Below, in pieces: positions 1 to 62,280 of a stretch of DNA of 62,280 bases. The position numbers and the translations under genes are program-made. Below the pieces are notes generated by a model that worked only from the letters and a program-made list of their open reading frames with translations, was not told the DNA's origin and made no database searches. Origin of the DNA: Eubacterium sp. (GTDB taxonomy: Bacteria > Bacillota > Clostridia > Lachnospirales > Lachnospiraceae); the NCBI GenBank assembly GCA_024692605.1, contig JAILMQ010000154.1:1-62280 (forward strand), in the 5' to 3' direction. Position 1 is the first letter of the stretch, and every line of letters begins with the position of its first letter.

Positions 1-1
1 T

Positions 2-2026
2 GAACGTAATATACTTTTGACATCCCTGGGCAATTCATGGGATAGAAAATCACATAGGTATTTTTATATCAAAGATGGAGAAACTACCAGATACTGTGAT
101 GGACTCTGTATCGGTGAGGCAGGAGCAAAATACATTCTTTCCTGCGTTCCCATTGATGAAATAATAGTTTTAGGAAATGGAACTATTTATGAGGATGGCG
201 AGGAGTATAAATCTCTGGTGCTTAAGGACTGGTCGGATTTTCAGTCTGAAAGTACAGATTCACTTTCCGAATACAGTTTCTTCCAGTACAGATTATCACA
301 GTTCCTTGATGGACTTGATATGGAAGCGGTAGATGTTATGGAGGATATTGATCCTGAAAGAAGAGAAGTGATAGTGGATGCATTCCAGAAATTCTGTCAG
401 GATTCAAACAGTGCAAATAATGTTTTAAGGTTAGATAAGGTTTTCCATAACCTTTCACAGGATTTTTCACTGTATGACAAAATGAAAACTTACCTTCCGG
501 CTATGTCAGATAAAGAAATGCTGTGGCTGGAGAGATACATTTACTCACAGCTTGCAGAAAGCAATAAGCTGTCAGCTCTTGATCAGAATCATGACATAAG
601 GATGTGCTTTGTTCCTACATCCTCAAAACATAGGGGCTATGTACCTATGAAGGATGTTAATCAGATTGTAGATACCATAGAAGCCTTTGAGGGAGATATT
701 ATAAATCTTTATATAGATATGCAGGGACTTGATACCGGAGATGGTTATACTGTACTTGCTGTACTTTCTATGCTGGGTAATGACCAGAACAGTCCTATCT
801 GTATAAAGGAAATTATATCCAGCCACTATGAGCCGGGACTTTTTGCCAATATGATCGATAATGACGAAATGAGTCGTTATGATATAAATCAGCTTGTATC
901 CGGAATGAGTGCATTTATCCAATATGGAAAGGTGGATCAGGTTCGTGCTTACTGGCAGGAAAGTGGTTTACATAATGATCATATTGAAAAACTCCTCTAT
1001 GCCATGAGGCTGGTTGATGAGGGAGTATCCCTTTGTAACATATCCGATCTGGAACGAGGCGTAAATCTGCTGAGAGAGGTATTTGCTACAACTCCGGAAG
1101 AGGGACTGAATGAGCTTGAAACCAATGTTATCGGAGTGATTCAGGAGGGTATCCGAAAGGATTACGGAGCTCTTCTGGAAGGCGATAAGCTTGATGAGCT
1201 GGAACTTGTAAAGTGGGCACTTAGGAAGAAATTCTATCAGCAGTCCCTTACAATTGTAGAGTCCAGAATGCCTGAGCAGTTTGTAAAGAATGGAATGTTT
1301 TATTACGCAGTTGATGCAGAGACAAAGCAGAATCTCCTTGAAGTTATGGGAAGAAAATATTGGGAAACAGCTCCAAAGGACAGATGGGGATTCAAACATT
1401 TTAATCATTATTTTGTTAAGTTCTACGGAAGAAGTGAACAACCACGTGGAAGGGGAATAACTGATCCTCAAAAATCATTTACTGATTTTCGAATTAATTC
1501 CTTGACTGATGATTCAAAAATCTCCAAGGCCTATTCCAGGTTAAGTGATAATCCTGAGATTCTTTCAGATCTTATGTATTCCTATTACAAACTTGGAGAT
1601 GTTCGAAATCGCGTAAATCATGCAGATGACAGCGAAGTAATAATGGGCGAAATTGATTATGATGCTGAAAATGAGAATATCAAGCTTTTAACAGAAGGCA
1701 TCAACCGATTTGTTTATTGCTATGAGAAAGCTCTTAAATATATTGAAGAGCATAAGGATGAAGAATATAGTATAGAATTTTTGGATTATGATGAATTGAT
1801 TGCATATGCTAATTCTCATAGAAATGAATTGCAGAAAAAAGAGTCTTCTCCTAAGGGACCTAATCCTCAGAATTACAACAAAAATTTCAATAAAAATAAC
1901 AATAAGAACGGTAAATATAATAAAAATTATTGCAATAATAATAAAAATAATTATAATAATAATCATGTTACAGTTCAAAATGGAAATGGTAAAAAAGTTC
2001 ATATTACCATTGAATTTGAAGACTAA
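2..2026 (+). CDS. CARF/HEPN-type protein, Csx1/Csm6-like (5' partial)
   Basis: The frame is open to the left edge, so the true start lies outside the window; an internal TTG at 17 has no ribosome site. The first visible residues (ILLTSLGNS, then DEIIVLGNGT) and a later strand-turn segment near residues 231-243, counted from 17 (LYIDMQGLDTGDG), resemble the CARF (Rossmann-like) fold of Csx1/Csm6/TM1812-family proteins, which bind cyclic oligoadenylate. Near the C-terminus R530-x4-H535 (RNRVNH) matches the R-x4-6-H catalytic motif of HEPN ribonucleases. I infer a nucleotide-activated RNase, possibly of anti-phage type. After about residue 615 comes an Asn/Lys-rich low-complexity tail of roughly 50 residues ending in a short beta-like segment, which is not usual for the family. 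No cas gene or CRISPR array is visible here. The CARF assignment is by motif only. Confidence 0.6.
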   Translation, partial: ERNILLTSLGNSWDRKSHRYFYIKDGETTRYCDGLCIGEAGAKYILSCVPIDEIIVLGNGTIYEDGEEYKSLVLKDWSDFQSESTDSLSEYSFFQYRLSQFLDGLDMEAVDVMEDIDPERREVIVDAFQKFCQDSNSANNVLRLDKVFHNLSQDFSLYDKMKTYLPAMSDKEMLWLERYIYSQLAESNKLSALDQNHDIRMCFVPTSSKHRGYVPMKDVNQIVDTIEAFEGDIINLYIDMQGLDTGDGYTVLAVLSMLGNDQNSPICIKEIISSHYEPGLFANMIDNDEMSRYDINQLVSGMSAFIQYGKVDQVRAYWQESGLHNDHIEKLLYAMRLVDEGVSLCNISDLERGVNLLREVFATTPEEGLNELETNVIGVIQEGIRKDYGALLEGDKLDELELVKWALRKKFYQQSLTIVESRMPEQFVKNGMFYYAVDAETKQNLLEVMGRKYWETAPKDRWGFKHFNHYFVKFYGRSEQPRGRGITDPQKSFTDFRINSLTDDSKISKAYSRLSDNPEILSDLMYSYYKLGDVRNRVNHADDSEVIMGEIDYDAENENIKLLTEGINRFVYCYEKALKYIEEHKDEEYSIEFLDYDELIAYANSHRNELQKKESSPKGPNPQNYNKNFNKNNNKNGKYNKNYCNNNKNNYNNNHVTVQNGNGKKVHITIEFED

Positions 2027-2055
2027 GATACTTAAATAAAGATAAGGAGAAGAAT

Positions 2056-2355
2056 ATGTATCCAAATAAAAGAGAAGATGGTGTGTTGACAATTGAACTT
2101 CCTGACAGAATTGATTCTGTTACGGCAGCAGATGTTGAAGTTAATATCATGGGTATTGTAGATGGCGGTGAGCAGGATAGTCTTATACTTGATGCTGTAA
2201 ATCTTGTATATATTTCCAGTGCCGGACTTAGAATTGTCCTTAAGCTTTTAAAGAAGATCAAGAACGTTTCCGTTGTTAATGTTGATGGAGATATTTACGA
2301 TATTTTCAGTCTTGCTGGATTTACCAATATGATGGTAGTAGAAAAGAAGAATTAG
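2056..2355 (+). CDS. STAS-domain protein (anti-sigma factor antagonist type)
   Basis: A 99-residue single-domain STAS protein of the SpoIIAA/RsbV type. The segment LILDAVNLVYISSAGLRIVL carries the conserved region before helix 2, with a serine (ISSAGL) at the position phosphorylated by partner switch kinases in this family. ATG at 2056 is preceded by AAGGAGA at suitable spacing. No anti-sigma kinase or sigma factor gene lies nearby, so the partner is unknown. It follows the CARF/HEPN gene by about 30 bases and may be co-transcribed with it. A role as classical sporulation regulator cannot be shown. Confidence 0.85.
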   Translation: MYPNKREDGVLTIELPDRIDSVTAADVEVNIMGIVDGGEQDSLILDAVNLVYISSAGLRIVLKLLKKIKNVSVVNVDGDIYDIFSLAGFTNMMVVEKKN

Positions 2356-2378
2356 TTAAAAAGTTTTATAATGATTTT

Positions 2379-2412
2379 AAATCGAGTAGGGTATTCCCTA
2401 CTCGATTTGCAT
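2379..2412 (+). terminator. Hairpin after the STAS gene
   Basis: A perfect 13-bp inverted repeat (2379-2391 with 2396-2408, arm AAATCGAGTAGGG) around a TATT loop sits between the STAS and AI-2E genes. The T-run after it is poor, so it may be a weak terminator or a processing hairpin. Confidence 0.55.
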
Positions 2413-2432
2413 ATTAATATAAGGAGCAGTTT

Positions 2433-3596
2433 ATGAATAATTTTTTCAAGGATGAAAAGATCAGGAAAAATATTTTTACAGGAACTGTACTTATTATTGT
2501 CCTTTTTTTAGCTTTAAATATTAAGATTGTTGCCGATAAGATAGGAGATGTAATCTCTATTCTATCACCCTTTATATTGGGGGCGGCTATAGCATTTATA
2601 TTAAATGTTCCAATGACTGCATTGGAAAGAGTTATGTCCAGAAGAAAACTTTTTGCAGATGGTAAAAGAAAAGGATTTAAGAGAGTTCTTGCTATAATAA
2701 TTACATTATTCCTTGCAATTCTGATCATAGCAATATTGCTGAATATGATAATACCTCAGCTGGTAGATACCATATCACAGCTGATAAAACAGATTCCCAA
2801 GGGATACAGGAATGCGACCAAATGGTTCGATGATACCTTTGAAAGATTTCCAATTATTCTTGATATTGTAGATACTGTAGCAGTTCACTGGAAGGGTATT
2901 CTTGAATCAGCAGCATCCTTCTTAAAGTCATACATTAACGGTCTTCTTGAAGGTGGAGTTGATGCTGTTACAGGAATTGTATCCGGTCTTCTTAATTTTG
3001 TAATCGGATTTATTTTCTCAATATATATTCTTGCTCAAAAAGAGAAACTTGGTCTGCAGGGCAGAAAGATTGTATATGCGCTGCTTAAGAAAAACAAGGC
3101 AGATCAGGTCATGAGATTATTAGGAATTACAAAGAAAACATTTACCAATTTCATATCCGGACAGTGTGTTGAAGCAATAATTCTCGGATCCATGTTCCTG
3201 GTAACTATGTTACTTCTCAGAATTCCTTATGCTCCACTGGTAAGTATGCTTATAGCGGCAACTTCACTTATACCTATTGTGGGAGCCTTCATAGGATGTG
3301 GAATAGGAGCGCTTCTGATATTGATCCAGAGTCCTGTAAAGGCACTCATTTTCCTTGTGCTGTTTATTGTTTTACAGCAGATTGAAGGAAATGTAATCTA
3401 TCCGAAGGTGGTTGGTAGTTCAGTCGGACTTCCCGGAATGTGGGTTCTGGTTTCGGTTACCGTAGGTGGAAGCTTTTTCGGAGTTGTGGGAATGATAGTT
3501 TTCATTCCGCTGATTTCAGTATGTTATGCACTTTTCAGAGAGTATATCTATAAAAAGCTTGATGATAAGGGAATAAGAAAAGACTTTATCGAATAA
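2433..3596 (+). CDS. AI-2E family transporter (permease)
   Basis: A 387-residue integral membrane protein of the AI-2E/UPF0118 family (YdbI, YtvI, TqsA relatives). Several hydrophobic segments are evident: two near the N-terminus (residues about 15-70), one at about 85-110, and a C-terminal group from about 210 to 370 with the family's long central polar region between (about 115-200). Family members export or leak small solutes, and some act as sodium or sodium/proton antiporters, so the name does not prove autoinducer transport. AAGGAG at 2421-2426 supports the ATG at 2433. It precedes a P-type ATPase by about 57 bases, and the two may share a transcript. Confidence 0.85.
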   Translation: MNNFFKDEKIRKNIFTGTVLIIVLFLALNIKIVADKIGDVISILSPFILGAAIAFILNVPMTALERVMSRRKLFADGKRKGFKRVLAIIITLFLAILIIAILLNMIIPQLVDTISQLIKQIPKGYRNATKWFDDTFERFPIILDIVDTVAVHWKGILESAASFLKSYINGLLEGGVDAVTGIVSGLLNFVIGFIFSIYILAQKEKLGLQGRKIVYALLKKNKADQVMRLLGITKKTFTNFISGQCVEAIILGSMFLVTMLLLRIPYAPLVSMLIAATSLIPIVGAFIGCGIGALLILIQSPVKALIFLVLFIVLQQIEGNVIYPKVVGSSVGLPGMWVLVSVTVGGSFFGVVGMIVFIPLISVCYALFREYIYKKLDDKGIRKDFIE

Positions 3597-3653
3597 AATT
3601 GTTATTAAGAATGTTATTAAGATTGGTACAAGGATAGGAAAAAGGATAGGAAT

Positions 3654-6323
3654 ATGAAATATTACTTAGAAGATTATGAGGCGGTGCTGACTGAAAAAAA
3701 ATCAAAACCCAATGGTATTTCAGAAAGCGATGCTAAGGCCAGAATAGATGAGTTTGGTCAGAATAAACTGGTTGAGAAGGAAAAGGAAAGCGTTTTTAAA
3801 AAGTTTTTAAGAGAAATATGTGAGCCTATGACCATAGTTCTGATAATAGCTGCTATTATATCTGCAATTACAGCTGTGTTTTCAGGTGAAGGCTTCGCTG
3901 ATGTATTTATTATTCTAACAGTAGTAATTGTAAATGCTGTACTTGGAGTATATCAGGAATCAAAGGCAGAGTCTGCCATTGCGGCTCTTCAGGAAATAGC
4001 AGCAGCTACGTCTAAGGTTATCAGAGATGGGGAAGTAAAGGTTATTCCTTCTGCTGAACTTGTTCCCGGAGATATTATCTCCCTTGAAGCAGGTGACAGT
4101 GTTCCGGCAGATGCCAGAATTATTGAAGCTGCATCCCTTAAGGTTGAGGAGGCAGCTCTTACAGGAGAATCTGTTCCATCTGAAAAAACTGCTGATAAAC
4201 TGTCAACGGAGGGAGCTACAGATGTTCCTCTTGGAGACAGGGCAAATATGATATACATGGGTTCTTCAGTTCAGTATGGACGTTGTAAGGCGGTTGTTAC
4301 TGATACCGGAATGTCCACTGAGATGGGTAAGATAGCTGATCAGTTATCACAGGCCGGTGATGAAGAAACACCTCTTCAGATTAAACTTAATGAACTTTCA
4401 AAGATTCTTTCCATAATGGTACTTGTTATCTGTGCTGTAATCTTTGGAATCAATATAATCCGTAATCTTGTAACAGGAGAGGGACTGAACGGCAAATTCT
4501 TCCTGGATACATTTATGATTGCAATATCCCTTGCAGTTGCAGCAATCCCTGAGGGACTTGCAGCAGTAGTAACCGTTCTTCTTTCTATCGGTGTTACACA
4601 TATGTCTAAGAACCATGCCATCATCAGACGTCTTACGGCAGTTGAAACTTTGGGATGTACTCAGATCATATGTTCAGATAAAACAGGAACACTTACACAG
4701 AACAAGATGACAGTTGTTGAGCATGTTACTCTTACTGATGAGGAAATGCTTATAAAGGGAATGGCTCTCTGCTCAGATGCTGAATGGGAAACTGATAAAG
4801 CAGTGGGAGAGGCTACCGAATGTGCTCTTGTAACAGATGCTGCGAATAATGGTCTTCCTAAGGGTGAGCTTAAGGAAAAGTACGAACGTGTTGGCGAAGC
4901 TCCTTTTGATTCTCTTAGAAAAATGATGACAACCATTCATAAGAATCCGGAGGGTGGATATATACAGTTTACTAAGGGTGCTCCTGACTGTGTACTGGAT
5001 GCCTGCAGCTTCTATATGTATGGAACAGATATAAAAGATCTTGATGCTGAGGTATTAGGGGATATTAAGGAAGCTAACAAGGGTATGGCGGATAAAGCAC
5101 TTCGTGTTCTGGCCCTTGGCTATAAGAAACTTTCAGAGATTCCTTCGGATCTTTCCCCGGAGGCACTTGAAAAGGATCTTGTATATATCGGTCTTTGCGG
5201 AATGATCGATCCAATAAGACCTGAGGTTAAGGTTGCTATAGAGCATTGCCGCCAGGCAGGTATTCGTCCTGTGATGATCACAGGTGACCATAGAGATACA
5301 GCTGTTGCCATAGCAAAGGAATTGGGAATTCTTGAAGGTAAGGCTGAGGATGGAAGCAGCGTTACTTATGAAGCTATCACAGGTGCTGAGCTTGAAGAAC
5401 TTTCCGATGAATATTTTGCTGAACATGTTGGTGATTATTCTGTTTATGCAAGAGTTCAGCCTGAACATAAGGTTAGAATTGTAAATGCATGGAAGGCTAA
5501 AGACAAGGTTACTGCCATGACAGGTGACGGAGTTAATGATGCTCCTTCTATCAAGTCAGCTGACATCGGTGTAGGAATGGGTATTACAGGAACTGACGTA
5601 ACAAAGAATGTTGCAGATATGATCCTGACAGATGATAACTTTGCAACCATTGTTGCGGCGGTAGCAGAGGGAAGAAGAATCTATGACAATATTCGTAAGT
5701 CCATACAGTTCCTGCTTTCTTCGAATCTTGCAGAGGTAATTGCTATATTTATTGCTACAATACTTAATTTCGTAATTCTTAAACCGGCACACCTTCTGTG
5801 GATCAATCTTATTACAGACTGTTTCCCGGCGATAGGCCTTGGTATGGAAGAAGCAGAAGCAAATACAATGACGCAGGAACCTAGAAATAAAACAGATGGA
5901 ATATTCTCCGGTGGACTTGGCTTCGACGTTGTGTTCCAGGGACTTATTATAGCAATACTTACAGTATTATCTTACCTGATAGGACATTATCTGGAATCAG
6001 GTACCTGGACATTTACAACCTCAAATGATGGAATGACAATGGCTTTCCTGACACTTTCTCTTACAGAGGTATTCCACAGCTTCAATATGAGATCCAGAAG
6101 AGCATCACTTTTCAGTCTCAAGAAGCAGAATAAGGTACTTTGGGGAACACTTATTCTTTCACTTGTGCTTACAGTATTGATTCTGTACGTACCGGTGCTG
6201 AGAAATCTATTCTCCTTCACATTTATAGATCTTAAAGAGTTTTCTATTGCCCTTGGAATAGCAGTTTCAATAATTCCTATTGTCGAGATTATAAAACTGA
6301 TCCAGAGAAAGATGGAGAAATAA
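3654..6323 (+). CDS. Calcium-type cation-translocating P-type ATPase
   Basis: An 889-residue P2-type ATPase related to SERCA/PMR1 and bacterial LMCA1 calcium pumps, expected to export Ca2+ (possibly Mn2+) with ATP. Motifs appear in order: an N-terminal cation ATPase region, TGES in the actuator domain, PEGL in transmembrane segment 4 (AAIPEGLAAVV, a calcium-site signature), the phosphorylated Asp342 in DKTGTLT, MITGDH, and the hinge TGDGVNDAP. Six C-terminal membrane segments follow residue about 685. Length is full for the family. An AAAGGATAGG ribosome site lies just before ATG 3654. The substrate is inferred from family resemblance only. Confidence 0.92.
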   Translation: MKYYLEDYEAVLTEKKSKPNGISESDAKARIDEFGQNKLVEKEKESVFKKFLREICEPMTIVLIIAAIISAITAVFSGEGFADVFIILTVVIVNAVLGVYQESKAESAIAALQEIAAATSKVIRDGEVKVIPSAELVPGDIISLEAGDSVPADARIIEAASLKVEEAALTGESVPSEKTADKLSTEGATDVPLGDRANMIYMGSSVQYGRCKAVVTDTGMSTEMGKIADQLSQAGDEETPLQIKLNELSKILSIMVLVICAVIFGINIIRNLVTGEGLNGKFFLDTFMIAISLAVAAIPEGLAAVVTVLLSIGVTHMSKNHAIIRRLTAVETLGCTQIICSDKTGTLTQNKMTVVEHVTLTDEEMLIKGMALCSDAEWETDKAVGEATECALVTDAANNGLPKGELKEKYERVGEAPFDSLRKMMTTIHKNPEGGYIQFTKGAPDCVLDACSFYMYGTDIKDLDAEVLGDIKEANKGMADKALRVLALGYKKLSEIPSDLSPEALEKDLVYIGLCGMIDPIRPEVKVAIEHCRQAGIRPVMITGDHRDTAVAIAKELGILEGKAEDGSSVTYEAITGAELEELSDEYFAEHVGDYSVYARVQPEHKVRIVNAWKAKDKVTAMTGDGVNDAPSIKSADIGVGMGITGTDVTKNVADMILTDDNFATIVAAVAEGRRIYDNIRKSIQFLLSSNLAEVIAIFIATILNFVILKPAHLLWINLITDCFPAIGLGMEEAEANTMTQEPRNKTDGIFSGGLGFDVVFQGLIIAILTVLSYLIGHYLESGTWTFTTSNDGMTMAFLTLSLTEVFHSFNMRSRRASLFSLKKQNKVLWGTLILSLVLTVLILYVPVLRNLFSFTFIDLKEFSIALGIAVSIIPIVEIIKLIQRKMEK

Positions 6324-6349
6324 GGATAAGGAAATAATAGCAGAATTAG

Positions 6350-6391
6350 AAAAGGTTGACACCATATGTGATATGGAGTCAACCTTTTTTT
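6350..6391. terminator. Terminator between convergent P-type ATPase and hydF
   Basis: An 11-bp stem (6350-6360 with 6378-6388, arm AAAAGGTTGAC) is followed by a T-run on the plus strand and preceded by an A-run, so it can end transcription of the plus-strand ATPase gene and probably also hydF arriving from the other side. Confidence 0.85.
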
Positions 6392-6426
6392 GAATTTGTA
6401 TTAATTTAAAGTTGTCTTTGAATGGT

Positions 6427-7683
6427 TTATATTAATTCCGCAAGGTCAGGGAAGATTTCCAGACTTCGTTTCAATATGCCATTCATATATGCAATGGCTG
6501 TTCCGTAATTCGTTATTGGTACATTTTGCACACCGGCTCTTTCATATCTGGACTTAGCTTCTGTAGGAGTAAGCATACATGCGCCGCAGTGTATTATCAG
6601 CTTGTAATCAGAAAGATCTTCCGGGAATTCGGTTCCGGAACTAAGGTGTATTTCAGGCTCGCATCCTGTAAAATCCTTGATCCATTTCGGTAGCTTCACA
6701 GAACCTATATCGCCGCATTGACGGTGATGTGTACAGCCCTCACTTATAAGTATCTTGTCACCATTCTGAATAGACTTAATCTTTGAAGCACCAATAACGG
6801 AAGGGTAGAGGTTACCCTTATACCTGGCCATAAGTATTGAAAATGAAGTAAGAGGTATTCGCTTAGGTACGAGCTTACTTACCTTACCAAATGCCTGGGA
6901 ATCTGTTATTACCATTCTTGGATCTTCCTTAAGTGAGAAAAGGGTTTCTTCCAGTTCACTATCCCTGCACATAATAGGTATAGCTCCGTGATCCAGAGCA
7001 TCCCGGATAACCTGCTGCTGGGGGAGTATCAGACGTCCCTTTGGAGCTGCCTTGTCAATGGGTATAACCAGAACTATCTTATCCCCCGGCTGAATAAGGT
7101 CGCCAATCAGTTCATTTTCCTGAGGGCTTTCCTTTATCAGCCTAGCGGCAGTTTCCTTAAGTGTGTCAATATTTGTTCCCGAGGTGGCACTGACATAGAT
7201 TATATTTTCGGTGTCACTGGTTTGCGTTATGTTAACTGACTCTTTATTCGTGTCTGTATTTTTAGCTGATAATGAATCCTTGCCTTGGATTATGTCAACT
7301 TTATTATAAGCGATTATATAAGGTATTTTTTTCTCCTTATATATGTCTATAAGCTCTTTGTCTACAGATGAGATGCCGATGGAAGAGTCTACAACAAGTA
7401 TGGCTATGTCAGTTTTATTCAGCACCTGCTTTGTTTTTTCAACTCTAAGTTCACCCAGGGTTCCCACATCATCGATTCCCGGTGTATCTATTATCACTAC
7501 AGGCCCCAGCGGAAGTAACTCCATGCTTTTGCTCACGGGATCGGTAGTAGTACCTTTTGTATCTGAGACTATTGAAAGCTTTTGACCGGTAAATGCATTT
7601 ACCAGACTTGATTTACCTGCATTCCTGCATCCGAAAAAAGCAATATGTTTTCGTTCGCCGGATGGGATATCATTTAAACTCAT
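6427..7683 (-). CDS. hydF: HydF, [FeFe]-hydrogenase maturation GTPase
   Basis: HydF is the scaffold on which HydE and HydG build the 2Fe subcluster before delivery to the apo-hydrogenase. The 418-residue protein has an N-terminal GTPase domain with P-loop GCRNAGKSS (about residues 19-27), switch DTKGTTTDP, DTPG and NKVD motifs. A linker and dimerisation region follow. The C-terminal cluster-binding domain has CTHH at residues 317-320 and HCGAC at 365-369, matching the HydF [4Fe-4S] ligand pattern. It is the last gene of the minus-strand maturation operon, about 70 bases after hydG. The divergent bases before ATG 7683 contain a purine-rich site (GGAGGCAAC read on the minus strand). Confidence 0.96.
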   Translation of the reverse strand: MSLNDIPSGERKHIAFFGCRNAGKSSLVNAFTGQKLSIVSDTKGTTTDPVSKSMELLPLGPVVIIDTPGIDDVGTLGELRVEKTKQVLNKTDIAILVVDSSIGISSVDKELIDIYKEKKIPYIIAYNKVDIIQGKDSLSAKNTDTNKESVNITQTSDTENIIYVSATSGTNIDTLKETAARLIKESPQENELIGDLIQPGDKIVLVIPIDKAAPKGRLILPQQQVIRDALDHGAIPIMCRDSELEETLFSLKEDPRMVITDSQAFGKVSKLVPKRIPLTSFSILMARYKGNLYPSVIGASKIKSIQNGDKILISEGCTHHRQCGDIGSVKLPKWIKDFTGCEPEIHLSSGTEFPEDLSDYKLIIHCGACMLTPTEAKSRYERAGVQNVPITNYGTAIAYMNGILKRSLEIFPDLAELI

Positions 7684-7754
7684 GTTGCCTCCTGGAGTTT
7701 TAAATATAACTATAAATAATAAAACTAAAAATAATAAAACTAAAATCTGATTTA

Positions 7755-9173
7755 TTAGAATCTGAAATCTCTTTCGCCGCCTTCTTTGATCTTAACAAGT
7801 CTGTCCTTAAGGATTTCCATAACCTTTGGATTAGTTATGTCAACCATATTGTCCTGAATAAGCTTTTCACCAAGCTCTCTTGTTGCAGGTGCAGCATAGT
7901 CAACCAGGTATTCCTCAAGGGTCATAAGTGCATTTGGAAGACAGCAGTTCTGAATCTGCTTTGCCTTACAAAGTGACATGAATCTGTCACCGGTTCTTCC
8001 TTCTCTATAACATGCTGTACAGAAGGATGGAACATAGTCCATCTCCATAAGCCATTTAATTACTTCATCAAGAGATCTTCTGTCGGATACATCGAACTGA
8101 ACTGTATCCTCAGGTCTTTCTTCTTCTGTGTAACCACCAACTGAAGTACGGGAACCTCCGGAAATCTGTGAGATACCCAGATGGAGTACACGTTCTCTTG
8201 TTTTCTGAGACTCACGAGTTGATACGATCATTCCTGTATAAGGAACTGCAATTCTTATACATGCTACCAGCTTGGCAAATGTATCGTCATCGATTGCATT
8301 TGAGAAATCATTTACATCGATATCATCTGCAGGACAGATTCTTGGAACTGAGATTGTGTGAGGTCCTACGCCGTGAACTGCTTCAAGATGTTCTGCATGC
8401 ATAAGAAGTCCTGCAAACTCATAACGGTATTTGTCGAGACCGAAGAGTACTCCAAGTCCTACATCGTCGATTCCACCCTGCATAGCTCTGTCCATAGCCT
8501 CAGTATGATATGCATAATCACTCTTAGGTCCTGCCGGATGAAGCTGCTGGTAGGATTCTTTATGATATGTTTCCTGGAAGAGGATATAAGTTCCGATTCC
8601 GGCATCATGAAGCTTCTTGTAGTTTTCAACTGTTGTAGCGGCGATGTTTACATTTACCCTTCTTATGGCACCGTTTTTATGCTTGATAGAGTAGATGGTA
8701 TCGATACTTTCAAGAATATATTCAATAGGGTTATTGATTGGATCTTCACCGGCCTCCAGAGCGAGACGCTTATGTCCCATATCCTGAAGAGCTATAACCT
8801 CATTACGAATCTGCTCCTGAGTCAGCTTAACTCGTGCGATTGATCTGTTCTTTACATGATAAGGACAGTAGGTGCATGAGTTGATGCAGTAATTTGAAAG
8901 ATAAAGAGGAGCGAAGAGTACGATTCTGTTACCGTAGAATTCCTTCTTGATTTCCTCTGCAAGCTTGTAGATTTCTTCGTTCTTTTCAGGAATCTCACAA
9001 GCAAGAAGTACAGATGCTTCTCTGTGGTCAAGTCCTTTGGTTTCTCTTGCCTTCTTAAGGATTGCATCAATTACTTCTGGGTTGTTTTTGTTTTCATCGG
9101 CATATTTTAAGGATTCCAGTATCTCCTCGTTGTCGATAAATTCTTCTGCTTTTAATGATTTTGGGTTGTACAT
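7755..9173 (-). CDS. hydG: HydG, radical SAM tyrosine lyase making CO and cyanide ligands
   Basis: HydG cleaves tyrosine with SAM and supplies CO and CN- as an Fe synthon for the hydrogenase H-cluster. The radical SAM motif Cx3Cx2C is C96-x3-C100-x2-C103 (CINSCTYC), and the second cluster motif CTACYREGRTGDRFM lies near the C-terminus. I place the start at 9173, not at an in-frame upstream ATG at 9212, because GGAGG lies seven bases before it and this gives 472 residues, the family's usual length. The start is four bases after the hydE stop codon and its ribosome site lies inside hydE, indicating tight coupling. Confidence 0.96.
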   Translation of the reverse strand: MYNPKSLKAEEFIDNEEILESLKYADENKNNPEVIDAILKKARETKGLDHREASVLLACEIPEKNEEIYKLAEEIKKEFYGNRIVLFAPLYLSNYCINSCTYCPYHVKNRSIARVKLTQEQIRNEVIALQDMGHKRLALEAGEDPINNPIEYILESIDTIYSIKHKNGAIRRVNVNIAATTVENYKKLHDAGIGTYILFQETYHKESYQQLHPAGPKSDYAYHTEAMDRAMQGGIDDVGLGVLFGLDKYRYEFAGLLMHAEHLEAVHGVGPHTISVPRICPADDIDVNDFSNAIDDDTFAKLVACIRIAVPYTGMIVSTRESQKTRERVLHLGISQISGGSRTSVGGYTEEERPEDTVQFDVSDRRSLDEVIKWLMEMDYVPSFCTACYREGRTGDRFMSLCKAKQIQNCCLPNALMTLEEYLVDYAAPATRELGEKLIQDNMVDITNPKVMEILKDRLVKIKEGGERDFRF

Positions 9174-9177
9174 TTTA

Positions 9178-10242
9178 TTACCTCCAATTGTAATAATTAT
9201 AATGGTCGCCACGTGAGGTGACGATTTTGTATCCTATTGATTCTATTCTTTTTTCAAGACATACCTTGCACTGGGCGGATTCCTCACCTGTACATATTTT
9301 GTCATCATAAAGTAAATACTTGCCGCGGACCTTTACCGGAGAAAGATTCGGCATGATTACATTTGCCCCTGCCTTAATTCCAAGTTCTCTGCCCTGTGGA
9401 TCAATGGTGCCAAGAGCAGTAGTGGATGGAAGCAGAACCTGAGGAAGACTGAGTCTTATGCCCCCCAGCAGGAAGAGAGTTTCCTCCAATGTGCCATTTG
9501 GTTCATCCTTAAAGGGTGTATCGTGGTGGCTGATAAATGGCCCGATTCCAACCATATGAGGTTCAAGCTCCTTTAAGAAAATCAGGTCCTCTGCAAGATT
9601 CTCCTTTGTCTGAAAAGGAGAGCCTACCATGAAGCCGGCCCCCACCTGGTAACCGATTTCCTTCAGCATATAAAGACATTCCTGCCTTTTCTTTCCGGAA
9701 AGATTAGAGGGATGTAATCTGCTGTAATGATCAAGGTTTGCTGTTTCGTGTCTCAGCAGATATCTGTCAGCCCCGGCATCGAAATACCTTTTATAGCTTT
9801 CATAGCTTTTCTCGCCGATGGAGAGGGTTACGGCACAATCCGGATGATTTTTCTTGATGGACTCCACCAGATGACAGATGTGGTCATCGGTAAAGTAAGG
9901 ATCTTCACCACCCTGAAGAACAAAGGTTCTGAAACCAAGCTTATGACCTTCATCGGTGCAGAAGAGAATTTCCTCATCACTCAGTCTGTATCGCTCGGCA
10001 TTTTTGTTGCCACAGCGGATACCGCAGTAGTAGCAGTCGTTCTTGCAGTAATTTGTAAATTCTATAAGCCCTCTGACATAGACATCTGTTCCATAGTACT
10101 TACGCCTGACTGCATCAGACTTCTGAAAGAGATACTTAGACAATTCATCAGTCCTATGCTCCAGAAGATAGATCCATTCTTCCTTATTAAGTTGGTTTTC
10201 TGTTTCCAGCTTGTCAATAAGCTGCTTTGCTTCAGATTGCAT
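9178..10242 (-). CDS. hydE: HydE, radical SAM enzyme of H-cluster assembly
   Basis: HydE is a radical SAM enzyme of the biotin-synthase/PylB group that processes the HydG product toward the azadithiolate-bridged 2Fe cluster. The 354-residue protein has the cluster motif C66-x3-C70-x2-C73 (CKNDCYYC), a following GGEDP strand typical of this group, and the C-terminal barrel closure. Length fits the family. It lies between the small ACT-like regulator gene and hydG on the minus strand. A direct repeat TTATGTAAAC (10259-10268 and 10293-10302) lies in the short gap upstream; its role is unknown. Confidence 0.95.
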   Translation of the reverse strand: MQSEAKQLIDKLETENQLNKEEWIYLLEHRTDELSKYLFQKSDAVRRKYYGTDVYVRGLIEFTNYCKNDCYYCGIRCGNKNAERYRLSDEEILFCTDEGHKLGFRTFVLQGGEDPYFTDDHICHLVESIKKNHPDCAVTLSIGEKSYESYKRYFDAGADRYLLRHETANLDHYSRLHPSNLSGKKRQECLYMLKEIGYQVGAGFMVGSPFQTKENLAEDLIFLKELEPHMVGIGPFISHHDTPFKDEPNGTLEETLFLLGGIRLSLPQVLLPSTTALGTIDPQGRELGIKAGANVIMPNLSPVKVRGKYLLYDDKICTGEESAQCKVCLEKRIESIGYKIVTSRGDHYNYYNWR

Positions 10243-10310
10243 GATTAAAAATCCTTGAATTATGTAAACTACTATACTTCTTTTGGGATGGTTTTATGTA
10301 AACCATATTA

Positions 10311-10556
10311 CTATTTCTTGGTGTATATAGTTTTGGAAGTGACACCATCCAGCATCCCTATTTTACCTGAAACCGAGCTTATTACATTTTCAGGAGCATC
10401 AAGACTTACACTGATGATAGAGATGTTCTTTTCTTTATATGGAATTCCCATGCGCCCGATAATATAGCTTCGATATTCATGTAGAATCTGGTTCAGCTTT
10501 TCAACGCTATCTTCATTTTCAACAATAATTCCGATTAGAACGATTCTGTTTTCCAT
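10311..10556 (-). CDS. Iron-only hydrogenase system regulator, TM1266-type ACT-like protein
   Basis: An 81-residue protein with an ACT-like beta-alpha-beta pattern (RIVLIGIIVENEDSVEKLN, then ISIISVSLDAPENVISSVSGKIGML). It closely resembles the small TM1266 family, found almost only beside HydE/HydF/HydG genes and proposed to regulate the hydrogenase system. Being first gene of the hydEGF operon fits that. The ligand, if any, is not known. GGAGG lies just upstream of ATG 10556 in the minus-strand reading. Confidence 0.88.
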   Translation of the reverse strand: MENRIVLIGIIVENEDSVEKLNQILHEYRSYIIGRMGIPYKEKNISIISVSLDAPENVISSVSGKIGMLDGVTSKTIYTKK

Positions 10557-10718
10557 GCCTGCCTCCTATAATAAAAGGGAAAGTAACGGCGTACTTTCCC
10601 TGTGAATTCCGGTTTTGATACGCCTTTCCAGTCGGGACGAACCCTCCTGAGTCAGTACGAGATTATATTATATTGCTATCTCAAATTCTTTTGTTGAATC
10701 AGTTTCTCTGATTTGAGA
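10557..10718 (-). promoter_or_regulatory. Leader RNA of the hyd operon with terminator/antiterminator pairs
   Basis: Read on the minus strand, this leader holds several pairings: a 7-bp stem CTCAAAT/ATTTGAG (10711-10717 with 10680-10686), a small stem 10678-10682 with 10659-10663, a GGG/CCC hairpin near 10634-10644, and last a 9-bp hairpin (10592-10600 with 10577-10585) followed by a U-run, i.e. an intrinsic terminator just before the first ribosome site. The terminator loop and stem edge (10588-10593) is exactly complementary to 10619-10624 (GGCGTA/TACGCC), which would give a competing antiterminator. A candidate -10 (TAGAAT, 10732-10727) puts the start near 10718. I could not match it to a riboswitch class by eye. 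Confidence 0.55.
10569..10600 (-). terminator. Intrinsic terminator inside the hyd leader
   Basis: Nine-bp stem GGGAAAGTA/TACTTTCCC with a six-base loop, followed on the minus strand by UUUUAUU, 12 bases or so before the TM1266 ribosome site. Its place before the first gene points to attenuation, not to termination of an upstream gene. Confidence 0.7.
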
Positions 10719-10847
10719 CTTTACACATTCTAACACATATCAAAAGAATAATAAACAATATTTATGTCTTTTGTGTAAATATGTAAGATATTGAAAAATA
10801 TGAAATTGGCTAATATTTTGGGTAAAATGTGTGAAATTATAGCTTTT

Positions 10848-10926
10848 CGACTCCCAAACAGCCAGTCATCGACTCCCTCCCGAAGTAGATTTAATTCTTG
10901 TATAAATCTATTAAATTGGTTATTAT
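10848..10926 (+). promoter_or_regulatory. Promoter region of the DHH gene with direct repeats and palindrome
   Basis: A sigma-A-like promoter is visible: -35 TTGTAT (10898-10903), 17-bp spacer, -10 TATTAT (10921-10926). The -35 overlaps an inverted repeat AGATTTA/TAAATCT (10887-10893, 10903-10909), a possible operator. Upstream, CGACTCCC occurs twice as a direct repeat (10848-10855, 10870-10877; 22-base period). The whole 10557-10989 stretch carries no gene. Confidence 0.45.
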
Positions 10927-10989
10927 ATAAGAGTATATGACTACAAACAAAACTATATAAAATTATTTAGTTATTTATGGAGGTTACAA

Positions 10990-11919
10990 ATGAAGAGAAG
11001 ACTTGTTACGAGAAGTGATTTTGATGGCCTTGTATGTGCAATGCTGCTTAGAGAGCTTGATATAATTGGGGATATTAAGTTCGTTCATCCTAAGGATGTG
11101 CAGGATGGCAAGGTTGATATTACTGAAAATGATATTACTACAAACCTTCCTTTTGATAAGAGGGTTGGTCTTGCTTTTGATCATCATGAGAGTGAGCTTA
11201 TCAGAAATAAGAAGGAAGATTATGAAGGTAAGTACATAATAGATGGCAACGCTAAGTCAGCTGCAAGAGTGGTTTATGACTATTATGGTGGTGCAGAGAA
11301 ATTCACAAGAGTTTCTGAAGAAATCATGACGGCTGTTGATAAGGGTGACAGTGCTGATTTCATTAAGGATGAAATACTTAATCCTACAGGCTGGGTTCTT
11401 ATGAACTTCCTTATGGATGCTCGTACAGGACTTGGAAGATTCCACGAGTTTAGAATCTCAAATTATGATCTTATGATGGAGTTGATCGATTACTGTGTTG
11501 ATCACACCATTGATCAAGTTCTTGAACTTCCGGATGTTAAGGAGAGAGTGGATCTTTATTTCCGCCAGCAGGAGCTTTTCGTAGAACAACTTAAGAGGAT
11601 TACAAGGATTGAGGATAAGGTTGCAGTTATAGATCTCAGAAATGAAGAGACTATTTATACCGGTAATAGATTTATGGTTTATGCTTTATGGCCTGAAGTT
11701 GAGATTTCAGTTCATGTAGCTTGGGGATTCCGTAAGCAGAATACTGCAGTAATGATTGGTAAATCAATCATAAATAAGAATTCTGATTTTAATATCGGAG
11801 AGCTCTGTCTTTCTTATGGTGGCGGCGGTCATGCAAATGCAGGAACCTGCCAGCTTGATAACGATAAGATAGATGGTGAACTTCCGACTATTATAAATAA
11901 GCTTAATGGTAAAAACTAG
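10990..11919 (+). CDS. DHH family phosphoesterase
   Basis: A 309-residue DHH/DHHA1 phosphoesterase. The N-terminal domain has the metal-binding SDFDG motif (residues about 9-13) and the family DHH motif in FDHHES (about 65). The C-terminal DHHA1 domain has the GGGGHANAGT loop that binds substrate. Relatives hydrolyse short nucleotides (nanoRNA), cyclic dinucleotides or polyphosphate; this subgroup is not resolved by sequence reading. GGAGG precedes ATG 10990. It is the first gene of a run with an amino-acid ABC importer (gap of 15 bases). Confidence 0.88.
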   Translation: MKRRLVTRSDFDGLVCAMLLRELDIIGDIKFVHPKDVQDGKVDITENDITTNLPFDKRVGLAFDHHESELIRNKKEDYEGKYIIDGNAKSAARVVYDYYGGAEKFTRVSEEIMTAVDKGDSADFIKDEILNPTGWVLMNFLMDARTGLGRFHEFRISNYDLMMELIDYCVDHTIDQVLELPDVKERVDLYFRQQELFVEQLKRITRIEDKVAVIDLRNEETIYTGNRFMVYALWPEVEISVHVAWGFRKQNTAVMIGKSIINKNSDFNIGELCLSYGGGGHANAGTCQLDNDKIDGELPTIINKLNGKN

Positions 11920-11934
11920 GAGGAAAAATTAACA

Positions 11935-12762
11935 ATGTTTAAAAAGCTTATAGCCCTGCTGATGACTTCTGCATTAGCATTTTCAATGGTTGCATGTGGT
12001 TCGGGAAAAGATACTGCGTCTACACAGACAGAGGAAACTGTAGAAGCAGGTTCAGAGCCTGATATCGCAAAGGTAAAGGACTCTGGAAGACTCTATGTAG
12101 GAATCACAGATTTTGAGCCTATGGATTATAAGGACGAGAATGGTGACTGGATCGGCTTTGATGCAGATATGGCAAAGGAATTTGCCAAGACCCTTGGTGT
12201 TGAAGTTGAATTCGTAGAGATTGAGTGGGATAACAAAGCACTTGAGCTTAGTTCAAAGAATATTGACTGTGTATGGAATGGTATGACACTTACAGATGAA
12301 GTTAAGAATTCTATGGATTGCTCAAATCCTTATTGCAACAATGCTCAGATCGTAATCGTACCTAGTGACAAGGCTGATCAGTATCAGACTGTTGAAAGCT
12401 TGAAGGATCTTAACTTTGCGGTGGAAGTTGGTAGTGCCGGTGAAGAGCAGGCAAAGGCAAACGGCCTAAACTACACTTCAGTAAATAACCAGGCGGCAGC
12501 ACTTATGGAGGTTGCAGCAAATACCTCGGATGCAGCTATAATAGATTCACTTATGGCAGCTGCAATGGTTGGAGAGGGAACAAGCTATGATAAGCTTACA
12601 TATACAATAGGACTCAATAGTGAGGAATACGGAGTTGGATTCCGTAAAGGTTCTGATCTTGTGGAAGAGTTTAATAAATTCTTAAAGGATCAGTATACAT
12701 CAGGTAATATGCAGAAAACAGCAGAGAAGTATGGCGTTCAGGCAGCCCTGATAGAACAATAA
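11935..12762 (+). CDS. Amino-acid ABC transporter substrate-binding lipoprotein
   Basis: A 275-residue SBP_bac_3 family protein. The N-terminal signal ends in a lipobox (SMVAC, Cys21), so the mature protein is lipid-anchored outside the membrane. Family hallmarks follow: GRLYVGITDFEPMDYKDENGDWIGFDADMAKEFA, then DCVWNGMTLTDE. It delivers a polar amino acid to the permease encoded next. The ligand cannot be told from sequence. AGGAGG lies before ATG 11935. Confidence 0.93.
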   Translation: MFKKLIALLMTSALAFSMVACGSGKDTASTQTEETVEAGSEPDIAKVKDSGRLYVGITDFEPMDYKDENGDWIGFDADMAKEFAKTLGVEVEFVEIEWDNKALELSSKNIDCVWNGMTLTDEVKNSMDCSNPYCNNAQIVIVPSDKADQYQTVESLKDLNFAVEVGSAGEEQAKANGLNYTSVNNQAAALMEVAANTSDAAIIDSLMAAAMVGEGTSYDKLTYTIGLNSEEYGVGFRKGSDLVEEFNKFLKDQYTSGNMQKTAEKYGVQAALIEQ

Positions 12763-12786
12763 TAAATTAGATAGAGGGATATCTTA

Positions 12787-13473
12787 ATGGACTTATTTTT
12801 AAAACAGCTGCCAATAGTTATTCATTCACTGAATATTGGTTTTTTGCAAACATTAAAATTATTTTTTGTAACACTTTTGGGAGCACTTCCCCTGGGACTT
12901 CTGATATGCTTCGGAAGCCAGTCGAAGATTACTCCGATAAAGCTTTTCTTTAAGCTTCTAATATGGGTTATCCGTGGAACTCCGCTGATGATACAGCTTC
13001 TCATTATTTATTATTTCCCGGGCCTTGTGCTGAAAAATGCAATCTGGGGCGGGGCTGAGACAGGAAGATTTGTAGCGTCATCAGTTGCATTTATTATCAA
13101 CTATGCATGCTATTTTTCTGAGATATTCAGAGGCGGAATAATCAGTATTCCAATGGGACAGGATGAAGCCGGCTATGTTCTGGGCATGACTAAGACACAG
13201 GTTTTCTTCAGAGTAAAGCTGCTTCAGATGATTAAGAGAATACTTCCACCGATGTCTAACGAAATTCTTACTCTGGTCAAGGATACTTCCTTGGCCAGAA
13301 TTATTGCGCTTCAGGAAGTTATATGGGCCGGCCAGGCATTTATGAAGGGGTCACAGGGTATTTCAGGTGCGATATGGCCTCTGTTTTTCACTGCCATTTA
13401 TTATCTGATATGTAACGGACTGTTAACGCTTTTACTGGGCGGATGTGAAAAGAAACTGGATTATTTCAGGTGA
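12787..13473 (+). CDS. Amino-acid ABC transporter permease
   Basis: A 228-residue HisM/GlnP-type inner-membrane subunit with about five membrane segments. The EAA-type loop that contacts the ATPase is visible around residues 130-160 ([21 protein letters not shown] region). It lies between the binding protein and ATPase genes of the same importer and its TGA stop is just before the ATPase ribosome site, which supports coupled translation. Confidence 0.93.
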
Positions 13474-13484
13474 TGGAGGATTAT

Positions 13485-14258
13485 ATGAGCATATTAGAAG
13501 TAGAACATATAGGTAAGTCCTTCGATAAGATTGAGGTATTAAAGGATATATGTTTCACACTTGAAAAGAGTGAGGTTCTTTCCATAATCGGTTCTTCGGG
13601 AAGTGGAAAGACAACCCTTCTCAGATGTCTTAACTATCTTGAACATGCTGATAAAGGTGTGATAAAGGTTGATGGAAATATAGTCTTTGATGCTGAAGAT
13701 CCTAAGTATCTGAAGGAAAATGCAAAGAAAACTGACAGACATTTTGGCATGGTATTCCAGTCCTTTAATCTTTTTCCACAGTATACTGCCTTGGAAAATG
13801 TAATGCTGGCTCGCCAGTTACAGGCGAAGAAATTGCCAAACTATAAATCAGATAAAAAAGCTATTTTGGAAGAAATAAAATCCGAAGCAGTTGACCTTTT
13901 AAAACAGATGGGACTGGAGCTTAGAATGGATAATTATCCTCACCAGCTTTCGGGTGGTCAGCAGCAGAGAGTGGCAATAGCAAGGGCTCTTGCATTGAAG
14001 CCGGACATCCTGTGCTTTGATGAACCGACCTCTGCCTTGGATCCTGAACTTACAGGTGAGGTTCTTAAAGTAATCAAAGGTCTTGCTGAAAAGAAGATGA
14101 CTATGATAATAGTTACACATGAGATGTCATTTGCAAAGGACGTTTCTGATAAAGTTATATTTATGGATAATGGTTTTGTTCTCGAACAGGGTACTTCAGA
14201 GCAGATCTTTGAAAACCCACAGGAAGAAAGAACAAAACAATTTATAGGAAAGTATTAG
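13485..14258 (+). CDS. Amino-acid ABC transporter ATP-binding protein
   Basis: A 257-residue GlnQ/HisP-type ATPase with Walker [11 protein letters not shown]-loop, signature LSGGQQQRV, Walker B ILCFDEP and the switch histidine in VTHEM. I choose ATG 13485 because GGAGGA lies four bases before it; an in-frame GTG at 13470 overlaps the permease stop and would add five unconserved residues. It powers the importer encoded by the two preceding genes. Confidence 0.94.
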
Positions 14259-14289
14259 CAGCATCAATAGATTACAGGAATAATAATAT

Positions 14290-15414
14290 ATGGTTTCAAG
14301 AGAGATACAGATTAGAGAAAAAAAGATAGTCAGAACAAGTATTATTGGCGTTATTGCCAATATATTTCTTGCGGCCTTTAAGGCATTTATTGGAGTGCTT
14401 ACACATTCAGTAGCCATTACTATGGATGCTATAAACAATGCCACAGATGCCTGTTCTTCGCTGATAACTATTATCGGTACTAAGCTTGCTGCGAGAGAAC
14501 CTGACAAAAAACATCCTTTAGGTCAGGGAAGGCTGGAGTATCTAAGTACTCTGGCTATTTCAGCGCTTATTTTATATGCAGGAATTACAGCTCTTTATGA
14601 GTCTGTTAAGAAGATATTAAAGCCTGCGGTTCCTGAATATGATAAAATATCGCTGCTTATTATCGTTGTTGCTGTTATTGTGAAAATTGTTTTGGGCATT
14701 TATGTAACAAGAGTCGGCAAAAAAGTTGATTCGGATTCCCTGATTGCTTCAGGTAAGGATGCACTTTTTGATTCCGTTATATCAGCGGCAACCCTTGTGG
14801 CAGCGTTAATATTTATGTTTTTGGGACTTAGTTTGGAAAGCTATCTGGGTGCCATAATTTCCATAATAATCATTAAATCCGGTATCGAGATTTTCAGAGA
14901 AACTGTAAATGAATTGATTGGTGCCAGAATCGATCCTGAACTTGCCAAAGAAGTAAAGCAGATTATACTTTCCTTCCCGGAAGTCAAAGGTGCATATGAC
15001 CTGTTCCTTCATAATTATGGACCAAACAGACTTATAGGTTCAGTGCATATTGAAGTTCCGGAAACCATGACCGCCAGAGAACTGGATAAACTGGAAAGAG
15101 AAATCAGCTATGCTGTTGCAAAAAAGACCGGTGTTATCATGGCCGGCGTATCAGTTTATTCTTATAACACCAGCGATTCCAGAGCAGCTGAGATAGAAAA
15201 TGTAGTAAAAGAAGTAGCATATCGACATCAGGAAGTTCTGGAGGTTCACGGCTTCTACTATGAAGAAGAAAAGAAACTTTTCAGATTTGATATCATCATA
15301 GACTATGATTACAAAAACAGAGATGAGATGTTCAAATCCGTAGTAAACGAATTAAAAGCCATGTTCCCGGACTACAAGATAGTCCCTACACTGGACGTAG
15401 ACATGAGCGACTAG
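14290..15414 (+). CDS. Cation diffusion facilitator (CDF) metal efflux protein
   Basis: A 374-residue CDF family transporter that exports divalent metal (Zn2+, Mn2+, Fe2+ or similar) in exchange for protons. Six membrane segments lie in residues about 15-200. The metal-site aspartates appear in TM2 (DAINNATD) and TM5 (KDALFDSV), with HPLGQGRLEYL between TM2 and TM3 as in the family. The cytosolic ferredoxin-like domain follows from about 210, and a further C-terminal extension of about 90 residues makes it longer than the typical 300. Metal specificity is not readable. Confidence 0.92.
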   Translation: MVSREIQIREKKIVRTSIIGVIANIFLAAFKAFIGVLTHSVAITMDAINNATDACSSLITIIGTKLAAREPDKKHPLGQGRLEYLSTLAISALILYAGITALYESVKKILKPAVPEYDKISLLIIVVAVIVKIVLGIYVTRVGKKVDSDSLIASGKDALFDSVISAATLVAALIFMFLGLSLESYLGAIISIIIIKSGIEIFRETVNELIGARIDPELAKEVKQIILSFPEVKGAYDLFLHNYGPNRLIGSVHIEVPETMTARELDKLEREISYAVAKKTGVIMAGVSVYSYNTSDSRAAEIENVVKEVAYRHQEVLEVHGFYYEEEKKLFRFDIIIDYDYKNRDEMFKSVVNELKAMFPDYKIVPTLDVDMSD

Positions 15415-15424
15415 GCAACGCAGG

Positions 15425-15502
15425 ATGGTTCATGTTCATGAGGATTGTGTCTGCGTAGCAGACGGTAGAGCACCGCGGACAATCCGAATGAGGGCGAACC
15501 AT
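15425..15502 (+). other. GC-rich nested inverted-repeat element, tRNA-like string inside
   Basis: Three nested perfect pairings: ATGGTTC/GAACCAT (15425-15431, 15496-15502), GGATTGT/ACAATCC (15442-15448, 15479-15485) and GTCTGC/GCAGAC with a GTA loop (15449-15454, 15458-15463). A short fourth stem (CGGT/ACCG) flanks AGAGC, so the string GGTAGAGCACC equals the 3' half of a tRNA D-arm. The element is clearly richer in GC than the flanks and lies between the CDF and lysozyme genes without a T-run. It may be a structured RNA, a dispersed extragenic repeat, or a tRNA-derived remnant. Confidence 0.5.
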
Positions 15503-15566
15503 AGCGAATAGTTAGTAGATAATAAAAACATTCATTATTTAATTTCCACGGAGGTCTTCCCAATTT

Positions 15567-16802
15567 ATGATTGGTGACAAGATAAAAAAAATACTCCTGA
15601 TCTTTATGGGAGTAGTTGTAATCTTTGCAGGTATTCTTATTCTTGTCAGCACGATTTCTTCGAAAAAGAAAAGTGATGACAGTGAGGTGCTTGTAGATAA
15701 GATAGAAGTTGAAGATTTTGTAAAGGCATCTGAGAATGATGCAAAAAAGAAAACCGAAGCCACAACGGAAATGACCACAGAGACGACTACAGAGGCGGCA
15801 GTTGCAACCCGGTTGGATGCAACTAAAACCGAGAGAGCTTCCAGTGGTGATTTTGTACCAAAGGAGGTAACTCTGGAGGATGACAAGGAGGCTCCGGTTT
15901 TTCTGATATCTGCTTCAAATATAAATGTGGTCAGAGGAACGAATTTCAATATTCATGATCATATAGGCTATGGGGATGATGTGGATAGAGAAGTTGAGCT
16001 GGTGATGGATGGCAACGTGGATACATCCACAAATGGTGACTATCCAATAACCCTAACCCTTAAGGATGACGCCGGACATACAAAGACTGCTTCTGTTAAG
16101 GTCTCTGTGATCGATTCCGCACCATCTGACTCCGGAGGCTCATCCAGACATGATACGGAGAGCTTCAGCGAGTTCAAGGAGAAATATGGTAATGGAAATG
16201 TAAGCTTCGGCCTTGATGTATCCAGATGGCAGAAGGACATAGATTTTAATAAAGTTAAAGCTGCCGGCTGTGACTTTGTTATCATGAGAATCGGTGGATA
16301 TGATGACGGAGAGAATTATACCGATGCGAAGTATGATTACAATATCCGTGCGGCAAAGGAAGCAGGATTAAAAGTTGGAATATACTGGCATGCTGAGGAA
16401 AGCTCCCCGGAAGAGGTTAAGGGGAATATTGATTATCTTCTGAATGTTCTGGATGGCGAAAAGCTGGATTTCCCTATTGCTTATGACTGGGAGGATTTCC
16501 TTAAGTTTGAAGAACATGGAATGAATATCAATGATCTGAATAACTGCTATGAAACCTTTGCCAGTGAGTTGGAAGCTAAGGGTTATGAGACCTGTATATA
16601 CAGCAGCAAGAACTTCCTGCAGACAGTGTGGAAGAATGAATATGATCACAAGATCTGGCTGGCACATTATACAAGTCAGACTGACTATACCGGTGATTAT
16701 TATATGTGGCAGCATACCAGCGTCGGCAGAATTGATGGCATTTCGACGGACGTTGATTTTAATATTCTGTATCTCGATAGATTTAACGGGGCAGAAGAAT
16801 AA
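15567..16802 (+). CDS. Cell-wall GH25 lysozyme with Ig-like domain
   Basis: A 411-residue envelope protein. An N-terminal membrane anchor (about residues 7-30) is followed by a charged and Thr-rich linker (to about 90), an Ig-like domain of the DUF5011 type (EAPVFLISASNINVVRG ... TKTASVKVSV, about 108-190), and a C-terminal GH25 muramidase barrel from about residue 210. Catalytic acidic residues are in FGLDVSRWQ and in YDWEDF. GH25 enzymes cut the MurNAc-GlcNAc bond of peptidoglycan. It is likely held on the outer face of the membrane for wall remodelling. GGAGG lies about 12 bases before the ATG, slightly far. Confidence 0.9.
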   Translation: MIGDKIKKILLIFMGVVVIFAGILILVSTISSKKKSDDSEVLVDKIEVEDFVKASENDAKKKTEATTEMTTETTTEAAVATRLDATKTERASSGDFVPKEVTLEDDKEAPVFLISASNINVVRGTNFNIHDHIGYGDDVDREVELVMDGNVDTSTNGDYPITLTLKDDAGHTKTASVKVSVIDSAPSDSGGSSRHDTESFSEFKEKYGNGNVSFGLDVSRWQKDIDFNKVKAAGCDFVIMRIGGYDDGENYTDAKYDYNIRAAKEAGLKVGIYWHAEESSPEEVKGNIDYLLNVLDGEKLDFPIAYDWEDFLKFEEHGMNINDLNNCYETFASELEAKGYETCIYSSKNFLQTVWKNEYDHKIWLAHYTSQTDYTGDYYMWQHTSVGRIDGISTDVDFNILYLDRFNGAEE

Positions 16803-16824
16803 ATCCAATAAAGCAGGTGAATAG

Positions 16825-17310
16825 ATGAAGTTTATAATTCAAAGAGTAGAAAAAGCAAGCGTTGAGGTTGAAGGAGAGGTTATAGGTAAGGTAGATAAAG
16901 GCTTCTTCGTCCTTATCGGTGTATGTAATGAAGATACCAAGGAAACGGCAGATAAGCTGATAAAGAAAATGTTAGGACTCAGGATATTTGCAGATGCTGA
17001 GGGTAAGACCAATCTTAGCCTGGCAGATGTAAGAGGTTCCCTGCTTCTGGTATCACAGTTTACCCTTTATGCAGATTGCAAAAAGGGCAACCGTCCATCC
17101 TTTGTTAAGGCAGGCTCTCCTGAACATGCAGAAGAAATCTACGATTATATAGTAGATAGATGTAATAATTGGGCTGATGAACAGAACAAAGATATTGACA
17201 ATGAGGTTGACATAATTTATATTGGTACAGGTAGTTTTGGTGCGGATATGAGATGTAGCATCATCAATGACGGTCCGTTTACAATAGAACTAAACAGTGA
17301 AGAATTGTAA
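16825..17310 (+). CDS. dtd: D-aminoacyl-tRNA deacylase
   Basis: Dtd hydrolyses D-amino acids (and glycine mischarged on tRNA-Ala) from tRNA. The 161-residue protein starts MKFIIQRV as the family does, has the [17 protein letters not shown] active-site segment, and ends with the Gly-cisPro type motif NDGPFTIEL. It is about 12 residues longer than typical Dtd owing to an acidic insertion near residues 118-135. It sits 22 bases after the lysozyme gene and 13 before the LCP gene. Confidence 0.95.
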
Positions 17311-17323
17311 AATAGGAGGAACT

Positions 17324-18625
17324 ATGGGATACAACGAAGAAGATGAAGAGTTAGACCGAATCAGAAGGGCATCTGCCAGAAGAAAAAGGGAACTTGAAGA
17401 GCTTCAGAGAGAAGAACTGAGACGTATCAGGGAGCTGGAACAGCGCAAGCAGGAAAAGAAGATGCGCGAACAGCGTAGAGAGGAACGTCCACGTACCCGT
17501 ACATTTGACCCTGATCAGGCAGTCAGTGACGAAGACTATAACAATTCCTATGAAGAAAGACGTCGCAGACCAAGGAATCCTCAGCCTCGTTATGAAGAGG
17601 ATGAATATGATGAGGATTTTGAAGAAGCTGATGATAGAGAAACAAGAAGAGAAAGACAGCAGAAGCAGGCAAAAAGAAATGCCAGAAGACGTAAAAGAAA
17701 GAAAAGTCCTGCAGCAAGATTTTTCAAGACATTTTTTATTGTTTTACTTGTTCTGTTTTTGATCTTTTTCTTTGCAGTATGGAATATCACAAGAAGATTC
17801 AACCATGTTGAATCTGAGGTCAGCAAGAGACCGGCTGCAGGAAAGCATCAGGTTGTAAATATACTTCTTATTGGACAGGATGCAAGAGAAGGAGAGGAAG
17901 GACAGCGTTCAGACAGTATTATCCTTCTTTCTGTTAATGCCAAGAAGAACAAGGTTGCAATGACTTCTATCATGAGAGATACCTATGTTCAGATTCCCGG
18001 ACATGGCGGAAACAGAATCAATGCAGCTTATGCATACGGCGGAATTGATCTTCTTGATCAGACCATAGAAGAGAATTTCGGAATAACCATTGACGGAAAT
18101 GCAATGGTTGACTTCGATGGTTTCCTTGAGGCTATGACAGCCGTTGGAAATATGGATATGGAACTTACAGCTGAAGAGGCTCAGTATATGAATGAGAATC
18201 CTGGATTCGGTTCAAATAATGATGCGTCTGATGAAGTATGGAATCTCCAGCCTGGTGTTAATAACCTTACACCAAGTCAGCTGCTGGCATACTCCAGAAT
18301 CAGATATGTGGGCAATTCCGACTGGGATAGAACCGAGCGACAGAGAAAGGTTATCTCCGGTGCTGTCAGCAAGGTTAAGCATGGTCACTTTATCAGTGGT
18401 TACAACATGGCGACAGAAGCTGCTCCTAGTATAACAACCGATATGAAAACATTTGGCATGCTGAGAGTTGCATCAGGAATAATGACCGGTGGCGAGATGA
18501 AGAGTCATCTGATTCCGGTTGAAGGAACCTATTACGGCGACTATATCGATGGAATGGCAGTTCTTGTTCCTGATATCGAGGCTAATAAGAATTATCTCCA
18601 GGGATATATCAACGGAGAAGACTGA
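17324..18625 (+). CDS. LytR-CpsA-Psr (LCP) family cell-wall glycopolymer ligase
   Basis: LCP proteins transfer teichoic acid or capsular polymers from a lipid carrier to peptidoglycan. The 433-residue protein has an unusually long, highly charged cytosolic N-terminus (Arg/Glu/Lys-rich, about residues 1-135, likely helical), one membrane segment (about 137-160), then the extracellular LCP domain with NILLIGQDAR, the RSDSIILLS strand, SIMRDTYV and GGNRINAAYAYGG motifs. I use ATG 17324 since AGGAGGA precedes it; an upstream in-frame ATG at 17297 lies within dtd. Confidence 0.93.
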   Translation: MGYNEEDEELDRIRRASARRKRELEELQREELRRIRELEQRKQEKKMREQRREERPRTRTFDPDQAVSDEDYNNSYEERRRRPRNPQPRYEEDEYDEDFEEADDRETRRERQQKQAKRNARRRKRKKSPAARFFKTFFIVLLVLFLIFFFAVWNITRRFNHVESEVSKRPAAGKHQVVNILLIGQDAREGEEGQRSDSIILLSVNAKKNKVAMTSIMRDTYVQIPGHGGNRINAAYAYGGIDLLDQTIEENFGITIDGNAMVDFDGFLEAMTAVGNMDMELTAEEAQYMNENPGFGSNNDASDEVWNLQPGVNNLTPSQLLAYSRIRYVGNSDWDRTERQRKVISGAVSKVKHGHFISGYNMATEAAPSITTDMKTFGMLRVASGIMTGGEMKSHLIPVEGTYYGDYIDGMAVLVPDIEANKNYLQGYINGED

Positions 18626-18680
18626 TAAAGGCTTCATGGAAATATAATTAAAAAAAATAAAATAATTTCAATACAATATA

Positions 18681-18708
18681 TTGACTTTTTGAAATTAAGT
18701 TATATACT
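18681..18708 (+). promoter_or_regulatory. Promoter of carAB
   Basis: TTGACT (18681-18686), 16-bp spacer, TATACT (18703-18708): a good sigma-A promoter about 90 bases upstream of carA. Confidence 0.7.
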
Positions 18709-18738
18709 ATATGTTGAATTAAATATAGCTTAAGAAAC

Positions 18739-18771
18739 AAGGGGGTTTTGGGTTTACGCTCAAGGCCCCTT
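18739..18771 (+). promoter_or_regulatory. Hairpin in the carA leader
   Basis: AAGGGG (18739-18744) pairs with CCCCTT (18766-18771), enclosing TTGGG/CTCAA (18748-18752, 18759-18763, one G-U pair). It lies between the carAB promoter and the ribosome site. It lacks a T-run and a PyrR-type loop, so it may regulate translation or merely protect the RNA. Confidence 0.4.
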
Positions 18772-18800
18772 ATTCTCTTGAACAGGGTGGAGAAATAGGT

Positions 18801-19922
18801 ATGAATGAGAATTATAACAAAAAAATAATCCTTGAGGATGGCAGTGAATATCTTGGTTACGGCTTTGGAGCAGACATCGAAAGTGTCACTGAGATAGTAT
18901 TTAATACATCAATGGTTGGTTATCAGGAAATTCTATCGGATCCGTCGTACACATATCAGACAGTTGTGATGACTTATCCGCTGATAGGAAACTACGGAAT
19001 TAATGATGACGATTATGAAACCAGAGAGCCATCCATAGGTGGACTTATAGTACGGGAGTATAACGACGAACCATCAAACTTCAGAAGCAGTAAAACACTT
19101 TCAGAGCTTATGAAGGAATATAATATTCCCGGTATCTACGGGGTTGATACTAGAGAGATAACAAGAAGTATCAGAGATCTGGGAAGCAGAAGGATGCTTA
19201 TTACAGGGATTGATACTACACTTGAAGAAGGCTTGAAGAAGATAAAGGAAACTCCTGTTTTACATGATGCAGTTGCCCAGGTCAGCTGTAAGGAAAAATG
19301 GACCAGCTATGCATCCAGATTCATGGCTGGTAAATCCCTTCATGTTGTGGCTATCGATTGCGGTATTAAAAGAAATATCATACGATCTCTCAATAATAAA
19401 TTCTGTGAAGTAACAGTAGTTCCTTACAACACTTCAGTTGAGGAGATTGAAGCATTAAATCCGGACGGAATCTTCCTTTCAAACGGTCCCGGAGACCCAA
19501 CGGATGTTCCGGTTGTTTATGAAAATGTAAGAAAGCTCATCGGACATTATCCAATATTCGGAATATGTCTCGGTCATCAGATGATCTCACTGGCTTATGG
19601 AGCAAAGACCTATAAGCTTAAGTTTGGACACAGAGGTGGAAACCATCCTGTAAAGAATCTGAAAAATGATAAGATCGAGATCACATCTCAGAATCATTCC
19701 TATGCAGTAGATGAAGACAGTTTACATAATACAAAACTTGAGGTTACCCATGTTAATATCCTTGACAACACCGTTGAAGGTGTTCAGTGCAGGGAGGATA
19801 TGGTTTTTAGTGTGCAATACCACCCGGAAAGCGCACCCGGACCACAGGACAGCAGTTATTTGTTTGATGAATTCATTGATATGATGACAGAGAACAAAGG
19901 TTTACATAAAGTTAGTGAGTAA
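18801..19922 (+). CDS. carA: Carbamoyl-phosphate synthase small (glutaminase) subunit
   Basis: CarA releases ammonia from glutamine and passes it to CarB for carbamoyl phosphate, the first step of pyrimidine and arginine synthesis. The 373-residue protein has the CarA-specific N-terminal domain and a class I glutamine amidotransferase domain with nucleophile Cys256 (GICLGHQM) and the His-Glu pair in QYHPESAPGP. GGTGGAG lies just upstream of ATG 18801. carB follows after 12 bases. Confidence 0.97.
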   Translation: MNENYNKKIILEDGSEYLGYGFGADIESVTEIVFNTSMVGYQEILSDPSYTYQTVVMTYPLIGNYGINDDDYETREPSIGGLIVREYNDEPSNFRSSKTLSELMKEYNIPGIYGVDTREITRSIRDLGSRRMLITGIDTTLEEGLKKIKETPVLHDAVAQVSCKEKWTSYASRFMAGKSLHVVAIDCGIKRNIIRSLNNKFCEVTVVPYNTSVEEIEALNPDGIFLSNGPGDPTDVPVVYENVRKLIGHYPIFGICLGHQMISLAYGAKTYKLKFGHRGGNHPVKNLKNDKIEITSQNHSYAVDEDSLHNTKLEVTHVNILDNTVEGVQCREDMVFSVQYHPESAPGPQDSSYLFDEFIDMMTENKGLHKVSE

Positions 19923-19934
19923 AGGAGAGAAGAC

Positions 19935-22900
19935 ATGCCAAAGAGAACAGATTTACACAAGATAATGGTAATTGGTTCAGGACCAATAGTTATAGGTCAG
20001 GCGGCAGAGTTCGACTATGCAGGAACTCAGGCGTGCCTTGCTCTTAAGGAAGAGGGGTATAAGGTTATTCTTTGTAACTCTAATCCCGCTACAATAATGA
20101 CTGATCCCAGTATTGCAGATAAGGTATATATGGAACCCCTTACACTGGAGTATATAGCCAAGATTGTAAGATATGAAAGACCGGATGCAATAGTTCCATC
20201 TCTTGGAGGTCAGACCGGACTTAACCTGGCAATCCAGCTTCAGAAAAAGGGAATCTTGGATGAATGCCAGTGTGAACTTCTTGGTACCAGCAGCAGAAGT
20301 ATTGAACGAGCCGAAGACAGAGAGCTTTTCAAAGAGCTTTGTGAGGAGCTGGGAGAGCCTGTGCTTCCATCAGAAATAGCCAACAATATGGAAGAAGGAC
20401 TGAAGGCGGCAGAGGATATAGGTTATCCGGTTATTCTGCGTCCTGCATATACCCTTGGCGGAACCGGTGGTGGTTTCGCATCAGACGAAGAAGAGTTCAG
20501 AGAGATAATGAAGAATGCTCTTGTACTTTCACCTGTTCATCAGGTTCTTATTGAGAAAAGTATAAAGGGTTATAAGGAGATAGAGTACGAAGTAATGCGC
20601 GATGCAAATGACACAGCCATTACTATCTGTAACATGGAAAATGTAGATCCTGTTGGAATTCATACAGGAGATTCAATAGTTGTCTGCCCATCACAGACGT
20701 TGACAAACAAAGAGTATCACATGCTCCGTGACAGTGCCCTTAAGATAATACGTGCCCTTGAAATAAGAGGTGGATGTAATGTTCAGTTTGCCCTGGATCC
20801 TAAATCCTTCCAGTATTATCTGATCGAGGTTAATCCGAGAGTATCCAGATCCTCAGCCCTTGCATCTAAAGCCAGTGGTTATCCTATCGCAAGAGTATCT
20901 GCAAAGATAAGTATCGGCATGAGACTGGATGAGATAATGCTTGCCAACACACCTGCTTCTTTCGAACCTGCACTGGATTATGTGGTAACAAAGATGTCCA
21001 GATTCCCATTTGATAAGTTCGCCGATGCCAATAACACCCTGGGTACACAGATGAAGGCTACCGGTGAGGTCATGAGTATCGGACGTACACTTGAAGAAAG
21101 TCTGCTTAAGGCTATCAGATCTCTTGAAATCGGAGTATTCCATCTTCATAATGAGAAGTTCGATAAGGATAGTGAGTCAAAAGAATTTGCCGATGACGAA
21201 AAGCTTCTTGATTATATTTCCCTTGGAACGGATGACAGAATCTATGCCATAGCAGAGCTTATGAAAAGAGGCGTTTCTATAGAGCAGATCGCAGATAAGA
21301 CCGCCATAGATATGATATTCCTGAGGAAGTTCAGAAATATCGTTAACGAAGAAAAAGCATTACAGGAAAATGTAAATAACATAGATGAACTTAAAGCAGC
21401 AAAGAAGTTAGGCTTCTCTGATAAGGAGATAGCAGTTCTCTGGAATACTGATGAAGAGAGCATATGGAAGATAAGAAGAGAAAACAAAATCTATCCGGTT
21501 TATAAGATGATAGACAGCTGTGCTTCAGAGTTTGACAGCTACATACCTTACTTTTATTCCACCTATGAGCATCAGAATGAGTCCATAGTTTCAGAGAAAA
21601 AGAAGGTTATCGTTCTGGGTGCAGGTCCTATCAGAATCGGACAGGGTGTGGAGTTTGATTATTCAACCGTTCATGCGGTTCAGACCATTAAATCCTTTGG
21701 GTATGACGCTATCATAATCAATAACAATCCTGAAACAGTTTCGACTGATTATACAACAGCAGATAAGCTGTATTTTGAGCCTCTCACACCAGAGGATGTG
21801 ATGAATATCATAGATCTTGAAAATCCAATCGGAGTAATTGCTTCTCTTGGTGGACAGACAGCCATAAATCTTGCAGAGCCTCTGCATAAGAGAGGAGTAA
21901 AGATAATCGGTACGGATTGTGATGCCATCGATAAGGCAGAAGACCGTAATCTTTTCGAACACCTTCTGGAAGAACTTGAGATTCCACAGCCTAAGGGACA
22001 GGCAGTAACATCCATAGAAGCGGGAATCAAAGCTGCTTCTGAAATAGGATATCCGGTGCTTGTTCGTCCAAGCTTCGTTCTTGGTGGACGTGCTATGCAG
22101 ATCGTAGCAAAAGAAGAGGATTTGAAGACCTATCTTAAGACTGCGGTTGAAATTGACGAGGATAAACCGGTATTGGTTGATAAATACATCAGAGGTAAAG
22201 AACTGGAAGTAGATGCCATCTGTGATGGGGAAAATGTATTCGTTCCGGGAATTATGGAACTGGTTGAAAGAACCGGTGTACATTCCGGCGATTCCATCAG
22301 CGTATATCCACCATTCAGCGTTTCCCAGAAGGTTAAGGACACAATCCTTGATTACACAGTAAAGCTGGGTCTCGGAATCGGTATTATCGGACTTTTCAAT
22401 ATACAGTTTATTGTAGACAAGGATGAAAATGTTTATATCATCGAGGTTAATCCAAGATCCTCAAGAACAGTTCCATTTCTTTCAAAGGCAACAGGCTACA
22501 GTCTGCCGGATATAGCAACGCTGGTAATTCTTGGAAAGAGTCTTAAGGAACAGGGTTATGGCGACGTAGTTTATCCGGAGGAGAAGAAGCGCTGGTATGT
22601 AAAGGCACCTGCCTTCTCATTCTCAAAACTGAAGGGTATGGATGCATATCTTTCACCGGAGATGAAATCCACAGGTGAAGCCATCGGATATGACGCAAAG
22701 CTTCACAGAGCTATGTTTAAAGCGCTTGTTGCATCCGGACTCAAGCTTCAGAATTACGGAACAGTGCTTGTTACTCTTGCTGATGAAGATAAAGAAGAGG
22801 CACTTCCGCTTATAAAGAGGTTCTATGATATGGGCTTCAATATCGAAGCTTCAATAGGAACTGCTGACTTCCTGAAGGAACATGGTATAAAGACCAGAGT

Positions 22901-23141
22901 AAGGGGCAAGATGAGTGAGGGAAGTGAAGAGATACTTAAGTCACTTCGTTCAGGATATGTAAGTTATCTTATCAATACCAGAGCCATAATGTCCGGTGTT
23001 CATTACGGAGACGGAGTGGAGATAAGAAGATGTGCCAGCGAAAACAATGTAACAATGTTTACATCCATTGATACAGTAAAGGTTCTTCTGGATGTGCTTG
23101 AAGAGCTTACTATTTCAGTATCAACCATCGACGCTGAATAG
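19935..23141 (+). CDS. carB: Carbamoyl-phosphate synthase large subunit
   Basis: A 1068-residue CarB with both homologous halves: each begins with a GxGPIxIGQxxEFDY nucleotide-fold motif (about residues 10-25 and 560-575) and carries an ATP-grasp domain (bicarbonate phosphorylation in the first, carbamate phosphorylation in the second). The last 130 residues form the MGS-like allosteric domain ([16 protein letters not shown]). Length and motif order are complete. It forms an operon with carA. Confidence 0.97.
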
Positions 23142-23168
23142 GATTTCTATAAACATACAAAAAAATCA

Positions 23169-23211
23169 GACCATGGTATTCATCTTTGAATGAAAATACC
23201 ATGGTCTTTTT
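23169..23211. terminator. Terminator between carB and the symporter gene
   Basis: Twelve-bp stem GACCATGGTATT/AATACCATGGTC (23169-23180, 23195-23206) followed by TTTTTG; preceded by A-rich bases, so it can serve both convergent genes. Confidence 0.88.
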
Positions 23212-23254
23212 GTTTATTTATTTCTTTACATTTTCTTTTGTTTTACATTTTTCT

Positions 23255-24652
23255 TTACTTAATGAACTTCTTGAATACTCCCAATGATATGAGCAGAAGT
23301 AATATCAGAAGCACTGGAGCAATAAATCTTACCATTATGCCATATAGAATTTTACGGTTGAACTTTTCTCCGTTTTTGGTTACCTCGTCAGTAACAATCT
23401 TAGGAGAGATGATCCAGCCTACAAGGATACAGGTTGCTATGGCAACCACCGGCATGAATACATTGTTACTGATGTAATCCATGATATCCAGAATCTGTGC
23501 ATCATTTCCGTTTGGAAGCTTTATGTTAAAGAATAACTTGTTATAACCAAGACATACTATGACTGCGATTACAAGGGCAACTAAGCTTTCGCCGATAGTT
23601 GATTTATGTCTGGATAACTTAAACTTGTCCATCATTCCCGATACGATAGCCTCAAGGATTGATATGGCACTTGTTATAGCAGCAAACAGAACCATGGCGA
23701 AGAACAGTGAACCGATTATATTGCCTATAGGTCCCATTGCCATGAAAATCTTAGGCAATGATACGAACATAAGTGAAGGTCCTGTGGACATTCCGTCAGG
23801 TCCCATAAATACATAAACTGCAGGGATTATCATTACGCCGGCAAGAAATGCAACAGCAGTATCGAAAATCTCTATCTGGTTTATGGATCTTGCAAGATTA
23901 TCCTCATCCTTAACATATGATCCGTAGGTGATCATAATACCCATTGAAACAGACAGACTGTAGAAGAGCTGTCCGATGGCATCCATAATGGTCATACAAA
24001 ACTTGGTAAATGTAAGACCCTTTACACTTGGTATAAACAGTATTTTTAATCCTTTCAGTCCGGTAGCTCCGGTGTCCGCATTCTTAAGAGTTAATGAATA
24101 AATAGCAATTCCGATTACAAGAATAAAAAGGATTGGCATTACTATTTTTGAAAATCTTTCTATACCGCCTTCAACTCCCACATAAATGATCAGTGCACAT
24201 ATTGCAAGAAATACAAATGTAGTTATGATAGGTTCATACTGACTTGTGATGAAGCCTGTGAAATAATCATCCTGTGCAGCCTCTGCGCCGTGATTGGTCA
24301 TAAATGCAATAAAGTATTTAAGAACCCAACCTCCGATTACGCAGTAGTAAGGCATTATCATGAAGGGAACGATACTTGCAAGCCATCCGAGCCAGCCCCA
24401 TCCCTTTTTCAGGGTTGTATATGCAGTTAACGGACTTTGTTTTGTTTTTCTTCCGATGGAAATCTCAGTAGTGAGCATTGCAAAACCAAATGTAAGTGCA
24501 AGCATCAGATATATGGCAAGGAAGAGTCCACCTCCGTTTCTTGCAGCAAGATATGGGAATCTCCATATATTTCCAAGTCCTACAGCGCTTCCTGCTGCAG
24601 CAAGTACAAATCCGATTGATCCCTTAAAGGAACTTCTAGGTTTCTCGTTCAT
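23255..24652 (-). CDS. Sodium-dependent neurotransmitter:sodium symporter family transporter
   Basis: A 465-residue SNF/NSS family protein. The N-terminus carries the family motif for sodium and substrate binding (AAAGSAVGLGNIWRFPY, about residues 14-30). About eleven membrane segments are seen, as in prokaryotic members (Tyt1, MhsT), which import amino acids with Na+. The exact amino acid is unknown. It is a single-gene unit with its own promoter and faces carB convergently. Confidence 0.93.
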   Translation of the reverse strand: MNEKPRSSFKGSIGFVLAAAGSAVGLGNIWRFPYLAARNGGGLFLAIYLMLALTFGFAMLTTEISIGRKTKQSPLTAYTTLKKGWGWLGWLASIVPFMIMPYYCVIGGWVLKYFIAFMTNHGAEAAQDDYFTGFITSQYEPIITTFVFLAICALIIYVGVEGGIERFSKIVMPILFILVIGIAIYSLTLKNADTGATGLKGLKILFIPSVKGLTFTKFCMTIMDAIGQLFYSLSVSMGIMITYGSYVKDEDNLARSINQIEIFDTAVAFLAGVMIIPAVYVFMGPDGMSTGPSLMFVSLPKIFMAMGPIGNIIGSLFFAMVLFAAITSAISILEAIVSGMMDKFKLSRHKSTIGESLVALVIAVIVCLGYNKLFFNIKLPNGNDAQILDIMDYISNNVFMPVVAIATCILVGWIISPKIVTDEVTKNGEKFNRKILYGIMVRFIAPVLLILLLLISLGVFKKFIK

Positions 24653-24726
24653 TTTATGACCTCTTTCAATTTAGTTTTTAGTAGATATTAATGATAATAT
24701 CCAAGGTAGAACATGCGTTATTCAGC

Positions 24727-24755
24727 ATTGTAAGTATAATTCTAATGTTTGTCAA
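24727..24755 (-). promoter_or_regulatory. Promoter of the sodium symporter gene
   Basis: On the minus strand TTGACA (24755-24750), 17-bp spacer, TACAAT (24732-24727), about 75 bases upstream of the start codon; near consensus. Confidence 0.75.
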
Positions 24756-24909
24756 TTTAAGAAGTTACAATACACTAAAAAAAGCTATTTATATAAAAAA
24801 GAAAATGATTTTGAGTGCAATAAAAATATAGTAAATACAAATAAAATATGATAAAATAATTACGTGTGTTTTTCGTATAAATAATTCATTTCTAATATGG
24901 GTTTGAAAT

Positions 24910-26616
24910 ATGATAAGAATAAACGGAAAAAAGAAGCTATTATATACAATAATTCTTATTCTGTTGGGTGTTTTTATAAACAGATTAGGTGCAAATATCG
25001 TATCTGTTACCGGATGTCCTCTCTATCTTGATTCCATAGGAACTATGATAGTGGCAGTGGTTGGAGGACTTGCTCCCGGTTCAACAGTGGGATTTATAAC
25101 AAACATGATAGGTGGGTTTAGCGATACATCTACCTTCTATTATGGTCTGTTTAATGTTGTTATTGCAGTTATAGCCGGAAAGGCTGCAGATAAAGGATTT
25201 TTTGATAAACTCTATAAGGTTTTCTATCTGATTCCTATTTTCCTGCTTTTGAGTATTCCGTGCTCATTATTAACTTATATATTGTACGGATTTAAAATAG
25301 CAGATAATGCGTCAATGCCGATAGCCAACATCCTTCATTCCCGTGGAATGTCGGTTCTAATGTCACAGACGATTGCTGATTTTTGTATAGAACTTCCGGA
25401 TAAGCTTATATCCATACTGGTTGCTTATCTGGTATGCATGCTTATACCAAAGAAAGTAAAAGATGAGTTTATCGTGGTTGCAGGCAGGGATGTTTCGGAT
25501 GCCGGTCCGGAGAATATGAAAATCTGGCATCCTCTGAGATCTCAGGTGGCCAAGGTGCTTACACTTTCCGGTCTTGCCATCACTATTGTGGCTTTTGCCA
25601 TATCCTATAAAACCTATATGGAATCGAAAATAGCCGGTTTCACAACAGGTAACTATAATATGCATGAGATTCGTACGGAAACACTTCTTTATTGTGGAAA
25701 AATGTTTTCTGCAGTTTTAGGACTGTTGATATGTATAGTTTCCTGGTCTATGGTACTTGCCAATCGGAGGGTGGTAAGCCCGCTGAACAAGATGGCAAAG
25801 GAGATGGGACGGTTTGCATATGATACAGAAAAGGGAAGAGACAAATCCATAGAGAAGATCGAATCCCTTGATATCCACACAGAGAATGAAATCGAAGAAC
25901 TATATCTGGCGATGATGAAAACCGTTAAGGATATAGATGAATATATAGATAAAACTACTGAACAGGCGGAAATTATTTCAGACCTGAATATTAATATCAT
26001 TACTGCACTTGCGGATATAGTGGAAAGCAGGGATGAAACAACAGGAAACCACGTTAAGAGAACGGCAGCGTATTGTGCACTCATAGCGGGAGGACTTCTT
26101 GAAAAAGGTAAGTATAAGGATCTGGTGACGGAAGAGTATATAAATACTCTGACAATTGCAGCACCTCTTCATGATATCGGTAAGATCAAGATACCTGACG
26201 CAATACTGAATAAACCGGGACGGCTGACAGATGAAGAATTCGAGATCATAAAGACGCACACCGTACTGGGATTTGAGATGCTGGAGAGTATCAGTGAAAC
26301 AATGGGTACTACCGAGTACCTCCAGATGGCAAAGAATATTGCACTTCATCACCATGAATGGTGGGATGGAAGCAGCAAAGGATATCCAAGAGGACTTAAA
26401 GGAGAACAGATTCCTTTATCTGCAAGGATAATGGCGGTAGCAGATGTTTTCGATGCACTTGTATCCAAACGACCTTATAAGGATGGATTTTCAGTAGAGA
26501 AAGCATTTGAAATAATGAAGGAAGAAAGTGGAACACATTTTGATCCTGAACTTGTGGAAATATTAATTGAAAACAAAGAGAACCTATTAATGATCAAAGA
26601 AAGGTATGATGAGTAG
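24910..26616 (+). CDS. Membrane HD-GYP c-di-GMP phosphodiesterase with ECF-S-like sensor region
   Basis: A 568-residue protein. Residues about 8-185 form a hydrophobic bundle resembling ECF-transporter S components (PLYLDSIGTMIVAVVGGLAPGSTVGFITN), then two more membrane segments (about 215-235 and 260-285) bracket a short extracellular loop, followed by a HAMP-like segment (RRVVSPLNKMAKEMGRF) and an HD-GYP domain from about 350. Catalytic HD is H421-D422 (HDIGK), and HHHEWWDG starts at 480, with the GYP motif present (KGYPRG). HD-GYP enzymes hydrolyse c-di-GMP to pGpG/GMP. I infer a membrane-sensed c-di-GMP degrading enzyme. It is first in the c-di-GMP gene block. The 257 bases upstream are AT-rich; apart from the divergent symporter promoter I see only a weak TATGAT-type box. 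Confidence 0.85.
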   Translation: MIRINGKKKLLYTIILILLGVFINRLGANIVSVTGCPLYLDSIGTMIVAVVGGLAPGSTVGFITNMIGGFSDTSTFYYGLFNVVIAVIAGKAADKGFFDKLYKVFYLIPIFLLLSIPCSLLTYILYGFKIADNASMPIANILHSRGMSVLMSQTIADFCIELPDKLISILVAYLVCMLIPKKVKDEFIVVAGRDVSDAGPENMKIWHPLRSQVAKVLTLSGLAITIVAFAISYKTYMESKIAGFTTGNYNMHEIRTETLLYCGKMFSAVLGLLICIVSWSMVLANRRVVSPLNKMAKEMGRFAYDTEKGRDKSIEKIESLDIHTENEIEELYLAMMKTVKDIDEYIDKTTEQAEIISDLNINIITALADIVESRDETTGNHVKRTAAYCALIAGGLLEKGKYKDLVTEEYINTLTIAAPLHDIGKIKIPDAILNKPGRLTDEEFEIIKTHTVLGFEMLESISETMGTTEYLQMAKNIALHHHEWWDGSSKGYPRGLKGEQIPLSARIMAVADVFDALVSKRPYKDGFSVEKAFEIMKEESGTHFDPELVEILIENKENLLMIKERYDE

Positions 26617-26640
26617 AACTCAGGAGAAAGGGGAAAACAA

Positions 26641-27603
26641 ATGGACGATTTAATGTATTTTATGGATGAAGATGCAGTTGATAAGCTTACCGGAATGTCA
26701 CCTGACATGGGTATCATTGAAAAACTGGCTCAGGCATGCGAGACTGAACAGGGAGCTCTCATGATCATCAATCTTGATAATTCAGAGATCTTCAATGATG
26801 TTTATGGCTATGATGTAGGAGAGGTGCTTATTGAAAAGGTAGAAGAAGCCATAATAGCCAACACAGCAGATGATTCTATTCACGGCAGAATCGGAGGGGA
26901 TGAGTTTGTTGTATTCTGCAGAACAATAAACGATAAAGTTGCAGCATCCAGAATATATGGAAACATTAATAACCAGATTTCTGAGGTTGTTAAAAAGCTT
27001 GTAGGTGAGGAAATGAGAATCTCACTTGGAGCATCCTTTGGTGTTGTTTTCGTTCCTGAGCAGGGTACCAATTATGATACTCTTTTCAACAAGGCATACA
27101 GAGCACTTGATCATGTTAAGCAGACCGGTAATACAGGCTGTGCATTCTATGAGAAGAGAATCACTAACGATGATACCATCGTTATGGATGATTTTGATTA
27201 TCTCAGCAAGGGCCTTGACGGTGGCGACAAGGATAAGGGTGCACTTTGGCTTGAGTATGACTACTTCAGTATCGTATACCGTTTCATGAGAAGATACATT
27301 CATACATACAAGGGTTCAGCTGTTAAGATGCTTATTTCAATCACACCGACTGTAGATGATATTACAATTGATGAATTCAACGTAATGACAAGAGCTTTCG
27401 GAAAGATTGTTAACAGCTCCCTCAGAAAGAGTGATCTTATGATGCAGAGTCGTAAGAATCAGTTCTTCCTTCTGCTTCCTGAAATTCCTCAGGACTACGT
27501 TACAAAGGTATTCAACAGAATAAGAAATACCTGGGCTAAGACAGAGTATTACGATATTACAGAAATCAGCTATGAAGCTGACAGACTTACAGCAGAAGAG
27601 TAG
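26641..27603 (+). CDS. GGDEF protein with a second, degenerate GGDEF-like domain
   Basis: A 320-residue cytosolic protein with no membrane segment. The first domain (about residues 10-170) is a diguanylate cyclase domain with an intact GGDEF at 85-89 and the upstream NLDNSEIFNDVYGYDVGEVLI metal/substrate region, so it should make c-di-GMP; no RxxD inhibitory site precedes the motif. The second half (about 195-310) keeps the fold pattern (LRKSDLMMQSRKNQFFLLLPE) but has lost GGDEF, and may be regulatory. AGGAGAAAGGGG lies upstream of ATG 26641; the gap to the preceding HD-GYP gene is 24 bases. Confidence 0.85.
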   Translation: MDDLMYFMDEDAVDKLTGMSPDMGIIEKLAQACETEQGALMIINLDNSEIFNDVYGYDVGEVLIEKVEEAIIANTADDSIHGRIGGDEFVVFCRTINDKVAASRIYGNINNQISEVVKKLVGEEMRISLGASFGVVFVPEQGTNYDTLFNKAYRALDHVKQTGNTGCAFYEKRITNDDTIVMDDFDYLSKGLDGGDKDKGALWLEYDYFSIVYRFMRRYIHTYKGSAVKMLISITPTVDDITIDEFNVMTRAFGKIVNSSLRKSDLMMQSRKNQFFLLLPEIPQDYVTKVFNRIRNTWAKTEYYDITEISYEADRLTAEE

Positions 27604-27608
27604 AGCAT

Positions 27609-27800
27609 ATGAAAAAGATAAAAAGAAATATGGCCAAATGCAGGAAATGCGGAGATGTTATAGAATCAAAATCCAGATGTAATCTGGTGAGATGTTCCTG
27701 CGGTGCCATCTATATAGACGGTGGTAAGCATTATCTCAAGAGAGGTTATAAGGAAGATCCGGAAGACCTTATTGAGATGAGTGAGTACGAAGAGGTTTGA
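27609..27800 (+). CDS. Small zinc-ribbon-like protein
   Basis: A 63-residue basic protein with CRKCG and CNLVRCSCG cysteine pairs (five cysteines), likely a zinc ribbon; similar small proteins of the DUF7695 type occur in Clostridia. It overlaps nothing but is wedged 5 bases after the GGDEF stop and one base before the lipase start, so it is firmly within the operon. Function unknown; an adaptor or nucleic-acid binder is possible. Confidence 0.75.
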   Translation: MKKIKRNMAKCRKCGDVIESKSRCNLVRCSCGAIYIDGGKHYLKRGYKEDPEDLIEMSEYEEV

Positions 27801-27801
27801 T

Positions 27802-28659
27802 ATGTCACTTGGATTTGTTCTTGAAGGCGGCGGAATGCGAGGTATTTATACATCCGGCGTTCTTGATGAGTTTATGTTAAATGGAATAAAGGTTGATGGA
27901 CTTGCAGGTGTTTCTGCAGGAATCATACATGGTTTATCCTATGTATCTGAGCAGTATGCCAGAAACATCAGATACTTTGTTAAATACAGATCAGATAAAA
28001 GGTTCATGAGCTTTAAGTCCATGTTCAACACAGGAGATCTTTGTGAAACTGAGTTCTGTTATCACGAAATACCGGAGAGTCTGGCACCTCTTGATTTTGA
28101 AAAGTTTAAGGAGAATACAGCAAAGGGGTTCAAGGTTTATTCAGTTGCAACTAATCTTGAAACCGGTAAAGCTGAGTATCTGGAGATAAAGGATGTCTTT
28201 AGTCAGATGGATGCGGTTCGTGCTTCGGCATCCCTTCCTCTGGTTTCACAGATAGTTGAGTATAATGGGATGAAGCTTTTGGATGGGGGTTCATCAGACA
28301 GCATCCCACTTAAGGCTATGCAGAATCTTGGTTTTGAGAAGAATATAGTTATTCTCACAAGACCGGCAGGCTATATTAAAAAGCCGGACAAAAGCATGCC
28401 TTTGATGAGAAGAATGTATAAGGATTATCCTGAATATCTCAAATGTTGTGAGGGAAGGTATAAGGAATACAACAAAGAGCTTTTATATGTAGATAAAGCT
28501 GAGATGGATGGTAAAGCTTTTGTTATTCGACCAAGCAGATATATCAAGATTTCCAGATCTGAGAAGGATATTGAAAAGATCAAGAGGATGTACAAGCTTG
28601 GAAGGTTTGATGCTCAGAGAGCATTGGCCGGAGTAAAGGAATTTATTAATGGGGATTAG
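27802..28659 (+). CDS. Patatin-like phospholipase
   Basis: A 285-residue patatin/RssA-family serine hydrolase. The oxyanion loop GGGMRG (about residues 8-13), nucleophile Ser38 in GVSAG (GxSxG), and catalytic Asp161 in DGG are all present, so a Ser-Asp dyad lipase is expected; likely acts on phospholipid or acyl esters in the cytosol. I place the start at ATG 27802, directly after the preceding stop (TGATATG); a GTG at 27781 in the same frame lies inside the upstream gene. Its presence among c-di-GMP genes suggests, but does not prove, a functional link. Confidence 0.88.
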   Translation: MSLGFVLEGGGMRGIYTSGVLDEFMLNGIKVDGLAGVSAGIIHGLSYVSEQYARNIRYFVKYRSDKRFMSFKSMFNTGDLCETEFCYHEIPESLAPLDFEKFKENTAKGFKVYSVATNLETGKAEYLEIKDVFSQMDAVRASASLPLVSQIVEYNGMKLLDGGSSDSIPLKAMQNLGFEKNIVILTRPAGYIKKPDKSMPLMRRMYKDYPEYLKCCEGRYKEYNKELLYVDKAEMDGKAFVIRPSRYIKISRSEKDIEKIKRMYKLGRFDAQRALAGVKEFINGD

Positions 28660-28662
28660 ATA

Positions 28663-31600
28663 ATGGTTACAGGCAGGATTGCGGTACTACTGGGGCAGGC
28701 CGACGAGGGTTATCAGAGAGATTTTGTAAGTGGAATAATGCAGCAGGCGTTTGAGATAAATTATGATGTCTGTGTTTTTTCCATGTATATAAAGTACCAG
28801 AATAGCAAAGAACGCGAAGTCGGCGAGTCTAATATCTATAACCTTATTAATTATGACATGTTTGATGGTGTCATCATTCTTTCCGATACAATTCAGACAC
28901 CCGGAATAAATGAAAAAATAGAGGAACATATTCATGAAGTATTTGATGGTCCTGTTGTTTGTGTGGACACGGATAGCAAATACTTCTATTCTTTTTGGAC
29001 TGACGGATATGATGTTATCTATAAGATCGTATCCCATATGATAGAAGAGCATGGCCTTAAGGATATGGCATTTCTTACAGGAAGAAAAATGCATATTCAT
29101 TCTATAAGAAGACTTGAGGCATACAAAAAAGCTATGGAAGATCATGGCTTTGAAGTCAGAGATGACAGGGTCTTCTATGGAGATTTCTGGTATACAAGTG
29201 GTACCGGCTGTGCAGAGAGACTGCTGAGAGACAGAGATAATCTCCCGGAGGCTGTCATATGCGCTAATGACTGTATGGCCATTGGTTTAGCCGATGAATT
29301 AACACATAACGGAATCAGGATTCCTGAAGATATTGCAGTTGCAGGTTATGGTGCAACTGAGGAGGGAAAAACTTGTCCAAAGTCCCTTACATCAGGAATA
29401 ATACCTGCAAAGGAATATGGAGCATATTCTGTGACCTGCCTTATGGACATCATGGAAGGGAAAGAGGTTAGTGAGTTTTCCTTTGAAGCAGACTTCTATC
29501 GGGGTGAAAGCTGTGGATGCGTTGATCAGTCTGTTATGGGAAATAGAATTGCAAGAGAAGAGTGGTCAAACATTGATAATGAAGAAGGCTATTTTTCTAT
29601 GCATAATTATCTTCATGATGATATTTTCCTAGGAAATAGTCTTGAGGAATATATCAATATCGTATATGAAAATATCTTCCAGCTGGAGGATGTGGACAGA
29701 CTGAGTATTGCCCTTAATCAGGTTTGGTTGGAAGAGGATAAGCTTTTTGCTCTGGATAACTCTGAGGATGGATATTCTGATAAGATGCTGGATGCTCTTT
29801 CATATTATAAACATAATTCCGGAAAGGGAAGGGTAGGCGGATTCGAACTGTTTGATTCAAAACAGATGTTACCGGATCTGGATTATATGGCTTCACCCAG
29901 AGGTTACGTGTTTACGCCACTTTATATGGAGAATATAACCTTTGGATATGCAATGGTAAGCTACGGCGAAAACCCCAGAGCCTATGATGAAACCTTCAGA
30001 TTATGGATAAGAACTGTATCCCGTGGACTGGAAGTCCTAAGAAGAAACATGGTAATAGATTATTATAAAAATCATTACTTTGGACTTAAGGATATGGTGG
30101 ACAAACAGTCCAATGACAAGAAGGTCTTTGGAAGAATTAAAGATAAGGAATTATCAAGAGATGAGATAAGAGAATTAGAAGAGGTGGAGCGGATTCTGAA
30201 CCATAATCTTCTTACATATCATTTCCAGCCTATTGTAAATGCGGTGGATGGAGAGATCTACTCATATGAGGCATTAATGAGATCGGATTCTGAATGGAAG
30301 ATTCCTCCACTTCAGATTATAAAACAGGCAGATAAATTAAACAGACTGGCGGATGTAGAAAAAGCTACATTTATAAATGTTTTAGATATAGTAGATAAGA
30401 ATAAAAAACTTTTTGATGGTAAAAAGGTTTTTATTAACAGTATACCCGGCAGCGGGCTTGAGAAGGATGATTATTATAAACTGAAAAATCTTCTTGGAAA
30501 GCATTCTGATTATGCTGTTGTGGAGATTACAGAGCAGGCAGAGCTTCACGATGCGGAACTTTCAGATATAAAGAATAATTTTAATGAGATGGGTATTGAA
30601 CTGGCAGTTGATGATTATGGAACCGGTTACTCCAACATAAGTAATCTTCTCAGATACATGCCGGATTACGTGAAGATTGACCGTTCACTTCTTACGGATA
30701 TAAATGACAGTTCCCAGAAGCAGCATTTTGTTCGAGAGACAGTAGAGTTTTGTCATGCTAACAATATCAGGGCGCTTGCAGAGGGAGTTGAAACTTCAGA
30801 AGAACTTGCTACTGTAATCAGACTTGGAGTAGATTTTATCCAGGGATATTACGTATCGAGACCACTTCCGGAAATAGTTTCTTCTGTTGATAGTAATGTA
30901 AAAATGGAAATCAACAGATATCATCGGGAGATGGAGGACGGAAGTGTTGATAAAGCTTATATAGCCGGGCAGTTTAACAGGATCAATCTCAGCAGTATCA
31001 TAAAGGATAAATTTAAGTCCATAGTGATCGGAGATGCAAGTTCCACATTTAGAGATATAACTATAGTTGGAGCTCCCGGGGTTTCCAATGAAATAACTCT
31101 TGAAGTTCTGGAAGGCTACGATGGCAGAGTTATTATAGAAAATGTCAATATTACAAGTATTAAGAATCGTCCTTGCATAAAGCTGGCAGAAAACAGCAGT
31201 CTGACTCTTCGACTTAATGGAACCAATTCTCTGAATGGAGGAGGAATCATGGTACCTGAATCCTCCAGGATTACATTTGAAGGAGATGGTGATCTTAATA
31301 TAAAGGTGGCTGCATCGGAGAATTATGGAATAGGAAATGAGTTTGATAAAAGACATGGCCTTATTGAGTTCTATCAGGATGGAGAAATATTTATAGAATC
31401 CAAGGGAAAGACCTGTGTCGGAATCGGATCCGGTGAAGGCGGAGATATAAGAATTAATAAAGGTAAATACACCATTAACGTCAATGGAGATGATGGAGTT
31501 GGTGTCGGTTCCTTCCGAGGCAGTGATAATCTCATAATTCACGATTGTGATCTTCAAATCAATACCGTGGTTCGAAATGGCGTATGTCTGGGAACCTATG

Positions 31601-32013
31601 AAAAAAACATAAGTATAGACGCCTGGAGATCTTTGATCCAGTGTACTGCAGCCGGAAAAAACATTACAGCAGTAGGTACATTTAATGGGGAGTATGCAGA
31701 TATATTCTTACATGATATGAGTATGACTACCAGTGTGAGAGCGGATTATTCCACAGGTCTGGGAAGCTATAATGGTACATCTAAACTTGTAGTGGAAACA
31801 GCTGCATATGTATATCAGGGTATGGGAAAATATGCTCTTGCCTATGGCGGCAAATCTGAAAACTCCGGTGCAAAGTTCAACAATGCCGACATAATAATAG
31901 ACCTGAAATCTGATGGCGGAGTTGCGTCAATGATTAAAAAGGAAAACTCAGAAATAAAGTATAGCCGATGCAAGATGATAATTAATGGAGAAGAACAGTC
32001 GGTTGACTTTTAA
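28663..32013 (+). CDS. LacI-type sensor - EAL phosphodiesterase - beta-helix-like fusion
   Basis: A 1116-residue protein with no signal peptide or membrane segment. Residues about 3-290 resemble the ligand-binding half of LacI/GalR regulators (IAVLLGQADEGYQRDFVSGIMQ, then PEAVICANDCMAIGLADEL and IPEDIAVAGYGAT) without the DNA-binding helix-turn-helix. A middle region (about 300-490) may be GAF-like. The EAL domain (about 505-745) is intact: E536-A-L-M-R540, D650-D651 in DDYGTGYSN, KIDRSL, AEGVET, QGYY. The last 350 residues show short repeating beta segments rich in G/N/D (GIGSGEGGDIRINKGKYTIN), similar to right-handed beta-helix or Cthe_2159-type carbohydrate-binding domains, normally extracellular. 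I infer a sugar-sensing c-di-GMP hydrolase. It begins three bases after the lipase stop. Confidence 0.82.
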   Translation: MVTGRIAVLLGQADEGYQRDFVSGIMQQAFEINYDVCVFSMYIKYQNSKEREVGESNIYNLINYDMFDGVIILSDTIQTPGINEKIEEHIHEVFDGPVVCVDTDSKYFYSFWTDGYDVIYKIVSHMIEEHGLKDMAFLTGRKMHIHSIRRLEAYKKAMEDHGFEVRDDRVFYGDFWYTSGTGCAERLLRDRDNLPEAVICANDCMAIGLADELTHNGIRIPEDIAVAGYGATEEGKTCPKSLTSGIIPAKEYGAYSVTCLMDIMEGKEVSEFSFEADFYRGESCGCVDQSVMGNRIAREEWSNIDNEEGYFSMHNYLHDDIFLGNSLEEYINIVYENIFQLEDVDRLSIALNQVWLEEDKLFALDNSEDGYSDKMLDALSYYKHNSGKGRVGGFELFDSKQMLPDLDYMASPRGYVFTPLYMENITFGYAMVSYGENPRAYDETFRLWIRTVSRGLEVLRRNMVIDYYKNHYFGLKDMVDKQSNDKKVFGRIKDKELSRDEIRELEEVERILNHNLLTYHFQPIVNAVDGEIYSYEALMRSDSEWKIPPLQIIKQADKLNRLADVEKATFINVLDIVDKNKKLFDGKKVFINSIPGSGLEKDDYYKLKNLLGKHSDYAVVEITEQAELHDAELSDIKNNFNEMGIELAVDDYGTGYSNISNLLRYMPDYVKIDRSLLTDINDSSQKQHFVRETVEFCHANNIRALAEGVETSEELATVIRLGVDFIQGYYVSRPLPEIVSSVDSNVKMEINRYHREMEDGSVDKAYIAGQFNRINLSSIIKDKFKSIVIGDASSTFRDITIVGAPGVSNEITLEVLEGYDGRVIIENVNITSIKNRPCIKLAENSSLTLRLNGTNSLNGGGIMVPESSRITFEGDGDLNIKVAASENYGIGNEFDKRHGLIEFYQDGEIFIESKGKTCVGIGSGEGGDIRINKGKYTINVNGDDGVGVGSFRGSDNLIIHDCDLQINTVVRNGVCLGTYEKNISIDAWRSLIQCTAAGKNITAVGTFNGEYADIFLHDMSMTTSVRADYSTGLGSYNGTSKLVVETAAYVYQGMGKYALAYGGKSENSGAKFNNADIIIDLKSDGGVASMIKKENSEIKYSRCKMIINGEEQSVDF

Positions 32014-32081
32014 TATATCAATCGTATAATTATATTAATACTTTTGAATATATATGAAACTGAATTTGGGGAGGTTAATAT

Positions 32082-33350
32082 ATGGACAAAAAGATAAGTA
32101 CAATGAGAGGGATTGTAAAGGGATTTGCCAATGCAATGAATCTTTTACAGCCGGAAATACATAGTCATCATCAGCAGGTTGCGTATCTGTCCTATAATAT
32201 TGCGGATAAGATGGGATATGATGAAAGCGACAGATTAATGATAATCTATGCTTCACTTTTCCACGATGCAGGACTTTCTATACTGCCGGAGACTGATGAA
32301 GAGGGTAAGAAGATTACTTATAAATTCAGTGAAATAACTGAAGCGGGCGCCAGCATAATCGGTGAGTCCCCGAAATTCAATTTTATCAGAAAGGTAATGC
32401 TTGCCGGTAGATTCAGTGATAAGATGGATGATCTGTCCTTTGCAATGGCAGATGATATGAAGAAAGCATTTATCTTTAGTCAGATAATCTGTCTTGCAAA
32501 TGCTGTTTCCGAAATGATAGATTATAAAAGATCTGCATTAAATCAGATTCCGGATATATGTGAGGAAATATCTGAGATGGCAGGAAATGAGATATCAGCA
32601 GAGGTTATAGAAGCATTCCTGACACTTCAGGATGTGGAATATATGTGGATGAATCTTCTTCATATGCCGGATGCTTATCTGGAATATATTCCTGCAAACA
32701 GAGATGTTTCTCTGGATGAGACTATTGAGTATTCAAGAATCATGTCCAGAATAATTGACTATAGAAGTTCATATACTGCTATGCACTCCTCAGGTGTGGT
32801 AGTTCCTGCAGTCAGACTTGCAGAGCTTATCGGAATGTCAGAGGAAGAGTGTAAGAAGATAATGATCGCAGGATATCTTCATGATATCGGAAAGCTTACT
32901 ATTCCAAAGAGTATTCTGAATAAGAATGATAAGCTTACGGATGAAGAGTTCAATGTAGTTAAGGAACATGCTTATTATACATATATTCTGTTGAAGGATA
33001 TCCCCGGATTTGAGCAGATCAGAGACTGGGCAGGTCTTCATCATGAGAAACTGGATGGAGCAGGATATCCCTTCGGACTTAAAGCAGATGATATTCCTAT
33101 GGGGGCACGAATCATGGCTGTTGCAGATATATTCTCTGCCGTTGCCGAGATCAGACCTTACAGAGCGGGAATGTCAAAGGAAGAGGTTATAAAGGTGCTT
33201 CATGACGGAGCCCTTGATGGAGCTCTTTCCAGATATATAGTAGAACTCATGATAACTAACTATGATGATATCTATGAGAAGAGAGATATCGAGGTTAGAA
33301 ATGAGGGCGCAAGGTATTATGCCGCAGTTGTAAACTCGGATGAGGAATAA
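32082..33350 (+). CDS. Cytosolic HD-GYP protein with two HD domains
   Basis: A 422-residue soluble protein. The C-terminal HD-GYP domain (about residues 230-405) is complete: H267-D268 in LHDIGK, then HHEKLDGAGYP, so it should hydrolyse c-di-GMP. The N-terminal half (about 10-215) starts like a second HD domain (HSHHQQVAYLSYNIADKMGYDESDR ... FHDAG) but lacks the GYP part, and may be regulatory. AGGTTAATAT precedes ATG 32082. It lies 68 bases after the EAL fusion and closes the c-di-GMP block. Confidence 0.87.
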   Translation: MDKKISTMRGIVKGFANAMNLLQPEIHSHHQQVAYLSYNIADKMGYDESDRLMIIYASLFHDAGLSILPETDEEGKKITYKFSEITEAGASIIGESPKFNFIRKVMLAGRFSDKMDDLSFAMADDMKKAFIFSQIICLANAVSEMIDYKRSALNQIPDICEEISEMAGNEISAEVIEAFLTLQDVEYMWMNLLHMPDAYLEYIPANRDVSLDETIEYSRIMSRIIDYRSSYTAMHSSGVVVPAVRLAELIGMSEEECKKIMIAGYLHDIGKLTIPKSILNKNDKLTDEEFNVVKEHAYYTYILLKDIPGFEQIRDWAGLHHEKLDGAGYPFGLKADDIPMGARIMAVADIFSAVAEIRPYRAGMSKEEVIKVLHDGALDGALSRYIVELMITNYDDIYEKRDIEVRNEGARYYAAVVNSDEE

Positions 33351-33359
33351 TAATTTATA

Positions 33360-33950
33360 ATGGAATTATTTGCTTTTATATTTACAAGCTTAATGTTAGG
33401 AATTGGATTGGCTATGGATGCTTTTTCGGTATCCATGGCCAATGGTTTGAATGAACCTAAAATGAGCAGTAAAAAGTTTTTTGGAATAGCTTTTACATTT
33501 GCAGCATTTCAGTTCATCATGCCGGTTATAGGATGGATACTGGTTCATACCATTATAAGTATCTTTGATGTGCTCGAGGTGTTTATTCCATGGATAGCTC
33601 TTATACTTCTTGCCTTCATAGGTGGAAAGATGATTATAGAAGGGATTCGTGGCGGCGGTGAAGATGAGGAAATCGTCAGACTCGGAAAGGGAACTTTGAT
33701 AGTGCAAGGTATTGCTACATCAATAGATGCACTTTCTGTTGGATTCACAATAGCTGATTATAGCCCGGTTAAAGCATTTCTCTGTTCAATGATCATTTTT
33801 TTAGTTACATTTATCATATGTGTTGCCGGAATAAAAATTGGCAAAGCTATTGGAATGAAATATGCAGGAAAGGCGTCGATATTTGGTGGGATTATACTCC
33901 TTATCATTGGTATAGAAATATTCGTTAAGGGCGTTATCTTGACAAGTTAA
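33360..33950 (+). CDS. mntP: MntP family manganese efflux pump
   Basis: A 196-residue DUF204 protein with two repeats of three membrane segments. The acidic motifs typical of MntP are present in TM1 (GLAMDAFSVSMANG) and TM4 (GIATSIDALSVGF). MntP exports Mn2+ to avoid toxicity. It starts 10 bases after the HD-GYP stop and may be co-transcribed. No yybP-ykoY manganese riboswitch fits in the short gap. Confidence 0.93.
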   Translation: MELFAFIFTSLMLGIGLAMDAFSVSMANGLNEPKMSSKKFFGIAFTFAAFQFIMPVIGWILVHTIISIFDVLEVFIPWIALILLAFIGGKMIIEGIRGGGEDEEIVRLGKGTLIVQGIATSIDALSVGFTIADYSPVKAFLCSMIIFLVTFIICVAGIKIGKAIGMKYAGKASIFGGIILLIIGIEIFVKGVILTS

Positions 33951-33958
33951 ATCAATTA

Positions 33959-33997
33959 AACTATGATATTTTCTGTTGTAAAATATCATAGTTATAT
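33959..33997 (+). terminator. Terminator-like hairpin after mntP
   Basis: A perfect 14-bp stem (33959-33972 with 33980-33993, arm AACTATGATATTTT) with a 7-base loop; the T-run is interrupted. Probably ends the c-di-GMP/mntP transcript before trpS. Confidence 0.65.
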
Positions 33998-34021
33998 TTA
34001 TGTAAAAAGGTGATTATAAAA

Positions 34022-35026
34022 ATGGAAACAAATGAAAAAAAGAAAGTGCTTCTAAGCGGTATTCAGCCTACAGGAGTTTTTACACTTGGTAACTACATAG
34101 GAGCAGTAAGAAACTGGAAAGAATTACAGGAAGAGTATGAGTGTGCATATTTTGTTGCGGACCTTCATTCTCTTACAGTCCGTCAGGATCCTGCAGAACT
34201 GAGAAAGCATAGTAAAGAGGCGTTTGCACTTCTTCTTGCATGTGGTCTTGACCCTGAGCAGAGTCTTCTGTTCATACAGAGTCATGTTCCTACACATGCT
34301 GAGCTTGGTTGGATTCTTTCCTGCTATACACAGTTTGGTGAGCTCTCAAGAATGACACAGTTTAAGGATAAGTCATCTCAGCATCCTGAGAATATCAATG
34401 CAGGTCTTTTTGATTATCCTGCACTTATGGCTGCTGATATACTTCTTTATCAGCCTGATTTTGTTCCTGTTGGAGCGGATCAGAAGCAGCATATTGAGCT
34501 TACAAGAACTATTGTAAACAGATTCAATGGTATCTACGGAGATGTGTTCCGTATGCCTGAACCATATATCCCTAAGAATGGTGCTAAGATAATGTCTCTT
34601 CAGAACCCTACTAAGAAGATGTCTAAGTCTGATGAGAATCCAAATGCATGTATCTCAATACTGGATGAGCCTGATGTTATTATGGCTAAGTTCAGAAGAG
34701 CGGTTACTGACAGTGATACAGAGGTAAGATTTGCTGAGGGTAAGGATGGAATAAATAACCTTATGACTATTTATTCTGCATTTACCGGACTCAGTATGGA
34801 GGATATTGAGAAAGAGTTTGCCGGAAAGGGATACGGCGACTTTAAGAAGGCTGTAGGAGCTGTTGTTGCTGACGGACTTACACCTATAAGAGAAGAGTTC
34901 AAGCGTGTTTCAAATGATAAGGCATATCTTGAACAGTGCTATAAAAAAGGTGCAGAAACAGCTACTTATGTTTCAAGAAAAACTTTAAATAAGGTTAAAA
35001 AGAAGGTGGGACTTCTCCCACTTTAA
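34022..35026 (+). CDS. trpS: Tryptophan--tRNA ligase
   Basis: A 334-residue class I aminoacyl-tRNA synthetase charging tRNA-Trp. The HIGH-equivalent region is SGIQPTGVFTLGNYIGA and the second signature is KKMSKSDEN, both as in bacterial TrpRS. I choose ATG 34022 (AAGGTGA lies upstream) over an in-frame GTG at 34010. It is followed after 17 bases by cardiolipin synthase. Confidence 0.97.
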   Translation: METNEKKKVLLSGIQPTGVFTLGNYIGAVRNWKELQEEYECAYFVADLHSLTVRQDPAELRKHSKEAFALLLACGLDPEQSLLFIQSHVPTHAELGWILSCYTQFGELSRMTQFKDKSSQHPENINAGLFDYPALMAADILLYQPDFVPVGADQKQHIELTRTIVNRFNGIYGDVFRMPEPYIPKNGAKIMSLQNPTKKMSKSDENPNACISILDEPDVIMAKFRRAVTDSDTEVRFAEGKDGINNLMTIYSAFTGLSMEDIEKEFAGKGYGDFKKAVGAVVADGLTPIREEFKRVSNDKAYLEQCYKKGAETATYVSRKTLNKVKKKVGLLPL

Positions 35027-35043
35027 AAAGCGGAAGATTATAA

Positions 35044-36639
35044 ATGAAGGTAAAAAATTACAGTACTGAAGATAATCAAATAAGGCTTACAAGATATAGA
35101 AAGAAGGGTCTTCTTCGTGTGTTGTTCAGCAGAATGATGCTGATCGGAATTCTTGTGGTGCTTCAGGCTTTAATTTTGGCATTTATTTTAGTTATATTTA
35201 CCGAGTTTGCAACTGAATATACGGTCATGATGAGAATCTTTGTATTTTTCATGGTCATATATCTCTTTAACAGTGATATGGATTCTTCGGCTAAACTCAC
35301 CTGGCTGATGCTCATAAGTATATTTCCGATTCCGGGTAGTACATTCTTCTTCTTTACTCAGACTGAAGTGGGACATCGTAATCTTAAGAAGCGAATGATA
35401 GGTATTATGAAGAATACCAAGAATGCCATTAAGATGGATGAGAATGTATATAATGAACTTGAGCAGGAAAGTCTTGGTGTAAGTGAACTCTGTAATTACG
35501 TGAATAAAACCGGATGCTTTCCTATCTTCAAAAATTCTTCTGTAGATTACTATCCGTCCGGAGAAGAATTTTTCGTGGCTTTGGAAGAGGAACTGAAAAA
35601 GGCAGAAAAGTTTATATTTATTGAATATTTTATAATAGCAGAAGGATATATGTGGGGCAGGGTGCTTAAAACCCTGGTGGATAAAGCTAAAGAGGGTGTT
35701 GAAGTCCGTGTTATGTATGATGGAATGTGCGAGATGAAACTTCTTCCGCATGATTATACAGACAGATTAAGACAGCTTGGCATTCAGGCAAAGAAGTTCG
35801 CACCTATTCGTCCTTTTATTTCTACCTATTACAACTACAGAGATCACAGAAAAGTATTTGTTATTGATGGAAAGGTTGCCTTTGGTGGCGGAGTAAATCT
35901 TGCTGATGAATATATAAATAAGATAGAGAGATTCGGTTACTGGAAGGATACAGCTGTAATGGTGAAGGGAGAGGCAGTCAAAGCCTACACCCTTATGTTC
36001 CTTCAGATGTGGGCATCAGATGGTTCGGAATTAGAACTTAAAAATTATCTTGATGATCCGGAAGTAGTTGACATAACTCCGGATAATAACCTTGGATTTG
36101 TTATGCCTTATAGTGACATTCCACTTGATGATGAGAAGGTGGGAGAGAATGTTTATATGGATGTCCTTAATCGTGCCACAGATTATGTCCATATAATGAC
36201 ACCTTATCTGGTGCTTGATGATGAGACTCTCAATGTTATTAAATATACAGCAAACAGAGGTGTGGACGTTAAGATAATTCTTCCGGGAATCCCGGACAAG
36301 AAGGTTGCATATTCTCTTGCTAAAACACATTATAAATCACTTTTGAAATCCGGAGTGAAGCTATATGAATATACTCCAGGTTTTGTTCATGCAAAAAACT
36401 TTGTCTGTGATGATAAGAAGGCTATTGTAGGCTCCATAAATCTTGATTACAGAAGCCTTTATCATCATTTTGAATGTGCCACTTATATGTATAAATCTCC
36501 TGCAGTAATGGATGTTGAAAAAGATTTCCAGGAAACACTTTCAAAGTGTAAGCAGGTTACTTTTGAGTCGGTGGAAAAGGATAAGCTATATTATAAAATA
36601 GTGGGAGGACTTGTAAAAACAATTGCTCCACTTATGTAA
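35044..36639 (+). CDS. cls: Cardiolipin synthase
   Basis: A 531-residue phospholipase D-type enzyme that condenses two phosphatidylglycerols to cardiolipin. Two or three N-terminal membrane segments (about residues 25-110) precede two HKD motifs: His268 (HRKVFVIDG) and His449 (HAKNFVCDD). Both catalytic motifs look intact and length fits bacterial ClsA-type enzymes. It lies between trpS and the MBOAT gene. Confidence 0.94.
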   Translation: MKVKNYSTEDNQIRLTRYRKKGLLRVLFSRMMLIGILVVLQALILAFILVIFTEFATEYTVMMRIFVFFMVIYLFNSDMDSSAKLTWLMLISIFPIPGSTFFFFTQTEVGHRNLKKRMIGIMKNTKNAIKMDENVYNELEQESLGVSELCNYVNKTGCFPIFKNSSVDYYPSGEEFFVALEEELKKAEKFIFIEYFIIAEGYMWGRVLKTLVDKAKEGVEVRVMYDGMCEMKLLPHDYTDRLRQLGIQAKKFAPIRPFISTYYNYRDHRKVFVIDGKVAFGGGVNLADEYINKIERFGYWKDTAVMVKGEAVKAYTLMFLQMWASDGSELELKNYLDDPEVVDITPDNNLGFVMPYSDIPLDDEKVGENVYMDVLNRATDYVHIMTPYLVLDDETLNVIKYTANRGVDVKIILPGIPDKKVAYSLAKTHYKSLLKSGVKLYEYTPGFVHAKNFVCDDKKAIVGSINLDYRSLYHHFECATYMYKSPAVMDVEKDFQETLSKCKQVTFESVEKDKLYYKIVGGLVKTIAPLM

Positions 36640-36648
36640 GGTGTGTCT

Positions 36649-38073
36649 ATGGTATTTTCAAGCATTGAATTTTTATTTAGATTTCTACCTATATTTATAA
36701 TAATATATTGTATTACCAAAGAAGAGTACAGACTATATGTAATACTTCTGGGGAGCTTGTTTTTCTATGCTTATGGCGAACCACTATATATTCTTTTGAT
36801 GCTTGCATCGATCTTTGTAAATCATTTCATAGCAAAAAAAATATATCTATACAGGTATTCGGAAAAACGTACCGGAATTGATAAAACATCTACTTGTAAG
36901 CTTTATCTGCTTATGGCATGTTTATTTAATTTTGGTATGCTTTTTATTTTTAAATACCTTGGTTTCTTTTGTTCTATAGTTAATCAGATCGCCGGTAAGG
37001 AAGTGCTTAAGGTAGTGCAGCTCACCCTTCCTTTAGGAATCAGCTTCTATACATTTCAGATCATGTCCTATGTGATCGATGTATACAGAAGAAAATATGC
37101 TGTTAAAAATAATCTGATAAACTTTGCGACTTATGTAAGTATGTTTCCTCAGTTAATAGCAGGTCCTATTGTTAATTACGATGAAGTCAGAAAGAGTATG
37201 AAGGATAGACGCCTGAAGCCTAAGATGGTAGAAAATGGTGTAACGCTTTTTATCATCGGACTTCTTTATAAGGTTCTTCTGGCGAATAAGATTTCCTCTC
37301 TTTGGAATGACATATCAACAATAGGTGTCTATGGTATCAATACTCCCACAGCCTGGCTGGGGTCTTGGGCTTTCTCCTTCCAGATATATTTTGATTTCTG
37401 GGGTTATTCTCTTATGGCCATTGGACTGGGTAAGATTCTTGGATTTAATTTCCCTCAGAATTTTAAGGAACCATATTCCGCCAAGTCTGCCACAGAGTTT
37501 TGGAGAAGGTGGCATATTACCCTTGGAAGATGGTTCAGAGAGTACGTATATATTCCGTTAGGAGGAAACAGAAAAGGTCCGATAATGCTGGTGATAAATA
37601 CATTTGTCGTATGGTTTTTGACGGGACTATGGCACGGCGCCAGCTGGAACTTTATAATCTGGGGACTGATGTTCTTTGTGCTTCTCATGCTGGAGAAGTT
37701 TATCTACATAGATAAACTGGAGAATAGCAGATATGTTGGAAGAATCTACATGCTTTTCCTGATTCCTTTCAGCTGGACTATATTTAATATTACTGATTTG
37801 AAAACACTTGGACTTTATATAAGGAAAATGTTTTTCATACCGCTGCCGAATGCACCGAAGCTGAATACATTTTCCAAGATGCTGGATCTTCTGGGAAAAT
37901 ACTGGTGGCTGCTTCTTATATGTGCATTTTTCTCCACCCCGATTCCTATGAATCTGATTAAGAAGTATAGAGATACTCTGATGTTTAAGATTCTTTTGCT
38001 TTTGGGCTTCTGGTACGCTGTTTATCAGATGGCGATGGGAGCAGATAATCCATTCCTTTATTTTAGATTCTGA
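36649..38073 (+). CDS. MBOAT family membrane O-acyltransferase
   Basis: A 474-residue polytopic membrane protein of the AlgI/DltB/PatA group that moves acyl groups across the membrane to extracellular acceptors. The catalytic His329 is in GLWHGASWNF, and the RRWHITLGRWFREYVYIPLGGNR signature precedes it (about 285-307). I prefer ATG 36649 over GTG 36643, which is only three bases after the cls stop. The next gene encodes an SGNH-like partner, the usual arrangement for MBOAT-dependent acylation of exopolysaccharide or wall polymers. Confidence 0.92.
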   Translation: MVFSSIEFLFRFLPIFIIIYCITKEEYRLYVILLGSLFFYAYGEPLYILLMLASIFVNHFIAKKIYLYRYSEKRTGIDKTSTCKLYLLMACLFNFGMLFIFKYLGFFCSIVNQIAGKEVLKVVQLTLPLGISFYTFQIMSYVIDVYRRKYAVKNNLINFATYVSMFPQLIAGPIVNYDEVRKSMKDRRLKPKMVENGVTLFIIGLLYKVLLANKISSLWNDISTIGVYGINTPTAWLGSWAFSFQIYFDFWGYSLMAIGLGKILGFNFPQNFKEPYSAKSATEFWRRWHITLGRWFREYVYIPLGGNRKGPIMLVINTFVVWFLTGLWHGASWNFIIWGLMFFVLLMLEKFIYIDKLENSRYVGRIYMLFLIPFSWTIFNITDLKTLGLYIRKMFFIPLPNAPKLNTFSKMLDLLGKYWWLLLICAFFSTPIPMNLIKKYRDTLMFKILLLLGFWYAVYQMAMGADNPFLYFRF

Positions 38074-38115
38074 TTAGATATTAGTTTACATAATATATAT
38101 GATTGGAAGTTGATT

Positions 38116-39150
38116 ATGAAAAAATTCATAAAAACCATATCCAACTTAAAATTGACTATTCTTCTGATTATAACAGTTCTGGCACTGACAATAATCGGAA
38201 TTGTTTATAGTGTTTCCGGGAAAGCAGTAAGAGGATGGGGATGGAAGCATCCATTCCTTGTATCTGCCATACTTGGAGATAAGGATGCGCCTAAGACACC
38301 TAAGAAACCCGTAGCTCCTAAGGCAGAAGAAGGTGCAACACCCGGTAATGCATTGAAGGCTGATACTGCATCATCAGATGACGCAAGTAAGTCTGACGCT
38401 ATGGAACAGGCCCCCGTACAAGTGGATAACTATGCTGAGTATCCGGGAAAAAGCCTTAGGCCTATGCAGTATGAGAAGATTGAAAAGTTTGAGCCACGCT
38501 CACCTTATTACGACAGTGTGGCTGAAATTCCTATGACTACGGAATATCCTTATGTGGATGCGCCGGAAGACTATTTCAAGGATGCACTGTTTATCGGAGA
38601 TTCGCGAATCGAAGGACTTCACGATTACGGTAACATTAATGAAGCTGACTTTTGTTATAAGGAAGGTGTCAGCGTCTTCAACATAAGGAAAGAAAAACTT
38701 GTCTGGGGTACGGAAGGTGAAGGCAAGCTTAGTAAACTATTAAAAAAGAACACTTACAAAAAGATTTATATCATGATCGGCGTAAACGAGCTGGGCAAGG
38801 GTTTTGCTTCAGAGTTTAGTGATGAATATGAAAAGCTTATAAAGCTTGTTCGTAAGAACGAACCTGATGCAGTAATAATCGTAATGGGAATCATGTATGT
38901 GACAAAAGACTATTCCGATGCCAGTGATGTTTTCAATAACGACAACATTAATTGCAGGAATAATTATATATCTCAGTATATTGACGGATATAATACATTT
39001 TACTTAGATATAAATCCTGCACTTGTGGATGATACCGGGGCACTTAATGCAGAATTTACGAATGACGGAATTCACCTGACAGCAGAGTACTACAGCCTAT
39101 GGGTAGATTATCTAAAAAAACACGCTTTGCAAGAAGATATGTGGAAATAA
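38116..39150 (+). CDS. Membrane-anchored SGNH/GDSL-like hydrolase or acyltransferase
   Basis: A 344-residue protein with an N-terminal membrane anchor (about residues 13-35), a Pro/Ala/Lys-rich linker (about 55-110) and an extracellular SGNH domain from about 155. Nucleophile Ser163 is in IGDSRIEGL, the Asn block is GVNELG, and the catalytic D317-x-x-H320 is in DGIHLT. Such proteins receive acyl groups moved by a cognate MBOAT and place them on a surface polymer. ATG 38116 is chosen over an in-frame TTG at 38110. Confidence 0.88.
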   Translation: MKKFIKTISNLKLTILLIITVLALTIIGIVYSVSGKAVRGWGWKHPFLVSAILGDKDAPKTPKKPVAPKAEEGATPGNALKADTASSDDASKSDAMEQAPVQVDNYAEYPGKSLRPMQYEKIEKFEPRSPYYDSVAEIPMTTEYPYVDAPEDYFKDALFIGDSRIEGLHDYGNINEADFCYKEGVSVFNIRKEKLVWGTEGEGKLSKLLKKNTYKKIYIMIGVNELGKGFASEFSDEYEKLIKLVRKNEPDAVIIVMGIMYVTKDYSDASDVFNNDNINCRNNYISQYIDGYNTFYLDINPALVDDTGALNAEFTNDGIHLTAEYYSLWVDYLKKHALQEDMWK

Positions 39151-39220
39151 CAGGGTAAAAAATGTTATAATATAGTTGCACTGACAGAGAGACGGGAAAG
39201 GTCAGGAAGAGGGTGAAAAT

Positions 39221-39300
39221 ATGGCTGAGAAATGGATTGATGAAATTGAGGAACTACAATAGAAAAAGTTAAGCAAGTTTTAGGGATGACACCTGAATTG
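39221..39300 (+). pseudogene. Short frameshifted ORF remnant or tiny leader ORF
   Basis: After AGAGGGTGA, an ATG at 39221 opens a 13-codon frame (MAEKWIDEIEELQ, stop at 39260-39262). Shifting frame near 39255 continues with TIEKVKQVLGMTPELQ and a stop at 39303-39305, which reads like the natural continuation of the same helix-rich peptide. It may be a decayed small gene. No family recognised. Confidence 0.3.
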
Positions 39301-39313
39301 CAATAAAAGAAGT

Positions 39314-39359
39314 ATCATGGCATCAGTCATCTTAATGTGATTGATGCCATGATTTTTTG
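39314..39359 (+). terminator. Terminator before the secreted Ig-like protein gene
   Basis: Twelve-bp stem ATCATGGCATCA/TGATGCCATGAT (39314-39325, 39342-39353) followed directly by a T-run. Confidence 0.85.
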
Positions 39360-39373
39360 AGAGGGGTTTAGTT

Positions 39374-41734
39374 ATGGGAAAAAAGAGGATTTGTGTTTTA
39401 ACTTTAATAATATGCTTTTTCATGATTTTTTCGTCTGATTTTAATTCATATGCGAAGAGTGCTAGAAATACTAGGGAAAATGCTCAGCGGGTTGGGGATT
39501 ACACCTACGAGGTGATTCCGCTTCTGAGTCCATTCAACAGTTATTTCTACATCAAAACTGATAATCCGGATCCGGATTCTTTCAGGTTGATTGACAGGGA
39601 GACCAGGTATAGTGATACTAACGGAAGCATCACACCTGATCAGACCAAGTACTATGACGTGATTTATGAGGATGAAAAGACCTTCAGAGTTAAGGGCGGA
39701 TATATAGCAAGGGGTTCATCCACCGATGGAGGTGAGATTGGTTTTCAGCTTGGTGAAGTTACAGGAACCACAAATGTATATAACATCACAACCGGAGAAA
39801 CAACTGTAAGAAAGAATTATAAGTATACAGATACGGACGCTAAGTTTATGCTTCCGGAGCTTTATGATGTACCGGACTATCTCATTGCCACATATGGGGA
39901 TGATGAGAAATCTTATTTTGATAATCTTACTGCGATTCAGAGTGGGTTCAGCAGTATATGCCTTTATAGTGGTGTTTATGTTCTGGGTGATCTGAAGAAG
40001 AGTGAGAAGGTTCCATATTATGGTCTTTCAACATCTCCTCACGTGGATCAGACATTTTATATCCAGGGACCTTATTCCAGAACCTCCAGCAAGTCCATGC
40101 TGATCTCAGGACTTTATCCGTGCCGATATGATTCTATCGGATTTCCATCCATTATGAGTACCATAGCAAAAAGACTTAACAGCACGGCTGCAGTAGAATG
40201 GTCCCAGTCAGCGCATTATCTGATAAATGTAACCTATGACGGAGAGACAAAGAGTTACGGTGGCCAGGGCTACGGCGGTGGTCAGGGTATATATGAAAAT
40301 CAGATAATGTACCGCTATAAGTTTGACGGAAGTAATGGGGATCTTTATACAGATATTAATCTAGATAGTCTGAAAGCAAAGATAAAAGAATATGGTGCAC
40401 TTACTGTTCCTGAAGAACCAACTGACGAGCCGAAGCTTACATTTGCTGAGGTAAGAAAGACTGTTGGTGAGGACGGTGCATATGTGAAGCTTGTCCTTAT
40501 CACAAGTATCTTTGGAGGAACAACAGATGGATTCACCTATCTTTATGATGATGGAAGTACATCTGAAGGTTCAAGTGGTTTCGGAAGAATCGGTCATTTC
40601 TATAATGCGTGGTACGATGGAAGATACTTCAATAAGTGGGAATACTTTTATCCCGGAGCGGAGTTTAAGGATACTGTTGAAAAGGAAAAGGCATCCATAA
40701 TCATCAAGGATCCTGTGATTAAATTCCCTTCAGACGGAAGGGAATATTATTATAATTATAAAAAAATAGAAGAAGTAGAAAACTATGATATGGCAACAGG
40801 CGTATGGAAGGGCTTTATCAAGTTCAGCTATAATGATGAGACAAAAACCTGGGTTGCAACCAGTATCCTTAATTCCTCCAAATACAGGGATTCAGGTAGA
40901 TATAACGCTATGGATGATCAGGCCTTCATAGATGCGTGCACCATAACCTGGGATGAAGCCATGGCCATGAATATAGATTGTAACACCAATAAAGATCCTG
41001 AAGAATACTACATCTATGACAGAGTAACGAAGCCCGGTACATGGCATGCTGCACCTAAAGATACTGATGACAAAACTGACCCGTCAAAGGATAAGCCGGG
41101 TGTGATCTCAAAGGGCACCAGTCTTGAAAATGCAGAAAAAACCATACTTGCCATTAAGGATGAAAAAGATCCTGCTGGAAGTGAATATGGTAAGCTGAAG
41201 CTGAAGATTGCCAAGACAAGCAAGAACTCCATCAAGATCAAATGGAACAAGGTTGCGGGAGCAAAGGGCTATGTTATTTTCGGAAGTAAATGTGGAAAGA
41301 AGAATCAGTTTAAAAAGATAACGACTTCCGGAGGCAATACATTTGTCCAGAAAAAGCTTAAGAAGGGAACCTATTACAAATATATCGTTGTGGCCTTTGA
41401 TATAAATGATAAGGTGGTTTCAACTTCTAAGGTGGTTCATATCGCAACCAAAGGCGGCAAGGTCGGAAATGCAGGAAAGATTTCTACAAGAGCCAAGAAG
41501 AACAAGGTGACACTTAAAGCCAAGAAGTCCTTTAAACTGAAAGCAAAGGAAATACCTGCAAATAAAAAGCAGAAGATAAAGCATCACCGTAAGGTGCAGT
41601 ATGAGAGTAGTAATACGAAGATTGCGGTTGTAAATAAGAAGGGAGTTATTAAGGCGAAGAGTAAGGGCAGCTGTTTTATCTATGTATATGCCCAGGACGG
41701 TATAGCAAAGAAGATTAAAGTCAAAGTTAAATAA
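39374..41734 (+). CDS. Large secreted protein with Fn3-like and BIG2-like domains
   Basis: A 786-residue exported protein. An N-terminal signal peptide (about residues 1-28, KKRICVLTLIICFFMIFSS) is followed by a long region without a recognised family (about 40-590) that includes a Gly-rich turn (about 297-305, GGQGYGGGQG). From about 600 it has a fibronectin III-like segment (SIKIKWNKVAGAKGYVIF) and at the end a BIG2-like Ig domain (NTKIAVVNKKGVIKAKSKGSCFIYVYA), both very Lys-rich. No sortase motif is seen. Likely a cell-surface or secreted adhesin or binding protein; function unknown. It forms its own unit between a terminator and the convergent AraC gene. Confidence 0.75.
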   Translation: MGKKRICVLTLIICFFMIFSSDFNSYAKSARNTRENAQRVGDYTYEVIPLLSPFNSYFYIKTDNPDPDSFRLIDRETRYSDTNGSITPDQTKYYDVIYEDEKTFRVKGGYIARGSSTDGGEIGFQLGEVTGTTNVYNITTGETTVRKNYKYTDTDAKFMLPELYDVPDYLIATYGDDEKSYFDNLTAIQSGFSSICLYSGVYVLGDLKKSEKVPYYGLSTSPHVDQTFYIQGPYSRTSSKSMLISGLYPCRYDSIGFPSIMSTIAKRLNSTAAVEWSQSAHYLINVTYDGETKSYGGQGYGGGQGIYENQIMYRYKFDGSNGDLYTDINLDSLKAKIKEYGALTVPEEPTDEPKLTFAEVRKTVGEDGAYVKLVLITSIFGGTTDGFTYLYDDGSTSEGSSGFGRIGHFYNAWYDGRYFNKWEYFYPGAEFKDTVEKEKASIIIKDPVIKFPSDGREYYYNYKKIEEVENYDMATGVWKGFIKFSYNDETKTWVATSILNSSKYRDSGRYNAMDDQAFIDACTITWDEAMAMNIDCNTNKDPEEYYIYDRVTKPGTWHAAPKDTDDKTDPSKDKPGVISKGTSLENAEKTILAIKDEKDPAGSEYGKLKLKIAKTSKNSIKIKWNKVAGAKGYVIFGSKCGKKNQFKKITTSGGNTFVQKKLKKGTYYKYIVVAFDINDKVVSTSKVVHIATKGGKVGNAGKISTRAKKNKVTLKAKKSFKLKAKEIPANKKQKIKHHRKVQYESSNTKIAVVNKKGVIKAKSKGSCFIYVYAQDGIAKKIKVKVK

Positions 41735-41746
41735 TGATTCCTTCTT

Positions 41747-42583
41747 TTAATCATGCATCTTTCGGAACTCCCGGGGAGTACATCCTGTGTGCTCCCGGAA
41801 GAGTTTGTTAAATGTAGTTGTGGACTGAAAGCCTGCCAGATATGCACATTCAGTAATAGTGTGCTCCTTGTCTGCCAGAAGATTGATGGCACTTTGGACT
41901 CTGATGCCGGCCAGGTATGCCGGAAATGTCATATGAGTATATTCTTTGAATATCTTTGAAAAGTAAAATGGACTGAGCCCCGTTACGGCTGCTACGTCCG
42001 ACTGGGATATGTCCTCCGCAGAATGTTCCGATATAAAACTGCATGCGGTACGGATATATTCCCAGGTAATGTCGGAATAATGTTCGACACCAATGAGGTC
42101 CTTGTTTTCCTGCATTACATATTCACCGATCTGCAGCAGAATATTGTAGATGATCACCTTGCATCTGGTTTCGATAAATTGCTGACTGCCGGTATAGGTT
42201 TCTATCAGCTCATTGATTTGACCGGTTATTGTTTTACATAGCTCAGGTTCCTTCTTCATAGAAAGATGATGGAACTTTGTGAAAAAACGGAGTGCAGTTA
42301 ATATATCCGTGCAGCTTTCCAGTATAGCCGATGAGAACTGGAGCAGAATATAGCCCTCCTCAGGGGCTTTTTTTATTTCATGGAGCTCGCTGGGCCACAC
42401 TAAAAGAATGTCCCCCGGTTCCGGTTTAAAGGTCTCTTCACCGATTCTGAACACACAGCCTTTTTTCAGTATGATTGAAAATTCTGCTGAGTTATGCCAG
42501 TGAGAGGGAAATACAGTAGGAACATTTTGGTTGGAGAAGGAAACTCCGTGTATATTTGAATATTTTATAATTTCTTTCTTCAT
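41747..42583 (-). CDS. AraC family transcriptional regulator
   Basis: A 278-residue regulator. The N-terminal half is a cupin-like sensor (FPSHWHNSAEFSIILKKG ... PEPGDILLVWPSELHEI, about residues 18-75). The C-terminal 100 residues have two helix-turn-helix units (ISQSDVAAVTGLSPFYFSKIFKEYTHM and ITECAYLAGFQSTTTFNKLFREHTGCTPREFR). I choose the ATG at 42583 because the family motif begins shortly after; an upstream in-frame start at 42610 has no ribosome site. It is divergent from the alcohol dehydrogenase operon and probably controls it. Confidence 0.92.
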   Translation of the reverse strand: MKKEIIKYSNIHGVSFSNQNVPTVFPSHWHNSAEFSIILKKGCVFRIGEETFKPEPGDILLVWPSELHEIKKAPEEGYILLQFSSAILESCTDILTALRFFTKFHHLSMKKEPELCKTITGQINELIETYTGSQQFIETRCKVIIYNILLQIGEYVMQENKDLIGVEHYSDITWEYIRTACSFISEHSAEDISQSDVAAVTGLSPFYFSKIFKEYTHMTFPAYLAGIRVQSAINLLADKEHTITECAYLAGFQSTTTFNKLFREHTGCTPREFRKMHD

Positions 42584-42723
42584 ATAATAATCATAGCAAA
42601 AAATGGTCAAAACTCAATAATTATATTCTATTTTTTTATTTTTAAACCTCATACAATGATAATAGCGTGTTAATGAAAGTATATTTTTAATTACAAATAA
42701 TAAATATCTGAAAGGGGATTCAT

Positions 42724-43899
42724 ATGGAGAATTTTACATTTTATTCACCAACATTTTTCGTGTTCGGTAAGGATACTGAACTTCAGGCCGGAGAGTATAT
42801 CAAGAAGTTTGGCGGAAGTAAGGTACTTATTCATTATGGCGGTAACAGTGCAAAGAAATCAGGCCTCCTGGACAGGGTTGAAGAGTCGTTAAAAAAAGAA
42901 GGTATACCATATGTTATGCTGGGTGGCGTTAAGCCTAACCCAAGAAGTGGTCTTGTATATGAAGGAATTGAGCTTTGTAAGAAGGAAGGAGTTGACTTCA
43001 TCCTTGCTGTAGGTGGAGGAAGTACCATCGATTCTTCCAAGGCAATAGCCGCCGGTGTTGTATATGACGGAGATTTTTGGGATTTCTATTCAGGAAAGCC
43101 GGTTGAGGAGGCACTTCCAATAGGAACTATCCTCACTATTGCAGCTGCGGGAAGTGAAGGAAGTCCTGATTCCGTTATCACAAAAGAAGAGGGAATGTTC
43201 AAGCGTGGAGCAAGCGGAAATGCTCTTAGAGCAAAGTTCAGTATTCTGAATCCTGCTCTTACCCAGACACTTCCGGCTTATCAGACTGCCTGCGGAATTA
43301 CGGATATTATGGCACATCTCTACGAGAGATATCTTACTAACTCAAAAGAGGTTGAAGTTACAGACAGGCTTATCGAAGCTTTGCTTCTTACGATGAAACA
43401 TGAGGGACCAAGGGTTATAGCTGATCCCAACAACTATGATGCAAGAGCAAATATTATGTGGGCAGGAATGGTGGCACATAACCATACCTGCGGTGTAGGC
43501 CGCAGTCAGGACTGGAACAGTCACAATATCGAGCATGAGCTTTCGGCACTTTATGACTGCGCTCACGGAGCAGGACTTGCTGTAACAATGCCTGCAGTTT
43601 TCAAATACGTAATGAACCATGATGTTATGAGATTTGCCAAGGTTGCTGTCAGAGTATGGGGATGTCAGATGGATTTCGATCATCCTGAAGTGACAGCTCT
43701 TGAAGGAATTGAAGCTTTTCAGAATTTCCTTAAATCTATCGGAATGCCTAAGAACTTTGAAGAACTCGGTGCTAAGGAAGAGGATATACCAAAGCTGGTT
43801 GAGGTTCTTTGCAGAGGTGATGGACGAGATGGAACCATCACAGGTTTCGTAACACTTAACGAAGAGGATTGCACCAACATTTACAAGATGATGATATAA
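42724..43899 (+). CDS. Iron-containing alcohol dehydrogenase (butanol dehydrogenase-like)
   Basis: A 391-residue group III alcohol dehydrogenase. NAD(P)-binding GGGSTIDSSKAIAAG is at about residues 98-112, and the metal-binding residues are in the region DIMAHLYERY, HNHTCGVGRSQDWNSHNIEHELSALYDCAHGAGLA. It resembles BdhA/YqhD-type enzymes that reduce aldehydes with NAD(P)H. AAAGGGG precedes ATG 42724. It is first of three oxidoreductase-type genes running away from the AraC gene. Confidence 0.93.
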   Translation: MENFTFYSPTFFVFGKDTELQAGEYIKKFGGSKVLIHYGGNSAKKSGLLDRVEESLKKEGIPYVMLGGVKPNPRSGLVYEGIELCKKEGVDFILAVGGGSTIDSSKAIAAGVVYDGDFWDFYSGKPVEEALPIGTILTIAAAGSEGSPDSVITKEEGMFKRGASGNALRAKFSILNPALTQTLPAYQTACGITDIMAHLYERYLTNSKEVEVTDRLIEALLLTMKHEGPRVIADPNNYDARANIMWAGMVAHNHTCGVGRSQDWNSHNIEHELSALYDCAHGAGLAVTMPAVFKYVMNHDVMRFAKVAVRVWGCQMDFDHPEVTALEGIEAFQNFLKSIGMPKNFEELGAKEEDIPKLVEVLCRGDGRDGTITGFVTLNEEDCTNIYKMMI

Positions 43900-43909
43900 G
43901 GAGGGGTAT

Positions 43910-44932
43910 ATGAAAGCATTATTTATTGGCGGAACAGGAACTATAAGTATGGCCATAGTAAAGAAGCTGGCGGCAGATCCTGCATGGGAGGTATGGCTTC
44001 TTAATAGAGGGAATAGGAAGGGTGAAGTGCCTGAAGGAGTAAAGCAGATAATATGTGATATATCAGATGAAGCTGCAGCAGCAAAAGCTCTTGAGGGTAT
44101 GGAGTTTGATGTTGTCGGGGAATTTATAGGATTTACTGTTGATCAGGTTGAGAGGGATTATCGTCTTTTTAAAGGAAAAACTAAACAATACATTTACATC
44201 AGCTCTGCTTCCGCATATAACAAGCCTGCCGCAAGTTATGTGATCACGGAAGGCACAACCCTTGCTAATCCTCATTGGGAGTATTCCCGTAACAAGATTG
44301 AGTGTGAAGAATTCCTTATGAAAAAATATAGAGAAGAAGGATTCCCGGTTACCATAGTAAGACCGAGCCATACCTATGATGAGAGAAATGTACCTCTTGG
44401 CGTACATGGTAAAAAGGGCTTCTATCAGGTCATCAAGAGAATGCAGGAAGGAAAGCCGGTTATAATTCAGGGGGATGGAACATCTTTATGGACAGTTACA
44501 TTTAACAAAGATTTTGCTGTGGGATATACAGGGCTCATGGGCAACCGCCATGCAATAGGCGAGGCATTCCAGATAACAGGAGACGAGACCCTTACCTGGA
44601 ATCAGATATACCAGACCATCGCTGATGCCTTGGGAGTAGAACTGAAGGCATATCACGTTTCATCAGATTACCTGAGTGCTGTAGGTGACAAATACGGCTT
44701 TGACTTCGAAGGCAGTCTCACAGGGGACAAATCAGTATCAGTAGTTTTTGACAACAGAAAGCTGAAGAGAGCTGTACCTGAGATGAAGACCACTGTGCCT
44801 TTCCACCTTGGAGTGAGAATCGCGCTTGACTACGTATTGTCACACCCGGAGTGCCAGGTAGAAGATCCGGAATTCGACCAGTGGTGCGACAAAGTAATCG
44901 CTGCAATAGAAGAATCCAAAAAATCAATATAA
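43910..44932 (+). CDS. NAD-dependent epimerase/dehydratase-like protein (extended SDR)
   Basis: A 340-residue extended SDR/isoflavone-reductase-like protein with the nucleotide motif GGTGTIS (residues about 7-13), a YISSASAYNKP strand holding the catalytic Ser region, and YSRNKIECE with the Tyr-x3-Lys pair. The substrate is unknown. GGAGG precedes ATG 43910, ten bases after the dehydrogenase stop. Its stop codon runs into the following terminator. Confidence 0.85.
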   Translation: MKALFIGGTGTISMAIVKKLAADPAWEVWLLNRGNRKGEVPEGVKQIICDISDEAAAAKALEGMEFDVVGEFIGFTVDQVERDYRLFKGKTKQYIYISSASAYNKPAASYVITEGTTLANPHWEYSRNKIECEEFLMKKYREEGFPVTIVRPSHTYDERNVPLGVHGKKGFYQVIKRMQEGKPVIIQGDGTSLWTVTFNKDFAVGYTGLMGNRHAIGEAFQITGDETLTWNQIYQTIADALGVELKAYHVSSDYLSAVGDKYGFDFEGSLTGDKSVSVVFDNRKLKRAVPEMKTTVPFHLGVRIALDYVLSHPECQVEDPEFDQWCDKVIAAIEESKKSI

Positions 44933-44966
44933 CCCAAAGGGGTCAGACCCCTTGGGTTATTATTTA
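44931..44966 (+). terminator. Hairpin between epimerase-like and SDR genes
   Basis: AACCCAA(A)GGGGT pairs with ACCCCTTGGGTT (44931-44958, one bulged A), followed by ATTATTT. The stem begins within the upstream stop codon. Partial termination between the genes is likely. Confidence 0.7.
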
Positions 44967-44982
44967 GAGAAAGGAATAGATT

Positions 44983-45741
44983 ATGGTTGATGTTAAGAAT
45001 CGCTGGGCTTTTATTACAGGGGCCAGCAGAGGAATAGGATATGGGGCTGCAGTTTTTATGGCAAAGCAGGGCTGCAACCTGGTGCTTCACGGAAGGAAGA
45101 AGGAGCATCTGGAGAAGGTGCTTAATGAAGTGAAGGGCTACGGAGTTGAGGCATGTGCTGTTGAGGCGGAGCTTTCTGACCTGGAGGCAGTGGAAGGAAT
45201 GCTGAAGGAAATCGATTCCATGGGAAATGTAATCGATATAGTTCTCAACAATGCCGGAATACAGATTGCATATCGGGATGACTTCATTAATACACCGATT
45301 TCGGACTATACAGAAAGCTTCAAAATCAATACCATCGCACCGATGCTTATTGTTTATCATTTTCTTCCGAAGATGGTGGAGAGGGGCTTTGGCCGTATCG
45401 TAAATACCACCAGTGGCATCAGAAGGGAGCCCCAGCAGGCAGGTTATTCAGCAAGTAAGTCCGCTCTGGATAAGGTAACTATGGACCTTGCCTCTGTTTA
45501 TGATGGAACTGATGTAATAATAAGTCTTACTGATCCGGGCTGGTGCAGAACCGACCTCGGCGGACCATCGGCACCTAATTCACCTGAAAGCTCACTGCCG
45601 GGAGTGGTAGTTGGTGCATTTGTAGATGATAAGAAATCAGGAAGATGCTTTGGAGCATCAAACTTCTACGGAATGAATCTGGAAGAAGCAGTAGAACATG
45701 CGGAAAAGAATATTCCGATATATCTTGGTTCCTTTGAGTAA
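44983..45741 (+). CDS. Short-chain dehydrogenase/reductase
   Basis: A 252-residue classical SDR. The Rossmann motif TGASRGIGYG is at about residues 11-20, NNAG at about 89-92, and the catalytic Ser with YSASKS (Tyr-x3-Lys) at about 140-165. NAD(P) oxidoreductase; substrate unknown. AGAAAGGAAT precedes ATG 44983. It is the last of the genes read away from the AraC regulator. Confidence 0.9.
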   Translation: MVDVKNRWAFITGASRGIGYGAAVFMAKQGCNLVLHGRKKEHLEKVLNEVKGYGVEACAVEAELSDLEAVEGMLKEIDSMGNVIDIVLNNAGIQIAYRDDFINTPISDYTESFKINTIAPMLIVYHFLPKMVERGFGRIVNTTSGIRREPQQAGYSASKSALDKVTMDLASVYDGTDVIISLTDPGWCRTDLGGPSAPNSPESSLPGVVVGAFVDDKKSGRCFGASNFYGMNLEEAVEHAEKNIPIYLGSFE

Positions 45742-45770
45742 AAACTTATTTCCTTAAGTAAAAAAAGCGC

Positions 45771-45799
45771 TTGATTTATATAAAAGCTTGTGATAATAT
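45771..45799 (+). promoter_or_regulatory. Promoter of rpmE
   Basis: TTGATT (45771-45776), 17-bp spacer, TAATAT (45794-45799), upstream of the L31 leader. Confidence 0.72.
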
Positions 45800-45800
45800 A

Positions 45801-45858
45801 GCAACGTTGCTGGTGTGTGATCGAGGCGTTTAACACGTAGTGTCACACATACGTTACG
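45801..45858 (+). promoter_or_regulatory. Structured leader of the L31 gene (L31 autoregulatory type)
   Basis: Two nested pairings, AACGT/ACGTT (45803-45807, 45851-45855) and TGTGTGA/TCACACA (45814-45820, 45843-45849), lie just after the promoter and before the ribosome site. Ribosomal-protein L31 leaders of this kind are known in several phyla, including Firmicutes, and are thought to bind L31 itself. Assignment to the known Firmicutes motif is by position and shape only. Confidence 0.55.
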
Positions 45859-45878
45859 ATAGAAAGGAAGAAGAGAAC

Positions 45879-46088
45879 ATGAGAGAAGGAATACATCCTG
45901 ATTATTATCAGGCAAAGGTTGTATGTAACTGCGGAAATGAGTTTGTTACAGGATCAACTAAGGAAGATATTCACGTAGAAATTTGTTCTAAATGCCATTC
46001 ATACTATACAGGTCAGCAGAAGTCTATCCAGGCTCGTGGTCGTATAGATAAGTTCAACAAGAAGTATGGCGTTAAGGCAGATAACTAG
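45879..46088 (+). CDS. rpmE: 50S ribosomal protein L31 (zinc-binding form)
   Basis: A 69-residue L31 with [22 protein letters not shown] and [14 protein letters not shown]. The four cysteines mark the zinc-containing type A paralogue. ATG 45879 follows AAAGGAAG. It heads the rpmE-yqhQ-prmC-prfA cluster common in Clostridia. Confidence 0.97.
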
Positions 46089-46113
46089 ATAATTAAACAA
46101 TTTAGAAGTAGAG

Positions 46114-46158
46114 CGGCAGTTAAGGTGCTTTTGTTAAAGTATCTTGTCTGCCGTTTTA
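46114..46158 (+). terminator. Terminator after rpmE
   Basis: CGGCAG/CTGCCG (46114-46119, 46148-46153) with further imperfect inner pairing, followed by TTTTAAT. It separates rpmE from the next gene. Confidence 0.65.
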
Positions 46159-46226
46159 ATGTATGTATCGAATATGCCTTTGAAAATGCTTAGGAAAATG
46201 TAATCAAAGGCAGTGAGGTTAATAAA

Positions 46227-47186
46227 ATGAAACGAGTTAATATTGGCGGCCAGGCTGTTCTTGAAGGCGTAATGATGAAGGGACCTAAGTCCTATGCACT
46301 TGCAGTGAGAAAGCCGGATAAGGAAATAGAAGTCAAGGTAACTGAATATAAATCTCTGGGGGAAAGGCATAAGGGCCTGAACATTCCTATAGTAAGGGGA
46401 GTGGTGAACTTCATCGAGTCCCTTTACATCGGAATGAAAACTCTTATGGATTCGTCTGAATATTTCGAGGACGAAGAAACCCCTGATAAAGAAGATTCCA
46501 AGAAGAAAAAATCATCCGATGCAAAAGGTAAAGAAGACAAGAAGGAAAGCAATACCGGTTATCTCATAGGCACACTTCTGGTTTCTCTTGTTATAGCCAT
46601 CGGAGTATTCATGCTGCTGCCCGCATTTCTGGCGAACTTCCTTTATAAGCTTACCAGCAGCAACTTCCTTGTGAATCTTGCAGAAGGCGTTCTGAGGCTT
46701 CTGATCTTCCTGGGATATGTTGCGCTGATTGCTCAGATGGAAGATATAAAAAGAACCTTTATGTACCATGGGGCAGAGCATAAGACAATCAACTGCCTGG
46801 AGGCCGGAAAAGACCTTACAGTGGAAAATGTAAGAAAACACACCAGGTTTCACAAGAGATGCGGAACCAGCTTTGTGTTTATCGTAATGATTATAAGTAT
46901 TATTGTATTTATGTTTGTTGTGACGGATACTATGTGGATAAGACTTCTTTCCAGAATTCTTCTCATTCCGGTTATTGCCGGACTATCTTATGAGTTTATA
47001 AGATATGCAGGACGTCATAACAATGTTTGTTCCAACATTCTCAGTGCACCGGGACTTTTCGTTCAGAGACTGACAACAAAGGAACCCGATGATGACATGA
47101 TCGAGGTTGCCATCAAATCAGTTGAAGGTGTTATCGACTGGCACGAATATGTAGAATGTGTTCGAAACGACAGCTTTGAAAAGTGA
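46227..47186 (+). CDS. DUF1385 membrane protein (YqhQ-like)
   Basis: A 319-residue DUF1385 protein with the family start NIGGQAVLEGVMMKGP and the conserved YHGAEHKTINCLEAGKDL segment (about residues 180-200). Four hydrophobic segments are seen (about 115-140, 150-170, 215-235, 240-260). The region around 85-110 is a Lys/Asp/Glu-rich insertion. Biochemical role is not known; the position before prmC-prfA is typical of Clostridia. The prmC reading frame overlaps its end. Confidence 0.9.
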   Translation: MKRVNIGGQAVLEGVMMKGPKSYALAVRKPDKEIEVKVTEYKSLGERHKGLNIPIVRGVVNFIESLYIGMKTLMDSSEYFEDEETPDKEDSKKKKSSDAKGKEDKKESNTGYLIGTLLVSLVIAIGVFMLLPAFLANFLYKLTSSNFLVNLAEGVLRLLIFLGYVALIAQMEDIKRTFMYHGAEHKTINCLEAGKDLTVENVRKHTRFHKRCGTSFVFIVMIISIIVFMFVVTDTMWIRLLSRILLIPVIAGLSYEFIRYAGRHNNVCSNILSAPGLFVQRLTTKEPDDDMIEVAIKSVEGVIDWHEYVECVRNDSFEK

Positions 47187-48084
47187 TGGTGATTTTTTGG
47201 AGAATAATAATTTCAGTGAAAAATCAATAGGCAAGATAATAAACAGGGCATCTAACATGCTGAGGGATGCAGGTATAATCAATCACCAGGCAGAGGCAAG
47301 ACATCTCATGATGGAATTCCTGAATGAAGATCTGGCAAGCATATATTCCCGGCTGGCAGACGAGCTGGATGATGTAACAGCCATGAGATATATGAAGGCT
47401 GTGAAGAAGAGAACAACACATTATCCCTTTCAGTACATCATCGGCTATACCTACTTTATGGAATACAAGTTCAACTGTAAGGAAAAGGTGCTGATTCCCA
47501 GGTACGACACAGAGAATCTTGTGATGCATTCCCTGGACCTTTCCAAGGATCGTGACATGAAGGTCATGGATCTTTGCTGCGGCACCGGCTGCATCGGAAT
47601 ATCCTACTATCTCTGGAGAAAAAGAGATGGATATAAGGATGATGTGACTCTGGTGGATATCTCAGATGATGCCATAGCCCTTTCTAAGGAAAATGCAGAG
47701 AAGCTGGATGCAGATGTTCAGGTGGTTCAGAGTGACCTCTTTTCCGCCTTCAGAGATGAGGATGGAAATCCGACCTGTAAGTTCGATATGATACTCAGCA
47801 ATCCACCGTACATAAAGACAGGGGATATTAATTTCCTGATGAAGGATGTCAGGGAGTTCGAGCCCAGACTTGCTCTGGATGGCTCCCGGGACGGACTATA
47901 TTTTTACAGAAAGATCATCAGCGAACTAAGGGATTTCCTGGTGGAGGACGGCAAGATAGTTTTTGAAATAGGTGATGAACAGTACATGGATGTATCGGAG
48001 CTGCTCCGCGACGAGGGCTTTAAGGATATAGTGAAACTGAGAGATATGAGCGGATACGACAGAGTCGTGTCTGCCGGATTATAA
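47158..48084 (+). CDS. prmC: Release factor glutamine methyltransferase
   Basis: PrmC methylates the GGQ glutamine of release factors with SAM. The protein has an N-terminal helical domain, the SAM motif [16 protein letters not shown] (about residues 138-153), and the N215-P-P-Y218 catalytic motif. The start is uncertain: GTG 47158 overlaps the DUF1385 gene by 29 bases, whereas a TTG at 47197 follows a GGTGA site and gives 295 residues. Its target, prfA, is the next gene. Confidence 0.92.
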
Positions 48085-48101
48085 AAACGGAGGATAGTAT
48101 T

Positions 48102-49178
48102 ATGTTTGACAAGCTTGAAGAATTAGTTGAAAAGCTGGAACAGATCATGAAGGACCTTTCAGATCCTGATGTGGTAAATGATCAGGAAAGATTTAAGCGA
48201 CTGATGAAGGAGCAGAGTGATCTGACCCCAATCGTTGAAAAATACAAAGAATACAAGGATGCAAAGCAGGCAGAAGAGGACAGCCTTATGATCCTGGATG
48301 AAGAATCCGATGAAGAGATGAAGGAGCTTGCAAAGGAAGAGCTTGCCGAATCAAAGAAGGCCATCGAAAGATGCGAGCAGGAGCTTAAGATTCTCCTTCT
48401 TCCTAAGGATGCAAATGATGACAAGAACGTTGTTGTAGAAATAAGAGCCGGAGTTGGTGGAGATGAGGCAGCACTTTTTGCCGGAGAGCTTTACCGTATG
48501 TATCAGCATTTTGCTGAAAAGAAGAGATGGAAAACCGAGCTTATTTCCATAGATGATACAGGTATCGGCGGAATAAAGGACGTAAACTTCCTCATCAAAG
48601 GTAAGGGTGCATACTCAAAGCTTAAGTATGAGAGTGGTGTCCACAGAGTTCAGCGTGTTCCTGAGACAGAGTCCGGCGGACGTATCCACACATCAGCTGC
48701 ATCCGTTGCCATTATGCCGGAGGCAGAAGAGGTGGACGTTGAGATCAACGAGAAGGATATCCGTATCGACGTTATGCGTGCTTCAGGAAATGGTGGTCAG
48801 TGCGTAAATACAACTGACTCGGCAGTACGTCTTACACACTATCCAACAGGAATCGTAATTTACAGCCAGACAGAGAAGTCACAGATCCAGAATAAGGCAA
48901 AGGCATTTGCCCTTCTGAGAACAAAGCTCTATGACCTGGAGCAGCAGAAGGCTCATGATGCTGAATCAGAAGCCCGTCGTAGCCAGATCGGTTCCGGAGA
49001 TCGTTCTGAGAAGGTTAGAACCTACAACTTCCCTCAGAGCCGTGTAACAGATCACAGAATCAAGCTTACTTCCTACAGACTTAACGAAGTTCTGAACGGA
49101 GATCTGGATGAATTCATCGATGCACTTACAGCCGCAGATCAGGCTGCTAAGCTTGCAAAACTAGAGGATGAGGAGTAA
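48102..49178 (+). CDS. prfA: Peptide chain release factor 1
   Basis: RF1 ends translation at UAA and UAG. The 358-residue protein has the peptidyl hydrolysis motif GGQ at 231-233 ([18 protein letters not shown]) and the RF1 recognition region with [25 protein letters not shown] precedes ATG 48102, 17 bases after prmC. The GGQ glutamine is the expected PrmC methylation site. Confidence 0.97.
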
Positions 49179-49241
49179 AATAATTTTATCTGTTTTCATA
49201 AACGGATATGTAATGTATAAAAGCTATTGGGAGGATTTAAA

Positions 49242-49994
49242 ATGATTTGTAAAGTATGTGGAAGTGAAGTTCCTGATGGGTCAGCTTATTGTCCTAACTG
49301 TGGTTCTGAAATGGTTGCAGAAGAACCATTTGCACCTGCAGAAGCAGTAGATAATAATGATCCGGAGTTAAATGTAAATGATACAGCTCCAAGTAGTGCT
49401 GAACCAGTGGAGGAGTTTGATCCGGAAGGTGGCACAACTGTTCTTTCAGATGAGTTTTTAGTAGCAGCTGAAGCAACGCCTGCACCTGCAACTACACCTG
49501 CACCTGAAGAAGAGCCCAAGCCTCAGAAGGTGGTAACACCAGCACCTGTAACCGGTTCAAGAATACTTTCAAATGACAGTAACAATTTCCAGCAGGGTGG
49601 TTTCCAGGGAAATGGATTCCAGGGCGACCAGTTCCAGGGAAATGGATATCAGGGTGGAGCAGCACCTCAGAATAATTATAACAACATGCCAAATAATGGT
49701 GGCGGATATCAGCCAACACCTGCACCAAGTGCACCGGTATTCAATATGAATATACCAAGTGAATATAAGCCTATCTCAGCATGGGGATATATTGGATATT
49801 CACTTCTGTATAGTATTCCGATTGTTGGACTTATAATGATGTTCGTTAATGGATTTGGTTCTCAGAATATAAATGTAAAGAATCATGCAAGATCATATCT
49901 GATCCTGATGCTTATTTCGATTGTGCTTTATATTATATTAGTTGTGCTTATGCTTGTATTTGGATTCTCCCTGGCAGAGGCCTTCGGACATTAA
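49242..49994 (+). CDS. Zinc-ribbon membrane protein with Gly/Gln/Asn-rich linker
   Basis: A 250-residue protein. An N-terminal zinc ribbon has C3-x2-C6 and C17-x2-C20, followed by an acidic, Pro/Ala-rich linker, a repeat region of QGNGFQGDQFQGNGYQGG type (about 110-155), and two membrane segments near the C-terminus (about 180-205 and 215-245). Such proteins are common in Lachnospiraceae and of unknown role; membrane homeostasis is possible. ATG 49242 has GGAGG seven bases upstream; an in-frame start at 49227 is less likely. Confidence 0.82.
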   Translation: MICKVCGSEVPDGSAYCPNCGSEMVAEEPFAPAEAVDNNDPELNVNDTAPSSAEPVEEFDPEGGTTVLSDEFLVAAEATPAPATTPAPEEEPKPQKVVTPAPVTGSRILSNDSNNFQQGGFQGNGFQGDQFQGNGYQGGAAPQNNYNNMPNNGGGYQPTPAPSAPVFNMNIPSEYKPISAWGYIGYSLLYSIPIVGLIMMFVNGFGSQNINVKNHARSYLILMLISIVLYIILVVLMLVFGFSLAEAFGH

Positions 49995-50030
49995 TAGTTT
50001 ATATAATTTAAAACATAATAGTTAACATAA

Positions 50031-50064
50031 AAATAGTCGCCTCCCATGAGACGACTATTTTTGT
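50031..50064. terminator. Terminator between zinc-ribbon gene and galT
   Basis: AATAGTCGCCTC/GAGACGACTATT (50032-50043, 50048-50059; one mismatch) with A- and T-runs on both sides; bidirectional. It is flanked by a wider inverted repeat AGTTAACATAA/TTATGTTAACT (50020-50030, 50080-50093 approx.). Confidence 0.82.
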
Positions 50065-50089
50065 ACATTTAAGAAATGAATTATGTTAA

Positions 50090-51673
50090 CTATAGTTCAC
50101 TGATAAACCTCATAAATGAAGCTCTGCCTTCTTTTGTGCATTTGTATACTCCGGCATCTTCCAGAACTCCCAGGAATACGAATCCTATTTCTTTTTGCAA
50201 AATATTATGTAAACTAATGCCTGCATTCTCAGGAGTTCCTGTTACAACAGCTCTGGTAACTCCATCCCCGGCTACGGTGTAGCCATACTTCGGAAGAATA
50301 TCGAGTATCCACTTTGCATGGGATTTGGTCATCTCGTTCTTACAGAGGTCAGTACCGTTTTGTATTACATTTACCAGCTCCGAAATCTCAGCCTTAAGTC
50401 GGGAGGGCAGAACGGCCAGCCCCATAACCTCGATAAGTCCGATATTTTCCTTCTTGATATGATGATACTCTGCGTGAGGGTGGAAGACACCCAGAGGATG
50501 TTCCTCAGTGGTTATGTTATTTCTCAGAACCAGATCCAGCTCGAAAACGGTCTCGCCGGAAGACTGAGTCCTCAGTCTTGCGATAGGAGTGATGGTATTA
50601 TGCGGAGTGCCCTTGGTATCGGCAAAGATAAATGCATCCTTATCACTGTAGCTGCGCCATTTGCTGAGAATGTGGTCAGCCAGATCAGAAGTCCTATCCA
50701 TATCCCTACCCTGAAGCCGGATGGTGGAAAGGGGCCATTTGATTATTCCGGCATGAACATCTTCAAAACCCTTTATACTAAATTCTTCCTCGTAAGGGGC
50801 ATTCACCATAGGGAATACATATCCGCCCCCCTGGAAATGATCATGGGACAGGATGGAACCACCTACAATAGGAAGGTCGGCATTGGAACCAACGGTGTAG
50901 TGGGGGAACTGCTGAACAAAGGAGAGCAGCTTCCTCATGGTGGATTTGTCGATCTTCATAGGAATATGCTTTTCGTTAAATACTATACAGTGCTCGTTAT
51001 AATAAACATAGGGACTGTATTGCAGGAAATAGTTTTCATCATCTAAAACAATAGGTATTATCCTGTGGTTCTGTCTTGCAGGATGGATGAAGCTGCCGTT
51101 AAAGCCTTCATTTTCCATGCATAAAAGGCAGGCAGGATAACCGGATTTCTTAGCCTTTCCCGCAGCAGCAATGTCTCGCGGATCCTTCTCAGGCTTGGAA
51201 AGATTAATGGTGATATCCAGATTGCCATACTCAGTAGGTGTGACCCACTTTTCGTCCTTTGCGATTCTGTCTGTTCTTATATAGTTAGTTGCTTTGCTGA
51301 AACTGTAATAAAAGTCAGTTGCAGCCTTCGGAGAATTATCGTACCTTTCACGGAATTCCTTCCTGATAGCAGAAGGTGGTGGAGTGATGAGCCCCATTAT
51401 GGCCGTGTCGAAAAGATCCTTATAGGTTATGGTGTCTGACTCCATAAGATGTTCCTGAGCGGCATACTCCAGCATATCCGTCAGAATCAGGTGCAGCTCC
51501 CTTGGGGAACTATTGATGGCTTCCATATCAGCCGGAGCAGGAGCTTCGAAACTATCAATTCTAAAAAACTCAATCAGTTTATTTCTTGAATATATTTCAT
51601 CGTCTTTACTTATCAGATTATTTGATAGACCGTAAATAATCAGTTCATTAATCAGATAGTTAATGTCCTTCAT
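50090..51673 (-). CDS. galT: UDP-glucose--hexose-1-phosphate uridylyltransferase, class II
   Basis: GalT swaps UMP between UDP-glucose and galactose-1-phosphate in the Leloir pathway. The 527-residue size and architecture mark the Firmicutes class II family (GalT_2). The nucleophile region SHDHFQGG is present (His-x-His) with the preceding GSNADLPIVGGSILS. GGAGAACGAT on the minus strand precedes ATG 51673. It follows galK by 14 bases in one operon. Confidence 0.95.
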   Translation of the reverse strand: MKDINYLINELIIYGLSNNLISKDDEIYSRNKLIEFFRIDSFEAPAPADMEAINSSPRELHLILTDMLEYAAQEHLMESDTITYKDLFDTAIMGLITPPPSAIRKEFRERYDNSPKAATDFYYSFSKATNYIRTDRIAKDEKWVTPTEYGNLDITINLSKPEKDPRDIAAAGKAKKSGYPACLLCMENEGFNGSFIHPARQNHRIIPIVLDDENYFLQYSPYVYYNEHCIVFNEKHIPMKIDKSTMRKLLSFVQQFPHYTVGSNADLPIVGGSILSHDHFQGGGYVFPMVNAPYEEEFSIKGFEDVHAGIIKWPLSTIRLQGRDMDRTSDLADHILSKWRSYSDKDAFIFADTKGTPHNTITPIARLRTQSSGETVFELDLVLRNNITTEEHPLGVFHPHAEYHHIKKENIGLIEVMGLAVLPSRLKAEISELVNVIQNGTDLCKNEMTKSHAKWILDILPKYGYTVAGDGVTRAVVTGTPENAGISLHNILQKEIGFVFLGVLEDAGVYKCTKEGRASFMRFISEL

Positions 51674-51687
51674 ATCGTTCTCCTTTT

Positions 51688-52980
51688 CTATATAACTTTA
51701 ATTCCGCCGTATTTCCTTATCTTCAGAACATCACATGCACCTGAACCGAATACCTTATCAAGGGCAGTCTTGTATTCCTCGACTTTTTCATTTTTTACAA
51801 AGGCCTGTATAGTTCCGGCAAAGCCGCCGCCGTGAACCCGGCAGACGCCACCGTCTTCGCCAAGAATCAGTTCGCTGATACAAAGTGCAACGGAGACATT
51901 CTGGTGCCGGATATCCTTCGTGGTGAATACATTTTGCAAAAACTTGTAGGAGGAATTGCCGGAGGCTTTTACATTCTCGAGAAATGTGTCTACATCCCCA
52001 CGCTGAAGAGCAACGCATTCTCTTTCAACCCGCTTATTATCCTCATAAAAATGTATTGCACGAAGAACAGCTCTGTCGCCGCACTCCTTGCGAAGGACAG
52101 CGATGTTATCCATAACATCAGCCTCGGGAACATCATTTAAAACTTGCCTTTCAAAGTAAGCTGCAATCTGTTTCATCTCAGCCGGAACAGCAGCGTAGTC
52201 CGGAGTAAGGTCAGCGTGACTGCCCTTGGTATCCGTGATGCACAGGCTGTAACCTGCGGCATCCATATCAAAATCAATCCGCTGAATCTTCGGGTTAGAG
52301 GGGTCTGCAAAATTAATATGACAGAGAGCTCCGACAGAACAAGCCATCTGATCCATGAGACCACAGGGCTTTCCGAAATAAATATTCTCAGCATACTGAC
52401 CAATTATGGCAATGGTCACAGGGTCTATCTTCATACTATTATAGAGGCCGGATAGGATGTTGCCGATAAGGGTCTCAAATGCAGCTGAAGAGGAAAGACC
52501 TGAGCCACCAAGAACATCGCTTGTAATATAAGCATCAAAGGCTCCGACCTTGTAACCCATTTCTCTGGTTTTAAATATTATACCTTTAACAAGAGCGAGG
52601 GTGGTGCCTTCTTCGGAAGACTTTTTATCTATATCATTAAGGCTGATGGTGAGCATATCATAGCCCTCGGACTTAATCCTTATGGTGTCGGAATCAGTGG
52701 GACGTACAACGGCTATGGCATCATCATTTATAGAAGCTGCAAGAACCTGTCCGTGCTGGTGATCTGTATGATTACCCCCAACCTCAGTCCTTCCGGGAGC
52801 ACTGTATATCTCTATCCCGTTTTCATCGGCGGGTACATCAAATAAATCCTTAAAAGTATTTATGGCCGTTATATAACGCTCCTTCTGGTACTCAATATTA
52901 TTTTTATCCAGATATATATCAAGAAGAGTACTATTCATCTCGTCAGTATTTATATAATCTATAAGCTCGCTGTAGTTCAT
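51688..52980 (-). CDS. galK: Galactokinase
   Basis: GalK phosphorylates galactose. The 430-residue GHMP kinase has the galactokinase signature PGRTEVGGNHTDHQHG (about residues 65-80), the phosphate-binding LGGSGLSSSAAFE, and C-terminal GGGFAGT. GAGCAGCC upstream is a modest ribosome site (GGAGC). It is the first gene of galK-galT; galE is not in the window. Confidence 0.95.
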   Translation of the reverse strand: MNYSELIDYINTDEMNSTLLDIYLDKNNIEYQKERYITAINTFKDLFDVPADENGIEIYSAPGRTEVGGNHTDHQHGQVLAASINDDAIAVVRPTDSDTIRIKSEGYDMLTISLNDIDKKSSEEGTTLALVKGIIFKTREMGYKVGAFDAYITSDVLGGSGLSSSAAFETLIGNILSGLYNSMKIDPVTIAIIGQYAENIYFGKPCGLMDQMACSVGALCHINFADPSNPKIQRIDFDMDAAGYSLCITDTKGSHADLTPDYAAVPAEMKQIAAYFERQVLNDVPEADVMDNIAVLRKECGDRAVLRAIHFYEDNKRVERECVALQRGDVDTFLENVKASGNSSYKFLQNVFTTKDIRHQNVSVALCISELILGEDGGVCRVHGGGFAGTIQAFVKNEKVEEYKTALDKVFGSGACDVLKIRKYGGIKVI

Positions 52981-53015
52981 AGGCTGCTCCTTTCATAGTT
53001 TTTTGTCTTACAACC

Positions 53016-53044
53016 ATTATAAATGAAAATTCTTATCAGGTGAA
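53016..53044 (-). promoter_or_regulatory. Candidate promoter of galKT
   Basis: On the minus strand TTCACC (53044-53039), 17-bp spacer, TATAAT (53021-53016). The -10 is perfect, the -35 partial. The opposite strand carries only a weak candidate (TTTCGT, 17 bp, TACTAT near 53100-53130) for the GH3 operon. Confidence 0.55.
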
Positions 53045-53166
53045 TTTATTATTGGAAAAAAATATATAAAAATACAAAAGAAAATGCCGGAAATCGTTTC
53101 GTTTATGTATAAAATATGTTACTATTTAACTATCGTTTATTTTTCGAAAATGATGTGAGGAGATAT

Positions 53167-54897
53167 ATGAGTATTTATAAATCAGAAAAAAGCAGAAATG
53201 TTTCCAATACCGTAATGAATAAAGTGTTCAACAAAGTTGTGGTGGAAAGAGGGAAGAAGGCGGTACATTCACTGGATGTTGCAAGTAAAAATGCTGTAAA
53301 GCTTCAACAGGAATGTCTGATGAAATTAATTGAAGATAATAAGGATACTGAATACGGCAAGATGTATGATTTTGCGAATATTCACAGTATTGAGGATTAT
53401 CAGAAGAAAGTTCCTCTGACTGACTATGACGATTATGCTCCATATATCAAAAAAATGGTGGAAGACGGAGAGAATAATCTGATAACAGCATCAGAACCAA
53501 AGCATTATGCCATTAGTTCCGGAAGTATTGGAGTACCGAAGCATATTCCCGTTACCCAGGCTGAGATAGATAAGTATTCTAAATACGGACCGGGGATGGC
53601 TTTTGGTGTTATGGATGAATATTATCGTAATACCACAGGTCACAGCTTTAAGTATGGACTTGGAGCCAATATGGTAGAGCTTAAATCCCAGGTTACACCA
53701 TCGGGAGTATCCATGGGTTCTATATCGGGAAATGTATTAAATAGTTTGAAAAGCTTCATAAAGTTTTTCTTCCAGCCGCCATGGGAAGTAATCTGTCCCG
53801 ATGATGATATTGATGTCAAGTACCTTAGAGCCAGATTCATACTTCAGACCAGAAATATAACCTACATCGACGGAGCTTTTATGACCGCACTTGTTGATTT
53901 TATGGATTATATCAAGGACAACTGGGAAATGCTCTGCAAGGATATATATCATGGCAGAATTAACAGCAAGATTGCTATTCCTGAAAAAAGCAGAGAACTC
54001 TTCGAACTTATGATTGAGCCGAATCAGGGCAGAGCAAGAGAACTGGTCAGAGAGTTTAGAAAGGGTATGGAGGGAATAGTACCGCGTATCTGGCCTAATA
54101 TACAGTTCGTTGCAAGTATCGGTACCGGCGGATTTTTCACATATTCAACAAAAATGAAATACTATACGGGAAGAAATGTCCCATTTTATAATATGTTGTA
54201 CGGAGCTTCGGAGGGACTTGTTGCAGTTGCAAGACATGCCGAGGATAAATCTTATGTATTGATACCTGATGGAGGTTTCTATGAGTTCATTCCTGTAAAG
54301 GACGACGAAGAAGATAAGATACTTACTATTGACAAGCTGGAAGAGGGTGAATCCTATGAAATCATATTTACTAATCTTTCAGGACTGTATCGATATAGAA
54401 TTAAAGATGTCGTTCGTGTAACAGGATTTTATAATGAATCTCCTAAGATACAGTTTGTCTATCGTAAGAGCCAGATGATCTCGATAGCAGGTGAGAAGAC
54501 AAATGATGAGGCTTTAAGATGGGTTATCAAACAGTTTATCAAGGATACAGGCGTAGAAGTGAGTGATTACAGTATTTATGCAGATACTGATTCTGAACCG
54601 GGACGTTATGTATTCCTTATCGAACCTAATGAAGTGGTTCCGCAGGAAAGGATACCTGAATTAAGGGATACTATTGAGGCCAGAATGATGCAGGCAAATC
54701 CATCTTATGGAGATAAGATCCGAAACGGAGTTTTATCTCCGGCAAGACTGGTGATCCTTCAGCAGCAGACATATATGCTTTACAGAGATTTAATGATAAT
54801 GAAGGGTACATCTGCTAACCAGCTGAAACCGGTCAGAGTTATAGATACACCGATGAAGGAGGCGTTCTTCTTCAGCTTAGAGGAAAAATATAATTAA
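53167..54897 (+). CDS. GH3-family acyl-adenylating amide ligase (stand-alone)
   Basis: A 576-residue protein of the GH3 superfamily; plant members adenylate carboxylic acids such as auxin or jasmonate and join them to amino acids. ATP-binding motifs are in order: SSGSIGVPKHIP (117-128), YGASEG (345-350), and YRYRIKDVVRVTGF (408-421). No signal peptide. ATG 53167 is chosen because GAGGAG lies just upstream; an in-frame start at 53116 adds a hydrophobic non-conserved stretch. It begins the ligase/exporter cluster. Its paralogue is the C-terminal half of the gene at 59416. Substrates are unknown. Confidence 0.86.
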   Translation: MSIYKSEKSRNVSNTVMNKVFNKVVVERGKKAVHSLDVASKNAVKLQQECLMKLIEDNKDTEYGKMYDFANIHSIEDYQKKVPLTDYDDYAPYIKKMVEDGENNLITASEPKHYAISSGSIGVPKHIPVTQAEIDKYSKYGPGMAFGVMDEYYRNTTGHSFKYGLGANMVELKSQVTPSGVSMGSISGNVLNSLKSFIKFFFQPPWEVICPDDDIDVKYLRARFILQTRNITYIDGAFMTALVDFMDYIKDNWEMLCKDIYHGRINSKIAIPEKSRELFELMIEPNQGRARELVREFRKGMEGIVPRIWPNIQFVASIGTGGFFTYSTKMKYYTGRNVPFYNMLYGASEGLVAVARHAEDKSYVLIPDGGFYEFIPVKDDEEDKILTIDKLEEGESYEIIFTNLSGLYRYRIKDVVRVTGFYNESPKIQFVYRKSQMISIAGEKTNDEALRWVIKQFIKDTGVEVSDYSIYADTDSEPGRYVFLIEPNEVVPQERIPELRDTIEARMMQANPSYGDKIRNGVLSPARLVILQQQTYMLYRDLMIMKGTSANQLKPVRVIDTPMKEAFFFSLEEKYN

Positions 54898-54948
54898 AAA
54901 ATATAGGAAATAAATATAATTAAAAAACACGAAAGGCAGGGGTGTGGT

Positions 54949-55830
54949 ATGAAAATATGGATTATAAGCGGAGCAATTGTAAAAGCAGATTCATGGAAAA
55001 AAATGGTAGCAGATGAAGATGGGCTCCTGCAGAAATATGGTATTGAATTTGAGGTGTATAGAAGGACTGAAATCGTCTATATCATGGGCGGAGACGGGAA
55101 AATAACCTTTTATGCTGATGGTAAAGAGGTTGCTGCCCCGGATGCATTTTTATTATATGGAAACATAGACGGCGCTATGGAAGGTATTGACAGTGCGCTT
55201 ACAGCTTCAGGGGCAAAGTCCATAAATCCTGCAGCATCGAAGAGAATTGCTGAAAGCAAGCTTAAGACTGCTATACTTTTTGATAAGGCAGGTCTTCCTC
55301 AGGCAAAAACAATGCCTATCTTCAAAAATACACCTATTGAGATCATTAAACAGGAAATAGGGATTCCGTTAATAGTAAAGCCTGATGGTGGCTTTGGAGG
55401 AAAAGGAGTTGAACTCATCAAAACAGAAGAGGAGTTACAGAAACTCCTTGACGATATGCCGGAAGTTGTAGATGATGTTATGCTCGCCCAGAAGTATATT
55501 AATACTTCAAAGGGAAAGGATCTTAGAGTGATTTTAGCAAACGGAAAGTATTTTACATCAAGTGTAAGACAATCGGGCAATCCTGATGAATTCCGTTCAA
55601 ATTGTCATCAGGGTGGGCATTATGAAGACTATGATATTGACAAAGAGACAGTAGAACTTTGTGAAAATGCAGCAAAAGTTGCAGGGCTTGGACTATGTGC
55701 GATTGATCTTTTGTTTGCGGAAAAGGGTTTTGTGATCGGTGAGGTAAATGATTCACCGGGAATGGCGCTGCTCATCAGAAAAGCAGGTATCGGAACCTTT
55801 ATAAAAGCACTTATGGGAACAGTACGTTAA
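54949..55830 (+). CDS. RimK-like ATP-grasp ligase
   Basis: A 293-residue ATP-grasp enzyme. Motifs are as in RimK/LysX-type carboxylate-amine ligases: KPDGGFGGKGVELI (ATP loop, about 144-157), KGKDLRVILANGKYF, EFRSNCHQGGHYEDY (about 220-234), and metal-binding EVNDSPG (about 267-273). Such enzymes form an acyl phosphate and attack it with an amine, often extending peptides with Glu or similar. It shows strong likeness to residues 1-292 of the fusion at 59416. GGCAGGGGTG precedes ATG 54949. Confidence 0.87.
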   Translation: MKIWIISGAIVKADSWKKMVADEDGLLQKYGIEFEVYRRTEIVYIMGGDGKITFYADGKEVAAPDAFLLYGNIDGAMEGIDSALTASGAKSINPAASKRIAESKLKTAILFDKAGLPQAKTMPIFKNTPIEIIKQEIGIPLIVKPDGGFGGKGVELIKTEEELQKLLDDMPEVVDDVMLAQKYINTSKGKDLRVILANGKYFTSSVRQSGNPDEFRSNCHQGGHYEDYDIDKETVELCENAAKVAGLGLCAIDLLFAEKGFVIGEVNDSPGMALLIRKAGIGTFIKALMGTVR

Positions 55831-55874
55831 TTTGCTGATAGATAAGCTTTTAGCATGAAAGAGTAGGTGATCAT

Positions 55875-57623
55875 TTGTTTGGATTACTAGGACGATATCT
55901 GAAGAGTTTCTGGAAGCAGATGTTACTGATATTTATCTTTACAGTTGCGCAGGCAATTGTACAGACCTCGCTTCCTAAATATTTTAATGAGATAATAAAA
56001 AAAGGCGTGTCAAAAGGTGACGTTAAGTACATCTGGCACGTTGGTATTATTATGCTTTCACTGACAGTCGTTCTTGGTATCTGCATGATGATTGCCGGTT
56101 ATTTTTCTGCATATGTGACAGCCAGCTTTACTACCAGTATCCGCTCTGATCTTTTCAGAAAAATACAGAAGTTTTCAGACCTTGATTATGTGAATTATTC
56201 AAAAGAAACACTTCTTACAAGAGCCAATTCAGATACTACCCAGATGCAGGTGGTAGTTATTAATATGCTTAGGAATGCCATGCTCGTTCCTTTTATTGCG
56301 GTATTTACATTTATCAGATGTATTATGCTTGATGCGCCACTGTCATTTGTACTTGTTTTGGCACTGGTGATAAGTACATTTATTGTAAGGCGGGGTAACA
56401 AAAGAAGTATGCCGCACTTCCGTATGCTTCAGGACAAGACTGACAGAGTAAGTACACTTATGAATGAGAAACTTACCGGTGCAAGATCTATAAGAGCTTT
56501 TAGCAGACAGGATTATGAGGTGGAGAAGCTTTCAAAGGCAAATGAGGATGTACGTGATACTGCCATTGAAGCAAATAATTATATAGTTCATCTGATGCCG
56601 ATTGTACAGGTTATAATGAATCTGGTTATCGTGCTGATACTGATTCTCGGACCTTTCCAGTTAAAGAGCAAATCAGTTGAACTGGCAGACCTTATGACAT
56701 TTATCCAGTACAGCAGTATGCTGGCTTCGGGCTTTGCGACTATTATGGCTATAGTTAATGCACTTCCGAAGTGCGAGGTTTCAGCTTCCCGTATAAAGGA
56801 AATCCTTGATTATGAAGTACAGGAAGAGATGCCGGACAGTGAAGCTATGAAGGTTTCAGATCCTAAGGGTGAGATAGTATTTAAGGATGTTAGTTTTGGC
56901 TACAGCGGAGCAGATGAAAATGTATTGCATGATATAAATCTTGTGATCCCTGCAGGGAAGACTACTGCAATCGTGGGTGCGACGGGAAGCGGAAAGTCAA
57001 CACTGCTTAAGCTTATTCCGATGTTTTTTGATAATCGTTTTGAGGGAAATATTTTTATAGACGGTGTTGATACAAAGAAGATGAAAACTCATGATATCAG
57101 GGATATCATCTCATATGCACCGCAGAAGGCAAATCTTTTCTCCGGTACTGTCGAAAGTAATCTGAAGGTGGCAAAACCGGATGCTGATTCGGAGGATATA
57201 AAAAAGGCCTGCGATATGGCCTGTGTTACAGAATTTCTTGAGGCAAAGGAAACGGATGCGAGTCTTGTTCTTACTCAGGGAGGCGGTAACCTTTCGGGAG
57301 GACAGAGACAGAGAGTATCTGTAGCGAGAGCCTTTATCAGAGATGCTTCCATCTATCTTCTGGATGATACGTTCTCTGCCCTTGACTTTAAAACTGATGC
57401 GGCGGTAAGAAAGGCTATGTACCGCGAACTGGCCGGAAAGACAATAGTAGTTGTTGCCCAGAGAGTTGCTACTATAATGAATGCTGACAAGATAGTAGTA
57501 ATGGATAAAGGAAGGATAGTTGCCGAGGGTACTCATAAGGAAATCCTGGATAGTTGTGAGATATATAAAGAAATATACGAGACACAGACGGGTCTTGAAG
57601 ATAAGGAGGGCAGAGCTTCATGA
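55875..57623 (+). CDS. ABC exporter half-transporter with degenerate ATP site
   Basis: A 582-residue type IV exporter half: six membrane segments (about residues 1-310) and an ATPase domain. Walker A is G368ATGSGKST, the signature LSGGQRQRV is canonical, but Walker B reads LLDDTFSALD (catalytic Glu replaced by Asp) and the switch His is Gln (VVAQRVAT). This pattern marks the non-catalytic-site partner of heterodimers such as TM287/288 and LmrCD. The start is TTG 55875 after AGGTGA. It overlaps the next gene by four bases (ATGA). Confidence 0.9.
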   Translation: MFGLLGRYLKSFWKQMLLIFIFTVAQAIVQTSLPKYFNEIIKKGVSKGDVKYIWHVGIIMLSLTVVLGICMMIAGYFSAYVTASFTTSIRSDLFRKIQKFSDLDYVNYSKETLLTRANSDTTQMQVVVINMLRNAMLVPFIAVFTFIRCIMLDAPLSFVLVLALVISTFIVRRGNKRSMPHFRMLQDKTDRVSTLMNEKLTGARSIRAFSRQDYEVEKLSKANEDVRDTAIEANNYIVHLMPIVQVIMNLVIVLILILGPFQLKSKSVELADLMTFIQYSSMLASGFATIMAIVNALPKCEVSASRIKEILDYEVQEEMPDSEAMKVSDPKGEIVFKDVSFGYSGADENVLHDINLVIPAGKTTAIVGATGSGKSTLLKLIPMFFDNRFEGNIFIDGVDTKKMKTHDIRDIISYAPQKANLFSGTVESNLKVAKPDADSEDIKKACDMACVTEFLEAKETDASLVLTQGGGNLSGGQRQRVSVARAFIRDASIYLLDDTFSALDFKTDAAVRKAMYRELAGKTIVVVAQRVATIMNADKIVVMDKGRIVAEGTHKEILDSCEIYKEIYETQTGLEDKEGRAS

Positions 57624-59368
57624 AAAAGAAGAAAAAGCGCTCCTCATTTGTGAGACTTATGCGTTATATGGGTCGGGACCGCAAGATGGTAGCGATAATA
57701 ATTCTGCTACTTACACTCAGTACAATATTTGATATAGCGGCACCGAAGATTGTTGAAAAGATTACTGATTCCATTAAATTATCTGAAGGGATAGGCTTTG
57801 ACTGGGATTATCTGACAAAGCAGCTCATAATCCTGACACTCCTATATATACTATGCGGTGTATGTCTTAGCATATCAAGAAAAGCACTTGTTAAACTGGC
57901 AGAGAATACGGTTTTCTCATTAAGACAGCGTATGCAGAAGAAGCTTGAGGTACTGTCCCTGGATTATCTCGATACACATAAAAGAGGAGATATCCTGGCC
58001 AGATCAACTTCAGATATGGTAATGATAACAAACATGCTCGAAACAAATCTGTCTTCCATGTTTGTTAAGCTGCTTACGATAGCCGGAATCCTGGTCATGA
58101 TGTTTGTGACCAATATTAAGCTGTCGATTATCTTTGTAATAATGCTTCCTTTAAGTGTTGTGGTTATGAAGTTTGTCACCAAGGCCACAAGAAAACTCTT
58201 CAAAGGTCAGCAGCAGGCTCTTGGAGACCTTAATTCACATATTGAGGAAATGGTAACCGGAAATGATGTTATGAGAGCCTTTAATTTCGAGGAAGAATCC
58301 GGTGAACAGCTTGATAAGATTAATATGCGGTTTTTCAAAACCTATCTGTCATCGCGTACCCTTTCCGGCGTGATACATCCTATCATGTCACTTTTGAATA
58401 ATTCAGTATATATTGCAGTATGTGTATTTGGTGGTATGGCGATAATTAATAATTCACTTACTTTGGGAGGACTTACAGCATTTCTGCTTTACGCAAATAA
58501 TATATCCGGTCCTGTAAATCAGTTTTCTATGATGATCAATCAGGTTCAGGCCGGACTTGCTGCGGCTGACAGGGTCTTTGATATGCTTGATGAAGAGCCT
58601 GAGAAACCGGATCCGGAAAATGCAGTGCAGATAGAGGATTCGGATGGAGTAGTTGAATTTTCACATGTTAAGTTCGGATATTCATCAGATCAGATTCTTA
58701 TGAAAGATGTAAATTTCAAGGCTGATGCAGGACAGGTATTTGCTATAGTCGGACCATCCGGTGCCGGAAAGACCACACTTGTGAATCTTCTTATGAGATT
58801 CTATGAGATAAACGATGGTGCAATCAGGCTTGACGGTATGCCGACTTCTGAGATGACAAGACAGAGCCTCAGAAAAAATATGGGTATGGTTCTTCAGGAT
58901 ACATGGATATTCTCAGGTACCGTATTTGAGAATATAGCCTACGGAAAACCTGATGCAACCATGGAAGAAGTTGTTGAAGCGGCGAAGAAGGCGCAGTGTG
59001 ATGACTTTATCAGAAAACTTCCGGATGGATATGACACAGTGATAGATGCTGAAACATCAGCTCTCAGTACGGGAGAGAAACAGCTTCTTGCAATAGCGAG
59101 AGTTGTTATTGCAAATCCACAGATACTGATTCTTGATGAGGCAACAAGTAACATAGATACACGAACGGAAGTTCTTATAACAAATGCTATGAACGAAATG
59201 ATGAAGGGACATACATCATTCATAATAGCTCACAGACTGTTTACGATAAGAAATGCAGACAGCATTATATTTATGAAGGATGGAGATATCCTTGAGGTAG
59301 GAAAACATAACGAGCTTATGGAACGTGGTGGTTATTATGCGGAAATGTACCGCAGTTCATACAGCTGA
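57620..59368 (+). CDS. ABC exporter half-transporter, catalytic partner
   Basis: A 582-residue half-transporter with six N-terminal membrane segments and an ATPase domain. Walker A is GPSGAGKTT, Walker B ILILDEATSNID keeps the catalytic Glu, and the switch His is present (IIAHRLFT), while the signature is LSTGEKQ, the usual variant in this half of heterodimeric exporters. The ATG overlaps the TGA of the first half (57620-57623), so both are made together. Likely exports the product of the neighbouring ligases. Confidence 0.91.
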   Translation: MKKKKKRSSFVRLMRYMGRDRKMVAIIILLLTLSTIFDIAAPKIVEKITDSIKLSEGIGFDWDYLTKQLIILTLLYILCGVCLSISRKALVKLAENTVFSLRQRMQKKLEVLSLDYLDTHKRGDILARSTSDMVMITNMLETNLSSMFVKLLTIAGILVMMFVTNIKLSIIFVIMLPLSVVVMKFVTKATRKLFKGQQQALGDLNSHIEEMVTGNDVMRAFNFEEESGEQLDKINMRFFKTYLSSRTLSGVIHPIMSLLNNSVYIAVCVFGGMAIINNSLTLGGLTAFLLYANNISGPVNQFSMMINQVQAGLAAADRVFDMLDEEPEKPDPENAVQIEDSDGVVEFSHVKFGYSSDQILMKDVNFKADAGQVFAIVGPSGAGKTTLVNLLMRFYEINDGAIRLDGMPTSEMTRQSLRKNMGMVLQDTWIFSGTVFENIAYGKPDATMEEVVEAAKKAQCDDFIRKLPDGYDTVIDAETSALSTGEKQLLAIARVVIANPQILILDEATSNIDTRTEVLITNAMNEMMKGHTSFIIAHRLFTIRNADSIIFMKDGDILEVGKHNELMERGGYYAEMYRSSYS

Positions 59369-59415
59369 TTATTATAAAAAGTCATAGATATTGATATATG
59401 CAGAAAGGGGAGACT

Positions 59416-61950
59416 ATGAAGGGTTGGTTCTTAACGAGTGGAAAATTTCAGAAAGCAGTAGGACGACTTCTTGATAATGTTGATTTAAAGGGAGTTACAC
59501 TTGAAATAATTAATTGTGAGGAGATTTCTTATGGTATTGATAATAATCTTCCTGCACTTTTATGGAAAAACGGCGAGGCTATTACACCTCCGGATTTCTT
59601 CTATATAGCCGACAGTGACGGCGAAAACGGAGTAGTTTTCCCTCTGGCCCGTCAGCTTGAAGCTATGGGATCATTAAATTACAATCCTATAGAAGCAAAG
59701 CAGATAGCTATGAGTAAGATTGCTACATATCAAGTTCTTGCAAAAGAAGGGCTTCCGATAGTAAAAACTATTGTTTTCAGAAAGAACATGGATGAAGAGC
59801 TTCTTAAAAAGCAGATTGGTCTTCCTATGATCATTAAGCCGGATGACGGATTCGGTGGTGAAGGCGTCGAGCTGATTCAGACAGAGGAGGAGCTTAGGGA
59901 GGCATTAAGCAGAATTAAAGAATCTGATGCAAGGTTCTTGGTTCAAAAATATGTGGCATCCTCAAAGGGACGTGATGTCAGAGTTCTTACAATAGGTTTT
60001 GAAGCAGTATTTGCTGCTCAGCGTAAAGCTTCAGATCCCAATGAGTTCAGATCCAATCTTCACATGGGCGGTACCTCCGAGGAATATCCACTTACTGACG
60101 AAATGAAGGATATCTGCGGAAGAGCATCAAAAGCTATAGGACTTAGAATGGCCGGTATCGATCTGTTATTCGGGGAAAATGGTTTTGTTATTGGTGAAGT
60201 TAATTCAAGTGCGGGATTTGATTCATGGATGGGAAAGAAGGATCTTGTTTCTGTCTTTATGAAGGATCTTCAAAAACAGCTTATGAAAAGACCTCTGGCA
60301 CATTGGAGAGCTTTGGAACTGAAGGCTGCCGCACGTAAGATGCAGCTATCTAAAATATTACTGGGTCTTGATGACTATGGATTTATAAAAGCAGAACAGA
60401 TGCTTCTGTCAGATTGTAAGTCGACTCAGGAAGCTGTCCTTATGGAGATGGTTTCTGCAAATAAGGATACTGAGTTCGGAAAAGCTCATAATTTTGCGGA
60501 TATAAAATCAGTTGAAGATTATAGAAAGAATGTTCCGCTTTCAGACTGGGATGATTATGCAGATTATGCGGAAAGAATGCAGAATGGAGAAGCAGATATT
60601 ACTTTCCCGGGAAAAGCAACATTTTTCTATCGGACCTCCGGTACGACTGCCGCATATAAGTTTATTCCTGAGAGCGAGAGAGAGGCTATTTCCAGAAAGG
60701 CAATATCACGTGCCAGAAATACTGAGATATTCCTTATGACCTCTCAGAAGGCTGCAAATCGTATCTTCGCATTTTTCAACAAGTCTTCTCTGGATAAAAC
60801 ACCTGCAGGAATTCCATGCGGTACAGCGTCGGGAAGATCCTCTGAACTTGCAAATCAGGAACTGATAAAGCGTCTTACCTATGTTCCTCAGGTTGTAAAT
60901 GAATTTGAGGGTGAGGAGCTTCTCTATGTAATGCTCAGATGTTCTATCTGCTACAGTGACGTTACGGCTCTTCTCGGAAATAACGCTCTTATGATGAAGA
61001 ACCTTGTTGAATTTGCAAAAAACAATGCCCTCGATCTGATAGAAGATATAAGAAACGGAAGCTGCAAATATGAGATGTCTGATTCTCTGAAGGAAATGTT
61101 AAAAGAATCTCTTACACCGAATCCTGCAAGAGCAGATGAACTTCTTACATTATATAATGAAGGACATTTCACACCTAGATATTATTGGAAGTATCTTATG
61201 GCAGCAGGATTCTGGCTTGGCGGAAGTGTTGGTGTATATGTAAATGAGGTTCGTCCTCTGCTTCCTGAAACAACAAAGTATATAGATGTAGGATACGGTT
61301 CAAGCGAGACAAAGATAAATATTCCTACAAAGCCTGAGACACCAGCCGGTGCCCTTGCTACATTCTGCAGTTTTTATGAATTTATTCCTGAAGAGGGTGG
61401 AGAGCCGCTTATGGCACATGAGCTTGAAGAGGGAAAGAATTATGAGCTGGTTCTTACTACAAATGCAGGATTATACAGATATAAGCTGAAGGATCTGATC
61501 CATGTCGATAGCTTTACGGGAAATACACCTAATATATATTTTGTTACAAAGATTTCTGATGTTGCAAATCTTGCACAGGAGAAGATTCCGGGTTCGATGC
61601 TCAGCGGGGCTGTACGTGATACAGTAAACGAAATGGGACTCGAACATGTTATGACTCAGGTTTATCCTGATGCTGATTCCAAGAACTATGTAATATGTAC
61701 CGAGATTAAATCCATTCCGGATGATATGGCAGCTTTCGAAGAAAAACTGGATGAAGGCCTTAGAAATAAACTAGAGCAGTATGATATCTACCGCGGTAAG
61801 CTCCTTAATCCACTGAAGGTTAAACTGATGAAGAAGGGCTGGTCCGAAAGCCTGATGAAGAAGTTTGCAAGAGGTAATGCAACTGTGGCTCAGGTAAAGG
61901 TTCCCGTTATTATAAAAGAGATGCCGGATGATGAATGGATTGCAGAATAA
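59416..61950 (+). CDS. ATP-grasp - GH3 fusion ligase
   Basis: An 844-residue two-enzyme fusion. Residues 1-292 form a RimK-like ATP-grasp domain (KPDDGFGGEGVELI about 141-154, KGRDVRVLT, EFRSNLHMGG 210-219, EVNSSAG 261-267). After a linker of about 40 residues, 335-844 form a GH3 domain with RTSGTTAAYKFIP (406-418), YGSSET (627-632) and YRYKLKDLIHVDSF (about 690). Both sets of ATP-binding residues look intact. ATG 59416 follows AAAGGGG; an in-frame ATG at 59398 is less likely. It is the last gene of the cluster, 47 bases after the exporter genes. A two-step conjugation on one polypeptide is inferred. Confidence 0.85.
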   Translation: MKGWFLTSGKFQKAVGRLLDNVDLKGVTLEIINCEEISYGIDNNLPALLWKNGEAITPPDFFYIADSDGENGVVFPLARQLEAMGSLNYNPIEAKQIAMSKIATYQVLAKEGLPIVKTIVFRKNMDEELLKKQIGLPMIIKPDDGFGGEGVELIQTEEELREALSRIKESDARFLVQKYVASSKGRDVRVLTIGFEAVFAAQRKASDPNEFRSNLHMGGTSEEYPLTDEMKDICGRASKAIGLRMAGIDLLFGENGFVIGEVNSSAGFDSWMGKKDLVSVFMKDLQKQLMKRPLAHWRALELKAAARKMQLSKILLGLDDYGFIKAEQMLLSDCKSTQEAVLMEMVSANKDTEFGKAHNFADIKSVEDYRKNVPLSDWDDYADYAERMQNGEADITFPGKATFFYRTSGTTAAYKFIPESEREAISRKAISRARNTEIFLMTSQKAANRIFAFFNKSSLDKTPAGIPCGTASGRSSELANQELIKRLTYVPQVVNEFEGEELLYVMLRCSICYSDVTALLGNNALMMKNLVEFAKNNALDLIEDIRNGSCKYEMSDSLKEMLKESLTPNPARADELLTLYNEGHFTPRYYWKYLMAAGFWLGGSVGVYVNEVRPLLPETTKYIDVGYGSSETKINIPTKPETPAGALATFCSFYEFIPEEGGEPLMAHELEEGKNYELVLTTNAGLYRYKLKDLIHVDSFTGNTPNIYFVTKISDVANLAQEKIPGSMLSGAVRDTVNEMGLEHVMTQVYPDADSKNYVICTEIKSIPDDMAAFEEKLDEGLRNKLEQYDIYRGKLLNPLKVKLMKKGWSESLMKKFARGNATVAQVKVPVIIKEMPDDEWIAE

Positions 61951-61969
61951 ATTCTTCTTGTAAAAATGT

Positions 61970-62033
61970 ACAAAAAAATCGAAAAAAAATTAATTTTTTT
62001 GTTATTGACTTATATTGATTATAGTAGTATTAT
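61970..62033 (+). promoter_or_regulatory. rRNA operon promoter with UP-like A/T tract
   Basis: TTGACT (62005-62010), 17-bp spacer, TATTAT (62028-62033), preceded by long A and T tracts (61970-62000) like an UP element. Lies about 200 bases before 16S rRNA. Confidence 0.8.
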
Positions 62034-62040
62034 ATACAAG

Positions 62041-62231
62041 CTGTCGCTGAGAGATATGTCTCCGACAGATGTACTTTAACAACAGAATAATGATGACAAC
62101 CCCGAACATTCTTTGAAAAATGTTCAACAAGGTTGGACGAAAAGAATATTCGGAACTGAACGAATCAAAACCTAACAGTAAATGTTGGAATGGTAAAAAC
62201 GTTAACGTTTAACTATTGCAAGGAAAAAACT
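62041..62231 (+). promoter_or_regulatory. rRNA leader with hairpin and boxA-like site
   Basis: CTGTCG/CGACAG with inner GAGA/TCTC (62041-62068) is a hairpin at the transcript's 5' end. ATTCTTTGAAAA (62109-62120) matches the boxA antitermination consensus and lies in a GAACATT/AATGTTC hairpin (62104-62110, 62119-62125). The rest of the leader is probably paired with the 16S 3' flank for RNase III processing. Confidence 0.65.
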
Positions 62232-62280
62232 TTATTTGAGAGTTTGATCCTGGCTCAGGATAAACGCTGGCGGCGTGCTT
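62232..62280 (+). rRNA. 16S ribosomal RNA (5' end only)
   Basis: AGAGTTTGATCCTGGCTCAG (62239-62258) is the universal 16S 5' sequence, followed by the GCTGGCGGCGTGCTT string typical of Clostridia. The 5' end is placed by analogy; the gene runs off the window. Confidence 0.97.

Follow-up and report, generated by a model that had tools for sequence, protein, structure and literature searches.

The window, i.e. the whole stretch of DNA that was analysed (62,280 nucleotides), contains an operon with the gene order TM1266-hydE-hydG-hydF, and all four products exceeded the curated cut-offs of their families (Table 1). The leader RNA of this hyd operon is read from the minus strand from ∼10720 to 10557, and the start codon of TM1266 lies at 10556. 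At the 3' end of the leader, a terminator-like hairpin with a U-rich tail was found directly ahead of AGGAGG, and the sequence UACGCC (10593-10588) was located within the 5' arm and loop of this terminator. No promoter could be assigned to the leader with confidence. On the plus strand (10990-11919), a 309-aa protein with a DHH-like motif (FDHHES) is encoded, which matched nothing in Pfam or NCBIfam at E ≤ 0.001. Between this gene and the divergent hyd operon, CGACTCCC occurs twice, 14 bases apart (10848-10877); this pair of repeats might be an operator.

It had been proposed in the initial annotation that the leader carries multiple stems and a terminator before the first ribosome site, and that GGCGTA and TACGCC in it are exactly complementary. 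The position of the terminator could be read from the sequence and held. The complementarity held as well; the letters quoted were those of the plus strand, and in the RNA it is GGCGUA (10624-10619) that is complementary to UACGCC. The claim of multiple stems held only in part, as the first stem (∼10718-10679) was not common to the homologues inspected, and this long 5' stem was rejected as a part of the sensor. Leader-peptide attenuation was also rejected because the leader has no usable upstream open reading frame: none of more than two codons starting from ATG, GTG or TTG was found in 10722-10557.

The motif in the leader is a hairpin of ∼45 nt, in which a short basal helix, P1, is followed by a helix, P2, that is interrupted by two RA/RA internal loops. 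Two subtypes were distinguished, which were aligned separately and yielded one common hairpin. Type A, to which the window belongs, has the consensus CGUACUGAC-N3-RA-GGGUUCGUCCC-RA-N3-GAAAGGCG or close forms (window, L001, L008, L033-L037), and the looser type B has CURAC-N3-AAAG...CU-RA-N3-G-RAAGG (L040-L042). Across the members, P1 consists of a CU/AG core with a variable extension, and its outermost pair is C-G, U-A or G-C. P2a has four pairs in type B, and a C-G pair, an unpaired base and then three pairs in type A. The sequence of the terminal loop was not conserved outside type A.

Table 1. Coordinates of the genes and RNA features of the hyd operon and its leader in the window
Feature	Position	Strand	Remarks
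hydF	6427-7683	-	TIGR03918, 551 bits
hydG	7755-9179	-	TIGR03955, 916 bits
hydE	9178-10242	-	TIGR03956, 589 bits
TM1266-family putative regulator, 81 aa	10311-10556	-	TIGR03959, 112.4 bits (cut-off 60.8)
TM1266 ribosome-binding site AGGAGG	10562-10567	-	read directly from the sequence
Intrinsic terminator hairpin	10576-10601	-	AGGGAAAGUA-CGCCGU-UACUUUCCCU (10601-10576), then UUUAUUAU; U-rich tail 10575-10568
Putative antiterminator strand GGCGUA	10619-10624	-	exact complement of UACGCC 10588-10593
Putative sensor hairpin P1-P2a-P2b, type A	10621-10659	-	R3 match, E 1.8e-12 over own genome, spanning 10614-10663; window sequence is in the R3 training set
P1 5' strand CGU-A-CU, A bulged	10654-10659	-	pairs with 10621-10625; found by unconstrained folding
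P1 3' strand AGGCG	10621-10625	-	overlaps the antiterminator strand
Second RA/RA loop J1	10652-10653 / 10626-10627	-	RA/RA kept in both subtypes (alignments A3, A6)
P2a 5' strand CAG	10647-10649	-	covarying pairs with 10629-10631
P2a 3' strand CUG	10629-10631	-	covarying pairs with 10647-10649
Tandem purine internal loop J2, RA half	10645-10646	-	other half GA at 10632-10633; RA/RA kept in both subtypes
P2b and terminal loop GGG-UUCGU-CCC	10634-10644	-	helix kept with A-U/G-C exchanges

The hairpin was supported by covariation in both subtypes. In type A, 90% of the cells were paired and six pairs were changed on both sides, with a covariation score of 0.413 versus 0.177 ± 0.025 for shuffled and at most 0.144 for slid controls. 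In type B, the corresponding values were 96.5%, three pairs, and 0.308 versus 0.178 ± 0.024 (shuffled) and at most 0.169 (slid). It should be noted that sequence relatedness is kept by the slid controls and not by the shuffles. RNAalifold, unprompted, returned the identical core hairpin from both alignments. P2a pairing was absent from L028 and L029 and mostly absent from L059. In L028 and L029, CUGACAGGGAAGGC is directly repeated, and ACAGGG-AA-GGC is still able to pair with the terminator arm; these two loci were regarded as a deviant subtype of the motif. The presence of a conserved, structured 5'-leader domain with covariation, which is one criterion for an attenuator- or riboswitch-like element, was thus met.

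Homologues were collected by searching 99 related genomes with TIGR03959 and reading the upstream regions. A first covariance model, R1, was run on 295 genomes of the order and gave many new members, and its better matches were mostly upstream of TM1266, hydE or hydG. Because the register of P2a was blurred by a single model for both subtypes, separate models were made for type B (R2) and type A (R3) and applied to 349 genomes from the phylum and 231 from the order. These models are blind to proteins. All 38 of the 38 R2 matches were upstream of TM1266, hydE or hydG, as were 17 of 22 R3 matches in the order and 11 of 20 in the phylum; the R3 remainder comprised one ABC operon, one match cut by a contig end, and others that were weak (E of 2e-4 or higher). 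Over all searches, believable members were carried by at least 23 families of one phylum. TM1266 was the usual first gene behind the motif, and the order TM1266, motif, hydG was observed in several families. Of the hydG-bearing genomes in the phylum sample, most lacked the motif, and many TM1266-bearing genomes had none ahead of TM1266.

Weak matches before other genes (e.g. L144, L151 and L199) were set aside as unproven. The R3 match in L144 (∼1500-1550, E 4.5e-4) overlaps the ribosome site of a gene for a 163-aa membrane protein, which resembles an ECF-type S component and had no NCBIfam match; it may be a further regulon member or a chance match. In L115 (1949-7442, genome G338), a type B motif was seen before the anthranilate phosphoribosyltransferase gene trpD and two small genes for lipoprotein-like products; hydG and hydF follow farther downstream.

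The 3' strand of the motif was found to have two kinds of neighbour. In terminator-type members, this strand (AAGG and the following bases) was complementary to the 5' arm of the terminator of its own genome. The mean energy of the duplex with the own terminator was −10.8 kcal/mol in 26 clade representatives, versus −7.2 ± 0.47 kcal/mol after permutation of motifs and terminators, and none of 20,000 permutations reached the observed value (p ≤ 5e-5). In L033 and L054, the 3' strand paired poorly with the own terminator, implying that a different antiterminator must act there. In hydG-first members (L073, L077, L084, L088, L003, L130, L129, L146), the 3' end of the motif entered the ribosome site, a purine-rich stretch such as AAGGAG or AAAGGA that lies a few bases upstream of the start codon. 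Both arrangements were present in one operon of G644 (contig C6, 100542-100078), which carries a copy with a terminator before TM1266 and a copy overlapping the ribosome site before hydG (L140, L129). A second criterion, that one strand be common to the sensor helix and to the antiterminator or ribosome site, was met, though L033 and L054 failed simple pairing.

The folding of growing transcripts of the window leader was predicted. With the RNA extended to 10620, the P1+P2 hairpin formed; at 10588, P1 was displaced by the antiterminator; and at 10575, the form with P1, P2 and the terminator had −25.8 kcal/mol versus −22.2 kcal/mol for the antiterminator form. This predicted order of folds was that expected of an attenuator. 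The folding energy of the whole leader, taken alone, was unremarkable (z of −1.64). The leader was judged to stand above chance because a conserved, covarying motif precedes the same genes in many families and because the terminator pairing is genome-specific.

The motif was also found, less often than before hyd genes, ahead of ABC importers with NMT1/SsuA-like binding proteins, whose nearest solved relatives are labelled as nitrate, taurine or sulfonate binding. An importer or binding protein together with TM1266 stood behind the motif in G348, G282, G310 (where TM1266 was read from its sequence) and G655, and tblastn matches indicated the same arrangement in G230. A second, taurine/sulfonate-like importer followed the motif in G076 and G320. 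It was also observed that TM1266 shares an operon with an NMT1/SsuA-like ABC importer away from hyd genes (L114, 2019-4705; L118, 2019-4782; L113, 1410-3994; L155; L213), and that the binding protein of the TM1266-linked importer contains [RV]-I/V-G-[GS]-L-K-G-P-T. The co-operonic arrangement suggested that TM1266 or the importer might handle a compound of H-cluster assembly. We regard the link to the importer as the best clue to the ligand, which itself is inferred.

On this evidence, we lean towards the view that the leader is one of a previously unreported class of cis-regulatory RNAs, most probably riboswitches, and that these RNAs control H-cluster assembly for the [FeFe]-hydrogenase; ligand binding and the control of expression are inferred. 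From the anatomy, the class would act on either termination or translation, and for both outputs the state with P1 formed would be OFF. When the signal is bound, P1/P2 would be stabilised, the 3' strand of P1 would be unavailable to the antiterminator (or, with the other output, the ribosome site would be masked), and expression would stop. Without the signal, the antiterminator would form and the operon would be read. The signal is probably a small molecule connected with H-cluster assembly: a product or intermediate, or else a compound imported by the co-regulated ABC system. This is the least certain step of the scheme. Neither the ligand nor the direction of control has been shown; both are inferred. 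It is possible that in L053 the 3' strand is itself a terminator arm, which would reverse the OFF logic. A point against the riboswitch reading is that P1 is short and variable outside the CU/AG core, so that the helix to be stabilised by the signal would be a weak one.

The alternative that survives best, unlikely but not excluded, is a protein-responsive leader, in which TM1266 or another protein would bind the hairpin and repress its own operon and, in trans, other hyd operons and the importer. This is supported by the usual place of TM1266 behind the motif and by its presence in 24 of 25 motif-hit genomes checked (the motif hits of G440 and G578 in this set are doubtful, and G143 is a motif-free genome). 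Proteins commonly target hairpins with tandem purine loops, and TM1266 is a relative of PDB 2NZC. However, TM1266 is common anyway: it passed the cut-off in 90 of 200 sampled genomes versus 101 of 200 for HydG, most genomes with HydG have it, and its presence with the motif therefore does not decide. Further points against protein control are that no TM1266 was found in the 94%-complete motif genome G617, that many TM1266 genomes lack the motif ahead of this gene, and that a regulon with importer genes and the existence of two output types are typical features of metabolite sensing. Control by a small molecule or an ion is considered clearly more probable than control by a protein.

Sensing of an ion or the redox state, e.g. 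of Fe2+, in place of an organic metabolite, appeared very unlikely. In its favour, the target is an iron cofactor, and tandem sheared purine pairs are frequent binding sites for metal ions; PMC10043782 also cites a paper whose title states that NiCo RNAs respond to Fe(II). But if P1 formed is OFF, iron would shut off the assembly of an iron cofactor, which is the less natural sign, and the importers under the same control belong to the NMT1/SsuA type and are not known iron importers. A divergent member of a known riboswitch class (SAM, c-di-GMP, THF, Moco, NiCo etc.) was considered even less probable. The leader works like one, and SAM would be a sensible ligand because HydE and HydG are radical-SAM enzymes. 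Against this, cmscan of the leader with the 4227 families of Rfam 15 gave no match even at E ≤ 10, and that of 14 homologue-bearing loci gave no riboswitch at E ≤ 2; a hairpin with two RA/RA loops is not known to be the architecture of any of these classes. Chance, i.e. an ordinary terminator with accidental complementarity and no regulation, could be all but excluded, since the unexceptional folding energy of the single leader (z of −1.64) is opposed by the covariation, the gene association and the permutation test.

These results bear on the remaining claims of the initial annotation. Its metabolite- or protein-responsive leader with a terminator and antiterminator was supported, with the choice between a ligand of whatever identity and TM1266 undecided. 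Its failure to fit a known riboswitch class was also supported, as the Rfam match it had named as a refutation was not found. The other refutation named, a lack of covariation for the competing helices, was countered by strong covariation in the sensor hairpin, and the specificity of the antiterminator for the terminator of its own genome, given by the permutation test, supports the competing helices.

The whole window gave no Rfam match at the gathering threshold. Such a motif was not described in the open-access literature searched, which did not cover the supplements of the large motif surveys; term look-ups in Narunsky 2024, Brewer 2021, Stav 2019, Fremin and Bhatt 2021, and a 2022 riboswitch review did not find it, and a 2017 paper on 224 RNAs was outside the search. 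An unnamed earlier listing is therefore possible. With this reservation, the motif is likely a new class of riboswitch-like leader, a kind of element already known.

Returning to the riboswitch reading, a bolder form of it is possible, in which the RNA, as a new class of riboswitch, would sense a compound that is specific to H-cluster biosynthesis, and TM1266 would be a second, protein sensor of the same compound. The ligand might then be, for example, an intermediate or by-product of HydG or HydE, or a precursor taken up by the co-regulated ABC system. If true, this type of ligand would be one recognised by no known riboswitch. Very little is known about how bacteria decide to build the [FeFe]-hydrogenase cofactor, and TM1266 is labelled a "putative regulator" with no function shown. 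A compact RNA with defined partners in many families offers a direct experimental handle. The motif also links hydrogenase maturation with an uncharacterised family of ABC importers, and it is of relevance to hydrogen production by anaerobes.

The hyd motif resembles protein-responsive attenuators, such as ribosomal-protein leaders, in being a small hairpin before the regulator's own gene with a terminator and antiterminator, but differs in that its regulon reaches other hyd and ABC operons and in that no binding has been shown. Like the Moco, NiCo and SAM riboswitches, it would regulate cofactor assembly in anaerobes; unlike them, it is a single hairpin with two RA/RA loops, and it gave no cmscan match. 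It differs from known riboswitches in general in having no shown ligand and in matching no Rfam 15 family. With riboswitches that have terminator or ribosome-site-masking platforms it nevertheless shares the 5'-leader position, a compact conserved domain, one strand that pairs alternatively with a terminator arm or lies near a ribosome site, and a regulon that unites importer and biosynthesis genes.
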